Source of the DNA: Roseobacter sinensis
GTDB taxonomy: Bacteria; Pseudomonadota; Alphaproteobacteria; Rhodobacterales; Rhodobacteraceae
DNA length: 64,000 bases
Direction: 5' to 3'
NCBI RefSeq assembly: GCF_025755255.1
Contig: NZ_JALIEB010000008.1
Location: 1-64,000, forward strand
Part shown: in pieces, positions 1-64,000 of the stretch
Layout of the letters: each line of letters starts with the position of its first letter
Numbering within the stretch: position 1 is the first letter of the stretch
Program-made: the position numbers and the translations under genes
Notes under the pieces: model-generated
The model's input: only the letters and a program-made list of their open reading frames with translations
What the model was told of the DNA's origin: nothing
Database searches by the model: none

Positions 1-108
1 GAAGAGAACAAAGGCAACCTCAGACGCAAGAAGAAGGAAGTTCAGAAAACACGCATTGACAGATTAGAGAACAGAATCGGCGGGAACCGGACCTCGGAGG
101 CAACGTAG
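1..108 (+). CDS. possible 3' end of an unidentified gene
   Basis: The first 35 codons of the window stay open in frame 1 and end in TAG. They encode a highly charged Lys/Arg/Glu tail that could be the end of a coiled-coil protein cut by the window edge. No family is recognisable and the stretch is short enough to be chance. Nothing else was recognised on the plus strand between here and the chemoreceptor gene. Confidence 0.2.
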   Translation, partial: EENKGNLRRKKKEVQKTRIDRLENRIGGNRTSEAT

Positions 109-209
109 CGCCCTATGACAAGGTATGTGGTCAACATGGGGTTTGGCGCCAACAGTCCAGATCGAAGCAGCCTCGCCCGAACCCTTTTGCTTCCAGCAAA
201 GGGCGCAAC

Positions 210-430
210 TCAGCTGCCGACCTCGTTGTTTTGAAACTGGCGTTTCAACTGTCTCGGGGTGAGCTCTTCGAATTCGAGGTCTTGGTGCGGATGGCCGTCC
301 TATTGATAGACGGATTGCCCCGGCTCACTGATGACGAACCCGGTTTCCAGAACCGCCAAGAAGACCGGGTCCCGGACAAAGCGGCGCTACAGCCAGACGG
401 TCGTCGGCGCATCCGCCCGGGATCCAAGAT
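210..430 (-). pseudogene. possible remnant of an unidentified gene
   Basis: One minus-strand frame reads protein-like through two TAG codons. It contains DPVFLAVLETGF, then PGQSVYQ, a stop, then GHPHQDLEFEELTPRQLKRQ, and ends in TGA at 210-212. The amphipathic, non-repetitive composition resembles coding sequence more than the neighbouring frames do. The family is not recognised. It may be the decayed 3' end of a gene downstream of the chemoreceptor. It could also be a chance reading. Confidence 0.25.
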
Positions 431-445
431 GAAACACTTTGCGGA

Positions 446-2866
446 TCAAAACTGCTCCCACCCATCGTCCAGGACGGCAGCGCTGCCGGCAGCCGCAGCA
501 ACTTTCGCAGGGGGCCTTGCGGTTTCTGTCGCCCCGTCTTCGGGAGCGCGCGGCTTGACCTCATTGGTCGCTTTGCTGGTCAAGGAGACGCCACGGAACT
601 GGCGCAGGTCGTCCGACAAGGCCGTCGATTCACCGTTCAGGGACACACATGACGCGGTCATCTCTCCAAGTGCCGCTGCGTTGGTCTGGGCCGTCTTGTC
701 GATGGATTGAATGGCGCTATTGACCTCATCCACACCGAGCGCCTGTTGTTCCACGGCCGTCGTGATATCACTGATCTGACCAGAGGCGATCTCAACTTCA
801 GAGATAATGTCTTCGAGCGCCTTACGTGACTGGCCAACTTTCTCGACGCCGGCTTCAACGCTCTGCGTATTCCGGTCGATCACGGTTCCTATCTCCTGAA
901 CTGCGTCCTGCGACCGCCGCGCTAGTGCGCGCACTTCGGACGCAACCACCGAGAATCCGCGGCCGGCCTCGCCCGCACGAGCCGCCTCGACGCCCGCATT
1001 CAGTGCCAGAAGATTGATCTGGAAAGCGATGTCTTCGATCACCTTCATGACACGGTGAATCTCCGCGGACGCTTCGGTCATCTCGCTGATCGACGCCTCC
1101 GTTTCGTCCGAGACTTGACGGGAGCGATCCGCGCTCTGACGCACGCGTTCGGTCGCCTCATTGGCCATCTTGGCATTCTCCACGACCTGACGCACGCTGG
1201 CCGAGATTTCCTCGACGGCCGCGGAAGTTTCTTCGATGGCGGCGGCACTGTCTTCGGCGCGTTTGGCCATGGCCACCGACGATGCTTCAAGATCCGCTGC
1301 GGTGTTCGAAACCCCCTGCCCGGTTTCCATGATCCTGGCCATTGTGCTTGCAAGGGTCTCGAGCGCGTCGTTGAAATCATTTTGCATACGCTCGAAAGCC
1401 CCTTCGCGCTTGCCGTCGATGCGGATGCCGAGATTCCCAGTGGCGAGTTCGCCAATACTGCGCACGATGTCCCCAATATTCGATTCAGTGGCTTCGAGAA
1501 GCGTGTTGATCACGCCGGCCAATTCAACAAGGCCCCGATCATCGAAGGACAGCGACATCCGGTTCGAGAAGTCTCCCGCCGCAGCCTCGGCCAAAACACC
1601 TTCCATCTCTTTCTGGAAGCTCTGTAGTGTTGCCATGCGTTTGCGCTCGACCTCGCGCTCGCGCTCTTCATCGGCGCGTTTCTGCGCGGCCAGTTCGGCT
1701 TCGCGGGCCCGCTCGGCCTCAGCGCGTTCGCGCTCTTGCTTCTCGTTTTCTTTCACCTCCAGATCGAGCGCTCGCGCCTTGCGCGCGTTCTCCAGGAAGA
1801 CCACCATCGCATTGTTCATCTGCGCGACCTCGTGAGTCTGATCGCTCGGCGCGATATCGACGTCGAGATTGCCCTCGGCCAACTCTGCCATGTTGTCGGT
1901 CACACCCTTCAACTCGCGAGAGATCATGAATCCGCTGAAGAACGCGAGCGATCCACCGGCGACCGTCCCGAGGGCCATGATCCCAAGAACAATCATGATG
2001 GACGCTCTTGCGGTGTCCTGCCCGATAGGACCAAGCGTATTCTGGAGATCAACGACGGCATCGAGGGCGGTCTCCATCCTGATGAGCGCGTCCGTGCCGA
2101 TTTCGTCCAATTGATTGTAAAGATCGTTCTGGCTTTCCTCTGCTGCAATCAATTCAATGGCCGCGCCCTCAAAGCCATCAAGATCTTCGATTGTTGCCGC
2201 AATCAGGCTGAGGCGTGCGTCATCCTGTGTGTCTTCTTCGAGGAAGTAGAGCTCATCCCGCGCCAGCGCGATCTGCTCGGCCGCGCTAATGGCATCCATC
2301 GCGTCGCTTGTAACCAAAAACCTCTCTACGAAGACAAGCGCATCCTGAAGCGCGGACCTGGCTGTCGATGTCGCTGAAATCGCGTCCATGTCGGAGCTGC
2401 GCAAGGCCATGTCCGAGAGGTTATCGAGCTGTTCGCGCGCCTTCGCGCCAAACGATTTGCTCTGTTCCAGCAGCGCATCACGCTCCTTCTGATAGCCCAA
2501 AGCTTCTGCCATCGTGGTCTCGAAGAGGGTGACCAGCTCGGTGACAGCGACCACTTCGGATTGTTCGGCATATCCTGCCATGCTCTGAAACAGCTGGTTC
2601 GCTACTTCACGGACCTCCGCGAGGTTCTCTTCCATAGAGGCCAGATAGTCTTCGTTCTTCGTCATCCAGTACCGCTGGGACACAAATTTCGCTTCGAGGA
2701 GGTCCTCGGTCATCTCGTTTGCGACAAGACTGGTTTTCGCCGTTCCGCGATACCCCTCGAAAGTGTTGGCCAGACTGTTGGTCTGAAAGGCCGCGAAGCC
2801 TCCAACAGCGAGGATCAGGAGCGTCATGGCTCCCATGCCCAAGTAAATCCGGGTGATGATCGACAT
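446..2866 (-). CDS. methyl-accepting chemotaxis protein with C-terminal WEQF tail
   Basis: This 806-residue transmembrane chemoreceptor signals to CheA/CheW. The order is TM1 (about 7-28), an all-helical periplasmic sensor (about 35-285) resembling helical-bimodular (HBM) sensors, TM2 (about 289-315), a HAMP domain, a charged coiled coil rich in Glu/Arg/Ala (about 360-425), a second HAMP-like segment and the signalling domain. The hairpin tip contains IAFQINLLALNAGVEAARAG, the hallmark of the family. The last residues, DGWEQF, resemble the C-terminal pentapeptide that tethers CheR and CheB in other receptors. The start at 2866 was chosen over an upstream ATG because it follows a GAGGGG ribosome binding site and puts TM1 at the N-terminus. 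No other chemotaxis gene lies in the window, so it is an orphan receptor. The ligand is unknown. Confidence 0.93.
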   Translation of the reverse strand: MSIITRIYLGMGAMTLLILAVGGFAAFQTNSLANTFEGYRGTAKTSLVANEMTEDLLEAKFVSQRYWMTKNEDYLASMEENLAEVREVANQLFQSMAGYAEQSEVVAVTELVTLFETTMAEALGYQKERDALLEQSKSFGAKAREQLDNLSDMALRSSDMDAISATSTARSALQDALVFVERFLVTSDAMDAISAAEQIALARDELYFLEEDTQDDARLSLIAATIEDLDGFEGAAIELIAAEESQNDLYNQLDEIGTDALIRMETALDAVVDLQNTLGPIGQDTARASIMIVLGIMALGTVAGGSLAFFSGFMISRELKGVTDNMAELAEGNLDVDIAPSDQTHEVAQMNNAMVVFLENARKARALDLEVKENEKQERERAEAERAREAELAAQKRADEEREREVERKRMATLQSFQKEMEGVLAEAAAGDFSNRMSLSFDDRGLVELAGVINTLLEATESNIGDIVRSIGELATGNLGIRIDGKREGAFERMQNDFNDALETLASTMARIMETGQGVSNTAADLEASSVAMAKRAEDSAAAIEETSAAVEEISASVRQVVENAKMANEATERVRQSADRSRQVSDETEASISEMTEASAEIHRVMKVIEDIAFQINLLALNAGVEAARAGEAGRGFSVVASEVRALARRSQDAVQEIGTVIDRNTQSVEAGVEKVGQSRKALEDIISEVEIASGQISDITTAVEQQALGVDEVNSAIQSIDKTAQTNAAALGEMTASCVSLNGESTALSDDLRQFRGVSLTSKATNEVKPRAPEDGATETARPPAKVAAAAGSAAVLDDGWEQF

Positions 2867-3399
2867 AGAGATGCCCCTCTTTCCGTCTGACCGCGCGACA
2901 CTTAAGGGCCAAGTGTTGACAAGTTCTTCACGGAAACGGGACACGTTCCTTTTTTTGAACCCCGCTCCGTTGTGCGCCAACAGAAGCGTTTGGCACGAGC
3001 GAGAGCCGGGCGATCTTCATGTTTTCAAAGGCCGCCTCGACAGAAGCCAAGCGGGTTGCAGCGTTGCTGTCCTGAACTGTGCATTGCGTTTGGTCCGACG
3101 TTTCTCGTTCAAGGCCGGTCCACAGCAAAGATCATGGGGATCAGACCTCGGCATTCGACCGGTTTCATCGCCTGTGACTGTTCAAGCCGGCCCATACTAC
3201 GACCGATTGTCGGCGGGCTTGGTTCTGTTTTGGCAGCGGCGTTCGCCAGACGTCTCGCCTCTGCCACCCCGGAAACAGTGCAGATCATCGCGAACGGAAA
3301 GCCTTTCACGACTGAAAGCCACCTTTCGTTTTTAGATCATTATTGAGATGCTCCGGTATGCTAGATCAACGTCCGCACTGAAGAAAAAAGGGCGTTTCG
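2867..3399. other. divergent intergenic region, chemoreceptor / aldo-keto reductase
   Basis: This 533-bp region separates two divergent genes and must hold both promoters. In the chemoreceptor leader, ACACTT at 2898-2903 and AAGTGT at 2911-2916 form a short inverted repeat. A TTGACA hexamer overlaps its right end on the plus strand. Open frames here are short, overlap in several phases and show no recognisable domain, so no gene is called. Confidence 0.4.
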
Positions 3400-4407
3400 A
3401 TGGAAAGCAGGCAACTGGGACGGTCGGGTCTAACGGTCTCGGCCTTTGCGCTTGGGACCATGGAGTTCGGTGGCAAGGTCTCCGACGCTGAAGCCGCGAA
3501 TGTCTTTGCCTGCGCACGCGATCGCGGCGTCACAATGGTTGATACCGCGAATTGCTACACAGCCGGCCGCAGTGAAGAGATCGTCGGACGACTGATCGCT
3601 CCGCATCGGGGTCGTATGCTTCTGGCGTCGAAGTTTTCCGTCCCAGTGGCAGAAGACATGCCAAACACCGGCGGAACAAGCCGCTACAGCGTCATCGCGA
3701 ACTGCGAGGCCAGCTTGCGCCGGCTCGGCACAGATCACATCGACATCTTCTATATCCATCGCCCCTTCACAGAGACCCCGATAGAAGAGACCCTTCGTGC
3801 CCTCGAAGACTTGCTCAGCGCCGGGAAAGTGCGCGCCATTGGCGCATCAAGCTTCGCGAGCTGGCAATTGGTCGAGGCGCAGTGGTGCGCCGATCTGCGC
3901 AACCTGACCCGCCCAACAGCCGAGCAGACCCCCTATCATCTACTCGACCGCCGCGTGGAACGGGAGCTGATACCCGCCGCCCGCTCCTGTGGGGTGGGTG
4001 TGACGGTCTGGTCGCCTCTCGCTGGAGGTTTGCTGACGGGCAAGTATCTCAAGAACGTAGACGACGCCAACCGACTGAGCGCCGACGATGCGGATTGGGG
4101 CGCGAAGCACTTTAGCGACCACGCCACCAAAACGGTAAAGAGGCTCAACGAACTCGCAACCGCTTCAGGACATACGCTGACCGAAATGTCGCTTGCATGG
4201 ACCCTGCGGCAACCGGGCGTCAGTTCGATTGTTCTGGGTGCGCGCAGCGTGGCCCAGCTTGAGCAGCAACTCGCTGCAACCGATGTGGATCTGGCGGATG
4301 AAACACTGAACGCCATCGATGCGATAGTGCCGTTCGGCGGCGTGACCGTGCCCTACTACCTCGATGACGCCTTCGCGGATTTCCGACCGAACAAGTTTGC
4401 TTGGTGA
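3400..4407 (+). CDS. aldo/keto reductase
   Basis: This is a 335-residue cytosolic NADPH-dependent aldo/keto reductase. The catalytic tetrad is visible as D48 (in VDTANCY), Y53, K78 (in LLASKFS) and H120 (in FYIHRP). The C-terminal part carries the usual NADP-binding segment (SSIVLGARSVAQLEQQL). Length and motifs fit the YhdN/Tas-like group. The natural substrate cannot be read from sequence. It is first in a three-gene plus-strand set with a quinone reductase, 4 bases downstream, and an SDR. This suggests shared transcription and a role in carbonyl or quinone detoxification, which is inference. Confidence 0.92.
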   Translation: MESRQLGRSGLTVSAFALGTMEFGGKVSDAEAANVFACARDRGVTMVDTANCYTAGRSEEIVGRLIAPHRGRMLLASKFSVPVAEDMPNTGGTSRYSVIANCEASLRRLGTDHIDIFYIHRPFTETPIEETLRALEDLLSAGKVRAIGASSFASWQLVEAQWCADLRNLTRPTAEQTPYHLLDRRVERELIPAARSCGVGVTVWSPLAGGLLTGKYLKNVDDANRLSADDADWGAKHFSDHATKTVKRLNELATASGHTLTEMSLAWTLRQPGVSSIVLGARSVAQLEQQLAATDVDLADETLNAIDAIVPFGGVTVPYYLDDAFADFRPNKFAW

Positions 4408-4411
4408 CGGC

Positions 4412-5428
4412 ATGATTGCGGCCACGACCATACGGCAGATCAGGGCAGACGAGTTCGGAGGACCAGAGGTGCTTACACTCGTTGAACGCCCAACGCCTAA
4501 GCCTGCCGCCCGCGAGGTCCTGATCGCGCAAGAGGCCATCGGCGTCAACTTCGTCGATCTGAACCATCGTGCTGGCGCTCCCTATCCTGTGACCCTCCCG
4601 TTTGTTCCGGGGATAGAGGCGGTCGGCCGGGTGATCGCTGTTGGGCCGGACGTCGCGCCTGACTGGTCCGATGCCTATGTCGGATACGCAGGCCCCATGC
4701 CCGGAGCCTATGCATCCCACGCCGTTGTTGCTGCGGATGATCTTGTGCGGATCCCGGAAACGATGCCGGCCCGGCGTTCAGCAGCCGTACTCATGCAAGG
4801 CATGACGGCCTACTACTTGTCTCACCTCGTCACCGATTGTGGTCCAGGGGACATTGTTGTCGTACACGCCGCCGCGAGCGGTGTTGGGCGTCACCTTGCC
4901 CATTGGTTGAAAGCCAAAGGGGCAATTGTCATCGGAACGAGCCGTCGGTCCGCCGGCGTCGACATGATGCGGGCCGACGGGGTCGATCATGCGATTCAAG
5001 TCGACGATCCACGGGACCTGGCCAGGCGGGTCGCAGAGCGGCTCGGTGCTCCGAAGGCCGTCACGACCGTGTTCGATGGCGTTGGCGGCGCGATCTGCAT
5101 CCCAAGCCTGACGACGCTGGCCCCCAGGGGTCACTACATCAGTTACGGTCTTGCTGCAGGCGTGATGCCGCCGTTCTCTGTCGCCGCCTTGTCGGGTTTC
5201 CTGGATCAGGATTTCGCGGGTTCGCTCCGTGTGCAATGGGCCAGTCTCGGGGATTATCTGGACACGCCGGTACGACGACAACACGCGGCCGATGCCGTCT
5301 TCGCGGCCTGTTCCAACGGGCTTCTGAAACAGCCGCCCACCAGAACCTTTGCACTGGAGAACGCCCGTCAGAGCCACAGATGGCTGCAGGAACATCGAGA
5401 CGGATACAAAGCGATACTCCTGCCCTGA
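4412..5428 (+). CDS. zinc-independent quinone oxidoreductase (MDR family)
   Basis: This 338-residue medium-chain reductase has an N-terminal GroES-like domain (VLIAQEAIGVNFVDLNHRAG, then PGIEAVGRV) and a Rossmann fold with VVVHAAASGVGRHL at about 155-170. It lacks the zinc-binding cysteines of alcohol dehydrogenases. That places it with NADPH:quinone reductases (QorA type), which reduce quinones or conjugated enones. The start at 4412 is 4 bases after the aldo/keto reductase stop. A longer frame would begin inside that gene. Co-transcription with the upstream gene is likely. The substrate is not predictable. Confidence 0.9.
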   Translation: MIAATTIRQIRADEFGGPEVLTLVERPTPKPAAREVLIAQEAIGVNFVDLNHRAGAPYPVTLPFVPGIEAVGRVIAVGPDVAPDWSDAYVGYAGPMPGAYASHAVVAADDLVRIPETMPARRSAAVLMQGMTAYYLSHLVTDCGPGDIVVVHAAASGVGRHLAHWLKAKGAIVIGTSRRSAGVDMMRADGVDHAIQVDDPRDLARRVAERLGAPKAVTTVFDGVGGAICIPSLTTLAPRGHYISYGLAAGVMPPFSVAALSGFLDQDFAGSLRVQWASLGDYLDTPVRRQHAADAVFAACSNGLLKQPPTRTFALENARQSHRWLQEHRDGYKAILLP

Positions 5429-5529
5429 GAGAACGAACCACTCAGCATCGGCATTTCCGCAGGAAGCGGGTCGGTCGGCCAGCTCGATCTCATTAAGCAT
5501 CTCCCAAAGCTCAACAAACGGAGAAGGGC

Positions 5530-6282
5530 ATGATTCTCGACGGAAAGACGATCATCATTACGGGCGCGAGCAGCGGTATTGGAGCGGCTGCCGCAAAGAT
5601 TTTCGCGGCGGAAGGCGCGAGACTGGTCCTGGGTGCGCGCCGCATTGAGTTGCTTGAAGACATCAGCGACGAGATCTCAGCCGATGGTGGCGAAGCGGAT
5701 GTGGTCGCGGGAGATGTCGAAGGGAGCGGATACGCAGACGAGCTGGTGAGACGGGCTGAGGCGCGCTTCGGAGGCCTCGATGGGGCGTTCAACAATGCCG
5801 GCGCGACCGGCGATATGGGGCCGATCCCCGATATGGACGAGGCCAACTGGCACAAGGTCATGGCGGTAAATCTCAACAGCGGGTTCTATGCGGCCAGGTC
5901 CCAGATACCGGCAATGCGCAAACGCGGGGGCGGCGCGATTGTCTTCACATCCTCTTTCGTCGGCCACACAATCGGTCTGCCCGGCATGGGGGCCTATGCG
6001 GCCGCAAAGGCCGGTCTGATCGGCATGACCCAGGTTCTGGCGGCAGAGCACGGGTCCGAGAACATCCGTGTCAACGCGCTCCTTCCGGGAGGTACACTGA
6101 CGCCGATGGCTGGCGATGATGCCGGTTTCCACGAGGTCGTTCGGGGCTTCCATGCGCTGAAGCGGATGGCAGAGCCGTCCGAAATTGCGCAGGCGGCGCT
6201 TTTCCTGTTGTCCGACCATGCGTCTTTCGTCACAGGCAGTGCGATGGTCGCGGACGGTGGGACGTCGATCAACAAGCTCTAG
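5530..6282 (+). CDS. SDR family oxidoreductase
   Basis: This is a 250-residue classical short-chain dehydrogenase. The cofactor motif TGASSGIG is at 11-18, the NNAG motif is present, and the active site reads TSS followed by YAAAK. The C-terminal region (GSAMVADGGTSIN) is typical of FabG-like enzymes. A strong GGAGAAGG ribosome binding site precedes the ATG. It lies 101 bases after the quinone reductase on the same strand and may belong to the same transcript. It is intact, unlike the SDR pseudogene at 7352-8366. Substrate unknown. Confidence 0.92.
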   Translation: MILDGKTIIITGASSGIGAAAAKIFAAEGARLVLGARRIELLEDISDEISADGGEADVVAGDVEGSGYADELVRRAEARFGGLDGAFNNAGATGDMGPIPDMDEANWHKVMAVNLNSGFYAARSQIPAMRKRGGGAIVFTSSFVGHTIGLPGMGAYAAAKAGLIGMTQVLAAEHGSENIRVNALLPGGTLTPMAGDDAGFHEVVRGFHALKRMAEPSEIAQAALFLLSDHASFVTGSAMVADGGTSINKL

Positions 6283-6370
6283 GTCGAGCGCGCGGAGGGT
6301 GGCCAGTCGGATGCTCGCGTTTCGGAACGCGAACATCTTGGGCCCATGATGCACGCTGCAAACGCGCCTG

Positions 6371-7300
6371 TCACGGGGCCGCCCTTCCGATGCTTTCGCG
6401 GCACGCGGCGAAGATCTGGTGCCAGTCTTCGACATTGAGATGACCCGCCGCCGCCACCCAGTGGAAATCGACGCCGGGAATGCGCTGTTCGAGATAGCGG
6501 CCCATCGTGTTGGACACGAAGACATCTTGATCACCGAGCCAGATATGCGTCGGAACCCGGACCGACGCAATGTCAAAGCCCCAATCGGTATAGGCCAGAT
6601 GGGCCTCATGAGCCGCGCCGCGACTGCCTTGGCGAAAGGCCTCGCGCAGCGCAGAGCGGAAAATGGCAGTAAAGCCAGGGTCCTCCAACGCTCTGCGATC
6701 CGCGGTTGCCACCGATCTTTTCATCAGCCCGAAGAACAGGTCTGGCCACCAACGCGCTGCCCATCCCATCGGCGCAAAACCCATTCGCATAAGCCAAGGC
6801 CGTTGGCGCGCCGCATTGGCGAAAGCGTGATCGAGCCGATTGAGGCTTTTCGCGATATCCGCAGACGCCACCGGCCCCCAGGGACCGAGCGCCCCGATGC
6901 ACGCCAGGCGCTTCGGATCGATGCACACGCCGCAGGCAAGAAGGTGAGGTCCGGCGCCGGAGTGACCCGCAACAGCAAAGCGATCAATCTTCAGGTGATC
7001 CGCCAAAGCCAGAACATCTTCCGGCCAATCCAGGAAGCGGCGATGGTGCTGAAACGTCGACTGCCCGAAGCCGGGCCGATCTACGGCGACAAGGCGGAAC
7101 CGGTGACGACGTGCAGCCGCATCGGCGAAAGCCCCTTCCAGACGCGAACTCGGTGTGCCGTGAAAATAGAAGACGGGAAAGCCGGCGCCGTCCCCCCACT
7201 GGGTGAATGCCAGATCGCGGCCGCCCGGCAGCCGCAGCTTTGTCGGCTCGTCGGACAAAACGGCCCGGACGGGCGGTAGAAAACTGAAATCGACCATCAT
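6371..7300 (-). CDS. alpha/beta hydrolase
   Basis: This is a 309-residue cytosolic alpha/beta-fold hydrolase. The oxyanion segment FYFHGTP is at about 45-50, VDRPGFGQS follows, and the nucleophile elbow GHSGAG places the serine at residue 114. A C-terminal GHLNVEDW supplies the likely catalytic histidine, and the acid is probably in the LGDQD segment. No signal peptide is seen. It converges with the SDR gene at 5530. The substrate (ester, epoxide or C-C bond) cannot be assigned. Confidence 0.9.
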   Translation of the reverse strand: MMVDFSFLPPVRAVLSDEPTKLRLPGGRDLAFTQWGDGAGFPVFYFHGTPSSRLEGAFADAAARRHRFRLVAVDRPGFGQSTFQHHRRFLDWPEDVLALADHLKIDRFAVAGHSGAGPHLLACGVCIDPKRLACIGALGPWGPVASADIAKSLNRLDHAFANAARQRPWLMRMGFAPMGWAARWWPDLFFGLMKRSVATADRRALEDPGFTAIFRSALREAFRQGSRGAAHEAHLAYTDWGFDIASVRVPTHIWLGDQDVFVSNTMGRYLEQRIPGVDFHWVAAAGHLNVEDWHQIFAACRESIGRAAP

Positions 7301-7351
7301 CGCATTCAGATATAGTGATCCGTGCCGAAACCTTCACCAAGATCCCACGCC

Positions 7352-8366
7352 CTACTCCATGACAGCGCTGCGCCACTCCGCAAAAGGTGTTCCCTCGAAC
7401 ACGGCATCCTGCGCCGCCGACAGCCCGGCATTGATCTGTTGCAGTCCTTCCGGGAAGGGTGAAACGATCCGGCGGAGCGGCCGCGCGCCTTATGCCATGT
7501 CCGGCAAGTCCCGAATGGCCCCGGCGACCTCTGTAGAATCCTGCCCCGATCCATCTTGTAGACCGAAACGCGTCTTCTGGATCTGATCCACATAGGCCGC
7601 GCTGCGCTCATCGTCGAGACGCACCAAAAGCTCTTCGAAGTATCTGCACTCGTTCGGCAGGAACTGCGTGGGGTATTGTGTCGGCTGCACGATGCAGACA
7701 TCGACACCGAATGGGGCCAACTCATAGGCAAGCGCTTCGGACATGCCGTCGATCACGAATTTCGTGGCGACATACCAACCCTGTGTCGGGAAGACGAGCC
7801 TGCCGAGACCGGAGCTGACCTGCACGATCAGGCCGGTGCCGCGGGCCCGCATCTGTGGCAGAACGGCACAGATCAGGCGATGATAGCCAGGAAGATTCGT
7901 ATCGAACTGAGCCCTGGCATCCTCCTCCTCGTGCAACTCGATGGAGCCCGCGAGGATGTAACCGGCATTGTTCACCAGCACATCTACCGGCCCAACGATC
8001 TAGACCGCTCTTTCCACGCGGTCTGTTTCGCGTATGTCGAGGTCGAGAACGGCGAGGGCAAGGTCTTCTGTGTCCGCCAGCAACGTCAGAGTGGCGACCG
8101 CGTCCGCATTCCGCGTCTCCTTATCTGAGCATCGGGAGATCATCATTACACAATATACGTTCACACGACGCGATGCCATGGCTGTGACAGGGGCCGGACC
8201 GGCGGTCGCAGCATCGATGCCAGCCGATACCGCGCAGGCACAGCAAGACCTGCGGCGGACTGCTCTGGTCACGGGCTGCAGTTCGGGGTTCGGGCGGTTG
8301 ACAGCGATCGCTCTCGCCCGGTCGGGGTTAGCAGTCCATGCGGGCATCCGGAACACGGCTGCCTAG
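7352..8366 (-). pseudogene. Tat-exported-type SDR oxidoreductase, broken by an inversion and two stops
   Basis: The minus strand encodes the body of a short-chain dehydrogenase in one frame from 8113 down to TAG at 7352: RNADAVATL, then DVLVNNAGYILAG, VSSGLGRL, WYVATK and a C-terminus ending EWRSAVME. Two in-frame stops interrupt it, TAG at 8000-8002 and TAA at 7490-7492. The missing N-terminus lies on the opposite strand: bases 8114-8363, read on plus, encode a twin-arginine-like leader (TRRDAMAVTGAG) followed by TALVTGCSSGFG and HAGIRNTAA. Turning 8114-8363 round joins GIRNTAA to RNADAV in frame. The expected start codon in the inverted piece reads ATT after a GGGAG site. The gene cannot make a functional enzyme. 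Confidence 0.85.
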
Positions 8367-8417
8367 GCAATTATTTTGCCTGAAGCGAATGTCAGGAGGA
8401 TGGCGGTCGAACTGAAC

Positions 8418-8881
8418 CTATGTCTTGAGTGCCGCGAGGAGGGTCGCAAGCGTTGCCAGAAGCGCGTCTGCCTCGGCGTGCGGGAGTGCCTGCAGCGCTT
8501 CACGGATTTGGACAGGGCAAGAAGCTCGGGCAATTTTTGCTTTGTCTCTGGCGACAATTCGAAGACGACAGATCGTCCGTCCTCCTGGTGCGACCGCCGT
8601 TTGACCAGCCCCTTTGCCTCCATGCGCGACAAGAGCCGGATCGTCGCCCCGCGATCAATCCCGACGCGATCCGCGACAACGGATGGCGACGCCTCACCCG
8701 TCTCGTTGATCGCCAAGAGCGCGCCCCACTGCGCCAAGCTGATGTCATATGGCGCAAGCTCCGTCTCAAATCGGGCGGCCAGGCGCGACGCACAGCGGCT
8801 GAGCAGATAGCCAAGACTGTCTGAAAAGCCATAAGCCTGGGTTATTCCCAGAGTGTCTGGCAGAAGACGGGTCGCATCAAT
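8418..8881 (-). pseudogene. MarR family regulator, frameshifted near its C-terminus
   Basis: This is a winged-helix MarR-type regulator. SLGYLLSRCASRLAARFE and QWGALLAINETGEASPSVVADRVG form the DNA-binding domain, followed by RLLSRMEAKGLVKRRSHQEDGRS. At the T-run 8507-8509 (plus strand) the frame changes. The current frame runs into Arg/Ser-rich nonsense to 8363, while the neighbouring frame continues as IREALQALPHAEADALLATLATLLAALKT and stops at 8418. Restoring one A joins them. No ATG starts the domain in frame near its N-terminus, and an ATT at 8881 sits after AGAAGG. The only in-frame ATG, at 9001, adds an unrelated Arg/Ser-rich tail. It probably regulated the adjacent SDR and decayed with it. 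Confidence 0.65.
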
Positions 8882-9052
8882 GCCCTTCTCTGACCTATTC
8901 TCACGGGGGGTCGTGCGCCTAGGCGAGACCGACTTCCGGTCTGTCCCGCTTTTCGAGCGTTCGAACGCCCCATATTTTGCCCTCGCAGAGAGATGCAGCA
9001 ATACGACTCCATCCCGACATGGATCCAGTACCCGCGTGGTACCTCGGGCGCG

Positions 9053-10093
9053 TCAACCGCGCAGGGTGTCGATGACGGTTTCGAAGCTCCGCGCCGTCGC
9101 GTGCCAGGACGGCAGCCGCAGAGAGGCTTCCTGCGCCGACCGGGACAGTGCGCGCGCCGTGCCGGGGTTGGTCAGGATGTCGGACAAGGCCGACGCGAAA
9201 GCGGCGGCGTCGTCCACGGGAACGATGGTCCCCGCATCGCCCACGGTGGTCGCAACCGCCCCCGCATCGCAGGAGACAATCGGGAGCCCGTACATCATCG
9301 CCTCGCTCAGGACCATGCCGTAGCCCTCGTAGCGTGTCGCAAGCGCGAAGATCGACGCTGCGTTGAAACGCGCGGTCAGGGCGTCGGCCTCAAGCTCGCC
9401 CAAAAACCGGACACGCCCCTGCAGCCCCAGATCGCGCGTTTGCGCCGAGAGTGCGAGCGCGTAGCCGGGATCATGCGCCTTGCCGACGATCTCGGCTTGC
9501 CAGGGCAGGTCGCTGATCTGCGCCAGGGCGTCGAGCAGGACGTCATGGCCCTTGCGCGGCGCCAGAAGACCGACCGAGAGAATGAGCGGCGGATCAAGGG
9601 GCCCGCGGTGGACGCGCGGTCGATCGAACCCGGGCGGCACGATCGTGATCCGCTCACCCTGGGCGCCGAAGTCAGAGCGGAGCACGCGCGCCGTTTCAGA
9701 ACTGGGCACGATGACATGATCCGCATGGCGCAAGGCGGCCGCTTCGTTCTGCAACAGAAACGCCGCGCGGTCGCGGGGCAAACCGGTCTCGAGGCCCAGC
9801 GGATGATGGATCATCGCGATCACCGGGGCCGGAACTTCCGCGAGGCCGCTTGGATCGATTGCCCCGAAAACCAACCCATCGAGGATGATCGGCTGGTCTG
9901 GCGGAACCCGGCTCAGCGCCGCGAGCGCCGCCTCCATATCGGCATCGGAGGGATCGGGAAAGCTGTTGGGCAATTGCAGATGTGCGGTCGGGCAGCCGAT
10001 CTCGTTCAACGCGTCCAAGACGCGGGCCTCGTAGATGAACCCGCCGGTGCGACGCTCCTTGTCTCCGGGAATGGCAAAGACGGCCTTGGTCAT
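9053..10093 (-). CDS. glycosyltransferase family 4
   Basis: This is a 346-residue GT-B-fold glycosyltransferase. The C-terminal GT4 domain (about 160-330) contains ILSVGLLAPRKGHDVLLDAL, a conserved GELE segment, and YEGYGMVLSEAM, the EX7E donor-binding motif. The N-terminal half is short. The ATG overlaps the stop of the upstream permease gene by four bases (ATGA), so the two are translationally coupled. That is unexpected for a sugar transferase next to a nutrient importer. Donor and acceptor are unknown. Confidence 0.88.
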   Translation of the reverse strand: MTKAVFAIPGDKERRTGGFIYEARVLDALNEIGCPTAHLQLPNSFPDPSDADMEAALAALSRVPPDQPIILDGLVFGAIDPSGLAEVPAPVIAMIHHPLGLETGLPRDRAAFLLQNEAAALRHADHVIVPSSETARVLRSDFGAQGERITIVPPGFDRPRVHRGPLDPPLILSVGLLAPRKGHDVLLDALAQISDLPWQAEIVGKAHDPGYALALSAQTRDLGLQGRVRFLGELEADALTARFNAASIFALATRYEGYGMVLSEAMMYGLPIVSCDAGAVATTVGDAGTIVPVDDAAAFASALSDILTNPGTARALSRSAQEASLRLPSWHATARSFETVIDTLRG

Positions 10094-11631
10094 GTCAGCT
10101 GCTCACTTGCATAGACGCGCAGTATCGCGCGCTCGAGCGCGGCAACCAGCGCATAGGCCGCGGCGGCGACACCCGCGAGGGCGGCCACGCAGGACCAGAG
10201 CATGTTGTAATTCGACGTGCTGGATGTGGTGGCCATCAGAACGCCGACACCCTTGCCCGTGGCCAACCATTCCACGGTGGTCACGGCGAGCAAGGCGGCG
10301 GGCACAGCCATCCGGGCCGAGGCGAAGAAGGCGGGCAGCATCGCAGGGATCTGCGCTTTGCACAGGAACACGAACCGCCCCGCCCCGTAGCTTCTGAAGA
10401 GATCCGCCACCTGACCGGGGGTTTGCCGCAGGCCCTGTTGGCAGGCGACAAGGGTCGGGAAGAAGATCATAACCGCCACCACGACCGTTGTCCCGGCAAG
10501 ACCGCGTCCGAAGCCCAGGACAAGCAGCGGCGCCGTGGTGATGATCGGGATGGCGCGCAAGGCGACCGCGAAGGGCAGCGTGGCTTGCGCCAGACCGGGC
10601 CACAGGATCAGCAGCGCCGCAAGCCCCGCGCCGAGGCTCAAACCGGCCAAGTATCCTGGCAAGGCCGAGCCCAGTGTCTGTGCCAGTGCCGCGACAAGCG
10701 TGTCGCGGTTTTCGGCGACGATCAAGAAGCCCCAGACATCGCCGGGACGCTTGGCAAAGAACCGATTGAGGTCGAACGCATCCATGGTGAGTTGCCACAC
10801 CGCCACCACGCAAGCGACGATCAGCAGGGTCTGACCCAGGCTGCGCCACCAGGTCTGATCGGCATCTTGCCTGGGCGCGGACAGCAGGATCTCTGGCGCG
10901 TAGCCCACGGCGCGCCGGCCCAGCCATCCCAAGGCGCCATAGCCGGTCATGGCAATCGCGGCGGAGAGCAGCGCAAGGCTCCAGGTCGCGTCGGTCTCAA
11001 GTCCGCGCATGGCGCGCAGGGTCAGCACACCCAGCCCACGCTCGGCCCCGGTGAACTCTCCGATCATCGCGCCGAGGAAAGCCGCCGGCGCGCTGATCTG
11101 GAGACCAACAAAGAGGTAAGGCAGGCTGGCGCGCGCCCGCACCCGCATCAGGGTCGCAAGCGGTCCGCGACCGTAGACGCGCATGAGGTCGATCCAGTTC
11201 TGCGACACCGCGCGCAGACCGACCAGCAGCGCCAGAAGTGTGGTGTAGTAGACCGCCAGCGCAGCAAGCGTCACCTGCGGGCCGGTGCCGGGCCCATAGA
11301 GCACGCGCAGGATCGGCCCGCTGGCAATGAGCGGGACGCAAAAGACCAAAAGGGCGAGCGCCAGCAGAAACCGCTCGCTCCGCGGCAGAACGAGCATGGT
11401 CGCGCTCAGCACAATGGCCGCGGCATTCCCCCACAGAAAACCCCAGAAGGCGTTTCGGGAGGTCTCGACGCTGGCGCGCGCGATGAGGGCGAAGTTTTCG
11501 CTCAGGTAGCCGGCGATGTCCGACGGGCTGCTGATCAGCACCGCGTCGGAGGACAGCGCCACCGCCCCCTCCCACAACAGCAAGAGCGCGCCCGCAGCGA
11601 GGAGTTTGCGCCAAAGGTTTACGCCGATCAT
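10090..11631 (-). CDS. ABC importer permease, two permease domains fused in one chain
   Basis: The 513-residue membrane protein contains two copies of the binding-protein-dependent permease domain. Each half has about six hydrophobic helices and its own EAA-like loop contacting the ATPase. The first is near residues 155-195 (VYGRGPLATLMRVRARASLP then FLGAMIGEF). The second is near 420-460 (SYGAGRFVFLCKAQIPAMLP then LLAVTTVEW). One polypeptide can therefore supply the whole channel that is normally a dimer. It lies between the ATPase gene (11628, overlapping) and the glycosyltransferase gene. The family is close to NitT/TauT/SsuC-type permeases for small organic compounds. Confidence 0.9.
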   Translation of the reverse strand: MIGVNLWRKLLAAGALLLLWEGAVALSSDAVLISSPSDIAGYLSENFALIARASVETSRNAFWGFLWGNAAAIVLSATMLVLPRSERFLLALALLVFCVPLIASGPILRVLYGPGTGPQVTLAALAVYYTTLLALLVGLRAVSQNWIDLMRVYGRGPLATLMRVRARASLPYLFVGLQISAPAAFLGAMIGEFTGAERGLGVLTLRAMRGLETDATWSLALLSAAIAMTGYGALGWLGRRAVGYAPEILLSAPRQDADQTWWRSLGQTLLIVACVVAVWQLTMDAFDLNRFFAKRPGDVWGFLIVAENRDTLVAALAQTLGSALPGYLAGLSLGAGLAALLILWPGLAQATLPFAVALRAIPIITTAPLLVLGFGRGLAGTTVVVAVMIFFPTLVACQQGLRQTPGQVADLFRSYGAGRFVFLCKAQIPAMLPAFFASARMAVPAALLAVTTVEWLATGKGVGVLMATTSSTSNYNMLWSCVAALAGVAAAAYALVAALERAILRVYASEQLT

Positions 11632-12371
11632 CGCCCCTCCAATGCGGAATAGAGCGCCCGGGCGTGATCCTGAACCGCAGGGGTGTCGAGAAATGCGCTG
11701 TCTCGCGGGCCGGGCGCATCGACCGCAATGTCGGCGACCACAGAGGCCGGCCTTGAGGACAAAACGATCACCCGGTCCGAGAGCAAAAGCGCCTCTTCGA
11801 CCGAATGGGTGACCAGAACGACCGTGGTGCCCCGCGCGCGCCAGAGCGGCGGCAAATCGACGTTGAGCCGTCGGCGGGTGATGGCGTCGACCGCGCCAAA
11901 GGGCTCATCGAGCAGCAGCACCTCCGGCTTGGAGATCAGGCTGCGGGCGATGGCTGCGCGCTGCCGCATACCGCCCGAGAGCGCCGCGGGGCGGTGGTCT
12001 GCAAAACCGCTCAGCCCGACCAGATCGATCAAGTGGTCGACCTGATCAGCCGGCTTGCGGGCAAGCTCTGCCCCAAGAGCGATGTTGGCCGACACGCTGC
12101 GCCAAGGCAGAAGGGACGGGTCCTGAAAGGACATCGCAAGCGCACCGCGCCGCGCCACGGCGTCGGGCGCTTCGTCGCCCACCAAGACCTCGCCGCGTTC
12201 GGGGGTCTCCAGCCCCGCGATCATGCGCAGGATCGTCGACTTCCCGCAGCCTGACGGCCCCACGAGGGCCGTGGTATGCCCGGCCTTCAGAGTCGCGGAA
12301 AACTCAGAGACGGCCTGGGTCGCGCCGAAGCTCTTGGTGACGGCATCGCAGATGATGTCCGGGCTGATCAT
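11628..12371 (-). CDS. ABC importer ATP-binding protein (NitT/TauT type)
   Basis: This 247-residue ATPase has Walker A GPSGCGKST, a Q-loop in SFQDPSLLPW, signature LSGGMRQRAAIARSL, Walker B VLLLDEPFGAVD and switch histidine VTHSVEE. The SFQDPSLLPW segment is typical of taurine/nitrate/sulfonate importers. The start at 12371 was chosen because the family core begins there. An in-frame extension upstream is Cys/Arg-rich and overlaps the binding-protein gene. The 3' end overlaps the permease start by four bases. It energises the importer made of the genes on either side. Confidence 0.93.
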   Translation of the reverse strand: MISPDIICDAVTKSFGATQAVSEFSATLKAGHTTALVGPSGCGKSTILRMIAGLETPERGEVLVGDEAPDAVARRGALAMSFQDPSLLPWRSVSANIALGAELARKPADQVDHLIDLVGLSGFADHRPAALSGGMRQRAAIARSLISKPEVLLLDEPFGAVDAITRRRLNVDLPPLWRARGTTVVLVTHSVEEALLLSDRVIVLSSRPASVVADIAVDAPGPRDSAFLDTPAVQDHARALYSALEGR

Positions 12372-12390
12372 CGCGGCAGCGGGCGCAGGC

Positions 12391-13380
12391 TCAGCCGTGC
12401 ACCTCTTCCAGCAAGGACCGGTCCCACAGGTCTGCCGAGACCTCTTGGCCGAGCAGCACAAGCGTTTCGATATTGGCGGCGACCGTCTCGTCGGTGAACC
12501 AGCCGAACCCGTGCTGCTCGGTGAGATCGGTGAACATCAACGGCACCTGCCGCGCGGCTTGCAGCTTCTGTGCTTCAAGATCGAGACCGGCGTCCGGGAA
12601 CATCTCGGCGGTCAGAACGGCGGCCGCATCGGTGTCTGCCAGATAGTCGGTCCACCCCATCACTTCACCCTTGAGCAGCGCCACGAGATCGGCGCGGCGG
12701 TTCGCGATGGCGTCATCGGTGGCGATATATGTTTGCGAATGCAACGCGTAGCCGTAATCCGCCATCAGCATCGTGGTGTTGTCGACCCCCTGTACGGTCA
12801 TCGCAACCGGCAGATCCGTGGCCCAGGACAAAAGGCAGTCCACCTGCCCGCTGACCAGCGGCGCCGGGTCGTATTGGGTGGGCACGATTTCGATCTCGTC
12901 GATGTCGACGTCGTTGAGCGTGCAGAGCGCCTGCAGAACCGGCGTGTTGGCCACTGCCATCCCGATCTTCTTGCCGACGAGGTCGGCGGGTTCGTTGACC
13001 GGGTTGCCCGCCAGCGAGGCGATGGCAAAGGGGTTTTTCTGCATGGCCACGGCAATGATCTTGAACGGCGCCCCTTGGGTGACGGCAGCGGCTGTGTAGT
13101 CCGCAGCCGAGATCCCGACCAATGCAGCGCCGGACACCACCGGCGGCTCGACCGGCGCGTTCGGTCCCCCCTGGCTCAGCGAGACATCGAGCCCCAGATC
13201 GGACCAATAGCCTCGCTGCTTGGCGATGTAGCTGCCGCCGAACTGGACCGAATGCAGCCACGACAGCTGAAAATTGACCGCCGTGGGACTGGCCGCAAAG
13301 GCGGGGACGCCCGCCGAAGCTGCGGCGACCGCGCTGGTCTGCAAAAAGAAACGTCGGGTGAGATGCCTGGGTTGTGTCAT
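12391..13380 (-). CDS. ABC importer substrate-binding protein (NMT1/THI5-like, Tat signal)
   Basis: This 329-residue periplasmic binding protein belongs to the NMT1/THI5-like fold. The N-terminus (MTQPRHLTRRFFLQTSAVAA) is a twin-arginine leader ending at PAFA, so export in folded form through Tat is likely. After it, VNFQLSWLHSVQFGGSYIAKQRGYW matches the start of pyrimidine/thiamine-precursor and nitrate/sulfonate binding proteins. The start at 13380 places the leader at the N-terminus. It is first in the operon binding protein-ATPase-permease-glycosyltransferase. The ligand cannot be fixed, and no TPP-riboswitch-like sequence was seen upstream. Confidence 0.88.
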   Translation of the reverse strand: MTQPRHLTRRFFLQTSAVAAASAGVPAFAASPTAVNFQLSWLHSVQFGGSYIAKQRGYWSDLGLDVSLSQGGPNAPVEPPVVSGAALVGISAADYTAAAVTQGAPFKIIAVAMQKNPFAIASLAGNPVNEPADLVGKKIGMAVANTPVLQALCTLNDVDIDEIEIVPTQYDPAPLVSGQVDCLLSWATDLPVAMTVQGVDNTTMLMADYGYALHSQTYIATDDAIANRRADLVALLKGEVMGWTDYLADTDAAAVLTAEMFPDAGLDLEAQKLQAARQVPLMFTDLTEQHGFGWFTDETVAANIETLVLLGQEVSADLWDRSLLEEVHG

Positions 13381-13781
13381 TGAAATACCATGTCCTTTGT
13401 TGGAGTGAAGCTGTGACGCAAAAGCTCGGGTATGGCGGCGCGTGGGCCTCATGTGCAGCGAGAGATTTGGGCTCCTTTCGCGACCGGGTCCGCAGACGCG
13501 CGCTGCCGACCCCTTTGCCCGAAGTGTTTCTGATTAATCGCGGCGCTGGAATGCGGCAATTGAGCCGGACGGCACAAGCCGGCAGGGACAGGCCCGTTTC
13601 CGCGCGCTGCGGTCCGCCGCAAACGAGCGGAAATTGGGCGTTGTTTTGCAGGTCGGCAGGTGACGATCATTTTGAACCCTGATTTTCTGTTTTTCAGCCC
13701 TAAATCTAATGCGGGGTGAGACATGCCAGCGCCAGCCGACATGATGCACCCCGCACGTTTGCTCAGACACAGGACGGACCT
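13381..13781. other. divergent intergenic region, ABC operon / yceI
   Basis: This 401-bp region holds the promoters of two divergent transcripts. A 9-bp inverted repeat (13710-13755) lies close to yceI. I looked for the conserved ACCUGAUCUGGGUAAUACC-type core of a TPP riboswitch on the minus strand and did not find it. Open frames here have no recognisable domain. Confidence 0.4.
13710..13755. repeat. inverted repeat in the yceI leader region
   Basis: TGCGGGGTG at 13710-13718 and its exact complement CACCCCGCA at 13747-13755 are separated by 28 bases, 27 bases before the yceI ATG. It could form an mRNA stem or flank an operator. No T-run follows, so it is not an obvious terminator. Confidence 0.45.
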
Positions 13782-14369
13782 ATGATACGCATATTTCTCG
13801 CAATCGTGGCAATGTTGGGTGCCGTATCCTCGGCCGCGCGGGCCGATATGGCGCAATACACGCTCGATCCAACGCATACGGCCGTCTACTTCACCGTCGA
13901 TCATATCGGCTTTGCCAAGACGCTGGGCATTTTCACGGAGATCGAGGGGCGCTTTTCCTACGATGTCGATACGCAAGACCTGGGCGATGTCGCGGTCACG
14001 ATCCAGTCCGCGTCGGTCAATACCTTCAACGAGGCGCGCGATGGCCATGTGCGCAACCAGGACTTCCTGCATGTATCGGAGCACCCGCAAATCACCTTTG
14101 TCGCCAGTGGCGGCACGCCGACCGATGACACCTCCGGGACCGTGACCGGCGATCTGACCATCCTCGGCGTCACGGTCCCAGTGACCCTCGACGTGACGCT
14201 CAATAAGGTGGCCGACTATCCTTTTGGTCACCAGAAGGAAGTCCTCGGGCTGTCGATGAAAACGACCATCAACCGCAGCGACTTTGGCATGGACTACGCC
14301 GTGGCAAATGGCCTGGTCGGCGATGAGGTCGCGATCAACATCGAAACGGAAGCGATCAGGGCCGAGTAA
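13782..14369 (+). CDS. YceI family periplasmic protein
   Basis: This 195-residue protein has a signal peptide (MIRIFLAIVAMLGAVSSAARA) and a lipocalin-like YceI domain. It opens with YTLDPTHTAVYFTVDHIGFAK, the family N-terminal strand pattern, and contains FTEIEGRFSYD and a terminal DFGMDYAVANGLVGDEVAINIE. YceI proteins bind isoprenoid-type lipids such as ubiquinone precursors in the periplasm. The specific ligand here is unknown. The start at 13782 gives the signal peptide. An upstream in-frame ATG at 13716 would add an unrelated tail. Confidence 0.92.
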   Translation: MIRIFLAIVAMLGAVSSAARADMAQYTLDPTHTAVYFTVDHIGFAKTLGIFTEIEGRFSYDVDTQDLGDVAVTIQSASVNTFNEARDGHVRNQDFLHVSEHPQITFVASGGTPTDDTSGTVTGDLTILGVTVPVTLDVTLNKVADYPFGHQKEVLGLSMKTTINRSDFGMDYAVANGLVGDEVAINIETEAIRAE

Positions 14370-14561
14370 CACGGGATCATGAAGGCGCCGTTCAGGTATT
14401 GCACAGGACAAAGCGCCCTTGGGCATCGACACAACCTAAAGCAGTCGAACAGGTCGGCTGGAAACCGCCTGCGATGAATTCCGTAACAAAATCAACGGAA
14501 ATGTAACTGGACGCCAAGCGCGCTCGGCGCAACTACATCAGAATACCTTAGGAGCCCGAGC

Positions 14562-16415
14562 GTGAACGCCCATCTGAAAATTCCGTCCGACCGCATCGAG
14601 GCCGCGCAGCCCAGCCCGGCCCCGGCGCGCGCCCTGCATCACCCTGCGGAGCGGATCGAGGCCACAGCCCAGCCAACCGTCGCGCGCCGCAGGCTGCTGG
14701 TCTTGTCCTTGAATGTCATCACGGTCGCGGTGCTCCTCGCAGCCATGACCGGCGTTCTGGCGTCCGGTGGCTTCCTGATGGTGGAGTGGCTCATGCTGGC
14801 CGCCTACGCGGTCACGCTGCCGTGGCTCTCCATCGGTCTCTGGAACAGCGTGATCGGATTTGCGCTGGACCGCAGGCATGGCGCATCCGCCGCTGGTTTT
14901 GTCTTGCCAGCGCTCACACGGATCACCGGCGACGAGCCGATCCATACAAGAATTGCCATTGTCATGCCGCTTCGGAACGAGGACCCAGTCACCTCTCTGG
15001 ATCGGTTCGCGGGCGTGCAGCAGGCCCTGGCCGAAACCCCTTGGGCCGATAGGTTCGAGTACCACGTGCTGAGCGACAGCGATCGTCCGGACATCATCGC
15101 GCGTGAGCAGATCGGCCTCGACACCTGGGCCGCGTCATCGCCAGGCGCGACCATTCGCTACCGTCTGCGCACTGACAATACCGGCTTCAAGGCCGGCAAT
15201 ATCGCGGAATTCCTGGACCGCCGCGCGGAGGACTACGACCTCTTCATCGCGCTCGACGCGGACAGCGTGATGGGCGCCGAGACAATCCTGCGCATGGTGC
15301 GGGTCATGCAGGCGTCGCCCGAGATCGGGATCCTGCAATCCCTGGTGACCGGCCTGCCGTCGAAGACGTTCTTCACGCGCGCCTTCCAGTTCGGCATGCG
15401 GCACGGCATGCGCTCCTACACGCTCGGGTCCGCCTGGTGGCAAGCCGATTGCGGGCCGAACTGGGGGCACAACCAGATCATCCGGACCGCACCGTTCAAA
15501 GCCCATTGCATGCTGCCGGTCCTGCCGGGTACCGGGCCTCTTTCCGGCGACATCCTGAGCCATGACCAGCTGGAAGCCGCGCTGATGCGAAAGGCGGGCT
15601 ATGAGGTGCGCGTCATGGCCGAGGAGAGCGAAAGCTACGAAGAGAACCCGCCGAGCATTGCCGATTTTATCCGCCGCGAGCTGCGATGGTGCAATGGCAA
15701 CATGCAGTATTTTCGTCTGCTGGGCATGGCAGGGCTGAAGCCCGTGAGCCGCATGCAGTTGCTCCTGGCCATTCAGATGTATCTCGCAGCCCCGGCCTGG
15801 ATGCTCTTCATCGTTTTGGGCGCCTTCGTTCAGACCCGGCCTGACCAATTGTCGGATCTGCCGGTGTGGAGCGGCATCGCCCTCTTCGGGGTCATCATGA
15901 CCCTCAGCCTGATGCCAAAGCTCATGGGTCTGGGTCAGATCCTGGCGGACCCGGCGCGGGCCCGCGCCTACGGCGGGCGAGACCGCGTGATCTGGGGCGG
16001 TGTCACCGAGATACTCTTCTCGATGCTCACGGCACCCATCGTGGCAGTTGCGCTGTCGATCTTCCTCATTGGTCTGGCTTTCGGAAAGCGCGTCGGATGG
16101 GATGCCCAACAGCGCACCAGAGAACGGCTGCATTGGCCGGAGGCGGCCCGCGTTCTGTGGCCGCAAACGCTGCTTGGCGTCTCTTTGGCCGCCTGGCTTG
16201 TGGCCACGGCACCATGGGCACTTGCCTTCGGCGCACCCATTCTGCTCGCTCTTTGCTTTTCCATTCCGATCGCCGTGATCTCGACCAATCCAAAGCTTGG
16301 GGCGCTGTCGATCACATGCGGCCTGTTCGCGCTGCCCGAAGATAACAAGACCGCAGTGAACCTGAGCTCTCAGGACCTCGGGGCAAAGCAAGCCGCGCAT
16401 GAGGTCTCGTGTTGA
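14562..16415 (+). CDS. mdoH: osmoregulated periplasmic glucan glucosyltransferase OpgH/MdoH
   Basis: This 617-residue inner-membrane GT2 enzyme polymerises the glucan backbone from UDP-glucose and exports it. Two N-terminal membrane helices (about 45-105) precede the catalytic domain with MPLRNEDP, the metal-binding ALDAD, a GDILSHD segment and the RRELRWCNGN (QxxRW-like) motif. Several C-terminal helices follow. At 617 residues it is shorter than the roughly 850-residue Escherichia coli enzyme, mainly at the ends. The partner gene opgG, usually adjacent, is not in the window. Confidence 0.93.
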   Translation: MNAHLKIPSDRIEAAQPSPAPARALHHPAERIEATAQPTVARRRLLVLSLNVITVAVLLAAMTGVLASGGFLMVEWLMLAAYAVTLPWLSIGLWNSVIGFALDRRHGASAAGFVLPALTRITGDEPIHTRIAIVMPLRNEDPVTSLDRFAGVQQALAETPWADRFEYHVLSDSDRPDIIAREQIGLDTWAASSPGATIRYRLRTDNTGFKAGNIAEFLDRRAEDYDLFIALDADSVMGAETILRMVRVMQASPEIGILQSLVTGLPSKTFFTRAFQFGMRHGMRSYTLGSAWWQADCGPNWGHNQIIRTAPFKAHCMLPVLPGTGPLSGDILSHDQLEAALMRKAGYEVRVMAEESESYEENPPSIADFIRRELRWCNGNMQYFRLLGMAGLKPVSRMQLLLAIQMYLAAPAWMLFIVLGAFVQTRPDQLSDLPVWSGIALFGVIMTLSLMPKLMGLGQILADPARARAYGGRDRVIWGGVTEILFSMLTAPIVAVALSIFLIGLAFGKRVGWDAQQRTRERLHWPEAARVLWPQTLLGVSLAAWLVATAPWALAFGAPILLALCFSIPIAVISTNPKLGALSITCGLFALPEDNKTAVNLSSQDLGAKQAAHEVSC

Positions 16416-16629
16416 ACGCACGTCGCATCATCTGATCTGCGCCGCCCAAACCGGTCTTTCGCGGGTTGGGCGCAAAGGACCGGTTCGCCTCGCTCGAGCA
16501 AGCCTCGCCGCCGGCACGCGGTTCGGTCAGCACTTTCCCATTCTTTGTCCCCTCGCGGCCCACTTCTGGCCAGATTGACCCCGGCCGTCATTTCTGAAAG
16601 GAGGCACCGGACCCCTTGAAGGATATCCC

Positions 16630-19339
<2,710 letters not shown>

Positions 19340-19350
<11 letters not shown>

Positions 19351-20419
19351 ACCGCTGCGGACGGTAAGGCGCCAGTAGCGCGGCTTGCGCGTTGGTCAGT
19401 CCGCGCTCCATCACCTCCGCGGCGGCCAGTTCCGCGACCAGAGGCGCCAGCGTTGCGCCGGAATGCATAGTGCTCACGTAAAGACCCTCTGGCCCGCAGG
19501 CACCAATCACCGGCAGCCCATCCTCGGGCATCGGCCGGGCCGCCAGCGTGACCTCCTGCCAGGTCAGCGGGCGGTTCAGCAGCGCCGACACACGCGCCAT
19601 TGCGGCCTCTGCCAGCACATCCGGCCGGCTGGTGATCCGGGCGCTGTCATCGCTCTGATGACTGGCCACGGTGGGCGCCAGCAGCCGCCCGTCCGGCGTT
19701 TGCCGCAGCTCCTGCCCGGGCGCGACCAGCACATGGGCCAGAACCGGCTCGATCGGTTCTGACCTGAGAATCAGCGCGGGCCGGTGCAGCATCGGCAAGG
19801 GCACCTCGAAGGGCTGCATCAGCCTCTGTGTGGCAACGCCAGCCGCGACAACCACATGGTCCGCCGGGAGTGCGCCCAAGCTTGTTTCGACCGCCGTAAC
19901 GCGCCCCGATCTCTCTTGAATATCAAGAACTTCGATGCCCGTGATCAACCGCGCACCTCGCGCTGCCGCAGCGGCCAGCGCATCAGCGGCCAGCTGTCGC
20001 AGATCCACCGCACCTTCCGCCTCGAAAAGCAGCGCGCGCTCGGGTGGCGCCACCGCGGGCTCCAGCTTTGCGAAAGCGGCGCGCTCCACGACCTGGACGG
20101 GGTATCCCAGCCGCTCCAGCGCGGCCAGTTGCGCGTCAAAGCCCGGGCCCGCTTCCTCCCAGCAGAGACACCCGGACCAGACCGTCGCCGTCGTGCCCAG
20201 ATCGTCCTGCGCCCGGCGATGCGCCTCAAGCGCTGCGCACCGCAGGCGGAAGTGATCCTCATCGAGGTAGAAGCTTGCATTGATCCAGCCGAAGGAGGCG
20301 CCGGACGCCGCACTCGCGGGCTGACGCGCCTCGATCACGGTGACCTCGGCACCGGCCTGCGCAAGGCGGTACGCGGTCAATGCGCCGATGATGCCCGCTC
20401 CGACAACGATGATCTTCAT
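19340..20419 (-). CDS. FAD-dependent oxidoreductase (D-amino-acid dehydrogenase/DAO-like)
   Basis: This is a 359-residue flavoprotein of the DAO superfamily. The N-terminal dinucleotide motif is VVGAGIIGALTAYRLAQAG, followed by VTVIEARQPA. ASGASFGWIN, a second nucleotide contact VVVAAGVAT and the C-terminal GLYVSTMHSGATLAP complete the pattern. Members oxidise D-amino acids, glycine or other amines. The exact substrate is not evident. It converges with the GNAT gene and lies head to head with the cupin gene, 46 bases away. Confidence 0.88.
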
Positions 20420-20465
20420 GCAAAAGTCCCTTGGCCCGCCTGCGCGCCCAGACTAGCCTGCGCCC

Positions 20466-20900
20466 ATGACAGCACAAGAGATCATTGCGCATCTGGGTCT
20501 GAGCCCGCATCCCGAAGGTGGCCACTTCCGCCAGACCTGGGTGGCGGAAAACGCCGGACGCCCGAGCGGCACCTGCATCTACTTCCTGTTGGCAGAGGGC
20601 GAGCGCAGCCACTGGCACCGGGTGGATGCGACCGAAATCTGGCTCTACCACGCAGGAGCGCCTCTGGTGCTGTCGATCAGCGAGACGGAGGCAGGACCCG
20701 CAACCGAGCATCTGCTGACCCCGGATCTGACCCGGGGGGCGCCGCAGATCATCGTGCCCGAGGATCACTGGCAGGCGGCGCGGAGCACGGGCGATTACAC
20801 GCTGGTCAGCTGTACCGTGTCTCCGGGGTTTCGGTTCGAGGGGTTCACCCTCGCAGCACCAGGCTTCGACATTCCCACGGCGACCGATACCGGGCGCTAG
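20466..20900 (+). CDS. cupin domain protein, DUF985 type
   Basis: This 144-residue protein matches the DUF985 cupin family: [16 protein letters not shown] at the N-terminus, then [26 protein letters not shown], with the cupin histidines, and [13 protein letters not shown] at the end. It probably folds as a small beta-barrel and may bind a metal through H51, H53 and H63. Function is not established for the family. It converges with anmK, overlapping it by four bases, and is divergent from the FAD enzyme. Confidence 0.88.
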
Positions 20901-22021
20901 ACCGCGACGCCGGTCGCCTGCGGCCAGCTCAGGGTTCCGCCACCGACCGCGGCGCGGACGCCCGTGGTGCCCGGGCAGCTCGTCGGCAAACCGCGCGCCA
21001 CGCGCACGGCCAGATAGGCGAAGGCCTGCGCCTCCAGCATATCGCCATCGAGCCCGACCTCCTCGACGGGCATCACCGGACAGTCGAGCGAGACCGCGAG
21101 CATCTGCATCAGGACCGGGTTGTGACGGCCACCGCCCGTCACCAGAACGCGGGCAGGCGGTGTCGGGCAATGATGCATGCCTTCGGCGACGCCCGCGGCG
21201 CACATGGCGGTGAGCGTCGCGGTGGCATCCGCATCGCTCAGGTCGCGGATCATGCCGATCATCTCGGCGAAATCGTTGCGATCCAGAGACTTGGGCGGAA
21301 TGCGCGCGAAGTAGGGCTCGGCGAGAAACCGCTCCAACGCACCGCTTTCCACCGATCCTTGGCGTGCGATCCGGCCCCCTTCGTCGAAGGGCAGGCCTTG
21401 CCGGGTCAGCAACAGATCGTTGATCGGTGCATTGGCTGGCCCGGTGTCGAAGGCGAGCAGTGCGCCGGGCGTCTCGGGGCGATCAAACGAGGGATCCACA
21501 TAGGTCAGATTGCCCACGCCGCCGAGGTTCAGAAACGCAAGCGGCGCCTCTGCTCCGATGTGATGCGCGCAGGCGAAATGGAAGAAGGGCGCAAGTGGCG
21601 CGCCCTCGCCGCCAAGCTGCACATCAGCGCTGCGGAAATCCCAGACGACGGGCCGGCCAAGCGCCTCGGCCAGCCAGGCGCCGTCGCCCACCTGCAAGGT
21701 CCCGTGGGTCCGCGGCGCATGGGCGAGTGTCTGGCCGTGAAATCCTATCAGATCAACGCCTCCGACGCCCTGCAGCAGCTCCAGATGCGCCTGCTCGACA
21801 ACCTCGCGCGCCGCCTCGACCGCCGGGCCAGTCCACAGGCCCAGGGCTGCGCGCAACACGGTCTGTTCGGCTTCGCTATAGGCGCGGTAGAGCGTCTGCC
21901 CGAAACGGCCGATCCGGTGCCCGTCGGTGACCACCACCGCGGCATCCACACCATCGAGCGAGGTGCCGCTCATGGCGCCCAACGCCGTCACATCGCCGGA
22001 TTTGCGAATGGCCCTTTTCAA
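20897..22021 (-). CDS. anmK: anhydro-N-acetylmuramic acid kinase
   Basis: AnmK phosphorylates and hydrolyses anhydro-MurNAc to MurNAc-6-phosphate in cell-wall recycling. The phosphate-binding motif [16 protein letters not shown] is at the N-terminus. [22 protein letters not shown] and [12 protein letters not shown] follow in the family order. I chose a TTG start at 22021, preceded by AAGGAAAAGG, giving 374 residues (the E. coli protein is 369). An ATG at 22084 would extend the protein up to the divergent tyrS start. It works in the same pathway as NagZ at 37213. Confidence 0.93.
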
Positions 22022-22085
22022 AGCCTTTTCCTTTGTCTGCGCACCGCCTATAGAGTGTGCGCAATTCCAGCCGAGAGCAAGCACG

Positions 22086-23336
22086 ATGACCTACCACCCG
22101 AAGTCGGATTTTGTGACCGTGATGATGGAGCGCGGGTTCCTCGCGGATTGCACCGACTATCAAGGGCTGGACGAGGCGCTGCTGAAGGGCGGGCAGCCCG
22201 GCTACATCGGGTTTGATGCCACGGCAAAGTCTCTGCACGTGGGCTCGCTCATCCAGATCATGATGCTGCGCTGGCTGCAGAAAACAGGCAACAAGCCGAT
22301 TACCCTCATGGGCGGCGGCACCACGAAGGTAGGCGATCCGTCCTTTCGCGCAGACGAGCGCCCGCTCCTGAGCCCAGACGAGATTGACGAGAACATCGCG
22401 GGCATCAAACAGGTGTTTTCGGCTTATCTGACCTATGGCGACGGGCCGACCGGCGCGATGATGATCAACAACGCCGAATGGCTCGATGATCTGAATTACC
22501 TCGATTTCCTGCGCGACATCGGGCGGCATTTCTCGATCAACCGGATGCTGTCGTTTGAGAGCGTGAAGTCGCGGCTCGACCGCGAGCAGTCGCTGAGTTT
22601 TCTCGAGTTCAACTACATGATCCTGCAGGCCTATGACTTCATGGAGCTGCACCGCCGCTATGGCTGCATTCTGCAGATGGGCGGCTCGGATCAGTGGGGC
22701 AATATTGTGAACGGGATTGATCTGACCAGGCGGGTGATCGATGGAGAAGTCTACGGGCTGACCTCACCGCTGCTGACCACCTCGGACGGCAAGAAGATGG
22801 GCAAGTCGCAGTCGGGCGCCGTCTGGCTGAACGCAGAGATGCTGGCGCCCTATGAGTTCTGGCAGTTCTGGCGAAACACCACGGACGCGGACGTGGGCCG
22901 GTTTCTCAAGCTTTACACCGAGCTTGCCGTGGACGAGTGTGAGCGGCTAGGATCGTTGCAAGGTTCTGAGATTAACGAAGCGAAGATCCGGCTGGCCAAT
23001 GAGGTGACCACGCTTCTGCATGGCGCTGAGGCCGCGGCGGCCGCAGAATCCACCGCACGCGAGGTCTTCGAGAAGGGCGGTGTGGGGGACGATCTGCCGA
23101 CGCTCACCTTGAGCGCGGACGATCTGGGCGACGGGATCTCAATCGTACAACTGATCGTGCGGTCGGGTCTTGCAGGCTCCGGCAAGGAGGCCAAGCGTCT
23201 CATTGCCGAGAACGGCGCCCGCATGGATGACCAGCCGCTGACCAACGCAGGCCTTATGATCGACGCAGGCGCGCTTTCAAACCCGATCAAGCTGAGCGCT
23301 GGCAAGAAACGCCACGCTCTGGTGCAACTGGGTTAG
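22086..23336 (+). CDS. tyrS: tyrosyl-tRNA synthetase
   Basis: This is a 416-residue class I synthetase that charges tRNA-Tyr. The HIGH-type motif is in [14 protein letters not shown], the tyrosine pocket contains YDF and [10 protein letters not shown], and the KMSKS-type loop reads [11 protein letters not shown]-terminal S4-like RNA-binding domain is present ([21 protein letters not shown]). The ATG at 22086 leads directly into the conserved N-terminus. It is divergent from anmK with about 64 bases between the chosen starts. Confidence 0.97.
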
Positions 23337-23437
23337 AGCGGCTCGCGTTGAGACGATTTCAAACGCGCTGCGTCCCGCCGGTGGCGCAACCACGGGTTTG
23401 ACTGTCGGACGCGTCTGATCGGCCGCAACGCGCTCTA
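23334..23437. repeat. palindromic extragenic element bounded by TAGAGCG / CGCTCTA
   Basis: TAGAGCG at 23334-23340 includes the tyrS stop codon. Its complement CGCTCTA at 23431-23437 includes the stop codon of the convergent small gene. Inside lie GCGTTGAGACG and CCGCAACGCG, a further imperfect complementary pair. The layout resembles a short palindromic element inserted between two gene ends and donating both stops. TAGAGCG also forms the fabH stop at 32493. Transcription termination is an alternative role. Confidence 0.4.
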
Positions 23438-23566
23438 GAACCAGAGCAACTCCACCAGGCTCAGGATGCCGAAAACGGGGATCGACATCCCCACGGCGAT
23501 CAGTGTTGCAGCTGTCTTGGTCAGACGCGGAGCGGGGGCAGCAATGCTCATTGCAGATTTTTTCAT
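23435..23566 (-). CDS. 43-residue single-span membrane peptide
   Basis: A short frame begins with ATG at 23566, preceded by GAGG, and ends in TAG. The product begins MKKSAMSIAAPAPRL, continues as a hydrophobic stretch of about 20 residues (TAATLIAVGMSIPVFGILSL) and ends VELLWF. The composition is that of a single-pass inner-membrane microprotein with a positively charged N-terminus. No family is recognised. It lies in a 270-bp gap between tyrS and the FemAB-like gene, convergent with tyrS. Confidence 0.5.
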   Translation of the reverse strand: MKKSAMSIAAPAPRLTKTAATLIAVGMSIPVFGILSLVELLWF

Positions 23567-23612
23567 GACCTCATTAACGCCGATTTAGGTTTCGGTTCGG
23601 TTAACTGTGGCC

Positions 23613-24497
23613 ATGTTTGACAGCGCGCCCCAGGACACCCCGCCCGCCTTGCAGCAAAGCGCCGAATTCGCCCGCGCGCTTGAAGAGGCGGGGACGCCCG
23701 CCCTGCAATTGCCCGATGGCACGCTGGTATTGCGACGGCAGTTCGGGCCGCTCCCCGTCAGCATGATCACGCGACCGCTGACCACAACCGCTTCGGGCCT
23801 CGCCGGCTTGGCCCGCGCTGTGCCCGTGAAGGGGCCGAGACTCCTCTCTCCGGACCGGCCCCTGCCGTTGCACGAGATCGGCGCGCTGCCTCTGATCAGC
23901 CCCGCGACCGTCGCTGTGCTCGACCTGCGACCCGATGAGGAGACGCTGATGGGTGGCCTCCACCCGAAGTGGCGCAACCGGCTGCGCCACGGCCAGGCAC
24001 ATGGCCTGCGCATCACCCGTCAGAACATGCCGGCCGATCCCGGCCATTGGCTGGTGCAGGCGGATCTGGTGCAGCAGGCAGCGCGCGGCTATCGCGGCTG
24101 GCCCACCCCACTGACACTGGCATTTGGCCGCGCCAATCCCGGCAAATCGAAGCTTTTCGTGGCTCATTGGGGCAGCGAGCCAGTCGCCGCGATGCTGATC
24201 CTGCGGCATGGCCGCGGCGCCACCTATCACATCGGCCACACGCGACCGTCCGGGCGGCTGATGTCCGCGCATACGGTGCTGATGTGGTCGGTGATGCTCT
24301 GGGCCAAGTCGAAAGGTGTGGAGTTTCTTGATCTGGGAACAATCAACAGCGAGGACGCGAAAGGGCTGGAGCGGTTCAAGCTTGGCACCGGCGCCCGCGC
24401 GCGACCCTTGGGCGGCACCTGGGTCTGGTGGCCGCCGCTGACGACCCTCGCCCGCCCCGTCGCAAGGATCGACCGCCGCCTGATGGGCCTCGACTAG
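23613..24497 (+). CDS. GNAT/FemAB-like acyltransferase
   Basis: This 294-residue protein resembles the FemAB-like/BioF2-like branch of the GNAT fold, in which tandem GNAT domains move amino acids or acyl groups. Visible parts are LHPKWRNRLRHGQAHGLRI, a typical FemAB helix, FVAHWGSEPVAAMLILRHG, and EFLDLGTINSEDAKGLERFKLGTGA near the end. The start is uncertain: GTG at 23607 or ATG at 23613. Function in this organism is unknown, and cell-envelope modification is a guess. Confidence 0.72.
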   Translation: MFDSAPQDTPPALQQSAEFARALEEAGTPALQLPDGTLVLRRQFGPLPVSMITRPLTTTASGLAGLARAVPVKGPRLLSPDRPLPLHEIGALPLISPATVAVLDLRPDEETLMGGLHPKWRNRLRHGQAHGLRITRQNMPADPGHWLVQADLVQQAARGYRGWPTPLTLAFGRANPGKSKLFVAHWGSEPVAAMLILRHGRGATYHIGHTRPSGRLMSAHTVLMWSVMLWAKSKGVEFLDLGTINSEDAKGLERFKLGTGARARPLGGTWVWWPPLTTLARPVARIDRRLMGLD

Positions 24498-24517
24498 ACA
24501 GCGCGCTGCGGGCATGA

Positions 24518-24541
24518 TGATCTGAACGCGCGTTCAGATCA
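24518..24541. promoter_or_regulatory. perfect 24-bp palindrome, likely TetR-type operator
   Basis: The half-site TGATCTGAACGC is followed immediately by its exact complement, giving 24 bp of perfect dyad symmetry that ends 11 bases before the SDR start codon. The core TGAAC-GCGC-GTTCA has the form of operators bound by TetR/AcrR dimers. No regulator gene is adjacent, so the cognate protein is elsewhere. Its position over the expected promoter/leader suggests repression. Confidence 0.75.
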
Positions 24542-24552
24542 GGGAGGGCGCG

Positions 24553-25308
24553 ATGGACCTGAAAGACACGGCCGCGGTGATCACCGGCGGCGCATCTGGC
24601 CTTGGGGAAGCCACCGCGCGTCACTTCGCGGCGAAGGGCGCCACGGTGACACTGCTCGACCGGGACGCAACGCGGGCGCGGCAAGTCGCAGAGGAGATCG
24701 GGGGGCATTTCGCCGAGACCGACGTGACCGACGAACCCTCGGTCAGCGCGGCACTCGAGCACGCGCGTGCGCAGATGGGGCGCATTACCGTCGCGGTAAA
24801 CTGCGCGGGGATCGCCGATGCAGCGAAGACAATCGGGCGCGAAGGGCCGCACCCCCTGCCGCTCTTTCAGCGCACCATCGACATCAACCTCGTGGGCACC
24901 TTCAACGTGGCGCGGCTGGCGGCTGCAGCCATGCAGGACAACACGCCGGATGCGGAGGGGGCGCGGGGTGTGATCATCAACACCGCCTCCATCGCCGCCT
25001 TCGACGGGCAAAAGGGGCAGACGGCCTATGCCGCCTCGAAAGGCGGTGTGGTGGGGCTGGGGCTGCCGATGGCGCGGGATCTGGCAAAGCTCGGCATCCG
25101 GGTGATGACCATCGCGCCGGGCATCTTCGCCACGCCGATGCTGGCGGGCCTGGGCGAAGAGGTGCAGACGGAGCTGGCTGCAGACGTCCCCTGCCCGCCA
25201 CGTCTCGGCGATCCGGCGGAATTCGGACGGCTCGCGGCCTTCATCGTCAGCTGCGGCTATCTGAACGGCGAGGTCATCCGCATCGACGGAGCCTTGCGGA
25301 TGCGCTGA
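24553..25308 (+). CDS. SDR, 3-hydroxyacyl-CoA dehydrogenase type 2-like
   Basis: This is a 251-residue short-chain dehydrogenase with TGGASGLG, the NCAG motif, and an active site of S in NTASIAA with YAASK. The segment PHPLPLFQRTIDINLVGTFNV and the ending GEVIRIDGALRM are characteristic of the HSD17B10 / 3-hydroxyacyl-CoA dehydrogenase type 2 group, which oxidises short-chain 3-hydroxyacyl-CoAs. A role in fatty- or branched-acid breakdown is likely. It starts 11 bases after the 24-bp palindrome, so it is probably under a ligand-responsive repressor. Confidence 0.88.
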   Translation: MDLKDTAAVITGGASGLGEATARHFAAKGATVTLLDRDATRARQVAEEIGGHFAETDVTDEPSVSAALEHARAQMGRITVAVNCAGIADAAKTIGREGPHPLPLFQRTIDINLVGTFNVARLAAAAMQDNTPDAEGARGVIINTASIAAFDGQKGQTAYAASKGGVVGLGLPMARDLAKLGIRVMTIAPGIFATPMLAGLGEEVQTELAADVPCPPRLGDPAEFGRLAAFIVSCGYLNGEVIRIDGALRMR

Positions 25309-25345
25309 CGCAATTCGCGTTGAACTTGCATCCCCTGTCGCTGCC

Positions 25346-25362
25346 TGATTTCAATGAAATCA
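25346..25362. repeat. 17-bp inverted repeat between convergent genes
   Basis: TGATTTC-AAT-GAAATCA has perfect 7-bp arms around a 3-base centre. It lies between the convergent 3' ends of the SDR gene and the ABC-F gene, where an operator is not expected. It may be a small terminator-like stem, but no T-run follows. Confidence 0.4.
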
Positions 25363-25407
25363 ACGCAATTGGTGACATGTGTTGTCTCAGGTCAAGGGCG
25401 AAACGCT

Positions 25408-27216
25408 TTAGGAAGCCGCCTTCTCCTCCAGCAGGAGCCATTCATCTTCCGCCGCCGCGAGCTTGTGCTGGCGTTCGATCAGCGCCTCGCTGGCCTTCTG
25501 AAACTTCACCGGTTGCTCGGAAAAGAGCGCTGGGTCGCTCAACAACTCTTCAAGTTTGCCGATTTCCGCCTCCAGCCGCGCGATCTCGTCCGGAAGGGCC
25601 TCGAGACGATGCCGTTCGGTGAAGCTCAGGCCGGGTTTGGTGGCGGCTTTCGGCTTCTCGGCGACAGCCGCAGGTTTGGCTTTCGGCGCGCTCTGCGATG
25701 CGTCCTGCGGCTTGCGCTGGCGCTGGTAGTCGCTCCATCCACCCGCATAGACCGTCGCGCGTCCGTCCCCCTCCATCGCGATCGTGGTTGCGGCCACGCG
25801 GTCGAGAAAATCGCGATCGTGGCTCACCAGCAGCACCGTACCATCGTAGGTCGCCAGCAGCTCCTGCAAGAGGTCGAGCGTTTCCACATCGAGGTCATTT
25901 GTCGGCTCGTCCAGCACCAGAAGGTTGCTGGGCCGGGCCATAATCCGGGCCAGCAGCAGCCGCGCCTTCTCACCACCCGAGAGCGCGCGCACCGGCGCAC
26001 GGGCCTGCGCCTCGTCAAAGAGGAACTCCTTGAGATAGCCGACCACATGTTTCGGCGTCCCCCGCACCATGATCTGATCGGCCTTGCCCGAGACCCGCAT
26101 TTCCGGATCACCGGTCAGGCTCTCCCAGAGGCTGAGATCGGGGTTGAGTTGCGCGCGCGCCTGATCGAACAGCGCAAGCGCGAGGTTGGTGCCCAGCGTG
26201 ACGGTACCGGCATCGGGCGGCTCCCGGCCGATCAACATGTTGAGCAGGGTCGTCTTGCCCACACCGTTCGGCCCGACCAGCGCGATGCGGTCGCCGCGCT
26301 GCACGGTCAGCGAAAAGGGCCGCAGGATGATCCTGTCGCCGAAGGCCTTGGAGAGGCCCTGCGCCTCGATCACCTTGCGCCCCGACTTTGGCCCCGCGTC
26401 CAGCGCCATGGCCGCCGTGCCCTGCCGCTTGATCTGGGCCGCGCGCTCCGCCCTCAGGTCCTGCAAGGCACGCACCCGGCCCTGGTTGCGCTTGCGCCGC
26501 GCCGAGATCCCCTCGACCGCCCAGCGCGCCTCGGCCTTGATCTTGCGGTTGAGCTTGTGCCGCTGCGTGTCCTCCTCCTCCCAGACCGTATCGCGCCACG
26601 CCTCGAAGGCGGCGAAGCCCTTCTCCTGGCGCCGCACCACACCACGGTCCACCCAGAGCGTCGCACGAGTCAGTGCACGCAAAAACGCGCGGTCATGGCT
26701 GATGATCACGCAGGCCTTGCGGCTTTGCGCCAGCTCCTCTTCGAGCCAGGCAATTGCCTCGATATCCAGATGGTTGGTCGGTTCATCCAACAGCATCAGG
26801 TCCGGGCTGCCCGCCATCAGCCGCGCAAGCGCGGCGCGCCGCCGCTCGCCACCACTTGCGGTCTCGACCGGGCGCGCCGGGTCGAACTTGAGCCCTGCCC
26901 CCGCGCGTTCGACCAGGTACATCTCGGACGGATCCAGCCCGTCGGCCGCAAAATCACCCAGCGTCGCAAAGCCGGCCAGATCCGGATCCTGCTCCATATA
27001 GCCGACAGAGACACCCGGCCCGGGCACAACCTCGCCCCGGTCCGGCTCCACAAGCCCGGCCATCACCTTCATGAGGGTCGATTTGCCGGAACCGTTGCGT
27101 CCGACCAGCGCCACCCGGTCTGCGGGCTGGATGACGAGGCTGAGATCGTCGAACACCGGATCGCCACCGAAGGTGAGCGAAATCTCGGTGAGTTGCAGAA
27201 GGGGAACGCGGGCCAT
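25408..27216 (-). CDS. ABC-F family ATPase (Uup-like)
   Basis: This 602-residue soluble protein has two ABC ATPase domains and no membrane segments. Walker A motifs are GRNGSGKST and GPNGVGKTT, signatures are ASGGERRRAALARLM and LSGGEKARLLLARIM, and Walker B segments are LDEPTNHLD and LDEPTNDLD. The inter-domain linker is basic, and a C-terminal coiled coil (after about 530) contains RLEAEIGKLEELL, as in Uup. ABC-F proteins act on ribosomes, and Uup also affects DNA transactions. It lies in a minus-strand series with olsB and bamE. Confidence 0.93.
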   Translation of the reverse strand: MARVPLLQLTEISLTFGGDPVFDDLSLVIQPADRVALVGRNGSGKSTLMKVMAGLVEPDRGEVVPGPGVSVGYMEQDPDLAGFATLGDFAADGLDPSEMYLVERAGAGLKFDPARPVETASGGERRRAALARLMAGSPDLMLLDEPTNHLDIEAIAWLEEELAQSRKACVIISHDRAFLRALTRATLWVDRGVVRRQEKGFAAFEAWRDTVWEEEDTQRHKLNRKIKAEARWAVEGISARRKRNQGRVRALQDLRAERAAQIKRQGTAAMALDAGPKSGRKVIEAQGLSKAFGDRIILRPFSLTVQRGDRIALVGPNGVGKTTLLNMLIGREPPDAGTVTLGTNLALALFDQARAQLNPDLSLWESLTGDPEMRVSGKADQIMVRGTPKHVVGYLKEFLFDEAQARAPVRALSGGEKARLLLARIMARPSNLLVLDEPTNDLDVETLDLLQELLATYDGTVLLVSHDRDFLDRVAATTIAMEGDGRATVYAGGWSDYQRQRKPQDASQSAPKAKPAAVAEKPKAATKPGLSFTERHRLEALPDEIARLEAEIGKLEELLSDPALFSEQPVKFQKASEALIERQHKLAAAEDEWLLLEEKAAS

Positions 27217-27263
27217 GACCGCCAGCTAAGCCGCACGGCACCGAAGGTCAACTTGGGCTGTTT

Positions 27264-27282
27264 CTTCTGGCCAAAAATATCC
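27264..27282 (-). repeat. copy of dispersed GGATATTT-TGGCCAGAAG motif
   Basis: The plus strand reads CTTCTGGCCAAAAATATCC. Its complement matches the motif at 55871-55889 in 18 of 19 positions. It sits between olsB and the ABC-F gene. Repetition of a 19-mer in unrelated intergenic positions suggests a family-specific extragenic element. Confidence 0.5.
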
Positions 27283-27301
27283 TCGCCGAAGGCAAGAAGT
27301 C

Positions 27302-28027
27302 TCAGGCCAGCGCCCGCAACAGGCGTTTGCGGGCGTCGGGAATCGCGCCGATCTCCACGCCCGTGAAGACATGCAGCGTGTTCATCTGACGATCCACGAC
27401 GGCATGGTCGCTGACCCACCCCCCCATCATGAGATACGTGCGCAGCAGCGGCGGCATCCGCGCCATGGCCTTCTTCAGATCCGGCTTGCGCCGCAGCCGC
27501 GCGGCAAAGCGGAAGACGTCCGGCGCCTTGACCCGCGGCAGCCAGTGCTTGGGCGCGAGGTGACGGGCCTTCAGCATCGCAAAGGCATCGAGGTAGTCGG
27601 CCGTTTCCGTCCCCGCGAAGGACGAGCAGCCGAAGAGCAGCCGAACGTCATGCGCGTCGACGTAAGCGGTCATCGCCGCCCAGGCGACCCGCAGGATATC
27701 CGGATCGCGCAGATCGGGGTCGATGCAGAAGCGACCCATTTCGACCATCCGACCCTCGAACGTCTCGAGCGCCGACAACTCGTAGTATTGCGCAGCGTAG
27801 CTGGCCGAGAGCTCCGCGCCGGTCAGTTCGAGCATCCGGAAGGTGCAGACCAGCGTCCCGGTCGCTTCCTCTTCGATCAGAATATGTGTGCACCGCTCAT
27901 CAAAGGCGTCGATGTCGCGATCGACCGGCAAGCCGAAGCAGCACGCGCGCAACCGCTGTGCCGCGTCGATATCCTGCGGCGTCGATGCGGTGCGCGCCAG
28001 ATGGCGGCCCCTCCGAAAAGAGATCAT
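27302..28027 (-). CDS. olsB: L-ornithine N-alpha-acyltransferase OlsB
   Basis: OlsB moves a 3-hydroxyacyl group from ACP to ornithine, the first step of phosphate-free ornithine lipid synthesis. The 241-residue protein belongs to the acyl-homoserine-lactone-synthase-like GNAT fold. Diagnostic segments are FDERCTHILIEE, EMGRFCIDPDLRDPDILRVAW, LFGCSSFAGT and PLLRTYLMMGGWVSDHAVVD. The start at 28027 is at the family N-terminus. olsA, needed for the second step, is not in the window. A candidate Pho box lies 52-68 bases upstream of the start, which fits the known phosphate-starvation control of olsB in rhizobia. Confidence 0.93.
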   Translation of the reverse strand: MISFRRGRHLARTASTPQDIDAAQRLRACCFGLPVDRDIDAFDERCTHILIEEEATGTLVCTFRMLELTGAELSASYAAQYYELSALETFEGRMVEMGRFCIDPDLRDPDILRVAWAAMTAYVDAHDVRLLFGCSSFAGTETADYLDAFAMLKARHLAPKHWLPRVKAPDVFRFAARLRRKPDLKKAMARMPPLLRTYLMMGGWVSDHAVVDRQMNTLHVFTGVEIGAIPDARKRLLRALA

Positions 28028-28078
28028 CGCAGCCTCCGGTGCAGCGCTGCCAGTCTCCGCGCTTCTATCACAGGCTTC

Positions 28079-28095
28079 TTGACGGTCGCGTGACA
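28079..28095 (-). promoter_or_regulatory. candidate Pho box upstream of olsB
   Basis: On the minus strand TGTCACGCGACCGTCAA contains TGTCA and CGTCA spaced 11 bases apart, the geometry of PhoB direct repeats (consensus CTGTCAT repeated with an 11-base period). About ten of the fourteen consensus positions match. It is 52-68 bases before the olsB start, immediately after the bamE stop. Confidence 0.4.
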
Positions 28096-28098
28096 CTC

Positions 28099-28581
28099 TT
28101 AGTTGTCGATATCTGCCGCCCCGGGTGTGAAGCGGCCGATGTTGCCGAGAAGCTGCCGCAGGAAGGTCGTATCGCGCACACCCGAGCTTGTCACACGGCG
28201 CGTCAGCGGCACGACCTGGCCGCGCTCCAGACCGAAAGTCTCCAGGTTGGTCACCACGCCGGCCTCATTGAAGCTGATCGCCAGGACCTGCCGGTCGATG
28301 ACCTGCGGCTCCAGCATGGCGACCGTGCGGATGCGGCTGCGCACGAAATACATCGCATCGTCGCCAAGGACCGAGCCCGATGCGGCCGAGCCCAGCGTCT
28401 CTTCCACGCTGTCGCGCGTGTCGATGCCCACGACGATCTGCTCCAGATCTTCCGGCGGCGGGAAGTAGCCGTGATCCCGATAGATCCCGCCGCATGCCGT
28501 CAACGATATGCAGGCGGCAATCAGCACCAATCTGCGTACGCTCGGCGGCATCATCCCCATCACCGCATTTCCGAAACCCAT
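28099..28581 (-). CDS. bamE: outer membrane protein assembly factor BamE (SmpA/OmlA)
   Basis: This 160-residue lipoprotein has a signal peptide ending in the lipobox LTAC, then GGIYRDHGYFPPPEDLEQIVVGIDTRDSVEETLG, the start of the SmpA/OmlA fold. BamE supports the BAM complex that inserts beta-barrels in the outer membrane. The ATG at 28581 follows AGGTGG at good spacing. An ATG at 28608 is possible but adds a basic tail. It is divergent from yceD and upstream of olsB on the same strand. Confidence 0.9.
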   Translation of the reverse strand: MGFGNAVMGMMPPSVRRLVLIAACISLTACGGIYRDHGYFPPPEDLEQIVVGIDTRDSVEETLGSAASGSVLGDDAMYFVRSRIRTVAMLEPQVIDRQVLAISFNEAGVVTNLETFGLERGQVVPLTRRVTSSGVRDTTFLRQLLGNIGRFTPGAADIDN

Positions 28582-28667
28582 TCCACCTGCCCTCTTGCCC
28601 TTACGCACTGCGGCTTTTATCTCGCTTACACCATGGACCGCCCGAGGTTCAAGAAACGAAAGTGCTT

Positions 28668-29225
28668 ATGGCCCAGCAGCCTCCCCCCTCGCCCGGCGCC
28701 CTGCGTGTCGCCGAGTTAACCCAGAACAGGCCGACGCCTTTCGCCCTGAGCCCCGATGCCGGAACGCTGCAGGCGCTGGCCGCCGAGCTCGACCTGCTGG
28801 GTCTGCGCAAGCTCACCTTCACCGGTGACGTCAGCGCGCAGGGCGACCGTGATTGGAGGCTGACCGGCCAGCTGGGCGCAACCGTTGTGCAGCCCTGTGG
28901 CGTGACACTGGAGCCGGTCACCACCCGCATCGAAACCCCGGTGGAGCGTCACTACCTCGCCCAGTATGAAGAGATCACCGCCCCCGAAGTCGAGATGCCG
29001 GAGGATGACAGCACCGAACCTCTTGGGCGCTGGATCGAACCCCATGCGGTGATGGTCGAAGCGCTCGTGCTGTCCCTGCCGCTCTACCCGCGCAGCGCCG
29101 GCGCGGATCTGGGCGAACAGGTCTTTGCAGAGCCGGGCGTCACACCGATGCGCGATGAAGACACAAAGCCCTTTGCGGGGCTGGCCGATCTCAAGGCGCA
29201 GATGTCGAAAGACGCGAAAGACTGA
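28668..29225 (+). CDS. DUF177 / YceD family protein
   Basis: This 185-residue cytosolic protein has the DUF177 pattern: LRKLTFTGDVSAQGDRDWRLTGQLGATVVQPCGVTLEPV and later YPRSAGADL. The usual neighbour of YceD is rpmF, and family members are linked to 23S rRNA stability. The usual N-terminus begins at ATG 28668, and the longer upstream frame is in the opposing bamE gene. Here one gene, a hydrolase, lies between it and rpmF. Confidence 0.9.
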   Translation: MAQQPPPSPGALRVAELTQNRPTPFALSPDAGTLQALAAELDLLGLRKLTFTGDVSAQGDRDWRLTGQLGATVVQPCGVTLEPVTTRIETPVERHYLAQYEEITAPEVEMPEDDSTEPLGRWIEPHAVMVEALVLSLPLYPRSAGADLGEQVFAEPGVTPMRDEDTKPFAGLADLKAQMSKDAKD

Positions 29226-29246
29226 CCCACAAAGAAGGCGAATGCC

Positions 29247-30020
29247 GTGCTTCACACAACGCAGACCGGTCCGGAGGGCGCACCGGAACTCCTGTTCCTG
29301 CATGCGGTTGGCATCAGCAGCTGGATGTGGCGCGATGTCGCCGCGGCCTTGCCGGCGTACCGCCTGCTGCTGATCGATCTTCCGGGCCACGGTCAAAGCC
29401 GCGACCTGCCCTGGCGATCCCTGGAAGAGAGCGCCGACAAGGTGGCCGAGGCGGTCGCAGCCACGGGCCGCAGCGCGCCGCTTCATCTCGCCGCCCTGTC
29501 ACTGGGGTCCTACGTGGGCCTGCATCTCTGCCTGCGCCACCCCGCCCTCTGCCAGTCCGCACTTCTCAGCGGCATCCATCCCGGAGGTATGCCGAAGCGG
29601 GCGCTCATGAAGCTCGTCTCGGCGCTGACGGCACCGCTGGCTCCGCGCCCCTTCTTCGCCCGGCGCACGGCCCGGATGATGGGCCCGGATGTCGATGTGG
29701 ACGGGTTTGTTGAGGCCGCGGCCCAAACGCGGGTTTCGGCCTTTCGACGCGCGACGAATGATGTGGTGGACTTCGAATGTCCGGCAGATGCCGCCCCACC
29801 TCAGACCCGGCTGGCCTTCATTGCGGGCGGGCGGGAACATCCGCTGATCCGGGAGGGGCTTGCGACCTTTGAACGCCGCTTCGAGGGCAGCGTCTCGGCG
29901 ATTGTACCGGGTCTGGGTCACGGATGGGCCGGCGAGGACCCGCAACTCTTTGCGCGGTTCATCAAAGCGCATGTGGCCGGCGATCTGCCCGCGCTGGTCC
30001 AGCGGGGCCATCCAGACTAA
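29247..30020 (+). CDS. alpha/beta hydrolase in the yceD-rpmF interval
   Basis: This is a 257-residue alpha/beta-fold hydrolase starting at GTG after AAGAAGG. LLFLHAVGISSWMWRDV and IDLPGHGQS precede the elbow ALSLGSYVGLHL, where alanine replaces the first glycine of GxSxG. GLGHGWAGEDP supplies the histidine. It begins 21 bases after yceD and precedes rpmF by 178 bases. The rpmF interval probably has its own promoter. Substrate unknown. Confidence 0.85.
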   Translation: MLHTTQTGPEGAPELLFLHAVGISSWMWRDVAAALPAYRLLLIDLPGHGQSRDLPWRSLEESADKVAEAVAATGRSAPLHLAALSLGSYVGLHLCLRHPALCQSALLSGIHPGGMPKRALMKLVSALTAPLAPRPFFARRTARMMGPDVDVDGFVEAAAQTRVSAFRRATNDVVDFECPADAAPPQTRLAFIAGGREHPLIREGLATFERRFEGSVSAIVPGLGHGWAGEDPQLFARFIKAHVAGDLPALVQRGHPD

Positions 30021-30198
30021 AAAACCGCTTGCACCGCAGCGCAATCACAGTATTTTGCGCCGCTCACCCAAATAGGGTTGGACAAGCGCCGGGCTTGGGC
30101 CTAAACGCACGTCACACCCGACATCTGGGACAGGAATAGAAACCCGGCCCCGCGCCACACCTGCGCGCCCGGCCCCGAACGACAAAAGGCCCAAGACA

Positions 30199-30405
30199 AT
30201 GGCTGTTCAACAGAACAAGGTCTCCAAGTCGCGCCGCAACAATCGTCGCGCGCATGATTCTCTGGTTGCCGCAAACCCGAACGAATGCACCAACTGCGGC
30301 GAGCTGAAGCGCCCGCACCACGTCTGTGCCGCCTGTGGCCATTATGACGACAAGGAAGTGGTCGCGCTCACGGAAGAGATTGATCTGGAAGACGACGCGG
30401 CCTAA
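30199..30405 (+). CDS. rpmF: 50S ribosomal protein L32
   Basis: This 68-residue protein begins [20 protein letters not shown] and carries a zinc ribbon, [18 protein letters not shown], with two CxxC pairs. It is a structural protein of the large ribosomal subunit. It precedes plsX, as in most bacteria, which ties ribosome and lipid synthesis genes together. Confidence 0.98.
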
Positions 30406-30453
30406 ACCTTTCCCTTAAACAATAAGGGCAGAAGGTTTGGGGGCAGTCGCACC

Positions 30454-31527
30454 ATGACGGCGCAGACCGATCAGGCATCCGCAAAAGCCAGACGCATCAC
30501 CATTTCCGTAGATGCGATGGGCGGGGACGAAGGCCCCGCCGCCGTGGTTGCGGGCTGTGATGTCTCGGCGCGCAAGAACCCCGATATCCAGTTTATCCTG
30601 CACGGCCCGGAAGCCGAGCTGTCCGGCCTTGTTGCGCGCAAACGGGCGCTCAGCGGCCGCGTCGAGATCTGGGATGCCACCGGCGTGGTAAGCATGGATG
30701 ACAAGCCCAGCCATATCGTACGCAACGGCAAGGAAACCTCGATGTGGTCGGCCATCGAGGCGGTGCGCGATGGGACTGCAACCGTCGCGGTCTCCTGCGG
30801 GAACACCGGCGCGCTCATGGCCCTGTCGATGATCCGCCTGCGCAAGCTGCCGGGTGTGAACCGGCCTGCGATTGCCGTGCTCTACCCCTCGTCGAACCCG
30901 CAGGGGTTCAACGTGATGCTGGATGTGGGAGCCGACGTGAAGGCCGATGCCGATGACCTGCTGCGCTACGCGCTGATGGGCATGTCCTATGCGCGCAACG
31001 GCCTCGATCTGCCGCGACCGCGCGTGGGTCTTCTGAATGTTGGCACCGAAGAGCACAAGGGCCGCACCGAGCTGCGGGAAGCCTATGAGCTCATTCGCGA
31101 CCAGCGCGACCTCGCCGGGTTCGAATTCGTCGGCTTCGTCGAGGGAGGGGATATCTCTGGCGATGTCTGCGATGTCATCGTGACGGACGGCTTCACCGGA
31201 AACGTGGCGATCAAGACCGGTGAAGGCACCGCGAGCATGATCGGCGACCGGCTGCGCGAGGCCTTCAAGTTCTCGCCGTTGTCGCGGCTCGCCTCGGTGC
31301 TGGCCTATACCTCGCTGCGCCGGTTGCAGAAGAAGATCGACCCGCGCCGGGTGAACGGCGGCGTCTTCCTGGGGCTGAACGGCACTGTCGTCAAGTCGCA
31401 TGGTGCCGCGGATGCCACCGGCGTCTCGGCGGCCATCAAGCTGGCCGCGCAGCTTGCCGATATCAAATTCACCGACAAGCTGGCCGCACGGGTGGCCGGG
31501 TTGCCCGGAGAGGAGAGCATATCATGA
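30454..31527 (+). CDS. plsX: phosphate acyltransferase PlsX
   Basis: PlsX makes acyl-phosphate from acyl-ACP for phosphatidic acid synthesis at the membrane surface. The 357-residue protein has TISVDAMGGDEGP at the N-terminus, SCGNTGALMALS, and GFVEGGDISGDVCDVIVTDGFTGNVAIKTGEG, all diagnostic. Its stop overlaps the fabH start by four bases (ATGA), so the two are translationally coupled. Confidence 0.98.
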   Translation: MTAQTDQASAKARRITISVDAMGGDEGPAAVVAGCDVSARKNPDIQFILHGPEAELSGLVARKRALSGRVEIWDATGVVSMDDKPSHIVRNGKETSMWSAIEAVRDGTATVAVSCGNTGALMALSMIRLRKLPGVNRPAIAVLYPSSNPQGFNVMLDVGADVKADADDLLRYALMGMSYARNGLDLPRPRVGLLNVGTEEHKGRTELREAYELIRDQRDLAGFEFVGFVEGGDISGDVCDVIVTDGFTGNVAIKTGEGTASMIGDRLREAFKFSPLSRLASVLAYTSLRRLQKKIDPRRVNGGVFLGLNGTVVKSHGAADATGVSAAIKLAAQLADIKFTDKLAARVAGLPGEESIS

Positions 31528-32495
31528 GCCTGCGCGCGGTTGTCAGGGGCGTGGGCCACTACCTGCCCGAGCGCATCGTGCCCAACGCAGAGTTCGAGGC
31601 GACGCTCGACACCAATGACGAGTGGATCCGCGCCCGCTCGGGCATCGAACGGCGGCATTTTGCGGCCGAAGGCGAGACGACATCGACAATGGCGACCACC
31701 GCTGCGCGGGCTGCATTGAAAGACGCGGATCTTGAGCCCTCCGACATTGACGCCATTGTGCTGGCGACCTCGACTGCCGACCTCACCTTCCCTTCAGCGG
31801 CCACGATGGTTCAGGCCGATCTCGGCATGGACAGCGGCTTTGCCTTCGACGTGCAGGCCGTCTGTGCAGGCTTCATCTATGCGCTGAGCAACGCCAATGC
31901 GCTGATCATTTCCGGCCAGGCCAAACGCGTGCTCGTGATCGGTGCCGAGACCTTCAGCCGGATCATGGATTGGACCGACCGCTCGACCTGCGTGCTCTTC
32001 GGCGACGGGGCCGGCGCGTTGGTGCTGGAGGCGGATGAGGGTGCCGGCACTGCCGCGGATCGCGGGATCCTGTCGACCGACCTTCACTCCGACGGCCGGC
32101 ACAAGGACCTGCTCTATGTCGATGGCGGCGTGTCGACGGGCACGACGGGCTATCTGCGGATGCAGGGCAACCAGGTGTTCCGCCATGCGGTGGAGAAGCT
32201 TGCCGCGACAGCGACCAAGGCGATGGAGCGCGCCGGGGTGGCGCCGCAGGACGTGGACTGGATCGTGCCGCATCAGGCCAATATCCGCATCATCCAGGGC
32301 ACCGCGAAGAAGCTCGGTCTGCCCATGGAAAAGGTCGTCGTCACCGTGCAGGACCACGGCAACACGTCGGCCGCATCGATTCCCCTGGCGCTCTCCGTGG
32401 GCCGCGACCGCGGCCAGATCCAGCAAGGCGATCTGATCGTCACCGAAGCCATCGGCGGCGGTCTGGCCTGGGGCGCGGTGGTGCTGCGCTGGTAG
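31524..32495 (+). CDS. fabH: beta-ketoacyl-ACP synthase III
   Basis: FabH starts fatty acid synthesis by condensing acetyl-CoA with malonyl-ACP. The 323-residue protein shows the Cys-His-Asn triad: C114 in DVQAVCAGF, H in DWIVPHQANIRI and N in DHGNTSAAS. The active-site order and length are standard. The gene is coupled to plsX upstream and followed by ihfA after 98 bases. Its stop lies in a TAGAGCG sequence like that at the tyrS end. Confidence 0.98.
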   Translation: MSLRAVVRGVGHYLPERIVPNAEFEATLDTNDEWIRARSGIERRHFAAEGETTSTMATTAARAALKDADLEPSDIDAIVLATSTADLTFPSAATMVQADLGMDSGFAFDVQAVCAGFIYALSNANALIISGQAKRVLVIGAETFSRIMDWTDRSTCVLFGDGAGALVLEADEGAGTAADRGILSTDLHSDGRHKDLLYVDGGVSTGTTGYLRMQGNQVFRHAVEKLAATATKAMERAGVAPQDVDWIVPHQANIRIIQGTAKKLGLPMEKVVVTVQDHGNTSAASIPLALSVGRDRGQIQQGDLIVTEAIGGGLAWGAVVLRW

Positions 32496-32593
32496 AGCGG
32501 AAATTCCTGCTCAAACGCCAGCGGCCAAGTCATTGATATTGACTCTGAAAATCCCTCTCCCCTATGGTTGCTGAAAACCACAGGGGGACAGCC

Positions 32594-32896
32594 ATGGCCG
32601 AAAAGACATTGACTCGTATGGATTTAAGCGAGGCGGTGTTCCGGGAGGTCGGCCTGTCGCGCAACGAAAGCGCGCAGCTGGTCGAATCCGTACTGGAACA
32701 TCTCTCAGATGCGCTGGTCCGCGGCGAACAAGTGAAAATCTCGTCATTTGGCACCTTCTCCGTCCGTGACAAGTCGGCCCGCATCGGACGCAATCCGAAA
32801 ACGGGTGAAGAGGTGCCGATCAACCCGCGCCGGGTTCTGACCTTTCGCCCGTCGCACCTGATGAAGGACCGCGTGGCCGACGGGAACAAGTCCTGA
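32594..32896 (+). CDS. ihfA: integration host factor subunit alpha
   Basis: This is a 100-residue DNA-bending protein of the HU/IHF family. [22 protein letters not shown] begins the dimerising helices. [41 protein letters not shown] forms the beta-arm with the intercalating proline and identifies the alpha subunit. The ATG at 32594 follows AGGGGG. The gene is followed after 4 bases by the MerR gene, as is usual in alphaproteobacteria. Confidence 0.96.
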
Positions 32897-32900
32897 TCTG

Positions 32901-34214
32901 ATGCCAAAATCCCCCGACGCTTTTCGCACGATCTCGGAGGTTGCCGACTGGTTGGGCGTGCAAGCGCATGTGCTGCGGTTCTGGGAAAGCAAGTTTGCCC
33001 AAGTCAAACCGGTCAAACGCGCTGGGGGCCGCCGCTACTACCGCCCGGCCGACATGCTCCTGCTGGGGGGCATCAAGAAGCTGCTGCATGATGACGGGCT
33101 GACGATCAAGGGCGTGCAGAAACTGCTGCGCGAGCACGGGGTCAGCCATGTGGCAGACCAGTCGCAACCCTTGGACGACCTGACCATGGCGGTCATCGAA
33201 AGCGATGTCGCCACCCCGGAGCAGGAGGCAGAGGTCGCACCGCCGGCCGCCCCTCCGCCACCAGCGGACACGCCGCCCCAGGATACGCCAGCGCAGGGTG
33301 AGGAGATCGATGATGCTCCTGAGCCGGAGGCCGTGGAAGAGGTGGCAGCTGCGCCGTCAGAGGAGGTGGCACCCGCCCTCGAGGAGGAGGCCGATCCACC
33401 TCAAGCCGAGGCAGAGGCAGAGCCCGCACAACCGGAGCTTGATCTCGAAACCGAGTTGGAATTGGAACTCGAGCTGGACGCGGCAGAACCAGATCAGTCG
33501 GAGCCCGCGCCTGAACCGGCGAGCCCAGAGCCAGAACAACCAGAACAAGGGGCGGTCGCGGAGGATGAGACGGCTGCGCAGGCGGCAGCGCCCGAGCCGG
33601 GCGCAGAGGCAGATCCCGTCGCGGAGGATGAGCCCGCTGTCGAGCTGGCGGAAACACCTGACGAGACCGACGCACCCGAGCCGGAACCGATGCGCGATGC
33701 GCCCCCCGAGGAGCCCGCCGAAGAGGCCCCGCCGCCTGTCGAGGCCGCTGCGGCGGACGACCCCGCACCCCCTGAGCCTGCCGAGCCGCCCACCCAACCC
33801 GCGGAGCCCGAGCCTCAAGATGCGGCGGAGGACACCGACGACGCCTTGCCAAGTTTCATCCGCAGACCGCGGGCCGATCCCGCGCCAGTGCCGGAACCGG
33901 CGCCCGAGGCCGAGGCTCCGCCTGCTGAAGAGCCTGCCGAGGCGCAGGAAGAGGGTGCAGCGTCGATACAGCAGGACGAAGAGGTCTCCGCTGTCCCGGT
34001 CGAGGCCGAGCAGGCCCCCACGCCAAGGATCATCGAGGTGGGCCCTCTGCCCAACGAAGCGGACATGCCCGCCGAACCGGCCGCACTTTCCGCCCTGGCG
34101 AGCAGCCCGTCGCTCAATGATGCGCAGCGCGACGCGGTCAAACCGCTGCTGGCGCAACTGATCCGATTGAGGGCCAGCCTGACCAACGCCAGCAAAGACG
34201 CGGCCAAAGACTGA
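32901..34214 (+). CDS. MerR family regulator with a long acidic, proline-rich tail
   Basis: This is a 437-residue protein. Residues 8-82 form a MerR winged-helix domain ([25 protein letters not shown], then [21 protein letters not shown]). From about 105 to 375 the sequence is almost only Glu, Pro, Ala, Asp and Gln, with a run of E/L alternation near 180, and is predicted to be disordered. A short ordered C-terminus ([32 protein letters not shown]) follows. The MerR protein next to ihfA is conserved in alphaproteobacteria, usually much shorter in memory. The tail may act as a protein-binding or spacer region. Confidence 0.88.
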
Positions 34215-34270
34215 AAGATGCCAATTCGCTCTTGCCTCGGCCCTCAGATCGGGTATGTAGCCCCTCATGT

Positions 34271-34347
34271 CGGGCTATGGCGCAGCCTGGTAGCGCGTCC
34301 GTCTGGGGGACGGAAGGTCGCAGGTTCAAGTCCTGCTAGCCCGACCA
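34271..34347 (+). tRNA. tRNA-Pro(GGG)
   Basis: This is a 77-base cloverleaf with encoded CCA. Acceptor CGGGCTA pairs with TAGCCCG, the D-arm is GCGC...GCGC, and anticodon stem TCCGT/ACGGA encloses loop CTGGGGG with anticodon GGG. The T-arm contains GGTTCAAGTCC. It lies between the MerR gene and dcd on the plus strand. Confidence 0.97.
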
Positions 34348-34408
34348 TCCGACATACGAGAAAAGCCCGTGCTGCAGCGCGGCGCATGGCATGTCAGGAA
34401 GCGATCCG

Positions 34409-35485
34409 ATGAGCGGCGTGCTGCCCAATCAAATGATCAGCAAGATGATTGCGGACAGCCAGATCGCGGCGACGCGGGAAATCAATCCAGCACAGGTTCA
34501 GCCCGCCAGCCTCGATCTGCGGTTGGGCACCACCGCCTTCCGGGTGCGCGCCTCCTTTCTGGCCGGTCAAGGCGCGCGCGTGCTCGACCGGTTGCGCGAG
34601 TTCGAGATGCACAGCGTCGACCTCTCGGGCGGCGCCGTCCTGGAGAAAGGCTGCGTCTACGTGGTGCCACTGATGGAGTCCCTGGCGCTGCCGCCAGGCG
34701 TCCGAGCCGTTGCCAACGCCAAGAGTTCCACCGGCCGGCTCGATCTGCTCACGCGCACCATCACCGATGGCGGCACCGAGTTCGACCGGATTGCCGCGGG
34801 CTACTGCGGCCCGCTCTATGCCGAGATCTGCCCGCGGTCGTTTTCGGTTCTGGTGCGTCCGGGCATGCGGCTCAATCAGATCCGCTTTGGGGACGGCGAG
34901 GCCGTGCTCGACGATGACGCGCTGCGCGCGCTGCACACCGAAACACCGCTGGTGGACGGCCCGGCGGTGATTGACGATGGCCTGGGGTTCTCCGTCGATC
35001 TGCGCCTGCCGGAGACCACGCTGGTCGGTTACCGGGCCAAGCCGCATACCGGTGTGATCGACCTGGACCTGATCAACCATTACGATCCGCGGGATTATTG
35101 GGAAAACGTCCACAGCGAAACCGGCCAGATCATCCTCGATCCGGGGGCCTTCTATATTCTGGTGAGCCGCGAGGCGGTCACGATCCCGCCAGAATATGCC
35201 GCCGAGATGGCGCCCTATCTCGCCATGGTGGGCGAGTTCCGCGTGCATTACGCAGGCTTTTTCGATCCGGGTTTTGGTCACCATGCAGCGGGCGGGACAG
35301 GCTCGCGCGGCGTGCTTGAGGTGCGCTGCCACGAGGCGCCCTTCGTGCTGGAGCACGGGCAGGTGGTGGGCCGGCTGATCTATGAACGGATGGCCGAAGT
35401 GCCCACGCATCTCTACGGTGCGGGCATCGCCTCGAACTACCAGGGCCAAGGGCTGAAACTTTCGAAGCACTTCCGCGCGGGCTAG
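34409..35485 (+). CDS. dcd: dCTP deaminase, double-domain alphaproteobacterial form
   Basis: This enzyme deaminates dCTP to dUTP in thymidylate supply. The 358-residue protein is about twice the usual 190 residues and looks like two dUTPase-fold halves. The first has PASLDLRLG and NAKSSTGRLDL, and the second has FSVDLRLP and VGEFRVHYAGFFDPGFG with the catalytic glutamate. The ATG at 34409 follows AGGAAGC. Such long Dcd proteins are common in alphaproteobacteria. Whether one half is catalytically dead is not resolved here. Confidence 0.9.
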   Translation: MSGVLPNQMISKMIADSQIAATREINPAQVQPASLDLRLGTTAFRVRASFLAGQGARVLDRLREFEMHSVDLSGGAVLEKGCVYVVPLMESLALPPGVRAVANAKSSTGRLDLLTRTITDGGTEFDRIAAGYCGPLYAEICPRSFSVLVRPGMRLNQIRFGDGEAVLDDDALRALHTETPLVDGPAVIDDGLGFSVDLRLPETTLVGYRAKPHTGVIDLDLINHYDPRDYWENVHSETGQIILDPGAFYILVSREAVTIPPEYAAEMAPYLAMVGEFRVHYAGFFDPGFGHHAAGGTGSRGVLEVRCHEAPFVLEHGQVVGRLIYERMAEVPTHLYGAGIASNYQGQGLKLSKHFRAG

Positions 35486-35491
35486 CCGCCG

Positions 35492-35692
35492 CTACATGCG
35501 TGTCGTGCGGCGCAGGGCGCGCATGGCCTGCCTGATTTGCTCTTTGCTCTGCGGGTTTTGCTCTGGCAGAGGGCGCTTGCTGTCCTGTCGCCCCTTGTTC
35601 ATCGACGCCGCTTTCCTGAACCCCGCATTGATGCCCTTGTTGACCAGACGCCGGGTGATCTGGCGCAGGATCATGCTGATCAATCTGTCCAT
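35492..35692 (-). CDS. 66-residue basic protein of unknown function
   Basis: The small protein begins MDRLISMILRQITRRLVNKGINAG, an amphipathic helix with arginines on one face, and ends with a Lys/Arg/Gln-rich tail (SKEQIRQAMRALRRTTRM). It may be membrane-surface or nucleic-acid associated. It is the last gene of the minus-strand series dgt to scpB, 70 bases after scpB, and converges with dcd. I recall similar small proteins near scpB in related genomes but cannot name the family. Confidence 0.65.
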   Translation of the reverse strand: MDRLISMILRQITRRLVNKGINAGFRKAASMNKGRQDSKRPLPEQNPQSKEQIRQAMRALRRTTRM

Positions 35693-35762
35693 GGCTCTGC
35701 CTCCTTGCGCTTTTCATTTGTGATTATAGCGCGGAATGCGGTTTTTTCAGGACAGGCTGCGG

Positions 35763-36422
35763 TCAATCCTCGAAAAGCTCGCTCTGCCCTTCTGTGCTTT
35801 CGTCCTCCGGCTCCTCCTCGGGGCCCGGCAGTCCGGTGCCGGGCGGCGGGCGGTTTTCGAGCAAACCTGCTGCGCGCAGCTCCTTCAGGCCCGGCAGATC
35901 GCGTGCGTTTTCCAGCCCGAAATGGTCGAGGAAACCTTGCGTGACCACGAAGGTCACCGGCCGTCCCGGTGTCATCTTTCGGCGGCCAAAGCGGATCCAC
36001 TCCATCTCGAGCAGTTGATCCACCGTCCCGCGGCTGACGGAGACGCCGCGGATCTCCTCGATCTCGGCGCGGGTGACCGGCTGGTGATAGGCGATGATGG
36101 CGAGCGTTTCGATCGCCGCACGGCTGAGCTTGCGGGTCTCGACCGTTTCGCGTTGCATCAGAAAGCCCAGATCGGGCGCGGTGCGCATGGCCCAGGCATC
36201 GCCGATCTTGCAGAGGGTCACGCCCCGCCCCTCGTAGCGCTTGCGCAGGTACACCAGGGCCTCTGCCGGATCAGAGCCATGGGGCATGCGGGCGGCAAGC
36301 TCGCGCAGGCTCACCGGCTCGGCCGTCGCAAAGAGGATCGCTTCGACCATCCGCTCCTGTTCGCCCATAGGCGGCGCTTCGAACAGGCTCTCTTCCGGCT
36401 CTGGCGCTTGATCTTCACTCAC
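35763..36422 (-). CDS. scpB: segregation and condensation protein B
   Basis: ScpB is the winged-helix partner of the SMC-ScpA complex that organises and separates chromosomes. The 219-residue protein contains MVEAILFATAEPVSLRELAARMP and LSRAAIETLAIIAYHQPVTRAEIEEIRGVSVSRGTVDQLL, the two winged helices. The C-terminal 30 residues are acidic. Its start overlaps the scpA stop by four bases. Confidence 0.97.
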   Translation of the reverse strand: MSEDQAPEPEESLFEAPPMGEQERMVEAILFATAEPVSLRELAARMPHGSDPAEALVYLRKRYEGRGVTLCKIGDAWAMRTAPDLGFLMQRETVETRKLSRAAIETLAIIAYHQPVTRAEIEEIRGVSVSRGTVDQLLEMEWIRFGRRKMTPGRPVTFVVTQGFLDHFGLENARDLPGLKELRAAGLLENRPPPGTGLPGPEEEPEDESTEGQSELFED

Positions 36423-37210
36423 TTGGGCGTGTCCTTCTTCCGCAGCTGGATCGGCGCGAAGGTCTCCGACTGCCGGATTTCCAGATGGCCCTCTTTAACA
36501 AGCTCGAGCGAGGCCGCAAAGGTCGCTGCGGTGGCGGATCGGCGGCGCGCCGGGTCGATCTCCCAGCCTTCGGGCAGATAGCTGGAGATATCGGTCCAGT
36601 CGCCTGCAAATCCGATCAGCCCGCGCATCCGGTCGAGCGCCTGCTCCATGGTGAAGACCGCATCGCGGTCCATGGTGAAGGGGCGGAAGTCGTCGCGGGT
36701 GCGGATGCGGGCATAGCCCTGCATCAGATCAAGCAGCGTCGCGGTGTAGCGGATCTTGCGGGTGCGCGTGACCTCATGGGTCTGGCCGCGCGCAAAGAAA
36801 TCGCGGCCCAGCCGGTCGCGGCCCATGAGCCGCGCTGCCGCATCGCGCATGGCCTGCAGCCGTTCGAGCTGGAAGGCCAGATGCGCGGCGAGTTCCTCGC
36901 CTGTGGGCCCCTCCTCGGTCGGGTCCGGCGGCAACAACAGGCGGGACTTCAGAAAGGCGAGCCAGGCCGCCATGACGAGATAATCTGCCGCCAGCTCCAG
37001 CCGCAGCGCCTTTGCCCTCTCCACGAAGGCGAGATACTGCTGAGCGAGGGCAAGAACGGAGATCTTGCGCAAGTCGACCTTTTGCGTCCGGCTGAGCGTC
37101 AGCAGCAGGTCCAGCGGCCCTTCGAAACCGTCCACATCGACGATCAGCGCCTCCGCAGCCAGCCGATCCGCGACCGATAGGGTGTCTTCCTCAAAAGGTG
37201 TTTCAGCCAT
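36419..37210 (-). CDS. scpA: segregation and condensation protein A
   Basis: ScpA is the kleisin of bacterial condensin, bridging SMC heads. The 263-residue protein has FEGPLDLLLTLSRTQKVDLRKISVLALAQQYL near the N-terminus, the conserved SMC-neck-binding helix region, LAADYLVMAAWLAFLKSRLLLP, and a C-terminal winged helix (TAATFAASLELVKEGHLEIRQSETFAPI). It starts two bases after the nagZ stop and overlaps scpB, so all three are co-translated. Confidence 0.97.
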   Translation of the reverse strand: MAETPFEEDTLSVADRLAAEALIVDVDGFEGPLDLLLTLSRTQKVDLRKISVLALAQQYLAFVERAKALRLELAADYLVMAAWLAFLKSRLLLPPDPTEEGPTGEELAAHLAFQLERLQAMRDAAARLMGRDRLGRDFFARGQTHEVTRTRKIRYTATLLDLMQGYARIRTRDDFRPFTMDRDAVFTMEQALDRMRGLIGFAGDWTDISSYLPEGWEIDPARRRSATAATFAASLELVKEGHLEIRQSETFAPIQLRKKDTPK

Positions 37211-37212
37211 GA

Positions 37213-38220
37213 CTACGACGTCGTTTGCTCCGCTAACAGCGTGTCAAGCTGCGCGCGTGCGGCGACTATGTCAATATCGTCCGGCGGTTTGCGGAAGGCG
37301 AGTGCGCGCTCGGCCCGGATCTGCGCAGCCTCCGTCATCTCGCCTGCCGCCTCCGCCACCCGTCTGCGCGCCTCAAGCGGTGCGTTGCACTGCAGCACCA
37401 CGTCACATCCCGCGGCGAGCGCGCCAGTGGCGATCTCCTCGGGCGTGCCGGAGAGCGCCTTCATGCTGATGTCGTCGGTCATGATCAGGTTGTCGAAGCC
37501 GATCTCGTCGCGGATCACCTGCATGAGCCTTGGCGACAGCGTCGCGGGTGCTGTGTCATAGGCGCGATAGACCAGGTGGGCGGTCATGCCCATGGGCAGA
37601 TCGGCCAGCGCCTTGAACGGGGCAAAGTCTTCGGCCGCCAGCGTCGCGGCATCGGCCTCCACCTCCGGCAGATCGTAGTGGCTGTCGAGCGTCGCGCGGC
37701 CATGGCCGGGGATGTGTTTGAGAACCGGAAGCACGCCGCCTGCCAGCAGCCCGGAAGCCGCCGCGCGTCCCAGACGAGCCACGGCCTTGGGGCGCGCGCC
37801 GTAGCAGCGGTTGCGCAGGAAGTCATGCGTCTGCGGGCCGGCGAGATCGACCATCGGCGCGCAGTTGCTGTCGATGCCAAGCGCGTGAAGCTCCGCCGCG
37901 ATCAGCCGGTACCGCAGGTACATCGCCTCCTCGGCCCGATCCCCGGCGGCGGTCACGAAATCCAGTGGTGGTGTCCAGTCCGTCCAGGTCGGCCCTCGCA
38001 GCCGCTGCACCCGCCCGCCTTCCTGATCAATGGTGATCGGTGCCGCGCGCCCCACGGCCTCGCGCATCTGATCGCAGAGGCGGCGCACCTGGTCGGGCGT
38101 GTCGATGTTGCGCGCGAAGAGGATAAAGCCGAAGGGGTTCGCCTCCCTGAAGACCGCAACCTCTTCCCGGCTCAGCGCAAGCCCGTCGGCATCGAGGATG
38201 GTCGCGCCAAAGCGGCTCAC
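37213..38220 (-). CDS. nagZ: beta-N-acetylhexosaminidase NagZ
   Basis: NagZ removes N-acetylglucosamine from anhydro-muropeptides in the cytosol during peptidoglycan recycling. This GH3 enzyme has the substrate motif KHIPGHGRATLDSHYDLP and the nucleophile in IMTDDISMKAL. The GTG start at 38220 overlaps the stop of the SPOR gene (GTGA) and gives 335 residues, the usual NagZ length. An upstream ATG would run out of family. Its product is further processed by AnmK, encoded at 20897. Confidence 0.95.
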   Translation of the reverse strand: MSRFGATILDADGLALSREEVAVFREANPFGFILFARNIDTPDQVRRLCDQMREAVGRAAPITIDQEGGRVQRLRGPTWTDWTPPLDFVTAAGDRAEEAMYLRYRLIAAELHALGIDSNCAPMVDLAGPQTHDFLRNRCYGARPKAVARLGRAAASGLLAGGVLPVLKHIPGHGRATLDSHYDLPEVEADAATLAAEDFAPFKALADLPMGMTAHLVYRAYDTAPATLSPRLMQVIRDEIGFDNLIMTDDISMKALSGTPEEIATGALAAGCDVVLQCNAPLEARRRVAEAAGEMTEAAQIRAERALAFRKPPDDIDIVAARAQLDTLLAEQTTS

Positions 38221-39215
38221 TTCGCGGCGACCGGGATACAATCCACCCCTTCTGCCTTGAACGCCGAACAGAAGCGCCGGGCGTCGGCGAGGTCTCTGAA
38301 CCCCATGGCCCGAAGGCGGTAGAACGTGCGCCCGCCTGACTCGGTCTGTTGGACGACGCGCGATTTGTCCTGCATGTATTCGCCGAACCGCCCTTCGAGC
38401 CGCGACCACTCGCTGCGCGCCACATCCGCGCTGTCAAAGGCGCCAAGCTGGACGAGGCGGGTCCCGGAGGGGATGGCGGCGGCCTCCACTTCGGATGTGG
38501 GCGTTTCAGAGACAAAGGCCGCCGGTTGCATCCGCGCCACGGCACGCGGGCGAAGTTGCGGGCGTTTGACGGTTTGCCCAATGACGGGCGGTGTTTCGGC
38601 CGCCTCATCCTCGCTTGTCTCTGCAAAAGCTGCCGGCGGCTGGCTCTCTTCCGCCTCGGCATCCCCAAGCGGCGTGCTGCCCGCGGTCAGCTCTGCGACC
38701 ACCGCGTCAATGGCGCCGGCGTGCAGGTTTTCGGCCACCGTGCTGTCGGTGCGCGCCGGCACCCGTTTCGGCCCATCGAGGCTTTCGGCAGCGGGTGCCA
38801 ATGGTTCGGGTTGCGCGACAGGTGCAACCGTCTCGGCGGTGATGGGCTGATCCTCCTCGGCGAGATCGGTGTCGCGCGGCGCAAGCACCACCTGATCGAC
38901 CGGACCTGCGGCGCTGCCCTCGGCCGCTACTGCATTCACCGCAAGCCCCTGGTGGCGTGCGAGCTGCCCGCCCGGGTTCTCGGGCCGCACCCGCATCTCG
39001 CCTTCCGCCGCCCGGACCACGGGAATGCCAGAGACATCCCGGACCATCAGCTTGTAGCCCCAGACACCAATGCCCGCGATCAGCGCAAGCGACACAACCG
39101 CGCCAGCCACATTGGTCATCATGACAAAGGTGTTGGGCGTGGGCTCATCCGCCCGATCGGGCGCAGGCTCACGCCCATACGCCCCCATGCCATGGGAGAA
39201 TTCGATATCCGCCAT
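38217..39215 (-). CDS. SPOR domain membrane protein
   Basis: This is a 332-residue protein with a cytosolic N-terminus, one membrane helix (about 28-51, TFVMMTNVAGAVVSLALIAGIGVW), a long acidic Ala/Pro/Glu-rich periplasmic linker and a C-terminal SPOR domain (IPSGTRLVQLGAFDSADVARSEW to the end). SPOR domains bind glycan strands lacking stem peptides at the division site. Position between argS and nagZ is conserved in alphaproteobacteria. It may recruit or report on septal amidase activity. Confidence 0.92.
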   Translation of the reverse strand: MADIEFSHGMGAYGREPAPDRADEPTPNTFVMMTNVAGAVVSLALIAGIGVWGYKLMVRDVSGIPVVRAAEGEMRVRPENPGGQLARHQGLAVNAVAAEGSAAGPVDQVVLAPRDTDLAEEDQPITAETVAPVAQPEPLAPAAESLDGPKRVPARTDSTVAENLHAGAIDAVVAELTAGSTPLGDAEAEESQPPAAFAETSEDEAAETPPVIGQTVKRPQLRPRAVARMQPAAFVSETPTSEVEAAAIPSGTRLVQLGAFDSADVARSEWSRLEGRFGEYMQDKSRVVQQTESGGRTFYRLRAMGFRDLADARRFCSAFKAEGVDCIPVAAK

Positions 39216-39294
39216 CGTCGCCTCGCTGCCGACAAGATGCGTGCCCCGCCGGTCTCTCGTTCGATTTGCCTGCTCTGGCGAAGGCTGCGATTTG

Positions 39295-41037
39295 CTACCG
39301 CATTTCCTGCGCCGGTGTAACGCCAAGAATACCAAGACCGGCCGCAATTACAACGCTCGTAGCCCGGGCGAGCGCGATTTTCGCCGCTGTGACTTTTGGG
39401 TCATCCTGTACGAAACGCAAGGACGGCACATCATTGCCCTTGTTCCAGAGCGCATGGAACGTGCCCGCGAGTTCATAGAGGTAGAAGGCCACCCGATGCG
39501 GTTCGTTGCTCTGGGCCGCCGCCTCCACCAGCCGGGGCCATTCTGCGAGCTTGGCCGCCAGCCCCAGCTCCGCCTCGTGATCCAGCAGGCTGAGATCGGC
39601 GGCCCGCAGCGTTGCGTCATCCACGGGAATCCCGGCCTCGGTCGCCTTGCGCATCGCGCTCGCCACCCGCGCATGGGCGTATTGCACGTAGAACACCGGG
39701 TTCTCGCGGCTCTGCTCCATCACCTTGTCGAAGTCGAAATCCAGCATCGCGTCGTTCTTGCGGGTGAGCATCACAAAGCGGGTCACATCCGGGCCGACCT
39801 GATCGACCACATCACGCAGGGTCACGAACGTCCCTGCCCGCTTGGACATCTTGAACGGCTCGCCGTTTTTGAAGAGCTTCACCAGCTGGCAGAGCTTGAT
39901 GTCCAGCGGCACGGCGCCTTCGGAGAGCGCGGAGACCGCCGCTTTCATCCGTTTGACATAGCCGCCATGATCGGCACCAAAGACGTCGATCAGCGCGTCG
40001 AAACCGCGCTGCACCTTGTCATAGTGATAGGCGATGTCGGGTGCGAAATAGGTCCAGGAGCCGTCGGATTTCTTCACCGGCCGGTCGACATCGTCGCCGT
40101 GTTCGGTGGACTTGAAAAGCGTCTGCTCGCGCGGCTCCCAATCCTCGGGCGTCTTGCCCTTGGGCGGCTCCAGCACGCCTTCGTAGATCAGGCCCTTTTC
40201 GCGCAGATCGTCAATCGCCGCTTCGATCCGGCCGGTGCCGTAGAGCGATTTTTCGGAGTAGAACACATCCATCTCGACGCCAAGTGCTGCGAGATCCTCG
40301 CGGATCATCGTCATCATCGCGTCCATGGCGAAGTCACGCACGTCGGCAAGCCAGAACTGCTCTCCCTTGTCGACAAAGCTGTCGCCCACCTTCTCCTTCA
40401 GCGCCTCGCCCACAGCAATCAGGTAGTCGCCCGGATAGGTGCCATCGGGGAAGGCGACCTTTTGCCCATGCGCTTCGAGATACCGCAGGTAGACCGACCG
40501 CGCGAGCACATCGACCTGCGCGCCGCCGTCGTTGATGTAATATTCGCGCGTCACGTCGTAGCCCGCGAACTCCAGCAGCGAGGCAAGGGCGTCGCCGAAC
40601 ACCGCGCCGCGCGTGTGGCCGACATGCAGCGGCCCAGTCGGGTTGGCGGAGACATATTCCACATTGATCCGCTTGCCCTGCCCCAGCGTGGCGCGCCCGA
40701 AGTCAGTCCCCGCGGTCAGGATATTGCCGATCATGCTCTGCCACACGCCGGGTAGGAGCCGCAGGTTCAGAAAGCCCGGCCCCGCCACCTCGGCACGGTT
40801 GATCCGCGCATCGGTGCGTAACCGTTCGGCCAGCGCCTCTGCGATGTCACGCGGCTTTTGCCCGGCCGGTTTTGCCAGAACCATCGCCGCATTTGTCGCC
40901 ATATCGCCGTGCGCCGCGTCACGTGGCGGCTCGACCGTTACATTGTCAAACGACATGCCGTGGGGCAGTTGCCCGTCTGCGGCCATGCCCTGCAAACAGT
41001 CCAGAACAAGCGCACGAATATCGGCAAAAAGGTTCAT
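39295..41037 (-). CDS. argS: arginyl-tRNA synthetase
   Basis: This is a 580-residue class I synthetase. An N-terminal Add-1 domain ([16 protein letters not shown]) is followed by the HIGH motif in [20 protein letters not shown]. The catalytic domain has [22 protein letters not shown], and the C-terminal DALR anticodon-binding domain ends the protein. The start at 41037 matches the Add-1 N-terminus. It lies 69 bases after dgt and 79 bases before the SPOR gene. Confidence 0.97.
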
Positions 41038-41106
41038 CTCGGGCGTCCTTTGGCAAAGATTGGCGCGGTGTATCACGCAGGATCGGCGGGTCAACCGCGG
41101 CGGCGC

Positions 41107-42249
41107 TCAGCCGGTGCCGATCAGTCGCTCATGCTCCTGCAGCGCAAAGCGGTCGGTCATCCCGGCGATGTAGTCCGAGACAATCCGGGCAAGCGCCACC
41201 TGGCCTTGCGCCTCTTCCACATCCTTGCGCCACTGCTTGGGAAGCTGGTCGGTGTGCGCCATGAAATAGGGAAAGAGCTCTTCCACCACACGGGTCACGC
41301 GCGCGCGCATCTCCACCACGCTGGGCGCACGGTACATCCGGTCAAAGAGAAACGCGCGGATCACCTTGAGATCGGCAAAGACCGGATCGGAAAAGCGGAT
41401 GATCGTCTGCCCGGCTGCGCGGATGTCATCCACCGACTGCGGCTTGATCTGGTCCAGCCGGGCCTGCGCAAAACCGATGACATCCTCCACCAGAACGCCG
41501 AAGAACCGGCGCAGCGCCTCGTGCCGTCGCCGGTAGTAGTTGAGATCGGGATAAAGGGCATCAACTTCGCGGAAGCAGCCGTCGAGGATCGGCAGCTCCG
41601 CCAGCTCATCGGTCGAGAACAACTCGGCCCGCAGCCCGTCGTGCAGATCGTGGTGGTTATAGGCCACGTCGTCGGAAATGGCCGCGACCTGCGCCTCTGC
41701 ACTGGCAAATGTGTGCAGCTCCAGGTCCAACTCATCGGTGCAGGCCTGCAGCGCCCAGGGGATCTCGCCCGTGACGGGGCCGTTGTGCTTGGCCAGCCCC
41801 TCCAGCGTCTCCCACGTGAGATTGAGCCCGTCAAAGCGCGCATAGTGCCGCTCCAGATGAGTGACTATGCGGATCGCCTGGGCGTTGTGATCGAACCCGC
41901 CGTAGGGCGCCATCAGGGCCGAGAGCGCATCCTCGCCAGTATGCCCAAAGGGCGTGTGGCCCAGATCATGCGCCAGCGCCACAGCCTCGGTCAGCTCTGC
42001 GTTCAGCCCCAGCGCGCCCGAGATCGTGCGCGCCACCTGTGCCACCTCGATCGAATGGGTGAGCCGCGTGCGGTAATAGTCGCCTTCATGCTCGATAAAC
42101 ACCTGCGTCTTGTGCTTGAGCCTGCGGAAGGCGCTGGCATGGATGATCCGATCCCGGTCGCGCTGAAAGCAGGACCGGAACGTGCTTTCCTCCTCCTGCA
42201 CGCGCCGTCCCCTGGCGCGCACCGGATCAGAGGCGTAAATCGCCATCAT
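41107..42249 (-). CDS. dgt: deoxyguanosinetriphosphate triphosphohydrolase
   Basis: This is a 380-residue HD-domain dNTPase that releases triphosphate from dGTP and related nucleotides. The metal ligands appear as H in RLTHSIEVAQVA and HD in LAHDLGHTPFGHTGE, with the distal D in ISDDVAYNHHDLHDG. Start ATG 42249 follows AAGGA, and a longer frame upstream is Arg/Ser-rich without homology. It is first in the minus-strand series down to scpB and is divergent from erpA. Confidence 0.95.
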   Translation of the reverse strand: MMAIYASDPVRARGRRVQEEESTFRSCFQRDRDRIIHASAFRRLKHKTQVFIEHEGDYYRTRLTHSIEVAQVARTISGALGLNAELTEAVALAHDLGHTPFGHTGEDALSALMAPYGGFDHNAQAIRIVTHLERHYARFDGLNLTWETLEGLAKHNGPVTGEIPWALQACTDELDLELHTFASAEAQVAAISDDVAYNHHDLHDGLRAELFSTDELAELPILDGCFREVDALYPDLNYYRRRHEALRRFFGVLVEDVIGFAQARLDQIKPQSVDDIRAAGQTIIRFSDPVFADLKVIRAFLFDRMYRAPSVVEMRARVTRVVEELFPYFMAHTDQLPKQWRKDVEEAQGQVALARIVSDYIAGMTDRFALQEHERLIGTG

Positions 42250-42329
42250 GGCTGATCCTTGTCGCCTGTTCCGACAGCTTCTATATTGCAGGTGAGTGTT
42301 GAATGAAACCGCCCGCCGGAGACCTTGAG

Positions 42330-42653
42330 ATGCAAGTCCCACCGAAAGTGACCCCCCGCGCCTTCGACCGTTTGGCCGAGATTGGCGCTGCGACCGAAGG
42401 CAAGGCGCTGCGCGTTGCGGTGGAAGGAGGGGGCTGCTCGGGGTTTCAGTATGAAATCGCGCTGGACGAGCCGCGCGAAGACGATCTGATCCTGGAAGGC
42501 GCTGGCCAGAAGGTGGTCGTCGATGCGGTCTCCCTGCCGTTCCTGGGCGGTGCGACCATCGACTTCTCGGAAGAGCTGATCGGTGCGCGCTTCGTGATCG
42601 ACAACCCCAACGCCTCCAGCTCCTGTGGCTGCGGGACGTCCTTCTCAATGTAG
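42330..42653 (+). CDS. erpA: iron-sulfur cluster insertion protein ErpA / HesB-IscA family
   Basis: This is a 107-residue A-type iron-sulfur carrier. The three conserved cysteines are in GGGCSGFQY and SSCGCGTSFSM near the C-terminus, where the CGCG arrangement fits. LPFLGGATIDFSEELIGARFVIDNPNA is the family core. ErpA delivers [4Fe-4S] clusters to targets such as IspG/H. The start at 42330 follows GGAG, and ATG 42303 is an alternative. Confidence 0.93.
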   Translation: MQVPPKVTPRAFDRLAEIGAATEGKALRVAVEGGGCSGFQYEIALDEPREDDLILEGAGQKVVVDAVSLPFLGGATIDFSEELIGARFVIDNPNASSSCGCGTSFSM

Positions 42654-42685
42654 ATGAGCTTCATCACACAGGACCTTGTTTTTAT

Positions 42686-43735
42686 TCACATATCCGCGCG
42701 CGAGAATCCTTCAAAGAAGGCATCGAACCGCTCCGAGGACTGCTCGGCCCCGGTGAGGATATCCTCGCCCTCTGCACCAATGGCATCCGACATCGCCTGA
42801 CGCATCCGGCCCCAATCGCTGCTGCGCGCGGGGCCAAGGTGAAACATGCATTCTGACATCGCCCGCAAAGGGCTGCGCCCTGCGGCGTTGCGTGCAATAT
42901 GCAAGCCCGCGGCCTGCGGTGTGCCGGGAAAGCTCGGGCGATCGGCAAAAAGCGCCCACCAACTCGTCACCAGGTATTCGTGATAAGCATCTGCCTGGCC
43001 CGACGCCCGGGCGCTGAGCGTGAATCCACCCATCTGAGCGGCGATCCAGTCCTCCCAGATCGGGCTGGTCCGCCGGCCTGCGAAGCGCATGGCAACACAT
43101 GTTTCGGCCAGCAGGTCGACGTCCTGATCCAGATAGGCCAGCAGGCCGGCAAACTCGAGGCTGACGATGGCATCCTCGCCGATCTGCGGATCGTTCAGAC
43201 CGTAGTCTGAGAGGTAGAACACGATATGCGTGAGTTCGTAGGCCGCCTTCTTGTTCGGAAGCGCGAAGGTCTCGGAGCGGTCCATGAAGCTGCGCAACCG
43301 CGCCCGCAGCGGCTTGTCCTCGATCCCGGCGCCACGGCGGTTGAGCAGCCGCTGCGCTTCGGCCCGCTGCAGATCGGACAGTTCCGCCTCCACCAGCCCG
43401 GCCTTCACCGCCCAGCGGCACAGCGCCGCGCCCTTGCTCTTGCCGATGCCCAGGTCTTCGAGGTCGAGGCAGATCGACAGCAAAAATCGGTAGTATTGTG
43501 GAAAGAAGCGCAACCGCTCCTCCAGCCCGTCGTAAATCCGCCGATAGGGCTCAAGCGCGTCGTCCGGCAGCATCGCACCGCTGCTGGCCAGCACATTCAG
43601 GACCTCGGCATTCTCCTTCAGCCAGAAGACATCGTCGAGCTTCCGCCGATTGCGGGCGAAATTGCCCAATAGCACCGCCTGCCGTTCGGCCAGAGACGGT
43701 CTGCGCGGCAGGCCCAAAGAGACGACGTTAGACAT
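42686..43735 (-). CDS. uncharacterised helical protein next to the FTTSM-repeat peptide gene
   Basis: This 349-residue protein is predicted to be mostly alpha-helical and has no signal or membrane segment. Two histidine-centred motifs stand out: YELTHIVFYLSDYG near 185-200 and YHEYLVTSWWALF near 270-285. Either could be part of an active or metal site. I associate a similar E-L-T-H-x-x-F-Y motif with an uncharacterised protein family, possibly one labelled DUF6902, but cannot confirm it. It lies 92 bases downstream of the repeat-peptide gene on the same strand, so the two probably form an operon. A role in handling that peptide is inference. It converges with erpA. Confidence 0.75.
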   Translation of the reverse strand: MSNVVSLGLPRRPSLAERQAVLLGNFARNRRKLDDVFWLKENAEVLNVLASSGAMLPDDALEPYRRIYDGLEERLRFFPQYYRFLLSICLDLEDLGIGKSKGAALCRWAVKAGLVEAELSDLQRAEAQRLLNRRGAGIEDKPLRARLRSFMDRSETFALPNKKAAYELTHIVFYLSDYGLNDPQIGEDAIVSLEFAGLLAYLDQDVDLLAETCVAMRFAGRRTSPIWEDWIAAQMGGFTLSARASGQADAYHEYLVTSWWALFADRPSFPGTPQAAGLHIARNAAGRSPLRAMSECMFHLGPARSSDWGRMRQAMSDAIGAEGEDILTGAEQSSERFDAFFEGFSRADM

Positions 43736-43827
43736 GGGGGTTCTTCCTTTGTCCTGAAGGCCTGCCGCGCATTGCGTCTGGCGCGGTCCGCGAGGGGTAG
43801 TCGCAAGGCCGCGCCAAATCGCTTGGG

Positions 43828-44109
43828 TTACATTGAGGTCGTGAACAGACCGGTTGCATCGCCGCGCAGCGCATCGCGGCCCGCCACCATGCTGGTGGTG
43901 AACTGGCCGGTCTCGGCACCGCTGAGAGTGTCGGCCGGGGGCGCCATCGAGGTGGTAAAGAGCCCTGTGCCCGCGCCGCTCATCATGTCGGCGTCCACTG
44001 GCCCCATGCTCGTTGTGAACAGTTCTGTCCCCTTCCCAGAGTGCAGGTCCGATTCACGGTCAAAGGTGTCTTCAATCGCAGGTGTTTTCAGTAAAGCGTT
44101 CGTCTTCAT
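43828..44109 (-). CDS. 93-residue protein of four FTTSM-ending repeats
   Basis: The leader (residues 1-20, MKTNALLKTPAIEDTFDRES) is followed by four near-identical units with consensus D-x-L-S-G-x-x-T-G-L-F-T-T-S-M. FTTSM occupies residues 31-35, 51-55, 70-74 and 89-93, with spacing 20, 19 and 19. The last unit ends exactly at the C-terminus (GLFTTSM). There are no cysteines, membrane spans or signal peptide. A short leader plus tandem cores rich in Thr/Ser looks like a multi-core precursor peptide, but a structural or binding repeat is also possible. The ribosome binding site AAGGG is well placed. A CtrA site and four DnaA boxes lie 77-191 bases upstream. Confidence 0.8.
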   Translation of the reverse strand: MKTNALLKTPAIEDTFDRESDLHSGKGTELFTTSMGPVDADMMSGAGTGLFTTSMAPPADTLSGAETGQFTTSMVAGRDALRGDATGLFTTSM

Positions 44110-44185
44110 TGCATATCCCTTTCAAATGAAGTTTTCGCCCGGCAACGCTTGCTCGTTTAAGGCGAGTTTCCAAGATTTTTTCGCG

Positions 44186-44201
44186 TTAAGAATGTGTTAA
44201 C
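44186..44201. promoter_or_regulatory. CtrA binding site (TTAA-N7-TTAAC)
   Basis: TTAAGAATGTGTTAAC matches the full Caulobacter CtrA consensus TTAA-N7-TTAAC at every fixed position. It lies 77-92 bases upstream of the repeat-peptide start codon, a plausible position for activating or repressing that promoter, and 7 bases from the first DnaA box. Confidence 0.7.
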
Positions 44202-44207
44202 CCTTGG

Positions 44208-44216
44208 TTATCCACA
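44208..44216 (+). promoter_or_regulatory. DnaA box (TTATCCACA)
   Basis: A perfect match to the strong DnaA box TTATCCACA, 6 bases after the CtrA site. It is the leftmost of four boxes in 93 bp. Confidence 0.65.
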
Positions 44217-44258
44217 CGAGCGTTCCGTGCTAGGGGTCGGCGGAAGCTTGAAAGTTGC

Positions 44259-44267
44259 AGTGGATAA
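44259..44267 (-). promoter_or_regulatory. DnaA box, one mismatch
   Basis: AGTGGATAA on the plus strand is TTATCCACT on the minus strand, one base from the consensus. It is immediately followed by the most AT-rich part of the gap. Confidence 0.5.
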
Positions 44268-44283
44268 TTTGGTTAATTTTTTT

Positions 44284-44300
44284 TTATCCACAGTGGATAA
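44284..44300. promoter_or_regulatory. 17-bp palindrome made of two facing DnaA boxes
   Basis: TTATCCACAGTGGATAA contains a perfect box at 44284-44292 facing an inverted box (one mismatch) at 44292-44300, sharing the central A. The symmetry would allow two DnaA molecules to bind face to face. It sits right of the T-run and 148 bases before xthA. Confidence 0.6.
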
Positions 44301-44448
44301 CTCTGGGGATATTAACGGCTTTGTCGCCATTCCGGCGAAGCGTTAACAAGAATCACTCGCCCGTGGGTTGCCGAGATCCGGCACCTGCCCCTTGCTCTCG
44401 CAGGCTGGCTGCGCGATAGCTTGACCACAGACTGTCGGAGCGCGTGGG

Positions 44449-45231
44449 ATGAAAGTCGCAACATTCAACATCAATGGCATCAAGGCGCGCATCGCCGCGC
44501 TGCCCGACTGGCTGGATGAGGCGCAGCCGGATGTGGTGCTGCTGCAGGAGATCAAGTCGGTCGACGACGCCTTCCCGTCGGAACTCTTCGAGGAGCGCGG
44601 CTACAATGTGGAGACCCATGGGCAAAAGAGCTTCAACGGGGTTGCGATCCTGTCGAAACTGGCGCTGGAAGATGTGACACGCGGCCTGCCCGGCGACCCC
44701 GAGGATGACCAGGCCCGCTATATCGAGGCCACGGTGGTCGGAGACAGCCATGCGCTGCGGATCTGCGGGCTCTATCTGCCGAACGGCAACCCGGTGCCGG
44801 GACCGAAATACGACTACAAGCTGTCCTGGATGGAGCGGCTGAAACGACGCGCAGAGACCCTTTTGGCCGAAGAAACCCCGTTTTTGATGGCCGGAGACTA
44901 CAACATCATCCCGCAGGCGGAAGATGCCGCCAACCCTGACAGCTGGCGCGAGGACGCGCTATTTCGCCTCGAGAGCCGCGCCGCCTTCCGGGCGCTGATC
45001 AACCTCGGGCTGACCGATGCGTTCCGGGCGCGGACACAAGGACCCGGCCACTACAGCTTCTGGGATTACCAGGCCGGAGCGTGGAACCGAAATCTGGGCA
45101 TCCGGATCGATCACCTGCTGCTCTGCCCGCAGGTGGCGGATATGTTGCAGGGCTGCATGATCGACAAGGATGTTCGCGGACGGGACAAGCCGTCGGATCA
45201 CGTGCCGGTCTGGGTCGATCTGGCGGCCTGA
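44449..45231 (+). CDS. xthA: exodeoxyribonuclease III
   Basis: This is a 260-residue AP endonuclease/3'-exonuclease of base excision repair. Metal and catalytic residues are visible: N in FNINGIK, E34 in LLQEIKS, GDYNIIP, the FWDYQ segment, and SDHVPVW at the end. It is divergent from the repeat-peptide operon, across the DnaA/CtrA region. A GC-rich hairpin lies about 190 bases after its stop. Confidence 0.96.
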   Translation: MKVATFNINGIKARIAALPDWLDEAQPDVVLLQEIKSVDDAFPSELFEERGYNVETHGQKSFNGVAILSKLALEDVTRGLPGDPEDDQARYIEATVVGDSHALRICGLYLPNGNPVPGPKYDYKLSWMERLKRRAETLLAEETPFLMAGDYNIIPQAEDAANPDSWREDALFRLESRAAFRALINLGLTDAFRARTQGPGHYSFWDYQAGAWNRNLGIRIDHLLLCPQVADMLQGCMIDKDVRGRDKPSDHVPVWVDLAA

Positions 45232-45421
45232 TCGAGGCCGCTCTTGCCGTCAAGCGACATCCCCCGAACTGCTAAGCGAAGGCCGCATCGGCGGCCAAAT
45301 CGAAGATCGAAGTCACGTAGATGTCGCGCCGGTGCGGACGCCGACCCGGCCGGGACGGTGACGGGTTCCGGTAAATCCTTAAGCAATCGTGACACAACCG
45401 GACGTTGCCTCAAAAGGTTAA

Positions 45422-45444
45422 CGGGCGGCCCGAAAGACCGCCCG
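45422..45444 (+). terminator. GC-rich hairpin downstream of xthA
   Basis: CGGGCGG and CCGCCCG (7-bp perfect stem) enclose a 9-base loop containing GAAAGA. There is no strong T-run after it, so it could end transcription with Rho or serve only as a 3' stem. Confidence 0.4.
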
Positions 45445-45518
45445 CCCATTCATTGCGCGTTAACCACGATCGACAACCCGGACATCGCCTGCCGCAGCGT
45501 GCCTCCGCCCCTGGGCCG

Positions 45519-45536
45519 GGCGTGCATCTGCACGCC
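45519..45536 (-). terminator. hairpin downstream of the peroxidase gene
   Basis: GGCGTGC and GCACGCC pair around the tetraloop ATCT, 16 bases beyond the peroxidase stop. The stem is very stable, but no T-run is obvious on the minus strand. Confidence 0.4.
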
Positions 45537-45551
45537 GGGCCGGGGGTGGCC

Positions 45552-47039
45552 TCAGCCGCACATCAGCGATTTGGGATCTTTGATGTGGCCGCGGTGTTTC
45601 TCCACATAAGCGACGATGCCCGCCATGCAGGAGGGCTGCCCGCCGAACCCGCCCCAGGGCTTGAAGTGCGGGATGTGCAGATACGTCGTGGAATCGCGCT
45701 TGAGCAGATTGGCGAAGACCGCTGCCACGATGGTGCCGCCGACCCCGGTCAGCTTGCCGCCGCCATGCTCTTTCGCCTCCTGCAGGGCGTAGAACCACAG
45801 CGGCGTCTTGGTGATGCCCTTGGCCTTGAGCACGTCGGGCACATGCAAGTGCTTGTCGATGCCCAGGCGCGCCGCCGCCTGCTGGCCGCTGGCGAGCTGA
45901 TAGGTGTAGCGGTCGCGCACCATGTTGCGCAGAGCGAGGTTGCGCGACTGTTCAACCGTCATCGTATGCTCGATCTCTGCCAATTCGATGGTGCTGTTGA
46001 CAAATGGCAGCTCGAAGAGCGGCGAGCCGAGGCCCGGACCCACCGGGCGCGCTTTCTGCACCGGATTGCCGCCGGACATCTCGAAGAAGAGATCCATGTC
46101 CATATTGGCATCCGTGGGACGCGGCCCGAAGCCGACGGTCGCAAAGAGACCTTTCGCCGCCTCGCCGTGCTTCAGCGCATATTCGTGCTGCGTGGTCGCA
46201 TGGCCAAAGCGGTAGCAGGCGCCGGTGAACTCCACCGGCATCACCGGTGCATCCCAGCCGAAGAGGTGGTGCTGCATCGCGTGATCGAGGCGGGCCTGAT
46301 CGACGAAGGCGGGTAGCATCTCGTTCCAGACGATCCACTGATAGTGCAGCCGGATGAAGCGCCGCACCTCCTCGAAGTTCGTCAGCTTCGGCGCCACGTG
46401 ATCGTGCCAGACTTGCTTGGCGATCCCGTCATGGGCGCAGGCCTCGATGTCCTTCGCCGCATCGCCGCCCTCGACACGCTTGCTCATCAGGATGTTGTGC
46501 AGCTCGATGAAGATGCCCTGCACCTGCGCGACGATCACGTTCTCATCGTTGCGCGGGTCGCCGATCAGCGCCTTGCCAGCGCAGGTGCGCGCCAGATCCA
46601 GCGGGTTGTCGTGGCGTCCGAACATCAGCATGTGGTCCTGCTCGCCGGCACCATAGAGATGCGGCGAGGCTTCGGGGCCGGCGCCATAGACGCAGTCGAG
46701 ATCCAGGCTGGGTGTACGCACATTCGGGATGGTCGCCGGATCGATCCGGGTGCCGAGCGCCGAGGTGGCATCCAATGTGACGTCGTGATCGACGAACTGG
46801 CCGAGGAAGGTCATGCCCGCATCGGCGTGACCGTCTTCGTTGTGGGTGGCGCGCATGGTCTCGGAGAGGTCATGCAAGGCCTGGATCACATCGGCATGGG
46901 TGATGTTCTTGATCTGCACCGGATTGGGCGGCATGAGGCGGCCCAGGGTTTGGGCGAAAGGCTTCGACGGCCCCCCACCTTGCAGACAGATTTTAGTGAG
47001 TTGGTCGAGCCGAGACAGCCCATGATGCCTACCTGACAC
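45552..47039 (-). CDS. animal-type haem peroxidase family protein
   Basis: This 495-residue protein belongs to the peroxidase-cyclooxygenase superfamily. The distal histidine motif is GQFVDHDVTLD (about 77-87). EFTGACYRFGHATTQHEY (about 270) supplies the catalytic arginine region and the proximal histidine. There is no signal peptide, so it is probably cytosolic unless exported by a leaderless route. It begins at GTG 47039 after AAGGAG. Bacterial members oxidise halides, lipids or phenols, and the substrate here is unknown. The gene is monocistronic and convergent with xthA. Confidence 0.87.
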   Translation of the reverse strand: MSGRHHGLSRLDQLTKICLQGGGPSKPFAQTLGRLMPPNPVQIKNITHADVIQALHDLSETMRATHNEDGHADAGMTFLGQFVDHDVTLDATSALGTRIDPATIPNVRTPSLDLDCVYGAGPEASPHLYGAGEQDHMLMFGRHDNPLDLARTCAGKALIGDPRNDENVIVAQVQGIFIELHNILMSKRVEGGDAAKDIEACAHDGIAKQVWHDHVAPKLTNFEEVRRFIRLHYQWIVWNEMLPAFVDQARLDHAMQHHLFGWDAPVMPVEFTGACYRFGHATTQHEYALKHGEAAKGLFATVGFGPRPTDANMDMDLFFEMSGGNPVQKARPVGPGLGSPLFELPFVNSTIELAEIEHTMTVEQSRNLALRNMVRDRYTYQLASGQQAAARLGIDKHLHVPDVLKAKGITKTPLWFYALQEAKEHGGGKLTGVGGTIVAAVFANLLKRDSTTYLHIPHFKPWGGFGGQPSCMAGIVAYVEKHRGHIKDPKSLMCG

Positions 47040-47183
47040 AATGCATCTCCTTGAAATAGATAATTAAAATAACTTCAAAAACAAAAAATGCGTCGAGCGA
47101 AAAATGCCCGTCGCATCAGCCTTCTAGCATGGCCTTTCAAAAATTTCAACGCTCGCGGGAGGCAGGGGCCGGGTCTGGCAGGC

Positions 47184-47768
47184 TCAGGCCTCGAGCTCGG
47201 CATCCCAATAGAGGAAGTCCATCCAGCTTTCATGCAGGTGGTTGGGCGGGAATTTCCGGCCCATGTTGCGCAGCTCTTCCGCGCCGGGCTGACGCGGCGG
47301 TTTGCGCAAGGAGAGCCCCGTGCGATGCAGCGGTTTGGAGCCCTTTTTCAGATTGCAAGGCGAACAGGCGGCCACCACATTCTGCCAGCTTGTCACCCCT
47401 CCGGCCGAGCGCGGCACCACGTGATCGAATGTCAGCTCACCGCGGGCGCCGCAGTACTGGCAGCGGAATTCGTCCCGCAAGAATAAATTAAAGCGCGTGA
47501 AGGCCACGCGCTTTTGAGGTTTCACATAGTCTTTCAGGACGACGACCGACGGGATCCTGATTTCGGTACTTGGGCTTCGGACGATATCGTCGTACTCGGC
47601 CACGATGTCCACCCTGTCGAGCCAGGCCGCCTTGACCGCCTCCTGCCAGGGCCAGAGCGACAGCGGGTAATAACTCAGCGGCCGGTAGTCCGCGTTCAGA
47701 ACCAAGGCGGGTCGGTGTCGCAAACTCGCCGGATTGCGCGTGAAGTCCGTTCTGAAATCGCCGTCCAT
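47184..47768 (-). CDS. HNH endonuclease
   Basis: This 194-residue protein opens ALVLNADYRPLSYYPLSLWPWQEAVKAAWLDRVDIVAEYDD and carries an HNH domain with paired CxxC zinc ligands: CQYCGARGELTFDHVVPRSAGGVTSWQNVVAACSPCNLKKGS. This chromosomal HNH type is widespread in alphaproteobacteria and is not obviously linked to mobile DNA. Function is unknown, possibly repair. The start is uncertain: 47768 begins the conserved part, and 47861 or 47945 would add a Lys/Arg-rich extension. Confidence 0.88.
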   Translation of the reverse strand: MDGDFRTDFTRNPASLRHRPALVLNADYRPLSYYPLSLWPWQEAVKAAWLDRVDIVAEYDDIVRSPSTEIRIPSVVVLKDYVKPQKRVAFTRFNLFLRDEFRCQYCGARGELTFDHVVPRSAGGVTSWQNVVAACSPCNLKKGSKPLHRTGLSLRKPPRQPGAEELRNMGRKFPPNHLHESWMDFLYWDAELEA

Positions 47769-47935
47769 GGTCAGGCACACCCCTTGCCGATTTGCCTCTG
47801 CCTTTCGCGCCTGCCGCGCCACCAGCGCACGAGTCTTTTTATGACTATATATCGTGGCCATAAGCTGACAAGCCCCAGCATGACCACAAGATGTCGCAGA
47901 ACGGTTAAGATGATTCCGTAACGGTCGCGTGACAG

Positions 47936-47944
47936 TTATCCACA
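47936..47944 (+). promoter_or_regulatory. isolated perfect DnaA box
   Basis: TTATCCACA lies between the hydrolase gene (3' end at 47982) and the HNH gene, upstream of all its plausible starts except 47945, which overlaps it. A single box can occur by chance, but its position would suit control of the HNH promoter. Confidence 0.35.
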
Positions 47945-47981
47945 AGGCCGCCGGCCCGGTTTTGCGGGCCGGCGGACGGTG

Positions 47982-49037
47982 TCAGGGGGTCGGCAGCACT
48001 CTGGTTGCAGTCAGATGGGTCACGATCAACTCAAAGATGCGCTCGTGCTGGGCCTGCCGCTCCGCCTGCCCCTTCACGCAGACGATCTCGTCGCCCGGCT
48101 CTTCGCGCTTGAGCACCTCATAGCCGGTCTCCGTGCAGAGGCCCATATAGTCGAAATGCCCTGCATCCTCGACCTCGATATGCGAGACCATCCTGTCTGG
48201 CAGTGCCGCGGCCAGCGCGCGGGACTCGATCTCTTGGTCGAGCATGTCGCCGCGTCCCGCCCCAAGCACCAGCACCGGGATGTCGATGGCTGCGAGGCTG
48301 TCGGGCGCGAAGGTCTGCGCCCCGCCGAGATCGAGCGCGATCACCGTACGGATCCGCGGATCGGACCGGTCGCTCTGCAGCGCGTCGTGATCCGCCGGAT
48401 CAGCGCCCACATTCCACATGGCCAGCGCCGCGCAGTCCGGGCGCTCGGGCGTGTCTGCGCATCTGGTCGCGAAACCGGCCACGTCATGGCGTGCGCCGGC
48501 GGCGGCCATCACCGTGTGACCACCCAGCGAATGCCCCGCAGCCGCAACGCGCGTCGGGTCGATGTGGTCGGCAAAGCGCGGGTCCGCAAGTGCTGCGTCG
48601 AGCGCCACGCTGAGGTCGGTCGCGCGCAGCCAGAGCTGGCGGGCCTGATCCGGATCGCGGCCAAAGCTGGTGGTGCCGGGATGGTTCGGCTGGATCGCAA
48701 TGATCCCCTTGGCGGCCAGACGTTTGGCAAGCCAGGCCTGGTTCATCGAATTGCCGTACATCCCGTGCGATATCAGGACGACCGGAAAGACCCCGGGGGC
48801 GATCCGCGCGTCCAGATGGCCGGTGATGTCGCGCCAGACCGCGCTGCCGCGCAGCAGGGCTTCGGCGCCGTCGGCCTCTGACGGATACCAGATGTGCCCC
48901 GACAGGCTGCGCGCCATATCGGGATGTTCGGCCTCGAATTCGGCCACGGCAGGGGCGAACTCGCCCGCATCTCCGGGCAGAGCGAAGCCAATCGCGATCA
49001 TGGCGGAGAGGCAGATTTGGCGAAGGGGAGTGGTCAT
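47982..49037 (-). CDS. secreted alpha/beta hydrolase (dienelactone hydrolase / PAF-acetylhydrolase-like)
   Basis: This 351-residue protein has a signal peptide (MTTPLRQICLSAMIAIGFALPGDAGE). The fold contains WYPS, VVLISHGMYGNSMN, the elbow GHSLGGHT with the nucleophile serine and a late EDAGHFDYMG histidine, plus four cysteines that may pair in the periplasm. The start at 49037 follows GAGG and gives the leader. It is divergent from a membrane AraC-type regulator 125 bases away, which probably controls it. Confidence 0.87.
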   Translation of the reverse strand: MTTPLRQICLSAMIAIGFALPGDAGEFAPAVAEFEAEHPDMARSLSGHIWYPSEADGAEALLRGSAVWRDITGHLDARIAPGVFPVVLISHGMYGNSMNQAWLAKRLAAKGIIAIQPNHPGTTSFGRDPDQARQLWLRATDLSVALDAALADPRFADHIDPTRVAAAGHSLGGHTVMAAAGARHDVAGFATRCADTPERPDCAALAMWNVGADPADHDALQSDRSDPRIRTVIALDLGGAQTFAPDSLAAIDIPVLVLGAGRGDMLDQEIESRALAAALPDRMVSHIEVEDAGHFDYMGLCTETGYEVLKREEPGDEIVCVKGQAERQAQHERIFELIVTHLTATRVLPTP

Positions 49038-49162
49038 GTCGAACCTCATGGGTGTGTTTGCGATGGTCCTGACTTGAGCAAAGAGCCGTTTTCGGGCAAT
49101 GGCTTGGCTGTCCTGAATGCCGTTTCAGGACAGCTGAGACGCAATCGAGGACAGACCGCGCG

Positions 49163-50170
49163 GTGATTTCCGTCCCCTTGCCCCTGTTTCTGACCGCTCT
49201 GGCCGCAATCTTCGGCTCGCTGGTGCTGACGCGCCCATGGTTGACCACCAGGGCCAAGGCCCTCTTTGCGCTGCTGGCCGGGCTGATCATGGTAGAAACG
49301 CTGCTCGTGGCTTTGCGCTTCGCCTATCAGGTCGAAGGCGTACTGGTGATCCAGCGGCTGCTGCCCTTCTGGATCGGGCCGTTGCTGGCCCTCGGGTTCC
49401 TGGCACTGTCGGACCGGGTCGGGCGTTTGCGGAGGGCGATGACGCTGCATCTGGGCGTCGCCGCGATGATGACTGCGCTTGTGGCGGCGGTGCCGCCCGT
49501 CCGCGTCGCACTCGATCTGCTGATCGGGCTCAGCTATGCGGTCTATGCGGTGCTGCTGCTCCGGCTCTGGCGCGGCGGGCCGGACCGGCTGTCGCAGCTC
49601 AGCCTCGCGCGCGTCGGCTTCATGCGCCGGATGATCCTCGTCGGCGCCGGGCTCCTCGGCATCACGCTGATCATGGACACGCTGATCGCGGTGGATTTTG
49701 CGCGCAACGAAGGCGCGAATGTGGGCTGGCTGCTGTCGCTCGCGAGCCTCTTGCTGATCGCGGTGCTGGCCGTCGCCGCGGTTTTCAGCCTGCGCACGGG
49801 TCCCGCAGACGCGGTGCAAAGCCACCGCAGCCATGCGGATACACAGCTTGCAGATCGGGCCGAGAAATTCCTGCTGGAGAGCCGCCTCTTCGTGGATCCG
49901 CAACTCTCGCTCACTCGGCTCGCGCGGCGGTTGGGCGTGACGGACCGGGCGCTCTCGGAAGCGGTCAATCGGGCCCGGGACAAGAATGTCTCGCAATTCA
50001 TCAACGCGTTTCGCGTCGCCGAGGCCGCGCAGCTGTTGCGGGAGAGCAGCGACCCGGTCGGCGCGGTGGGCGAGGCTGCAGGGTTTCTGACCCGGTCGAA
50101 CTTCTATGCCGAGTTCAACCGGGTCATGGGGCAGAGCCCCGGCGCCTACCGCAAGGCGGCCCAGACCTAG
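49163..50170 (+). CDS. membrane-linked AraC family transcriptional regulator
   Basis: This is a 335-residue protein with a GTG start. The first two thirds contain about six to seven hydrophobic helices (for example LFALLAGLIMVETLLVALRF and LLSLASLLLIAVLAVAAVF). The C-terminal third is an AraC-type helix-turn-helix pair (SLTRLARRLGVTDRALSEAVN and GEAAGFLTRSNFYAEFNRVMGQSPGAYRK). It may sense a membrane-soluble or periplasmic signal directly. It is divergent from the secreted hydrolase and convergent with a lipoprotein gene, overlapping it by 4 bases. Confidence 0.88.
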   Translation: MISVPLPLFLTALAAIFGSLVLTRPWLTTRAKALFALLAGLIMVETLLVALRFAYQVEGVLVIQRLLPFWIGPLLALGFLALSDRVGRLRRAMTLHLGVAAMMTALVAAVPPVRVALDLLIGLSYAVYAVLLLRLWRGGPDRLSQLSLARVGFMRRMILVGAGLLGITLIMDTLIAVDFARNEGANVGWLLSLASLLLIAVLAVAAVFSLRTGPADAVQSHRSHADTQLADRAEKFLLESRLFVDPQLSLTRLARRLGVTDRALSEAVNRARDKNVSQFINAFRVAEAAQLLRESSDPVGAVGEAAGFLTRSNFYAEFNRVMGQSPGAYRKAAQT

Positions 50171-50706
50171 CTCAAGTGTACACGCACCTTTTGCGGATAG
50201 ACCCAGATATCGTCAGGGCGGTCATCACGGCCGAGCGGAACGCGAAGTGTGATCATCGGCGCGCCGGGCAGTGCACCGCGACCCGAGCGGCGCTGGCGCA
50301 GTTCCGCAGACACATTCACGACCTCCAGCCGCGCCTCGCCGCCAAGATCGCCCTTGCGGCAGGTCACGGTTGCCGGCGGTGACGCGCGGCCATAGTCGGG
50401 CAGGTCGAGAACCTGAAGGCTCTTGAACCGCAGACCGAAGGCGTCGTTGCTGATCTGGCATTCCGCGTCCGGCACCGCCCTGCCGTTGTGATAGGCTGTG
50501 ACCTCCGTGGAGCGGGTGCCTCTGAACCGTGGGCGGGTGTCGGCGGGCAGCCCCGCGTAGACATCGAGCCCCTTCGCACCCGCAAGCTTCGGCTGCACCG
50601 GGACAGGCGGCCCGCCGCCACCCCAGGGTGCGGTGCAGGCGGTGAGGGTGATTGCAAGCCCGGCGATCAGGCCGATGCAACGGATATGGGATGGAAGGGA
50701 TCTCAT
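50167..50706 (-). CDS. hypothetical lipoprotein coupled to a desaturase
   Basis: This is a 179-residue lipoprotein. MRSLPSHIRCIGLIAGLAITLTAC is a type II signal peptide with lipobox LTAC, followed by a Gly/Pro-rich linker. The mature part (TEVTAYHNGRAVPDAECQI, then SPPATVTCRKGD) has two cysteines and probably an immunoglobulin-like beta fold. The ATG at 50706 overlaps the desaturase stop (ATGA) and has a strong AAGGAGA site. Family not recognised. Confidence 0.8.
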   Translation of the reverse strand: MRSLPSHIRCIGLIAGLAITLTACTAPWGGGGPPVPVQPKLAGAKGLDVYAGLPADTRPRFRGTRSTEVTAYHNGRAVPDAECQISNDAFGLRFKSLQVLDLPDYGRASPPATVTCRKGDLGGEARLEVVNVSAELRQRRSGRGALPGAPMITLRVPLGRDDRPDDIWVYPQKVRVHLS

Positions 50707-51791
50707 GGGTGTGTCTCCTTGGTTTGAGGATCGGGCAACGCCGGGCAGCGCCCAAGCGCGTGCAGGTGCTGGACATGAGAAAGGATGAGCCCTGCAAAAC
50801 TGGTGATGTTGTGGGTGAGACCGTGCCGCGCCGCCGCATCCGAGACGATTTCGCTCAGCGCTGCGTTGTGGCAATGGGCCACCTGCGGAAAGAGGTGATG
50901 CGCGGTGTGCGCGTTTGATCCGCTGGAGAAGAGCGCGGCGGCCCGGCTCTGTGGCGCCCAATCGAGGCAAGTGCGCAGCTGGTGCGCAGCCCAGTCATGG
51001 GCGATCTGACCGTCTTGCGGCGAGACGAACTCCGCCTCCTCGCTCAGGTGCGAGCCCGCGACGATCACGATGAAGAGGACAGAGGCTACCCCGGTGTAGA
51101 TCAGATAGCCGAGCACCAGCGCCCAGAGCGGCGGCTGCAGCACCAGCCAAGGCAGACCCAGCGCCAGGGCCGCATGCAGCAGCTTGACCAAAAGGAACTC
51201 GATGGTCGCAGCCCGGGTGGCGAAGAGCTCTGGCGCCATCCGGCGAGCCATCGCGCGGTTCTTCCAGTCTTCGATCCAGGCCAGATGTGCCATCAAAAGC
51301 GCATAGAGAAGCGGCGCATAGAGGGCCTGCGCGCGATGCCAGACGCGCCAGGGCCCATAGGGCGCGACTCGGATCAGCAGCGAACCTTCGCCGTCGATGT
51401 CGGTGCCTTCGACGTTCGGGAACATGTGATGCAGCCGGATGTGACGCCAGCGCCACAGCGCGCCCGAGACGCCGAAGAGCCCGAAGCCAAGCGTGAGTAC
51501 CGTCCGATTGACGCCCGCGTGCCGCGACAGCGATCCATGCGCGGCGTCATGGCAGAGCGTGGCCAGCATGAAGAAGGCGAAAAGACCAGCCAAAGCGCAC
51601 CAAAGAAAGCCCGGCGGGCCTGTCGTGCTGAGCAGAAGCGCGACCGACAGACCGAACGCCGTGGTCCAGAACGCGGCCGTGCCCCACTGGCCCGGCGAGG
51701 CACAGCGCCCGCCCGGCTGGTGGCGCAGATAGGCGAGGCCCTGCTCTCGGACATCGCGGGCGAAGGCCCGGGGGGTTGCAAATCGCGGCAT
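50703..51791 (-). CDS. membrane fatty acid desaturase family protein
   Basis: This is a 362-residue di-iron desaturase with four or more membrane helices and the three histidine boxes: HDAAH at 81-85, HIRLHH at 117-122 and HTAHH near 312. It would desaturate or hydroxylate a membrane acyl chain or carotenoid-like lipid. The specificity is unknown. Start ATG 51791 follows GAGGAGGG. It is divergent from a TetR gene with two matching operators between them, so repression by that regulator is likely. Confidence 0.9.
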   Translation of the reverse strand: MPRFATPRAFARDVREQGLAYLRHQPGGRCASPGQWGTAAFWTTAFGLSVALLLSTTGPPGFLWCALAGLFAFFMLATLCHDAAHGSLSRHAGVNRTVLTLGFGLFGVSGALWRWRHIRLHHMFPNVEGTDIDGEGSLLIRVAPYGPWRVWHRAQALYAPLLYALLMAHLAWIEDWKNRAMARRMAPELFATRAATIEFLLVKLLHAALALGLPWLVLQPPLWALVLGYLIYTGVASVLFIVIVAGSHLSEEAEFVSPQDGQIAHDWAAHQLRTCLDWAPQSRAAALFSSGSNAHTAHHLFPQVAHCHNAALSEIVSDAAARHGLTHNITSFAGLILSHVQHLHALGRCPALPDPQTKETHP

Positions 51792-51830
51792 GGTGGACCC
51801 TCCTCTATCAAATACTGAAAACATCGTTCA

Positions 51831-51843
51831 TGAACATTGTTCA
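51831..51843. promoter_or_regulatory. TetR operator 1 (TGAACA-T-TGTTCA)
   Basis: A 13-bp inverted repeat, 40-52 bases upstream of the desaturase start. It overlaps a second short palindrome, GTTCATGAAC, at 51826-51835. The half-site TGAAC matches that of operator 2, 34 bases away. Confidence 0.6.
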
Positions 51844-51863
51844 TATTTGACAAAGTCAATTCT

Positions 51864-51878
51864 GTGAACCATGTTCAC
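51864..51878. promoter_or_regulatory. TetR operator 2 (GTGAAC-CAT-GTTCAC)
   Basis: A 15-bp inverted repeat ending 3 bases before the TetR start codon. With operator 1 it frames the divergent promoter region, the usual arrangement for autoregulation plus control of the neighbouring gene. Confidence 0.6.
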
Positions 51879-51881
51879 GTA

Positions 51882-52487
51882 ATGGAGGAAAAGAACGTTA
51901 CGTCACGCCGGGATCGCAATCTGGCCGAGATCCGCCGCAAAGGTGGCGAAGTGGCCGAGCGTCTGTTGCTGGAGCAGGGCTACGAAGCCCTCTCCGCCCG
52001 CGGTCTGGCGAAGGCGACGGGCTGTTCCGTGGGTGCGCTCTATAATGCCTTCGGACATATCGACGGTGTTGTGCGCGAAGTGAACCTGCGCTCGGCGAAG
52101 CTCTTGCAGGGGGTCCTGACGGAGGCGCTGGAGCAGGCACCACCGGGGCTGGAAGCACGGCTGATCGCAATGGCGGAGGCCTATTTCGATTTCGCCGTCA
52201 CCCAGCCGCAACGCTGGCGCGCGCTCTTCGACTACCCGGTTCAGACGCCCCCCGACGGGCGGATTTTCGCGGTGCAGGACACGCTTCTGGCGATGCTGCG
52301 CGGGGCAGCAGGCGTGACCGAGACGGACGGGCCCGAGGCGATGCGGCTGACGCTGCTCTGGGCGTCCGTTCACGGGCTGACGACGCTTGCGGCAAAGCAA
52401 ACGATCAGCGGGCTGACCGCGCAGGCGGCGCGCAACCATCTTGCGGTGCTGGTGCGCGCAGGTATGGCAGCAGAGATCGCGGTCTGA
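51882..52487 (+). CDS. TetR/AcrR family transcriptional regulator
   Basis: This is a 201-residue repressor-type protein with an N-terminal helix-turn-helix, LSARGLAKATGCSVGALYNAFGHIDGVV, and a C-terminal ligand domain (LIAMAEAYFDFAVTQPQRWRALFDYP, a TetR_C_33-like WHG segment). The start at 51882 lies just after operator 2. An upstream ATG at 51837 would read through both operators. It probably represses the divergent desaturase-lipoprotein operon. The inducer is unknown, possibly an acyl compound. Confidence 0.9.
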   Translation: MEEKNVTSRRDRNLAEIRRKGGEVAERLLLEQGYEALSARGLAKATGCSVGALYNAFGHIDGVVREVNLRSAKLLQGVLTEALEQAPPGLEARLIAMAEAYFDFAVTQPQRWRALFDYPVQTPPDGRIFAVQDTLLAMLRGAAGVTETDGPEAMRLTLLWASVHGLTTLAAKQTISGLTAQAARNHLAVLVRAGMAAEIAV

Positions 52488-52502
52488 CCGCCCTGCCCTC
52501 GC

Positions 52503-53168
52503 TCAGAGCCCCAGCTTGTCGCGCATGAAGGCCAACGCCACGGAGAGGCCATCGGGCGCGATGCCGTGGCCTGTCCCCTTCATGATATGCGCATAGACAT
52601 CCTGCCAGCCCGCGGCCTGGAGCGCCTCGGCGGCTTGCGGCAGCGACTGCGGCGGCACCACGTCATCGGCATCGCCATGCACCAGCAGCACCGGCGGGCG
52701 CACCACCACCTCGTCGGCGAGGGTGTCGGGGCTCAGCAACCGGCCCGAGAAGGCGACGATGCCGGCCACGGCATCCTCGCGGCGCGGCGCCACATGCAGC
52801 GCCATCATCGTGCCCTGGGAAAAGCCGAAGAGCACCACCTGTTCGGGCAGCACATCCTCGTCCACCATCAGCGCGTCGAGGAAGGCGTTGAGGTCGTCGA
52901 CCGCCTGCATCATGCCGCGCATGGACTCCTCCTCCGACGATCCGTCGATCCAGGGGATCGGAAACCACTGGAACCCCATCGGCGCCCCGGCGCAGGCTTC
53001 GGGCGCATCGGGGGCGACAAAGAGCGTATCGGGCAGGTGCTCGGCCAGCGGGTCGGCGAGGCCCAGAAGGTCGGCACCGTTCGCGCCGTAACCGTGCAGA
53101 AAGACGACGACCGAGCGCGTGTCGCCTGAGGCCGGATCGCGTCGACCTGCGTTGAGTACCCGTGTCAT
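52503..53168 (-). CDS. phospholipase/carboxylesterase family hydrolase
   Basis: This is a 221-residue serine esterase of the small carboxylesterase group. VVVFLHGYGANGADLLGLA begins the core. The elbow GFSQGT holds the nucleophile, HGDADDVVPP the aspartate and GTGHGIAPDG the histidine. Members cleave acyl esters or thioesters. It is last in a three-gene operon with overlapping ends (cobK, glycosylase, esterase). Confidence 0.9.
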   Translation of the reverse strand: MTRVLNAGRRDPASGDTRSVVVFLHGYGANGADLLGLADPLAEHLPDTLFVAPDAPEACAGAPMGFQWFPIPWIDGSSEEESMRGMMQAVDDLNAFLDALMVDEDVLPEQVVLFGFSQGTMMALHVAPRREDAVAGIVAFSGRLLSPDTLADEVVVRPPVLLVHGDADDVVPPQSLPQAAEALQAAGWQDVYAHIMKGTGHGIAPDGLSVALAFMRDKLGL

Positions 53169-53797
53169 GTGATCCCGTCCCTCTGCTTGATGTGCCGGTA
53201 GTAGGTAAAGAACAGCCGCGCCGCAACCGCACGCCAGGGCGACCAGGCCAGCGACATCTCGCGCAGCGCGCGTTCGGTCGGTCGCTCCGGCAGCGCGTAG
53301 ATCGCGCGCGCGGCCTCCTGAAGCGCAAGATCGCCCGGGGCAAAGACATCGGCGCGGCCCAGGGAAAACATGGCATAGATCTCGGCCGTCCAGACACCGA
53401 TACCGGTCACTGCCGTGAGCGTCTCGATCACCTCGCTGTCGGGGGCGCGGCGCAGGGCGTCGTAGTCTATCCCCGCCGCCGCAAGCGCATGGGCATAACG
53501 CGCCTTCTGGCGGCTGAGGCCGAGGGCGCGCAGCGCCTCCGGGCTTTGGCGCAGCACCGCCTCAGGCGTGATCACCTGCGCCTCCTCCAGGTTCGACCAG
53601 AGGGCGCGAGCGGAGGCGACGCTGACCTGCTGGCTTACGATGGCGCTGAGCAGTTCGGCAAAGCCGTCGGGCTTGCGGCGCAGCGGCAGCGGCCCGCAAG
53701 CCGTGAGCGCCGCGGCCAGCCGCGGATCCTGCGCCGCAAGCCAGGCGGCCCCTTCTGCGACGTCATCCTCGGTCTCGACGAGCCGCCCCACGCTCAC
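53165..53797 (-). CDS. DNA-3-methyladenine glycosylase II (AlkA-like)
   Basis: This is a 210-residue HhH-GPD DNA glycosylase that removes alkylated bases. LLSAIVSQQVSVASARALW, the helix-hairpin-helix LTAVTGIGVWTAEIYAMF and the catalytic aspartate in FAPGDLALQEAA are all present. It lacks the N-terminal domain of E. coli AlkA, as is common for this shorter form. It overlaps the neighbouring genes on both sides by four bases. Confidence 0.92.
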   Translation of the reverse strand: MSVGRLVETEDDVAEGAAWLAAQDPRLAAALTACGPLPLRRKPDGFAELLSAIVSQQVSVASARALWSNLEEAQVITPEAVLRQSPEALRALGLSRQKARYAHALAAAGIDYDALRRAPDSEVIETLTAVTGIGVWTAEIYAMFSLGRADVFAPGDLALQEAARAIYALPERPTERALREMSLAWSPWRAVAARLFFTYYRHIKQRDGIT

Positions 53798-54537
53798 AAG
53801 CTTGCTTCCCAGGCCAGTGCATCGACCACAGTCTCGACCACGGTTGCCGACGGCGGTGGCGCGGGCCGTTCGATCATCGCGACCGGCAATTCAAGGCGCC
53901 GCGCCGCAAGCAGCTTGGAAATGCTGGCGCTGCCACCCACGTTGCGGCAGATCAGCCGGTTGATCCGCAATTCGCGAAACAGCGCCTCTTCATCGCCCTG
54001 CGAGAATGGCGGTGTGCCTTCCACATAGGTGAGGAACTCGAACGGCGGCGGCTCGGTCTGCGGCCGGGTCTGACGCAGAAACAGTGCCTCGCCGCGGAAG
54101 CCTTCGAAGGCGCCCTGGGTGGCGCGGCCCGTGTTGCTGAAGACCCGCGCGCCCTCCGGCATATCCTCGGCCGCGCGCCGCACGCTGCGATAGGCGGTCC
54201 AGACATCGAGCCGCGATGCGCGCCAGGGCGGACGCAGAACCCGCAGGTACCTGAGGTCCCGTGCGCGGCAGATCAGGGCGGCCATATGCGAGACGTCCGC
54301 GTCAAAGGCATGGCTGGCATCGATGACCGAGACAACGTTCTTGCGCGCCATCCACGCGTCGAACGCCATCTGGTGCGGGAAGGCGCCGATCCGCGTTGGC
54401 ACCGGCAGCGGGCCAAAGCTGCGTTCGGGCTCCGGCAGGCTTGCGATGACATCGCGCCCGCGTCCGAGCAGCCGGGCGACGATCCCATGCGCCTCGCGCG
54501 CGCCTGCCATCACGAGAATTGTGCCGGTGCCACCCAT
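53794..54537 (-). CDS. cobK: precorrin-6A reductase CobK/CbiJ
   Basis: This is a 247-residue NADPH-dependent reductase of the cobalamin pathway. The sequence has GTILVMAGAREAHGIVARLL at the N-terminus, VVSVIDASHAFDADVSHMAAL (the substrate-binding histidine region), and ARVFSNTGRATQGAFEGF. It stands apart from other cob genes, leading a transcript with a DNA glycosylase and an esterase. It is divergent from the MFS gene. Confidence 0.9.
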   Translation of the reverse strand: MGGTGTILVMAGAREAHGIVARLLGRGRDVIASLPEPERSFGPLPVPTRIGAFPHQMAFDAWMARKNVVSVIDASHAFDADVSHMAALICRARDLRYLRVLRPPWRASRLDVWTAYRSVRRAAEDMPEGARVFSNTGRATQGAFEGFRGEALFLRQTRPQTEPPPFEFLTYVEGTPPFSQGDEEALFRELRINRLICRNVGGSASISKLLAARRLELPVAMIERPAPPPSATVVETVVDALAWEASL

Positions 54538-54606
54538 GCCGCGACTTTAGGCCACGAGACAGACGACGCAAGAGGGCTTGCCCCGGCCTGCCCAGAGCAA
54601 TACTCA

Positions 54607-55836
54607 ATGCCCATGATGACCCCCGATGACAGCCGCGCCAAGCGCAACGTGATGGTGCTCGTGATGGCGCAGGCCTTCCTCGGCAGCCAGATCACGATGA
54701 TCTTCGTGATCGGCGGGCTTGCGGGGCAGCAGATGGCGGTGAACGCCTGTCTGGCGACGCTGCCGATCTCGATGATCGTCTTCGGCTCGATGACCACGGC
54801 GCCGTGGCTCTCGAGCCTGATGCAGCGGTTCGGACGACGCGCAGGCTTCATCGTAGGTGCGCTCGGCGGGCTGGTCGGAGCGGCGATTTGCGCATTTGCG
54901 CTGACGCTGTCGAATTTCTGGATCTTCCTCGTCGGCAGCTATCTGACCGGCATCTATATGTCGAGCCAGGGCTTTTTCCGATTTGCCGCCGCCGACACCG
55001 CATCGGATGCCTTTCGGCCCAAGGCAATCTCCTATGTGATGGCAGGCGGGCTCTTGTCGGCGATCATCGGGCCACAGCTGGTAGGGTATCTGACCAGCAC
55101 CAACCCGGATGCGACCGTGATGCGGTTCTTCCCGGTCTATATGGCGGCGATGGCGCTGAACGTGCTGGGGATGCTGCTCTTTGCGTTTCTCGACATTCCG
55201 ACGCCGCCGAAGCCCACTGAAGAGTCGCCGCGCGGGCGCTCGGTCGCGGAGCTCCTGAAGACGCCGCGCATCGCCGTGGCGGTGATCTGCGCGATGGTGT
55301 CCTACGCGCTGATGAACCTGGTGATGACCTCGACGCCCCTGGCCGTCGTGGGCTGCGGCTTTGCCGTAGCGGATGCCTCCAATGTGGTCACCGGCCACGT
55401 GCTGGCGATGTTTGCGCCCTCGTTCTTCACCGGGCATCTGATCGTGAAGTTCGGGGTCGAGCGGATCATGGGGCTGGGGCTCCTGATCCTCGGGGCCGCG
55501 GGGGCCGTGGCGCTGTCGGGCGTGGAGCTGGGGCATTTCTTTGTCGCACTCATCCTGCTGGGCCTCGGCTGGAACTTCGGCTTCATCGGCGCCACGACGA
55601 TGCTGGCGGGCGCGCATGAGCCGCATGAGCGCGGGCGCATGCAGGGGGTGAACGATCTTCTGGTCTTTGGCGGGGTGACGCTCGCCTCGCTGGCCTCGGG
55701 CGGGTTGATGAACTGCTCGGGCGGCTCTGCGGAAGACGGCTGGGCCGCGGTGAATATCGCGATGATCCCATTCCTGGTGCTCGCGGGCTGTGCGCTGATC
55801 TGGCTGGTGATGCGGCCGAAACCGCAGGTCGTCTGA
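54607..55836 (+). CDS. MFS transporter
   Basis: This is a 409-residue protein with about twelve membrane helices. The loop between helices 2 and 3 reads APWLSSLMQRFGRRAGFI, the MFS A-like motif. A second cytosolic loop (LDIPTPPKPTEESPRGRSVAELLK) divides the halves. Gly-rich helices and two MFS repeats support the family. Substrate unknown. It is divergent from cobK with 69 bases between them. Confidence 0.88.
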   Translation: MPMMTPDDSRAKRNVMVLVMAQAFLGSQITMIFVIGGLAGQQMAVNACLATLPISMIVFGSMTTAPWLSSLMQRFGRRAGFIVGALGGLVGAAICAFALTLSNFWIFLVGSYLTGIYMSSQGFFRFAAADTASDAFRPKAISYVMAGGLLSAIIGPQLVGYLTSTNPDATVMRFFPVYMAAMALNVLGMLLFAFLDIPTPPKPTEESPRGRSVAELLKTPRIAVAVICAMVSYALMNLVMTSTPLAVVGCGFAVADASNVVTGHVLAMFAPSFFTGHLIVKFGVERIMGLGLLILGAAGAVALSGVELGHFFVALILLGLGWNFGFIGATTMLAGAHEPHERGRMQGVNDLLVFGGVTLASLASGGLMNCSGGSAEDGWAAVNIAMIPFLVLAGCALIWLVMRPKPQVV

Positions 55837-55870
55837 GGGCGCTGCCCTCGCCGCTGCCGCGGCTCACCCG

Positions 55871-55889
55871 GGATATTTCTGGCCAGAAG
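55871..55889 (+). repeat. copy of dispersed GGATATTTCTGGCCAGAAG motif
   Basis: The 19-mer is the complement of the motif at 27264-27282 with a single difference. It lies between the convergent MFS and NDUFAF6-like genes. Confidence 0.5.
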
Positions 55890-55892
55890 AAT

Positions 55893-56663
55893 TCAGATTT
55901 TGCCCAAGATGCGCGCGCGGATCAGACTGAGGCTGCGTCCGATCTGAGGGGTGACGAGATCGCCGCGCGCGACCCGTTGCGGCTGCCGGGCGACCGTTTT
56001 CAGGATGCCGCGGGCGCGCCAGCCCGACAGCAGCGCAAGCCGGGATGCGGGGCTGAGGCCACGCTGTGCGGCAAGGTCCTTGAGCGCGCCCTTGGCAAGA
56101 GCCGCGAGCGTCTCGGGCCGCCCGTCGTGCATGGGGCGTTTTCCGCGGGCCTCCAACTCCGGCAGGGCGGACAGCCAGTTGGCGAGCGCCACGGCCCGGG
56201 CGATCTGGCGTAGCCTGGCCTGTTCTTCGGCGGGTGCACCAAGCGCGGCGGCCGCGGTCCAGAGCAGGGTGCCGGTTGTGGCATCGAGGTAAGTCCAGAG
56301 ACTCGCTTCGTCATCGAAGGGATCCGATCCGATGTCCCAGCGCCGCGCATCGATCAGAGCATCGAGCCCGCGCGCCTGATCCGGCGTGAGGATGTCCGCA
56401 AGCGGGGTCACGACCTCGTGGCGCCGTGGCGCGCGGCCCCCGGCAATCTCGTCCAGCGCGTCGCGCCACCATTGCAGGCGCATCTCGGCGATCAGCGGCT
56501 CCTGCGTAACCCAGGGTGCACGCGAAACCTCGACGTTGAAGGCGTAGAGCGGGAAGAGAATGCCTCGGGCGTCGACCGGGCTCGCCATGGTGGCGGCGAA
56601 GCGATCCGGGTCGCCCTGCCGCACGAGGGCAGCGCAGGCGTTGAGATCGGCGTCAAACGTCAT
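55893..56663 (-). CDS. squalene/phytoene synthase-like protein (NDUFAF6 type)
   Basis: This 256-residue protein has the isoprenoid-synthase-like fold: AFNVEVSRAPWVTQEPLIAEMRLQWWRDALDEI matches the group that includes the complex I assembly factor NDUFAF6. The Asp-rich motifs needed for squalene or phytoene synthesis are not evident. A non-catalytic or assembly role is therefore more likely than carotenoid synthesis. The start at 56663 overlaps the methyltransferase by 11 bases. Confidence 0.85.
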   Translation of the reverse strand: MTFDADLNACAALVRQGDPDRFAATMASPVDARGILFPLYAFNVEVSRAPWVTQEPLIAEMRLQWWRDALDEIAGGRAPRRHEVVTPLADILTPDQARGLDALIDARRWDIGSDPFDDEASLWTYLDATTGTLLWTAAAALGAPAEEQARLRQIARAVALANWLSALPELEARGKRPMHDGRPETLAALAKGALKDLAAQRGLSPASRLALLSGWRARGILKTVARQPQRVARGDLVTPQIGRSLSLIRARILGKI

Positions 56664-57381
56664 CCGGAACAACGACGCTGAGCAGGTAGCCGAAGCTGTC
56701 GCGGTAGGTACGCCAGATCTGGGCTTCGCGGCGCGCGTCGTCCAGCACCTGTTGCATCTGCGGCGTGTCACCGGGCGAAAGGCTGGCAACTCGACGCTCA
56801 AGCGGGCCGTAGTAAGCCTCCCACGCGCTGTCCGACAGCTTGCGGGTGCCCAGCGTGCGGTAGCCTGCTGCCCGCACCTGCGCATCGATACCGGCCGCGT
56901 CCGTCATGGCGGGGTATTCGCCGGCCCAGAAGTCAGCGGCCTCTTGCGCGCGGTCGTCGGTGAACCAGCAGGGCTCGGAGAAGGCGACGGCGCCCCCCGG
57001 CGCAAGCGCACTGCGCCAGGTCTTCAGCCCGTCGGCGATCCCCAGGAAGTAGAGGGCACCTGCGCACCAGATCAGGTCATAGGGGCCGGTGATCTCGGCC
57101 ATGTCGCCGACGTGCAGAGTCATCGCCGGGTCTTGACGATGCAGCGCGCGGGCCTGATCCACGAACTGCGGGTGCTTGTCGAGCGCCGTCACATGGCCCT
57201 GTGGAGCGGCCGCGTGCAACGCGGCAAGATCCGCGCCCGGGCCACAGGCGGCGTCGCAGATGCGCGCGGTTGCCGGCGTGGCTGCCGTGGCCGCGGCCCA
57301 GGCGACATCGGAGGGCTCGCCCGGCCCTTCTCGCGGCAAATCCCGGTGCAGGGTGAAGAAGGCCTCCCAATCAGCCGTCAT
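56653..57381 (-). CDS. class I SAM-dependent methyltransferase
   Basis: This is a 242-residue methyltransferase with the SAM-binding motif ICDAACGPGADLAAL, VTALDKHPQFVDQA as motif II, and DLIWCAGALYFLG as the post-core helix. The acceptor is unknown. Its start overlaps the cimA stop and its end overlaps the NDUFAF6-like gene, so the three form one operon. Confidence 0.9.
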   Translation of the reverse strand: MTADWEAFFTLHRDLPREGPGEPSDVAWAAATAATPATARICDAACGPGADLAALHAAAPQGHVTALDKHPQFVDQARALHRQDPAMTLHVGDMAEITGPYDLIWCAGALYFLGIADGLKTWRSALAPGGAVAFSEPCWFTDDRAQEAADFWAGEYPAMTDAAGIDAQVRAAGYRTLGTRKLSDSAWEAYYGPLERRVASLSPGDTPQMQQVLDDARREAQIWRTYRDSFGYLLSVVVPDDV

Positions 57382-59000
57382 GCAGCGGCTTTCGCATCGC
57401 GCAGGATCTTCCAGCGGATGGCATCAAGCAGCGCCTCGAAGGAGGCATCGACTATGTTGGGCGAAACCCCCACGGTGGACCAGCGCCGCCCCTGCCCGTC
57501 CTCGCTGTCGATGATCACGCGCGTGACCGCCTCGGTGCCGCCTTGAGTGATCCGAACCTTGAAGTCGACAAGGCGCATGTCGTCAATGATCTCCTGATAG
57601 GGGCCGAGGTCCTTGGCGAGCGCCTTCGCCAGCGCGTTCACCGGTCCACGATCCGAGCCGCTCTCATCCATTGACTCCGAGACCGAAAGTTTCTTTTCGC
57701 CGCCCACTTTCACGACCACAACCGCTTCAGACAGGCTGATCATCTGATTGTACTTGTTCTTGCGCCGCTCGACCGTCACGCGGTAGCGCTTGACCTCGAA
57801 GAGGTCGGGCATCTGACCAAGTGCGTCGCGGGCCAAGAGCTCAAAACTCGCCTGCGCCGTATCGTAGGAATAGCCTTCCGCCTCGCGCGCCTTGATCCGG
57901 TCGAGGATCAGGCCAAGGGCCGGGTCGCCCTTTTTGACCGTCAAGCCGGCATCGCCCAGCCGTTTGCGCAGGTTCGATTGCCCAGCCTGGTTCGACATGG
58001 GGATGATACGGGCGTTGCCGACATCCGCGGGGTCGATGTGCTCGTATGTGGTTGGGTCCTTGAGGATGGCGGAGGCATGCAGCCCCGCTTTATGCGCAAA
58101 GGCCGAGGAGCCCACGAAGGCCGCTTGCCGGAAGGGCACCCGGTTGAGGATCTCGTCAAGCATGCGGCTGGTGCGTGTGAGGCCCTTGAGCGCGTCTCGC
58201 GTCACGCCGATCTCGAAGCGGCTGGCGTAGGGGTCTTTGAGCAGCAGGATCGGGATGAGCGCGGTGAGGTTCGCATTGCCGCAGCGTTCGCCCAGGCCAT
58301 TGAGCGTGCCCTGGATCTGCCGCGCGCCCGCGTCCACGGCGGCGAGGGTGCAGGCCACCGCGTTTTCCGTGTCGTTGTGGGTGTGGATGCCGAGGCAGTC
58401 GCCGGGGATGCCGGACGCGATGACCTCGGCGGTGATGCGTCCGACCTCATCGGGCAACGTGCCCCCGTTGGTGTCACAGAGCACGACCCAGCGGGCGCCG
58501 GCGTCATAGGCGGCCGTCACGGCCTCCAGCGCGTAGTCCGGATTGGCGCGGTAGCCATCGAAGAAGTGTTCCGCGTCGAACAGCGCCTCGCGGCTCTGCG
58601 CCTTGAGGTGGGCGACGGATTTCGAAATGTTTTCAGTGTTTTCCGCCAGCGAGATGCCCAGGGCTGCGCGCACGTGAAAGTCATGAGTCTTGCCGACGAG
58701 GCAGACGGCGGAGGTGCCCGCGTTGAGCACGGCGGCGAGCACGTCATCGTTCTCGGCGGACATCCCAGCCCGTTTGGTCATGCCAAAGGCCGTCATGGTG
58801 GCGTGGGTTTTGGGGGCCGCCTCGAAGAATGCGCTGTCGGTGGGATTGGCCCCCGGCCAGCCACCTTCGATGTAGTCGACGCCGAGCGTATCGAGCGCCT
58901 CTGCGATGGCGCGCTTTTCCTCGGTGGAGAACTGCACGCCTTGGGTCTGCTGCCCATCGCGCAACGTGGTGTCGTAGAGATAAAGACGCTCGCGGGTCAT
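57378..59000 (-). CDS. cimA: (R)-citramalate synthase
   Basis: CimA condenses pyruvate and acetyl-CoA to citramalate, a threonine-independent route to 2-oxobutyrate and isoleucine. The 540-residue protein opens YLYDTTLRDGQQTQGVQFSTEEK (alpha-IPM synthase-like TIM barrel). The metal histidines are in GIHTHNDTENAVA, and AHKAGLHASAILKDPTTYEHIDP supports citramalate synthase over LeuA. A C-terminal LeuA regulatory domain is present. It leads the operon with the methyltransferase. Confidence 0.93.
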   Translation of the reverse strand: MTRERLYLYDTTLRDGQQTQGVQFSTEEKRAIAEALDTLGVDYIEGGWPGANPTDSAFFEAAPKTHATMTAFGMTKRAGMSAENDDVLAAVLNAGTSAVCLVGKTHDFHVRAALGISLAENTENISKSVAHLKAQSREALFDAEHFFDGYRANPDYALEAVTAAYDAGARWVVLCDTNGGTLPDEVGRITAEVIASGIPGDCLGIHTHNDTENAVACTLAAVDAGARQIQGTLNGLGERCGNANLTALIPILLLKDPYASRFEIGVTRDALKGLTRTSRMLDEILNRVPFRQAAFVGSSAFAHKAGLHASAILKDPTTYEHIDPADVGNARIIPMSNQAGQSNLRKRLGDAGLTVKKGDPALGLILDRIKAREAEGYSYDTAQASFELLARDALGQMPDLFEVKRYRVTVERRKNKYNQMISLSEAVVVVKVGGEKKLSVSESMDESGSDRGPVNALAKALAKDLGPYQEIIDDMRLVDFKVRITQGGTEAVTRVIIDSEDGQGRRWSTVGVSPNIVDASFEALLDAIRWKILRDAKAAA

Positions 59001-59087
59001 GATGGTCTTCCCGAGCGGCGGCCTGAAGCCCGCCGAACCTCAGGGCTGGCAGGTCCGGTGGGCCTTGGGCCACCGTCGGTGCCGCAT

Positions 59088-59120
59088 CGGTATCGCGTCG
59101 GTATCACGTCGGTATCACGT
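59088..59120. repeat. 11-bp tandem repeat, three copies
   Basis: CGGTATCGCGT is followed by two exact copies of CGGTATCACGT and a partial fourth (CGGTG). It lies 88 bases upstream of the cimA start codon and could be a slippage array or clustered binding sites. Confidence 0.7.
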
Positions 59121-59252
59121 CGGTGCGCGGCGCCCGGTGGGGTCACAAAGCCTTCATTCCTTGGGCGGCGAGAGTTGGCGGTCAAAGACGCTGAATAGCC
59201 GTGCGGGGTGGAGACCAACCAGTCCGGTTTTTCCCGTCCGGGCCAACGGCCT

Positions 59253-59315
59253 GGACAGCCCCCGACCGCCCCCCCGGGCGGGGGCTTCCCCCCCACCCGC
59301 GGCCGGGGGCTGTCC
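59253..59315 (-). terminator. GC-rich hairpin downstream of cysS
   Basis: GGACAGCCCCCG at 59253-59264 and CGGGGGCTGTCC at 59304-59315 form a perfect 12-bp stem. A second hairpin, CCGCCC / GGGCGG, is nested inside. It starts 17 bases beyond the cysS stop. It probably blocks or ends transcription, but a T-run is lacking. Confidence 0.5.
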
Positions 59316-59331
59316 TGCGGTTGGAGGGCGG

Positions 59332-60744
59332 TCATTTCAGGGCCTCCTTAAAAGCTTCCAATTCGCTTGCTTTCAAACGCCTGTTATCCGGATCAGACAT
59401 GTCAGGATTTTCATGCCGCCATTCATGCATTTTTCCTTTGTGTGAAACCAGCCGGATACCTTTTTCGAGAAGCCAATCCCGAATTGCGTCCGCTTCTTTC
59501 CAATTCTTGTTCCGACGCTTGTCTGACCAAATTGCAATAATGTCCCCAACAGCGTCTCTTATCTGGTCACTAACCGGGTCCATTGTCGGCCAACTGGCCA
59601 ACTCATTGCCTAACAATCCAAGCATAGATGCCGATGCAGCTAATTCTTCTATATCATTGTCGTTCGCAAATCGGTGCAACGCGGCAATGGCGCCCGGCAC
59701 ATTCAGATCGTCACAAAGCGCAGCGATCACCTCGGGCGCCGGGCTCGGCGCGGGCTCGATGCCCGTGACGAGCCCTCGCCACTTGCGTAGCGTCTTCTCC
59801 GCCTCCTCCCGCTTTTTCTCCGTCCAGTCCATCGGCTTGCGGTAGTGCGTCGAGAGCATCACGAAGCGGATCACCTCGCCCGGGACACCTTGATCCAACA
59901 GATCGCGCACGGTGAAGAAGTTGCCCAGCGATTTGGACATCTTCTTGCCCTCGACCTGCAGCATTTCGTTGTGCATCCAGACATTCGCGAAATCGTGGCC
60001 CGCGCAGCGGCTCTGTGCGATCTCGTTCTCGTGGTGGGGGAACTGCAGGTCGATGCCGCCGCCGTGGATGTCGAAGCGCTCGCCCAGCAGGTCATGCGCC
60101 ATGGCGGAGCACTCGATGTGCCAGCCGGGGCGGCCCCTTCCCCAGGGGCTGTCCCAGCCCGGCAGATCGTCGGACGAGGGCTTCCACAGCACGAAATCCA
60201 TCGGGTTGCGCTTGTAGGGCGCGACTTCCACACGGGCACCGGCGATCATGTCCTCGACCGTCCGGCCCGAGAGCGCACCATACTCGGCATAGCTTTCCAC
60301 GGCGAAGAGCACGTGGCCCTCGGCCTCATAAGCATGGCCCTTGGCCACCAGATCGGCGATCATCGCGACCATCTGGGGGATGTACTGCGTCGCGCGCGGC
60401 ATCTCGGTGGGCGGAAGCGCACCGACCGCCGCCATGTCCTCGAGATACCATCCGATGGTCTCTTCGGTGATCTCGCCGATCGGCCGGCCGGTCTCGGCGG
60501 CGCGGGCGTTGATCTTGTCTTCCACATCCGTGAAATTGCGCACGTAGGTCACATGCTCCGCGCCGTAGAGGTGCCGCAGCAGCCGGAAGAGCACGTCGAA
60601 GACCACCACGGGCCGCGCGTTGCCCAAATGCGCGCGGTCATAGACCGTCGGCCCGCAGACATACATACGCACATTCTCGGGATCGATCGGCGTGAAGACC
60701 TCCTTCGACCGGGACTTCGTATTGTAGAGCTTGAGTGTCGTCAT
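59332..60744 (-). CDS. cysS: cysteinyl-tRNA synthetase
   Basis: This is a 470-residue class I synthetase. [18 protein letters not shown] provides the zinc and HIGH-type motifs, [10 protein letters not shown] and [18 protein letters not shown] the core, and [11 protein letters not shown] the KMSKS loop. The start at 60744 matches the family N-terminus. The first two thirds are about two-thirds GC. The last 370 bases (59332-59700) drop to roughly 47-52% GC by hand count over four 60-base lines. The drop begins abruptly within the C-terminal helical domain. The reading frame remains intact. Confidence 0.96.
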
Positions 60745-60967
60745 GACAGGCGTCCTTGCGCGGAGGTGACGCGGGCTGAGCAATCTTGTGGAGGGTTGGA
60801 AACGACCGAAAACTGCCCGCGGGGTGCGATCAGCAAATAATGAGACAGCAAATGAGCGTGTTCTGGGTCATGCGCCTTCCCTAGCCCGACGCGACGGGCC
60901 CGGTCAAGGCTGATTGACGAATCAAACGGCCTCTGCACCCCTGCGCCCAAGCGACACGGAGGCAGCC

Positions 60968-62140
60968 ATGCGGCAATCTGAGCGGATCAGGGGACTGACG
61001 GGTGGTGGCTCGGACGGCTGGGATGTCTTCCTGAAAGCCCGCCGGATGATCGCCCAAGGCATCGCCGTGACCGAGCTGACGATCGGCGAGCATGACGTGC
61101 GCACTGCGGCCCCGATCCTGCAGGAGATGCACCGCACCGCCATCGGCGGCCACACGGGCTATGCGGCAGTGCCGGGCACGGCGTCCCTGCGCGATACGGT
61201 GGCGGCCCGCGTGCAGGCGCGCACGGGCGTGCCGACCACGCGCGACAACGTGGTGATCACACCAGGCGGGCAAGCGGCACTCTTTGCGGCGCATATGGCC
61301 GCCTGCGATCCGGGCGACACCGCGCTTTATATTGACCCTTACTACGCCACGTATCCCGGCACGCTGCGCGGGGCGGGCGCGGTACCGCAGGCGATCCGGA
61401 CGCGGGCCGAGGATGCCTTCCAGCCGCGCGCCGAGGCCTTGCGCGCGCACTCGGCCAACGCTGTCTCATTGCTGATCAACACGCCGAACAACCCCACCGG
61501 CGTGGTCTATTCCGACGCGACGCTGAACGTCGTTGCAGAGATTTGCCGGGAGGATGACCTCTGGCTGATCTCGGATGAGGTCTATGACACGCAGGTCTGG
61601 GAGGGGCGGCACGTCTCGCCCCGCGCGCTACCCGGGATGGCCGAGCGCACGCTGGTCGTGGGGTCGATGTCCAAATCGCACGCCATGACCGGGTCACGCT
61701 GTGGTTGGATCGTCGGGCCCGAGGCGGTCATCGCCGATCTGATCACGCTGGCCACCCACACAACCTACGGCGTGCCCGGCTACATCCAGGACGCCAGTGA
61801 ATTTGCCCTGACACGAGGAGAGCGTTTCGAGGCGGAGATCGCAGCCCCCTTCCGGCGGAGACGAGAGATCGCGCGCGAGGTGATCGCGCGGCAGAATACC
61901 GTCGGGCTGATCCCCGCGCAGGGGGCGATGTATCTGATGCTGGACGTGCGCGCGACCGGCATGACCGGCGAGGCCTTTGCCTATGATCTGCTCGACACGC
62001 ATCGCATCGCCGTCATGCCCGGCGAGAGCTTCGGTGCCTCGGCGGCAGGGCACATCCGCGTGGCGATGACCATCGAAGACGCCGCCTTCCGGCAAGCCCT
62101 CGAGACGCTCTGCAGACATGCGGAGCGGCGCGCGGCATAA
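60968..62140 (+). CDS. pyridoxal-phosphate aminotransferase, class I/II
   Basis: This is a 390-residue PLP enzyme. GQAALFAAH binds the phosphate, NTPNNPTG the substrate carboxylate, LISDEVYD the PLP ring, and the Schiff-base lysine is in GSMSKSHAMTGSRCGW. The ATG at 60968 follows GGAGG, and a TTG at 60914 is less likely. A strong bidirectional terminator hairpin follows the stop. Substrate unknown, probably an aromatic or branched amino acid. Confidence 0.9.
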   Translation: MRQSERIRGLTGGGSDGWDVFLKARRMIAQGIAVTELTIGEHDVRTAAPILQEMHRTAIGGHTGYAAVPGTASLRDTVAARVQARTGVPTTRDNVVITPGGQAALFAAHMAACDPGDTALYIDPYYATYPGTLRGAGAVPQAIRTRAEDAFQPRAEALRAHSANAVSLLINTPNNPTGVVYSDATLNVVAEICREDDLWLISDEVYDTQVWEGRHVSPRALPGMAERTLVVGSMSKSHAMTGSRCGWIVGPEAVIADLITLATHTTYGVPGYIQDASEFALTRGERFEAEIAAPFRRRREIAREVIARQNTVGLIPAQGAMYLMLDVRATGMTGEAFAYDLLDTHRIAVMPGESFGASAAGHIRVAMTIEDAAFRQALETLCRHAERRAA

Positions 62141-62144
62141 GAAA

Positions 62145-62172
62145 AGCCCGGCACCGGGAGAGGTGCCGGGCT
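62145..62172. terminator. bidirectional terminator hairpin
   Basis: AGCCCGGCACC and GGTGCCGGGCT form a perfect 11-bp stem with a 6-base loop. It sits between the convergent aminotransferase stop and the outer-membrane protein stop. An AAAA run precedes it on the plus strand, giving the T-run for minus-strand transcription. Confidence 0.75.
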
Positions 62173-62198
62173 CCGATCCGGGGGGGAGGAGTGGGCAG

Positions 62199-62801
62199 TT
62201 AGAACTGCCAGGATGCCCGGATTGTGAAGGTGTCAGCTTCGGCGTCGACGCCGGGCGCACCAATGTCGGAAAAGTCATGCATCAGATATTCGCCCGACAC
62301 GATGAACTGCTCGGTCGCCTTGTAGGACACACCCAGGCCGTAGAATTCGCCCGTGTCGCTGCCCACAGAGGTGTCCAGATCAGCCCAGCCCGCAGTCGCA
62401 TAAAGCAGGGTGCGGCCGAAATCATAGCCGCCGCGGAGCTTCGCGCGCCAGACGGAGTCGACCGAGGCATCGCCTGGGTCGAGATCGACGCTGGCATCAT
62501 CATAGTCGAGTTCGCCACCGACGACCCATGTGCCGAAGTCATAATTGTAACCGGCGTGCAAACCGTAGGTGGTGTCGTCCCCGCCAACGCCGGCGAGACC
62601 ATTTTCGCCGTCCACGTCAAGGTTACCGAACTGCGCACCGGCGTAGAAGCCTGTCCAGTCGCCTCCCGTGTAAACAGGTGCGGGCGGAGGTGCGGTTGTC
62701 ACGGGCTCGACAACCGGTTCATCCAGCGAACCGGCCAGAGCGGGGACTGCCATAAGGGATGTCGCGGCGACCGCGGCTGCTGCACTCAAAAACGTCTTCA
62801 T
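62199..62801 (-). CDS. outer membrane beta-barrel protein
   Basis: This is a 200-residue protein with signal peptide MKTFLSAAAAVAATSLMAVPALA, a short Pro/Ala linker and an eight-strand barrel pattern: WTGFYAGAQFGNLDV, YGLHAGYNYDFGTWVVGGELDYD, WRAKLRGGYDFGRTLLYATAGWA. It ends with a C-terminal aromatic strand (FTIRASWQF), the signal for BAM insertion. It resembles the Omp25/31 and OmpW-like porin-family proteins of alphaproteobacteria. Function unknown. Confidence 0.88.
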   Translation of the reverse strand: MKTFLSAAAAVAATSLMAVPALAGSLDEPVVEPVTTAPPPAPVYTGGDWTGFYAGAQFGNLDVDGENGLAGVGGDDTTYGLHAGYNYDFGTWVVGGELDYDDASVDLDPGDASVDSVWRAKLRGGYDFGRTLLYATAGWADLDTSVGSDTGEFYGLGVSYKATEQFIVSGEYLMHDFSDIGAPGVDAEADTFTIRASWQF

Positions 62802-63223
62802 TGTCATGTCCTTATTCTGGGATCCCGGACGACGTCGCAGGCCGTCCTTGCAGGCATAACTGTGAACTAAGCGGTTTGGTTCAATGCCTGGGCGATCAAT
62901 CAAAAGTGAAGTGGCGGAAACAGGCTCAAATCGACCGACACGCCGCGGAATGATCGGCAGGTCTTTGCTGCGTTCCTCTGCCGCACTTAAAAGTGCGGAA
63001 AGTGCTGAAAACGACACGGGGTCGCAAATGCGATTGACCGGTTCTTCCAAGTCACGGCATGTTTCACTTCGGAGGAGAGGACCGCTGCCCATGCAGGACG
63101 ATCTGAGCAAGATCAAACTGGTTGTTCGCACCATCGGTGCAGAGCGCGGGCGTGCGGCACGGGGACGGCCTGTCGCGCGATAGGCCGTCATCCGCCCCAT
63201 CTCCCACGATTCAGGACATATTT
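62802..63223. other. divergent intergenic region, outer-membrane protein / mttB-like
   Basis: This 422-bp region contains the palindrome listed at 62981-62998. A 30-codon plus-strand frame at 63091-63183 has no recognisable relatives and a poorly spaced ribosome binding site. I looked for glycine and SAH riboswitch cores and did not find a convincing one. Confidence 0.4.
62981..62998. promoter_or_regulatory. 18-bp palindrome upstream of the mttB-like gene
   Basis: CCGCACTT-AA-AAGTGCGG has perfect 8-bp arms around two bases. It is about 225 bases before the methyltransferase start and about 180 bases upstream of the outer-membrane protein start, so it could act on either promoter. Confidence 0.45.
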
Positions 63224-64000
63224 ATGATACAACGTACCACGTCCCGCAGCGGTGGCCGGGCGGCCCGGCGCGCCGCCCGCGCCGCACCGCTTGCCACACA
63301 TCTGCGTCCGATCCGCCCCGGCCTCTCGGGCGGCACCTATGCTCCGCTGACCGCCACCGATATGGACAATATCCACGGGGCCGCGCTGCAAGCTCTGGAG
63401 GAGATCGGTCTGGCCGATGCGCCTGCCTCCGGCGTTGCCTATCTCACCGGCGCGGGCGCCACCCAAGGCGCCGACGGTCGCATCCGCTTCCCGCGCGCGC
63501 TGGTGGAGGACACGATTGCCCGTGCGAACCGGTCCATCACCCTCTGCGGACGCGACCCTGAGCATGACCTCGATCTCTCTGGAACCCGGGTGCATTATGG
63601 CACCGCAGGTGCGGCGGTGCATCTGGTCGAAGTCGATGGCCGCAGCTATCGCGAATGCGGCGTGCAGGATCTGCACGACGCCGCGCGAATTGCCGATACG
63701 CTCCAGAACATCCATTTCGTGCAACGCCCGATGGTCTGCCGCGATATCACCGACAATCTGGAGATGGATGTGAACTCCATCTACGCCTGCTGTGCGGGCA
63801 CCACCAAGCACATTGGCACCTCTTTCAGCGATCCGGCTTTCGTCAAACACGGCGTGGAGCTGCTGCACATGATCGCCGGCGGCGAGGACGCCTGGCGCGC
63901 CCGGCCCTTTGTCAGCAACACGAACTGCTTCGTGGTGCCGCCGATGAAGTTCGCCACGGAGTCCTGCGAGGTCATGGAGGCCTGCATCAAGGCCGGGATG
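63224..64000 (+). CDS. trimethylamine methyltransferase (MttB) family protein, 5' part
   Basis: The first 259 codons of a gene that runs off the window. After a basic, Arg/Ala-rich N-terminus, the sequence reads LSGGTYAPLTATDMDNIHGAALQALEEIGLADAPASG, TGAGATQGADGRIRFPRALVEDTIARANRSITLCGRDPEHDLDLSG, and a later CCAGTTKHIGTSFSDP, the MttB-superfamily barrel. Members move a methyl group from trimethylamine, glycine betaine or other amines to a corrinoid protein. No in-frame TAG occurs in the visible part, but the pyrrolysine position lies beyond it. Confidence 0.9.
   Translation, partial: MIQRTTSRSGGRAARRAARAAPLATHLRPIRPGLSGGTYAPLTATDMDNIHGAALQALEEIGLADAPASGVAYLTGAGATQGADGRIRFPRALVEDTIARANRSITLCGRDPEHDLDLSGTRVHYGTAGAAVHLVEVDGRSYRECGVQDLHDAARIADTLQNIHFVQRPMVCRDITDNLEMDVNSIYACCAGTTKHIGTSFSDPAFVKHGVELLHMIAGGEDAWRARPFVSNTNCFVVPPMKFATESCEVMEACIKAGM

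Follow-up and report, generated by a model that had tools for sequence, protein, structure and literature searches.

A multicore peptide precursor gene paired with a DUF6902 gene in Roseobacter sinensis and its relatives, probably part of a RiPP-type pathway

In a stretch of 64,000 nucleotides from Roseobacter sinensis (hereafter the window), a short gene encodes a peptide carrying four copies of the pentapeptide FTTSM, and this gene is probably the precursor gene of a multicore pathway of the RiPP type that works with the adjoining DUF6902 protein, a putative epimerase. The relatives' own multi-copy cores next to one conserved enzyme suggest that such mini-peptides, made on the ribosome and modified by an enzyme, form a family not yet described. 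The features of the locus are the following.

43828..44109, minus strand: multicore precursor gene, 93 amino acids (from translation, shuffles and homologues)
44005..44019, minus strand: core 1, FTTSM, residues 31-35 (from translation)
43945..43959, minus strand: core 2, FTTSM, residues 51-55 (from translation)
43888..43902, minus strand: core 3, FTTSM, residues 70-74 (from translation)
43831..43845, minus strand: core 4, FTTSM, residues 89-93, with the stop right after (from translation)
42686..43735, minus strand: DUF6902 protein, 349 amino acids, putative core-modifying enzyme (by homology possibly an epimerase), with PF21843, PF21836 and the residues H-D-E-H

The precursor frame begins with ATG, and its cores start at residues 31, 51, 70 and 89, giving spacings of 20, 19 and 19. 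The translation agrees with the preliminary description of this DNA, which had reported a 93-residue protein with four FTTSM repeats and the last of them at the stop; its 20-residue leader needs refinement, as core 1 starts at residue 31 and the leader plus the first recognition stretch take up about 30 residues. When the residues of the precursor were shuffled 20,000 times, no shuffle held a pentapeptide four times and 3 held one three times, which rules out a chance repeat as the origin of the FTTSM cores. The serine codons of cores 1 to 4 are AGC, TCG, AGC and TCA, and the four cores are therefore not the product of a recent DNA duplication. No family in Pfam, NCBIfam or PHROGs matched the window peptide up to E 1, and the Pfam and NCBIfam matches of four other precursors and two small open reading frames (ORFs) linked to DUF6895 genes were all below the curated cut-offs (best E 5e-5), which we read as chance matches of low complexity. 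Membership in a known precursor family was rejected on these searches.

Across 71 precursors with 492 units, several cores are encoded in a fixed frame on one precursor, as is characteristic of a multicore RiPP. The number of cores varies among the homologues from 2 to 20 (median 6), with 32 dominant core types and with the last core as the exact end of the protein in 44 of the 71, while the spacing is conserved, mostly at 19-22 residues, with exceptions of 13, 17 or 28-37 residues in a few precursors. The multi-core layout suggested in the preliminary description is thus supported by the varying core number, by the conserved spacing and cores and by the adjoining enzyme-family protein. Its repeat consensus survives across species only as the frame G-x-x-[TV]-x-x-F-x-[ST]-x-x, in which core positions 2, 4 and 5 vary in concert, and its cysteine-free cores are not general, as Cys occurs in at least one core of 12 of the 71 precursors. 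With the units anchored only on the G at -6 and the F/Y at core position 1, identity at core positions 2, 4 and 5 was 97, 93 and 95% within precursors versus 34, 35 and 42% between them, and the six spacer positions before the G were 28-35% identical within precursors (71 precursors each). The core is accordingly the most conserved part within precursors, in line with the earlier remark that cores are better conserved than intervals.

Recent duplication or gene conversion might by itself account for the likeness of such repeats, the core being unselected, and near-identical whole repeats in some precursors (L053, L098) indicate that exchange between repeats does occur. We nevertheless regard this as very improbable on several grounds. 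In 35 precursors with drifted spacers, spacer identity within precursors (12-18%) is at the level of drift between species (8-17%), whereas core positions 2, 4 and 5 are 88-94% identical within precursors versus 32-43% between. Identical cores are written in more than one DNA sequence in 71 of the 73 precursors having two or more of them, and both Ser codon families are used at 30 of 144 Ser core positions. A set of eight precursors from the window's genus that have the same length (L001-L008, of 19 available) shows 0/560 amino-acid replacements in core codons versus 28.0% synonymous differences, and the non-core rest differs by 28.1% of amino acids (2016 comparisons). The codon differences among identical cores rule out recent DNA duplication alone. 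The core is under selection and evolves in concert.

The likeness of cores within a precursor is not a strict rule, and two core types share one precursor in L094, L107, L108 and L187. In a same-genus precursor (L019, 1501-1716), two FTSAS cores stand beside one FTTSM core, a mixture that looks like a core replacement under way.

Homologues of the window peptide were found in 21 of 59 genomes, its own genome counted, including all 18 same-genus relatives. For a broader view, we used a family sample of 295 genomes, nearly one per genus, of which 82 carry DUF6902. A precursor profile of three units matched 76 of the 82 positive genomes but none of the 213 DUF6902-negative ones; the profile was built from precursors of the same 295 genomes, and the positives are therefore partly given by construction, but the 0/213 is not. 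The six DUF6902-positive genomes that the profile missed are L114 and L130, three with divergent cores (L115, L117, L127) and one end fragment. Loci were fetched for 80 of the 82 genomes, that is for all but the window's own and the one end fragment, and a multicore ORF lies upstream of DUF6902 in 78 of the 80, recognised by pattern in 73 and by eye, owing to divergent cores, in five (L113, L120, L123, L127, L129). In the other two, L114 and L130, neither pattern nor eye found a precursor upstream of DUF6902. A second sample, the best 80 of 387 named relatives, includes records labelled Ruegeria pomeroyi, Phaeobacter, Sulfitobacter, Roseovarius and Leisingera, and a repeat finder detected a repeated pentapeptide upstream of DUF6902 in all 80 of these loci. 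Five of these frames were checked by eye, and the repeat in L187 (labelled Ruegeria pomeroyi) proved to be in the wrong frame; its correct frame holds two FSSGS and five FSTSC cores. Among 289 genomes of the class, three had DUF6902 above the cut-off, each of them from this same family, and a single match from another family was below it. DUF6902 was not found on plasmids. A mobile origin was rejected on this absence, together with the lack of a viral fold match better than E 0.48.

The DUF6902 gene lies 92 bases downstream of the precursor gene on the same strand, and its product matches DUF6902 (PF21843, E 1.8e-139) and also DUF6895 (PF21836, E 1e-20). In an alignment of 8 DUF6902 and 8 DUF6895 rows (five of the latter confirmed by Pfam, the others found by tblastn or as a neighbour), H170, D207, E211 and H252 are at least 90% conserved, and W38 and G179 are invariant. 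The H-D-E-H set is kept in 96 of 99 loci; of the remainder, L131 is cut by a contig end, and the motif is broken to RSEH in L114 and to QLRT in L130. The H-D-E-H set is thus broken in precisely those two of the 80 loci that lack a precursor; picking the same two among the 79 loci with a complete enzyme has a chance of 1 in 3,081 (calculated by hand and post hoc). At both loci the DUF6902 gene is retained at the site with a changed motif while the precursor is gone, and it may be decaying or re-purposed.

These results bear on the possibility that the repeat protein remains uncleaved and acts as a scaffold or a regulatory decoy whose motifs attach to DUF6902 or to some other partner. In its favour are the regularity of the repeats, the fact that a co-evolving partner could likewise keep them similar, and the absence of a conspicuous protease gene from the locus. 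We consider such a protein improbable, because the frame is kept between species while a quick tree of 74 enzymes, 69 of them labelled, requires at least 44 changes of the dominant core, the opposite of what attachment to a single conserved surface would suggest, and because the H-D-E-H set that the partner keeps family-wide is lost together with the precursor. The alternative of partner-binding repeats raised in the preliminary description is weakened in this way, although binding as such stays part of the picture, since any modifying enzyme must also bind the repeats. The fixed frame, the concertedly rewritten core, the free spacers and the motif broken where the precursor is lost fit the prediction for a multicore RiPP.

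With regard to chemistry, one member of DUF6895 is a lasso-peptide epimerase according to the title of Shi et al. (ACS Catal. 2026, as cited in PMC13352647). The sequence homology and conserved positions described above place DUF6902 in one clan with DUF6895, and because of this homology to a family with one reported epimerase and the shared H-D-E-H residues, epimerisation would be the likeliest reaction. It is also quite possible, if not what we expect, that DUF6902 performs another reaction in a multicore RiPP pathway, e.g. cyclisation, hydroxylation or core excision, and that the link to DUF6895 extends to fold and active site only. DUF6902 is only about 17-20% identical to the aligned DUF6895 proteins, the leaders of DUF6895-linked small ORFs are, by eye, unlike those of the present precursors, and no solved relative pins the chemistry; H170, D207, E211 and H252 being common to both families speaks against this. 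A profile comparison of DUF6902 with one DUF6895 protein gave a weak match (158 columns aligned, probability 49%, E 1.7e-4). A DUF6902 model made from an alignment of 83 proteins (mean pLDDT 95.3) is all-alpha except for short strands, and Foldseek found nothing significant for it in the PDB (best E 0.046, TM 0.30) or in BFVD (best E 0.48). By sequence, no solved relatives were found.

DUF6895 genes were found on seven plasmids, and 5 of the 6 plasmid loci that were read have a small ORF upstream; in L143 one gene separates the small ORF from DUF6895, and in L145, which has no annotation, no small ORF was assigned. The DUF6895 genes with small upstream ORFs (L139-L144) come from Streptomyces, Kitasatospora, Pseudalkalibacillus and an alphaproteobacterium, the alphaproteobacterial locus L139 having two similar small frames upstream. 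Inspected by eye, several of these ORFs have in common a segment resembling SG[IL][LIV][DN] and finish in, for example, GPWY or GPWF; possibly they are single-core precursors outside lasso clusters.

Compared with known systems, the locus resembles those of the DUF6895 family (PF21836) in the homology of the enzyme, the H-D-E-H positions and the small upstream ORF seen in 5 of 6 plasmid loci, but the Roseobacter precursor is multicore, has five-residue cores and does not match the DUF6895-linked small ORFs. Unlike in lasso-peptide loci, neither a lasso cyclase nor a leader protease was found by Pfam among the six flanking genes scanned, a range that reaches two genes beyond the peptide gene. 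FXSXX-COOH peptides of actinobacteria, an NCBIfam family, have a single core and a radical SAM partner (the FxsB system). The C-terminal Phe-x-Ser-x-x motif is common to them and the cores described here, but the window peptide and four other precursors had no such NCBIfam match, and Pfam identified no radical SAM enzyme among the six flanking window genes. Cyanobactins derive from multicore RiPP precursors, and multicore microviridin precursors have been reported (PMC5934393). The likeness lies in several cores in a fixed frame on one precursor, while the enzymes are other ones, the present precursors carry up to 20 five-residue cores, and no graspetide or cyanobactin genes were among the flanking genes tested. 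MslH, reported as a metal-dependent lasso-peptide epimerase (PMC10406935), would share its reaction with DUF6902 if the latter is an epimerase, but no shared fold was detected, the DUF6902 model having no significant PDB match (best E 0.046).

Pfam assigns the six flanking window genes to an arginyl-tRNA synthetase, an HD hydrolase, an Fe-S biosynthesis protein, an exonuclease/endonuclease-family protein (presumably xthA), an animal-type haem peroxidase and an HNH protein. Within 4 kb of the relatives' loci, the exonuclease gene was found in 74 of 80 and the Fe-S and HD genes in 69 of 80 each; the flanking genes are kept at most loci and the site is therefore stable, with contig ends accounting for some of the misses. 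Between DUF6902 and the Fe-S gene, tblastn found a gene for an EamA-family membrane protein in 61 of the 80 family loci and 45 of the 80 named loci (the best 80 of 387), and both proteins tested matched PF00892. In the window there is no EamA gene at this place, DUF6902 being followed by the next gene after 32 bases, and the 13 named Roseobacter loci (L160-L172) have none at the site either. An exporter elsewhere in the window genus was also considered and rejected, as only EamA paralogues of at most 36% identity were among the matches listed. The median number of core copies was 7 with EamA (52 loci) versus 4.5 without it (12 loci; p 0.006, with kinship ignored and five cut or N-holding loci dropped), a difference on which we do not build.

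Two further observations concern the locus itself. The gap between precursor and enzyme (window 43736-43827) and, by eye, the same gap in several other loci contain a CGGGGCGTTC-like stretch with a short hairpin after it; a transcript attenuator at this place is not claimed, as the folding is weak (median z -0.79 over 67 loci, 18% below -2). The protein encoded at 45552-47039 on the minus strand of the window, though bacterial, has a haem peroxidase domain of the animal type (PF03098, E 7.9e-10).

In the pathway that we propose, each precursor would present one five-residue core in several copies (FTTSM, four times, in the window), and the stretch G-[DE]-x-[TV]-x-[MLA] before each core would serve as the recognition site. 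The adjoining DUF6902 protein would act on each core, most likely by epimerising one residue, with the near-invariant Phe or the Ser/Thr two positions later as the first candidates. A protease, for which no gene was seen at the locus, would then free several identical small peptides per precursor, and in most relatives the EamA-type carrier next door would export them. A literature search by title and abstract, with subscription journals mostly outside it, returned no description of the precursor family or of its pairing with DUF6902; multicore RiPPs are already known, and it is this precursor and its pairing that are apparently undescribed. If the proposal is true, well-studied marine bacteria carry a peptide pathway unrecognised by the family libraries, DUF6902 gains a testable role and a link to DUF6895, for which one peptide epimerase has been reported and no solved fold was found, and the 32 dominant five-residue cores form a natural set.

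Upstream of the precursor gene, the window holds two copies of TTATCCACA, which we take to be a perfect DnaA box.

44208..44216, plus strand: TTATCCACA, the DnaA-box-like site nearer the precursor, of a kind enriched upstream of precursors
44284..44292, plus strand: TTATCCACA, the second DnaA-box-like site, 76 bases from the first

A third window copy is at 47936, and the second box (in the region 44208-44300) is half of the near-palindrome TTATCCACAGTGGATAA. Perfect boxes were found at 40 of 75 loci (66 sites) when about 600 bp ahead of the precursor was scanned, at a density of 1.47 per kb versus 0.0028 per kb elsewhere. Within 350 bp upstream, at least one perfect box is present in 40 of 68 loci and at least two in 26, as against none in 393,797 bases from the enzyme start onwards, and even a loose box is absent in 22 (for these counts the first core served to estimate where the precursor starts). 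Spacings of 76 (15 pairs), 75 (4) and 53 (4) are the most frequent. Not even a loose box was found within 1.4 kb (0.7 kb at one locus) upstream of the exonuclease gene in 17 DUF6902-negative relatives. The boxes, absent at this place in these relatives and enriched at precursors, therefore go with the peptide gene. DnaA, the replication initiator, would be expected from the sequence to bind these sites, and the pairs may tie transcription to it, which would be an unusual setting for a peptide product.

More tentatively, and with less confidence than in the precursor and its enzyme, we suggest that the locus represents a new RiPP class of roseobacters, vertically inherited at one chromosomal site, in which a multicore precursor with five-residue cores, a DUF6902 epimerase and usually an EamA exporter would yield a small D-residue-containing peptide that is rewritten in concert from genus to genus. 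The DnaA-box pair would switch its synthesis, and the peptide would report or respond to the replication state, perhaps as a lineage-specific signal.

A same-orientation pair with 60-90 bases between the boxes occurs once in the window genome. Pairs with 60-72 bases between occur 16 times in the 295 genomes, every one with exactly 67 between, and the reversed-pattern control gave 2 matches. Fifteen of these pairs are located upstream of the DUF6902 cluster, and the 16th, in genome G334, belongs to a three-box cluster between other genes. This cluster, with three perfect boxes within 85 bases (L262 2065-2149, on contig C1 of G334), lies away from the peptide locus and is perhaps an origin or a DnaA-titrating site.
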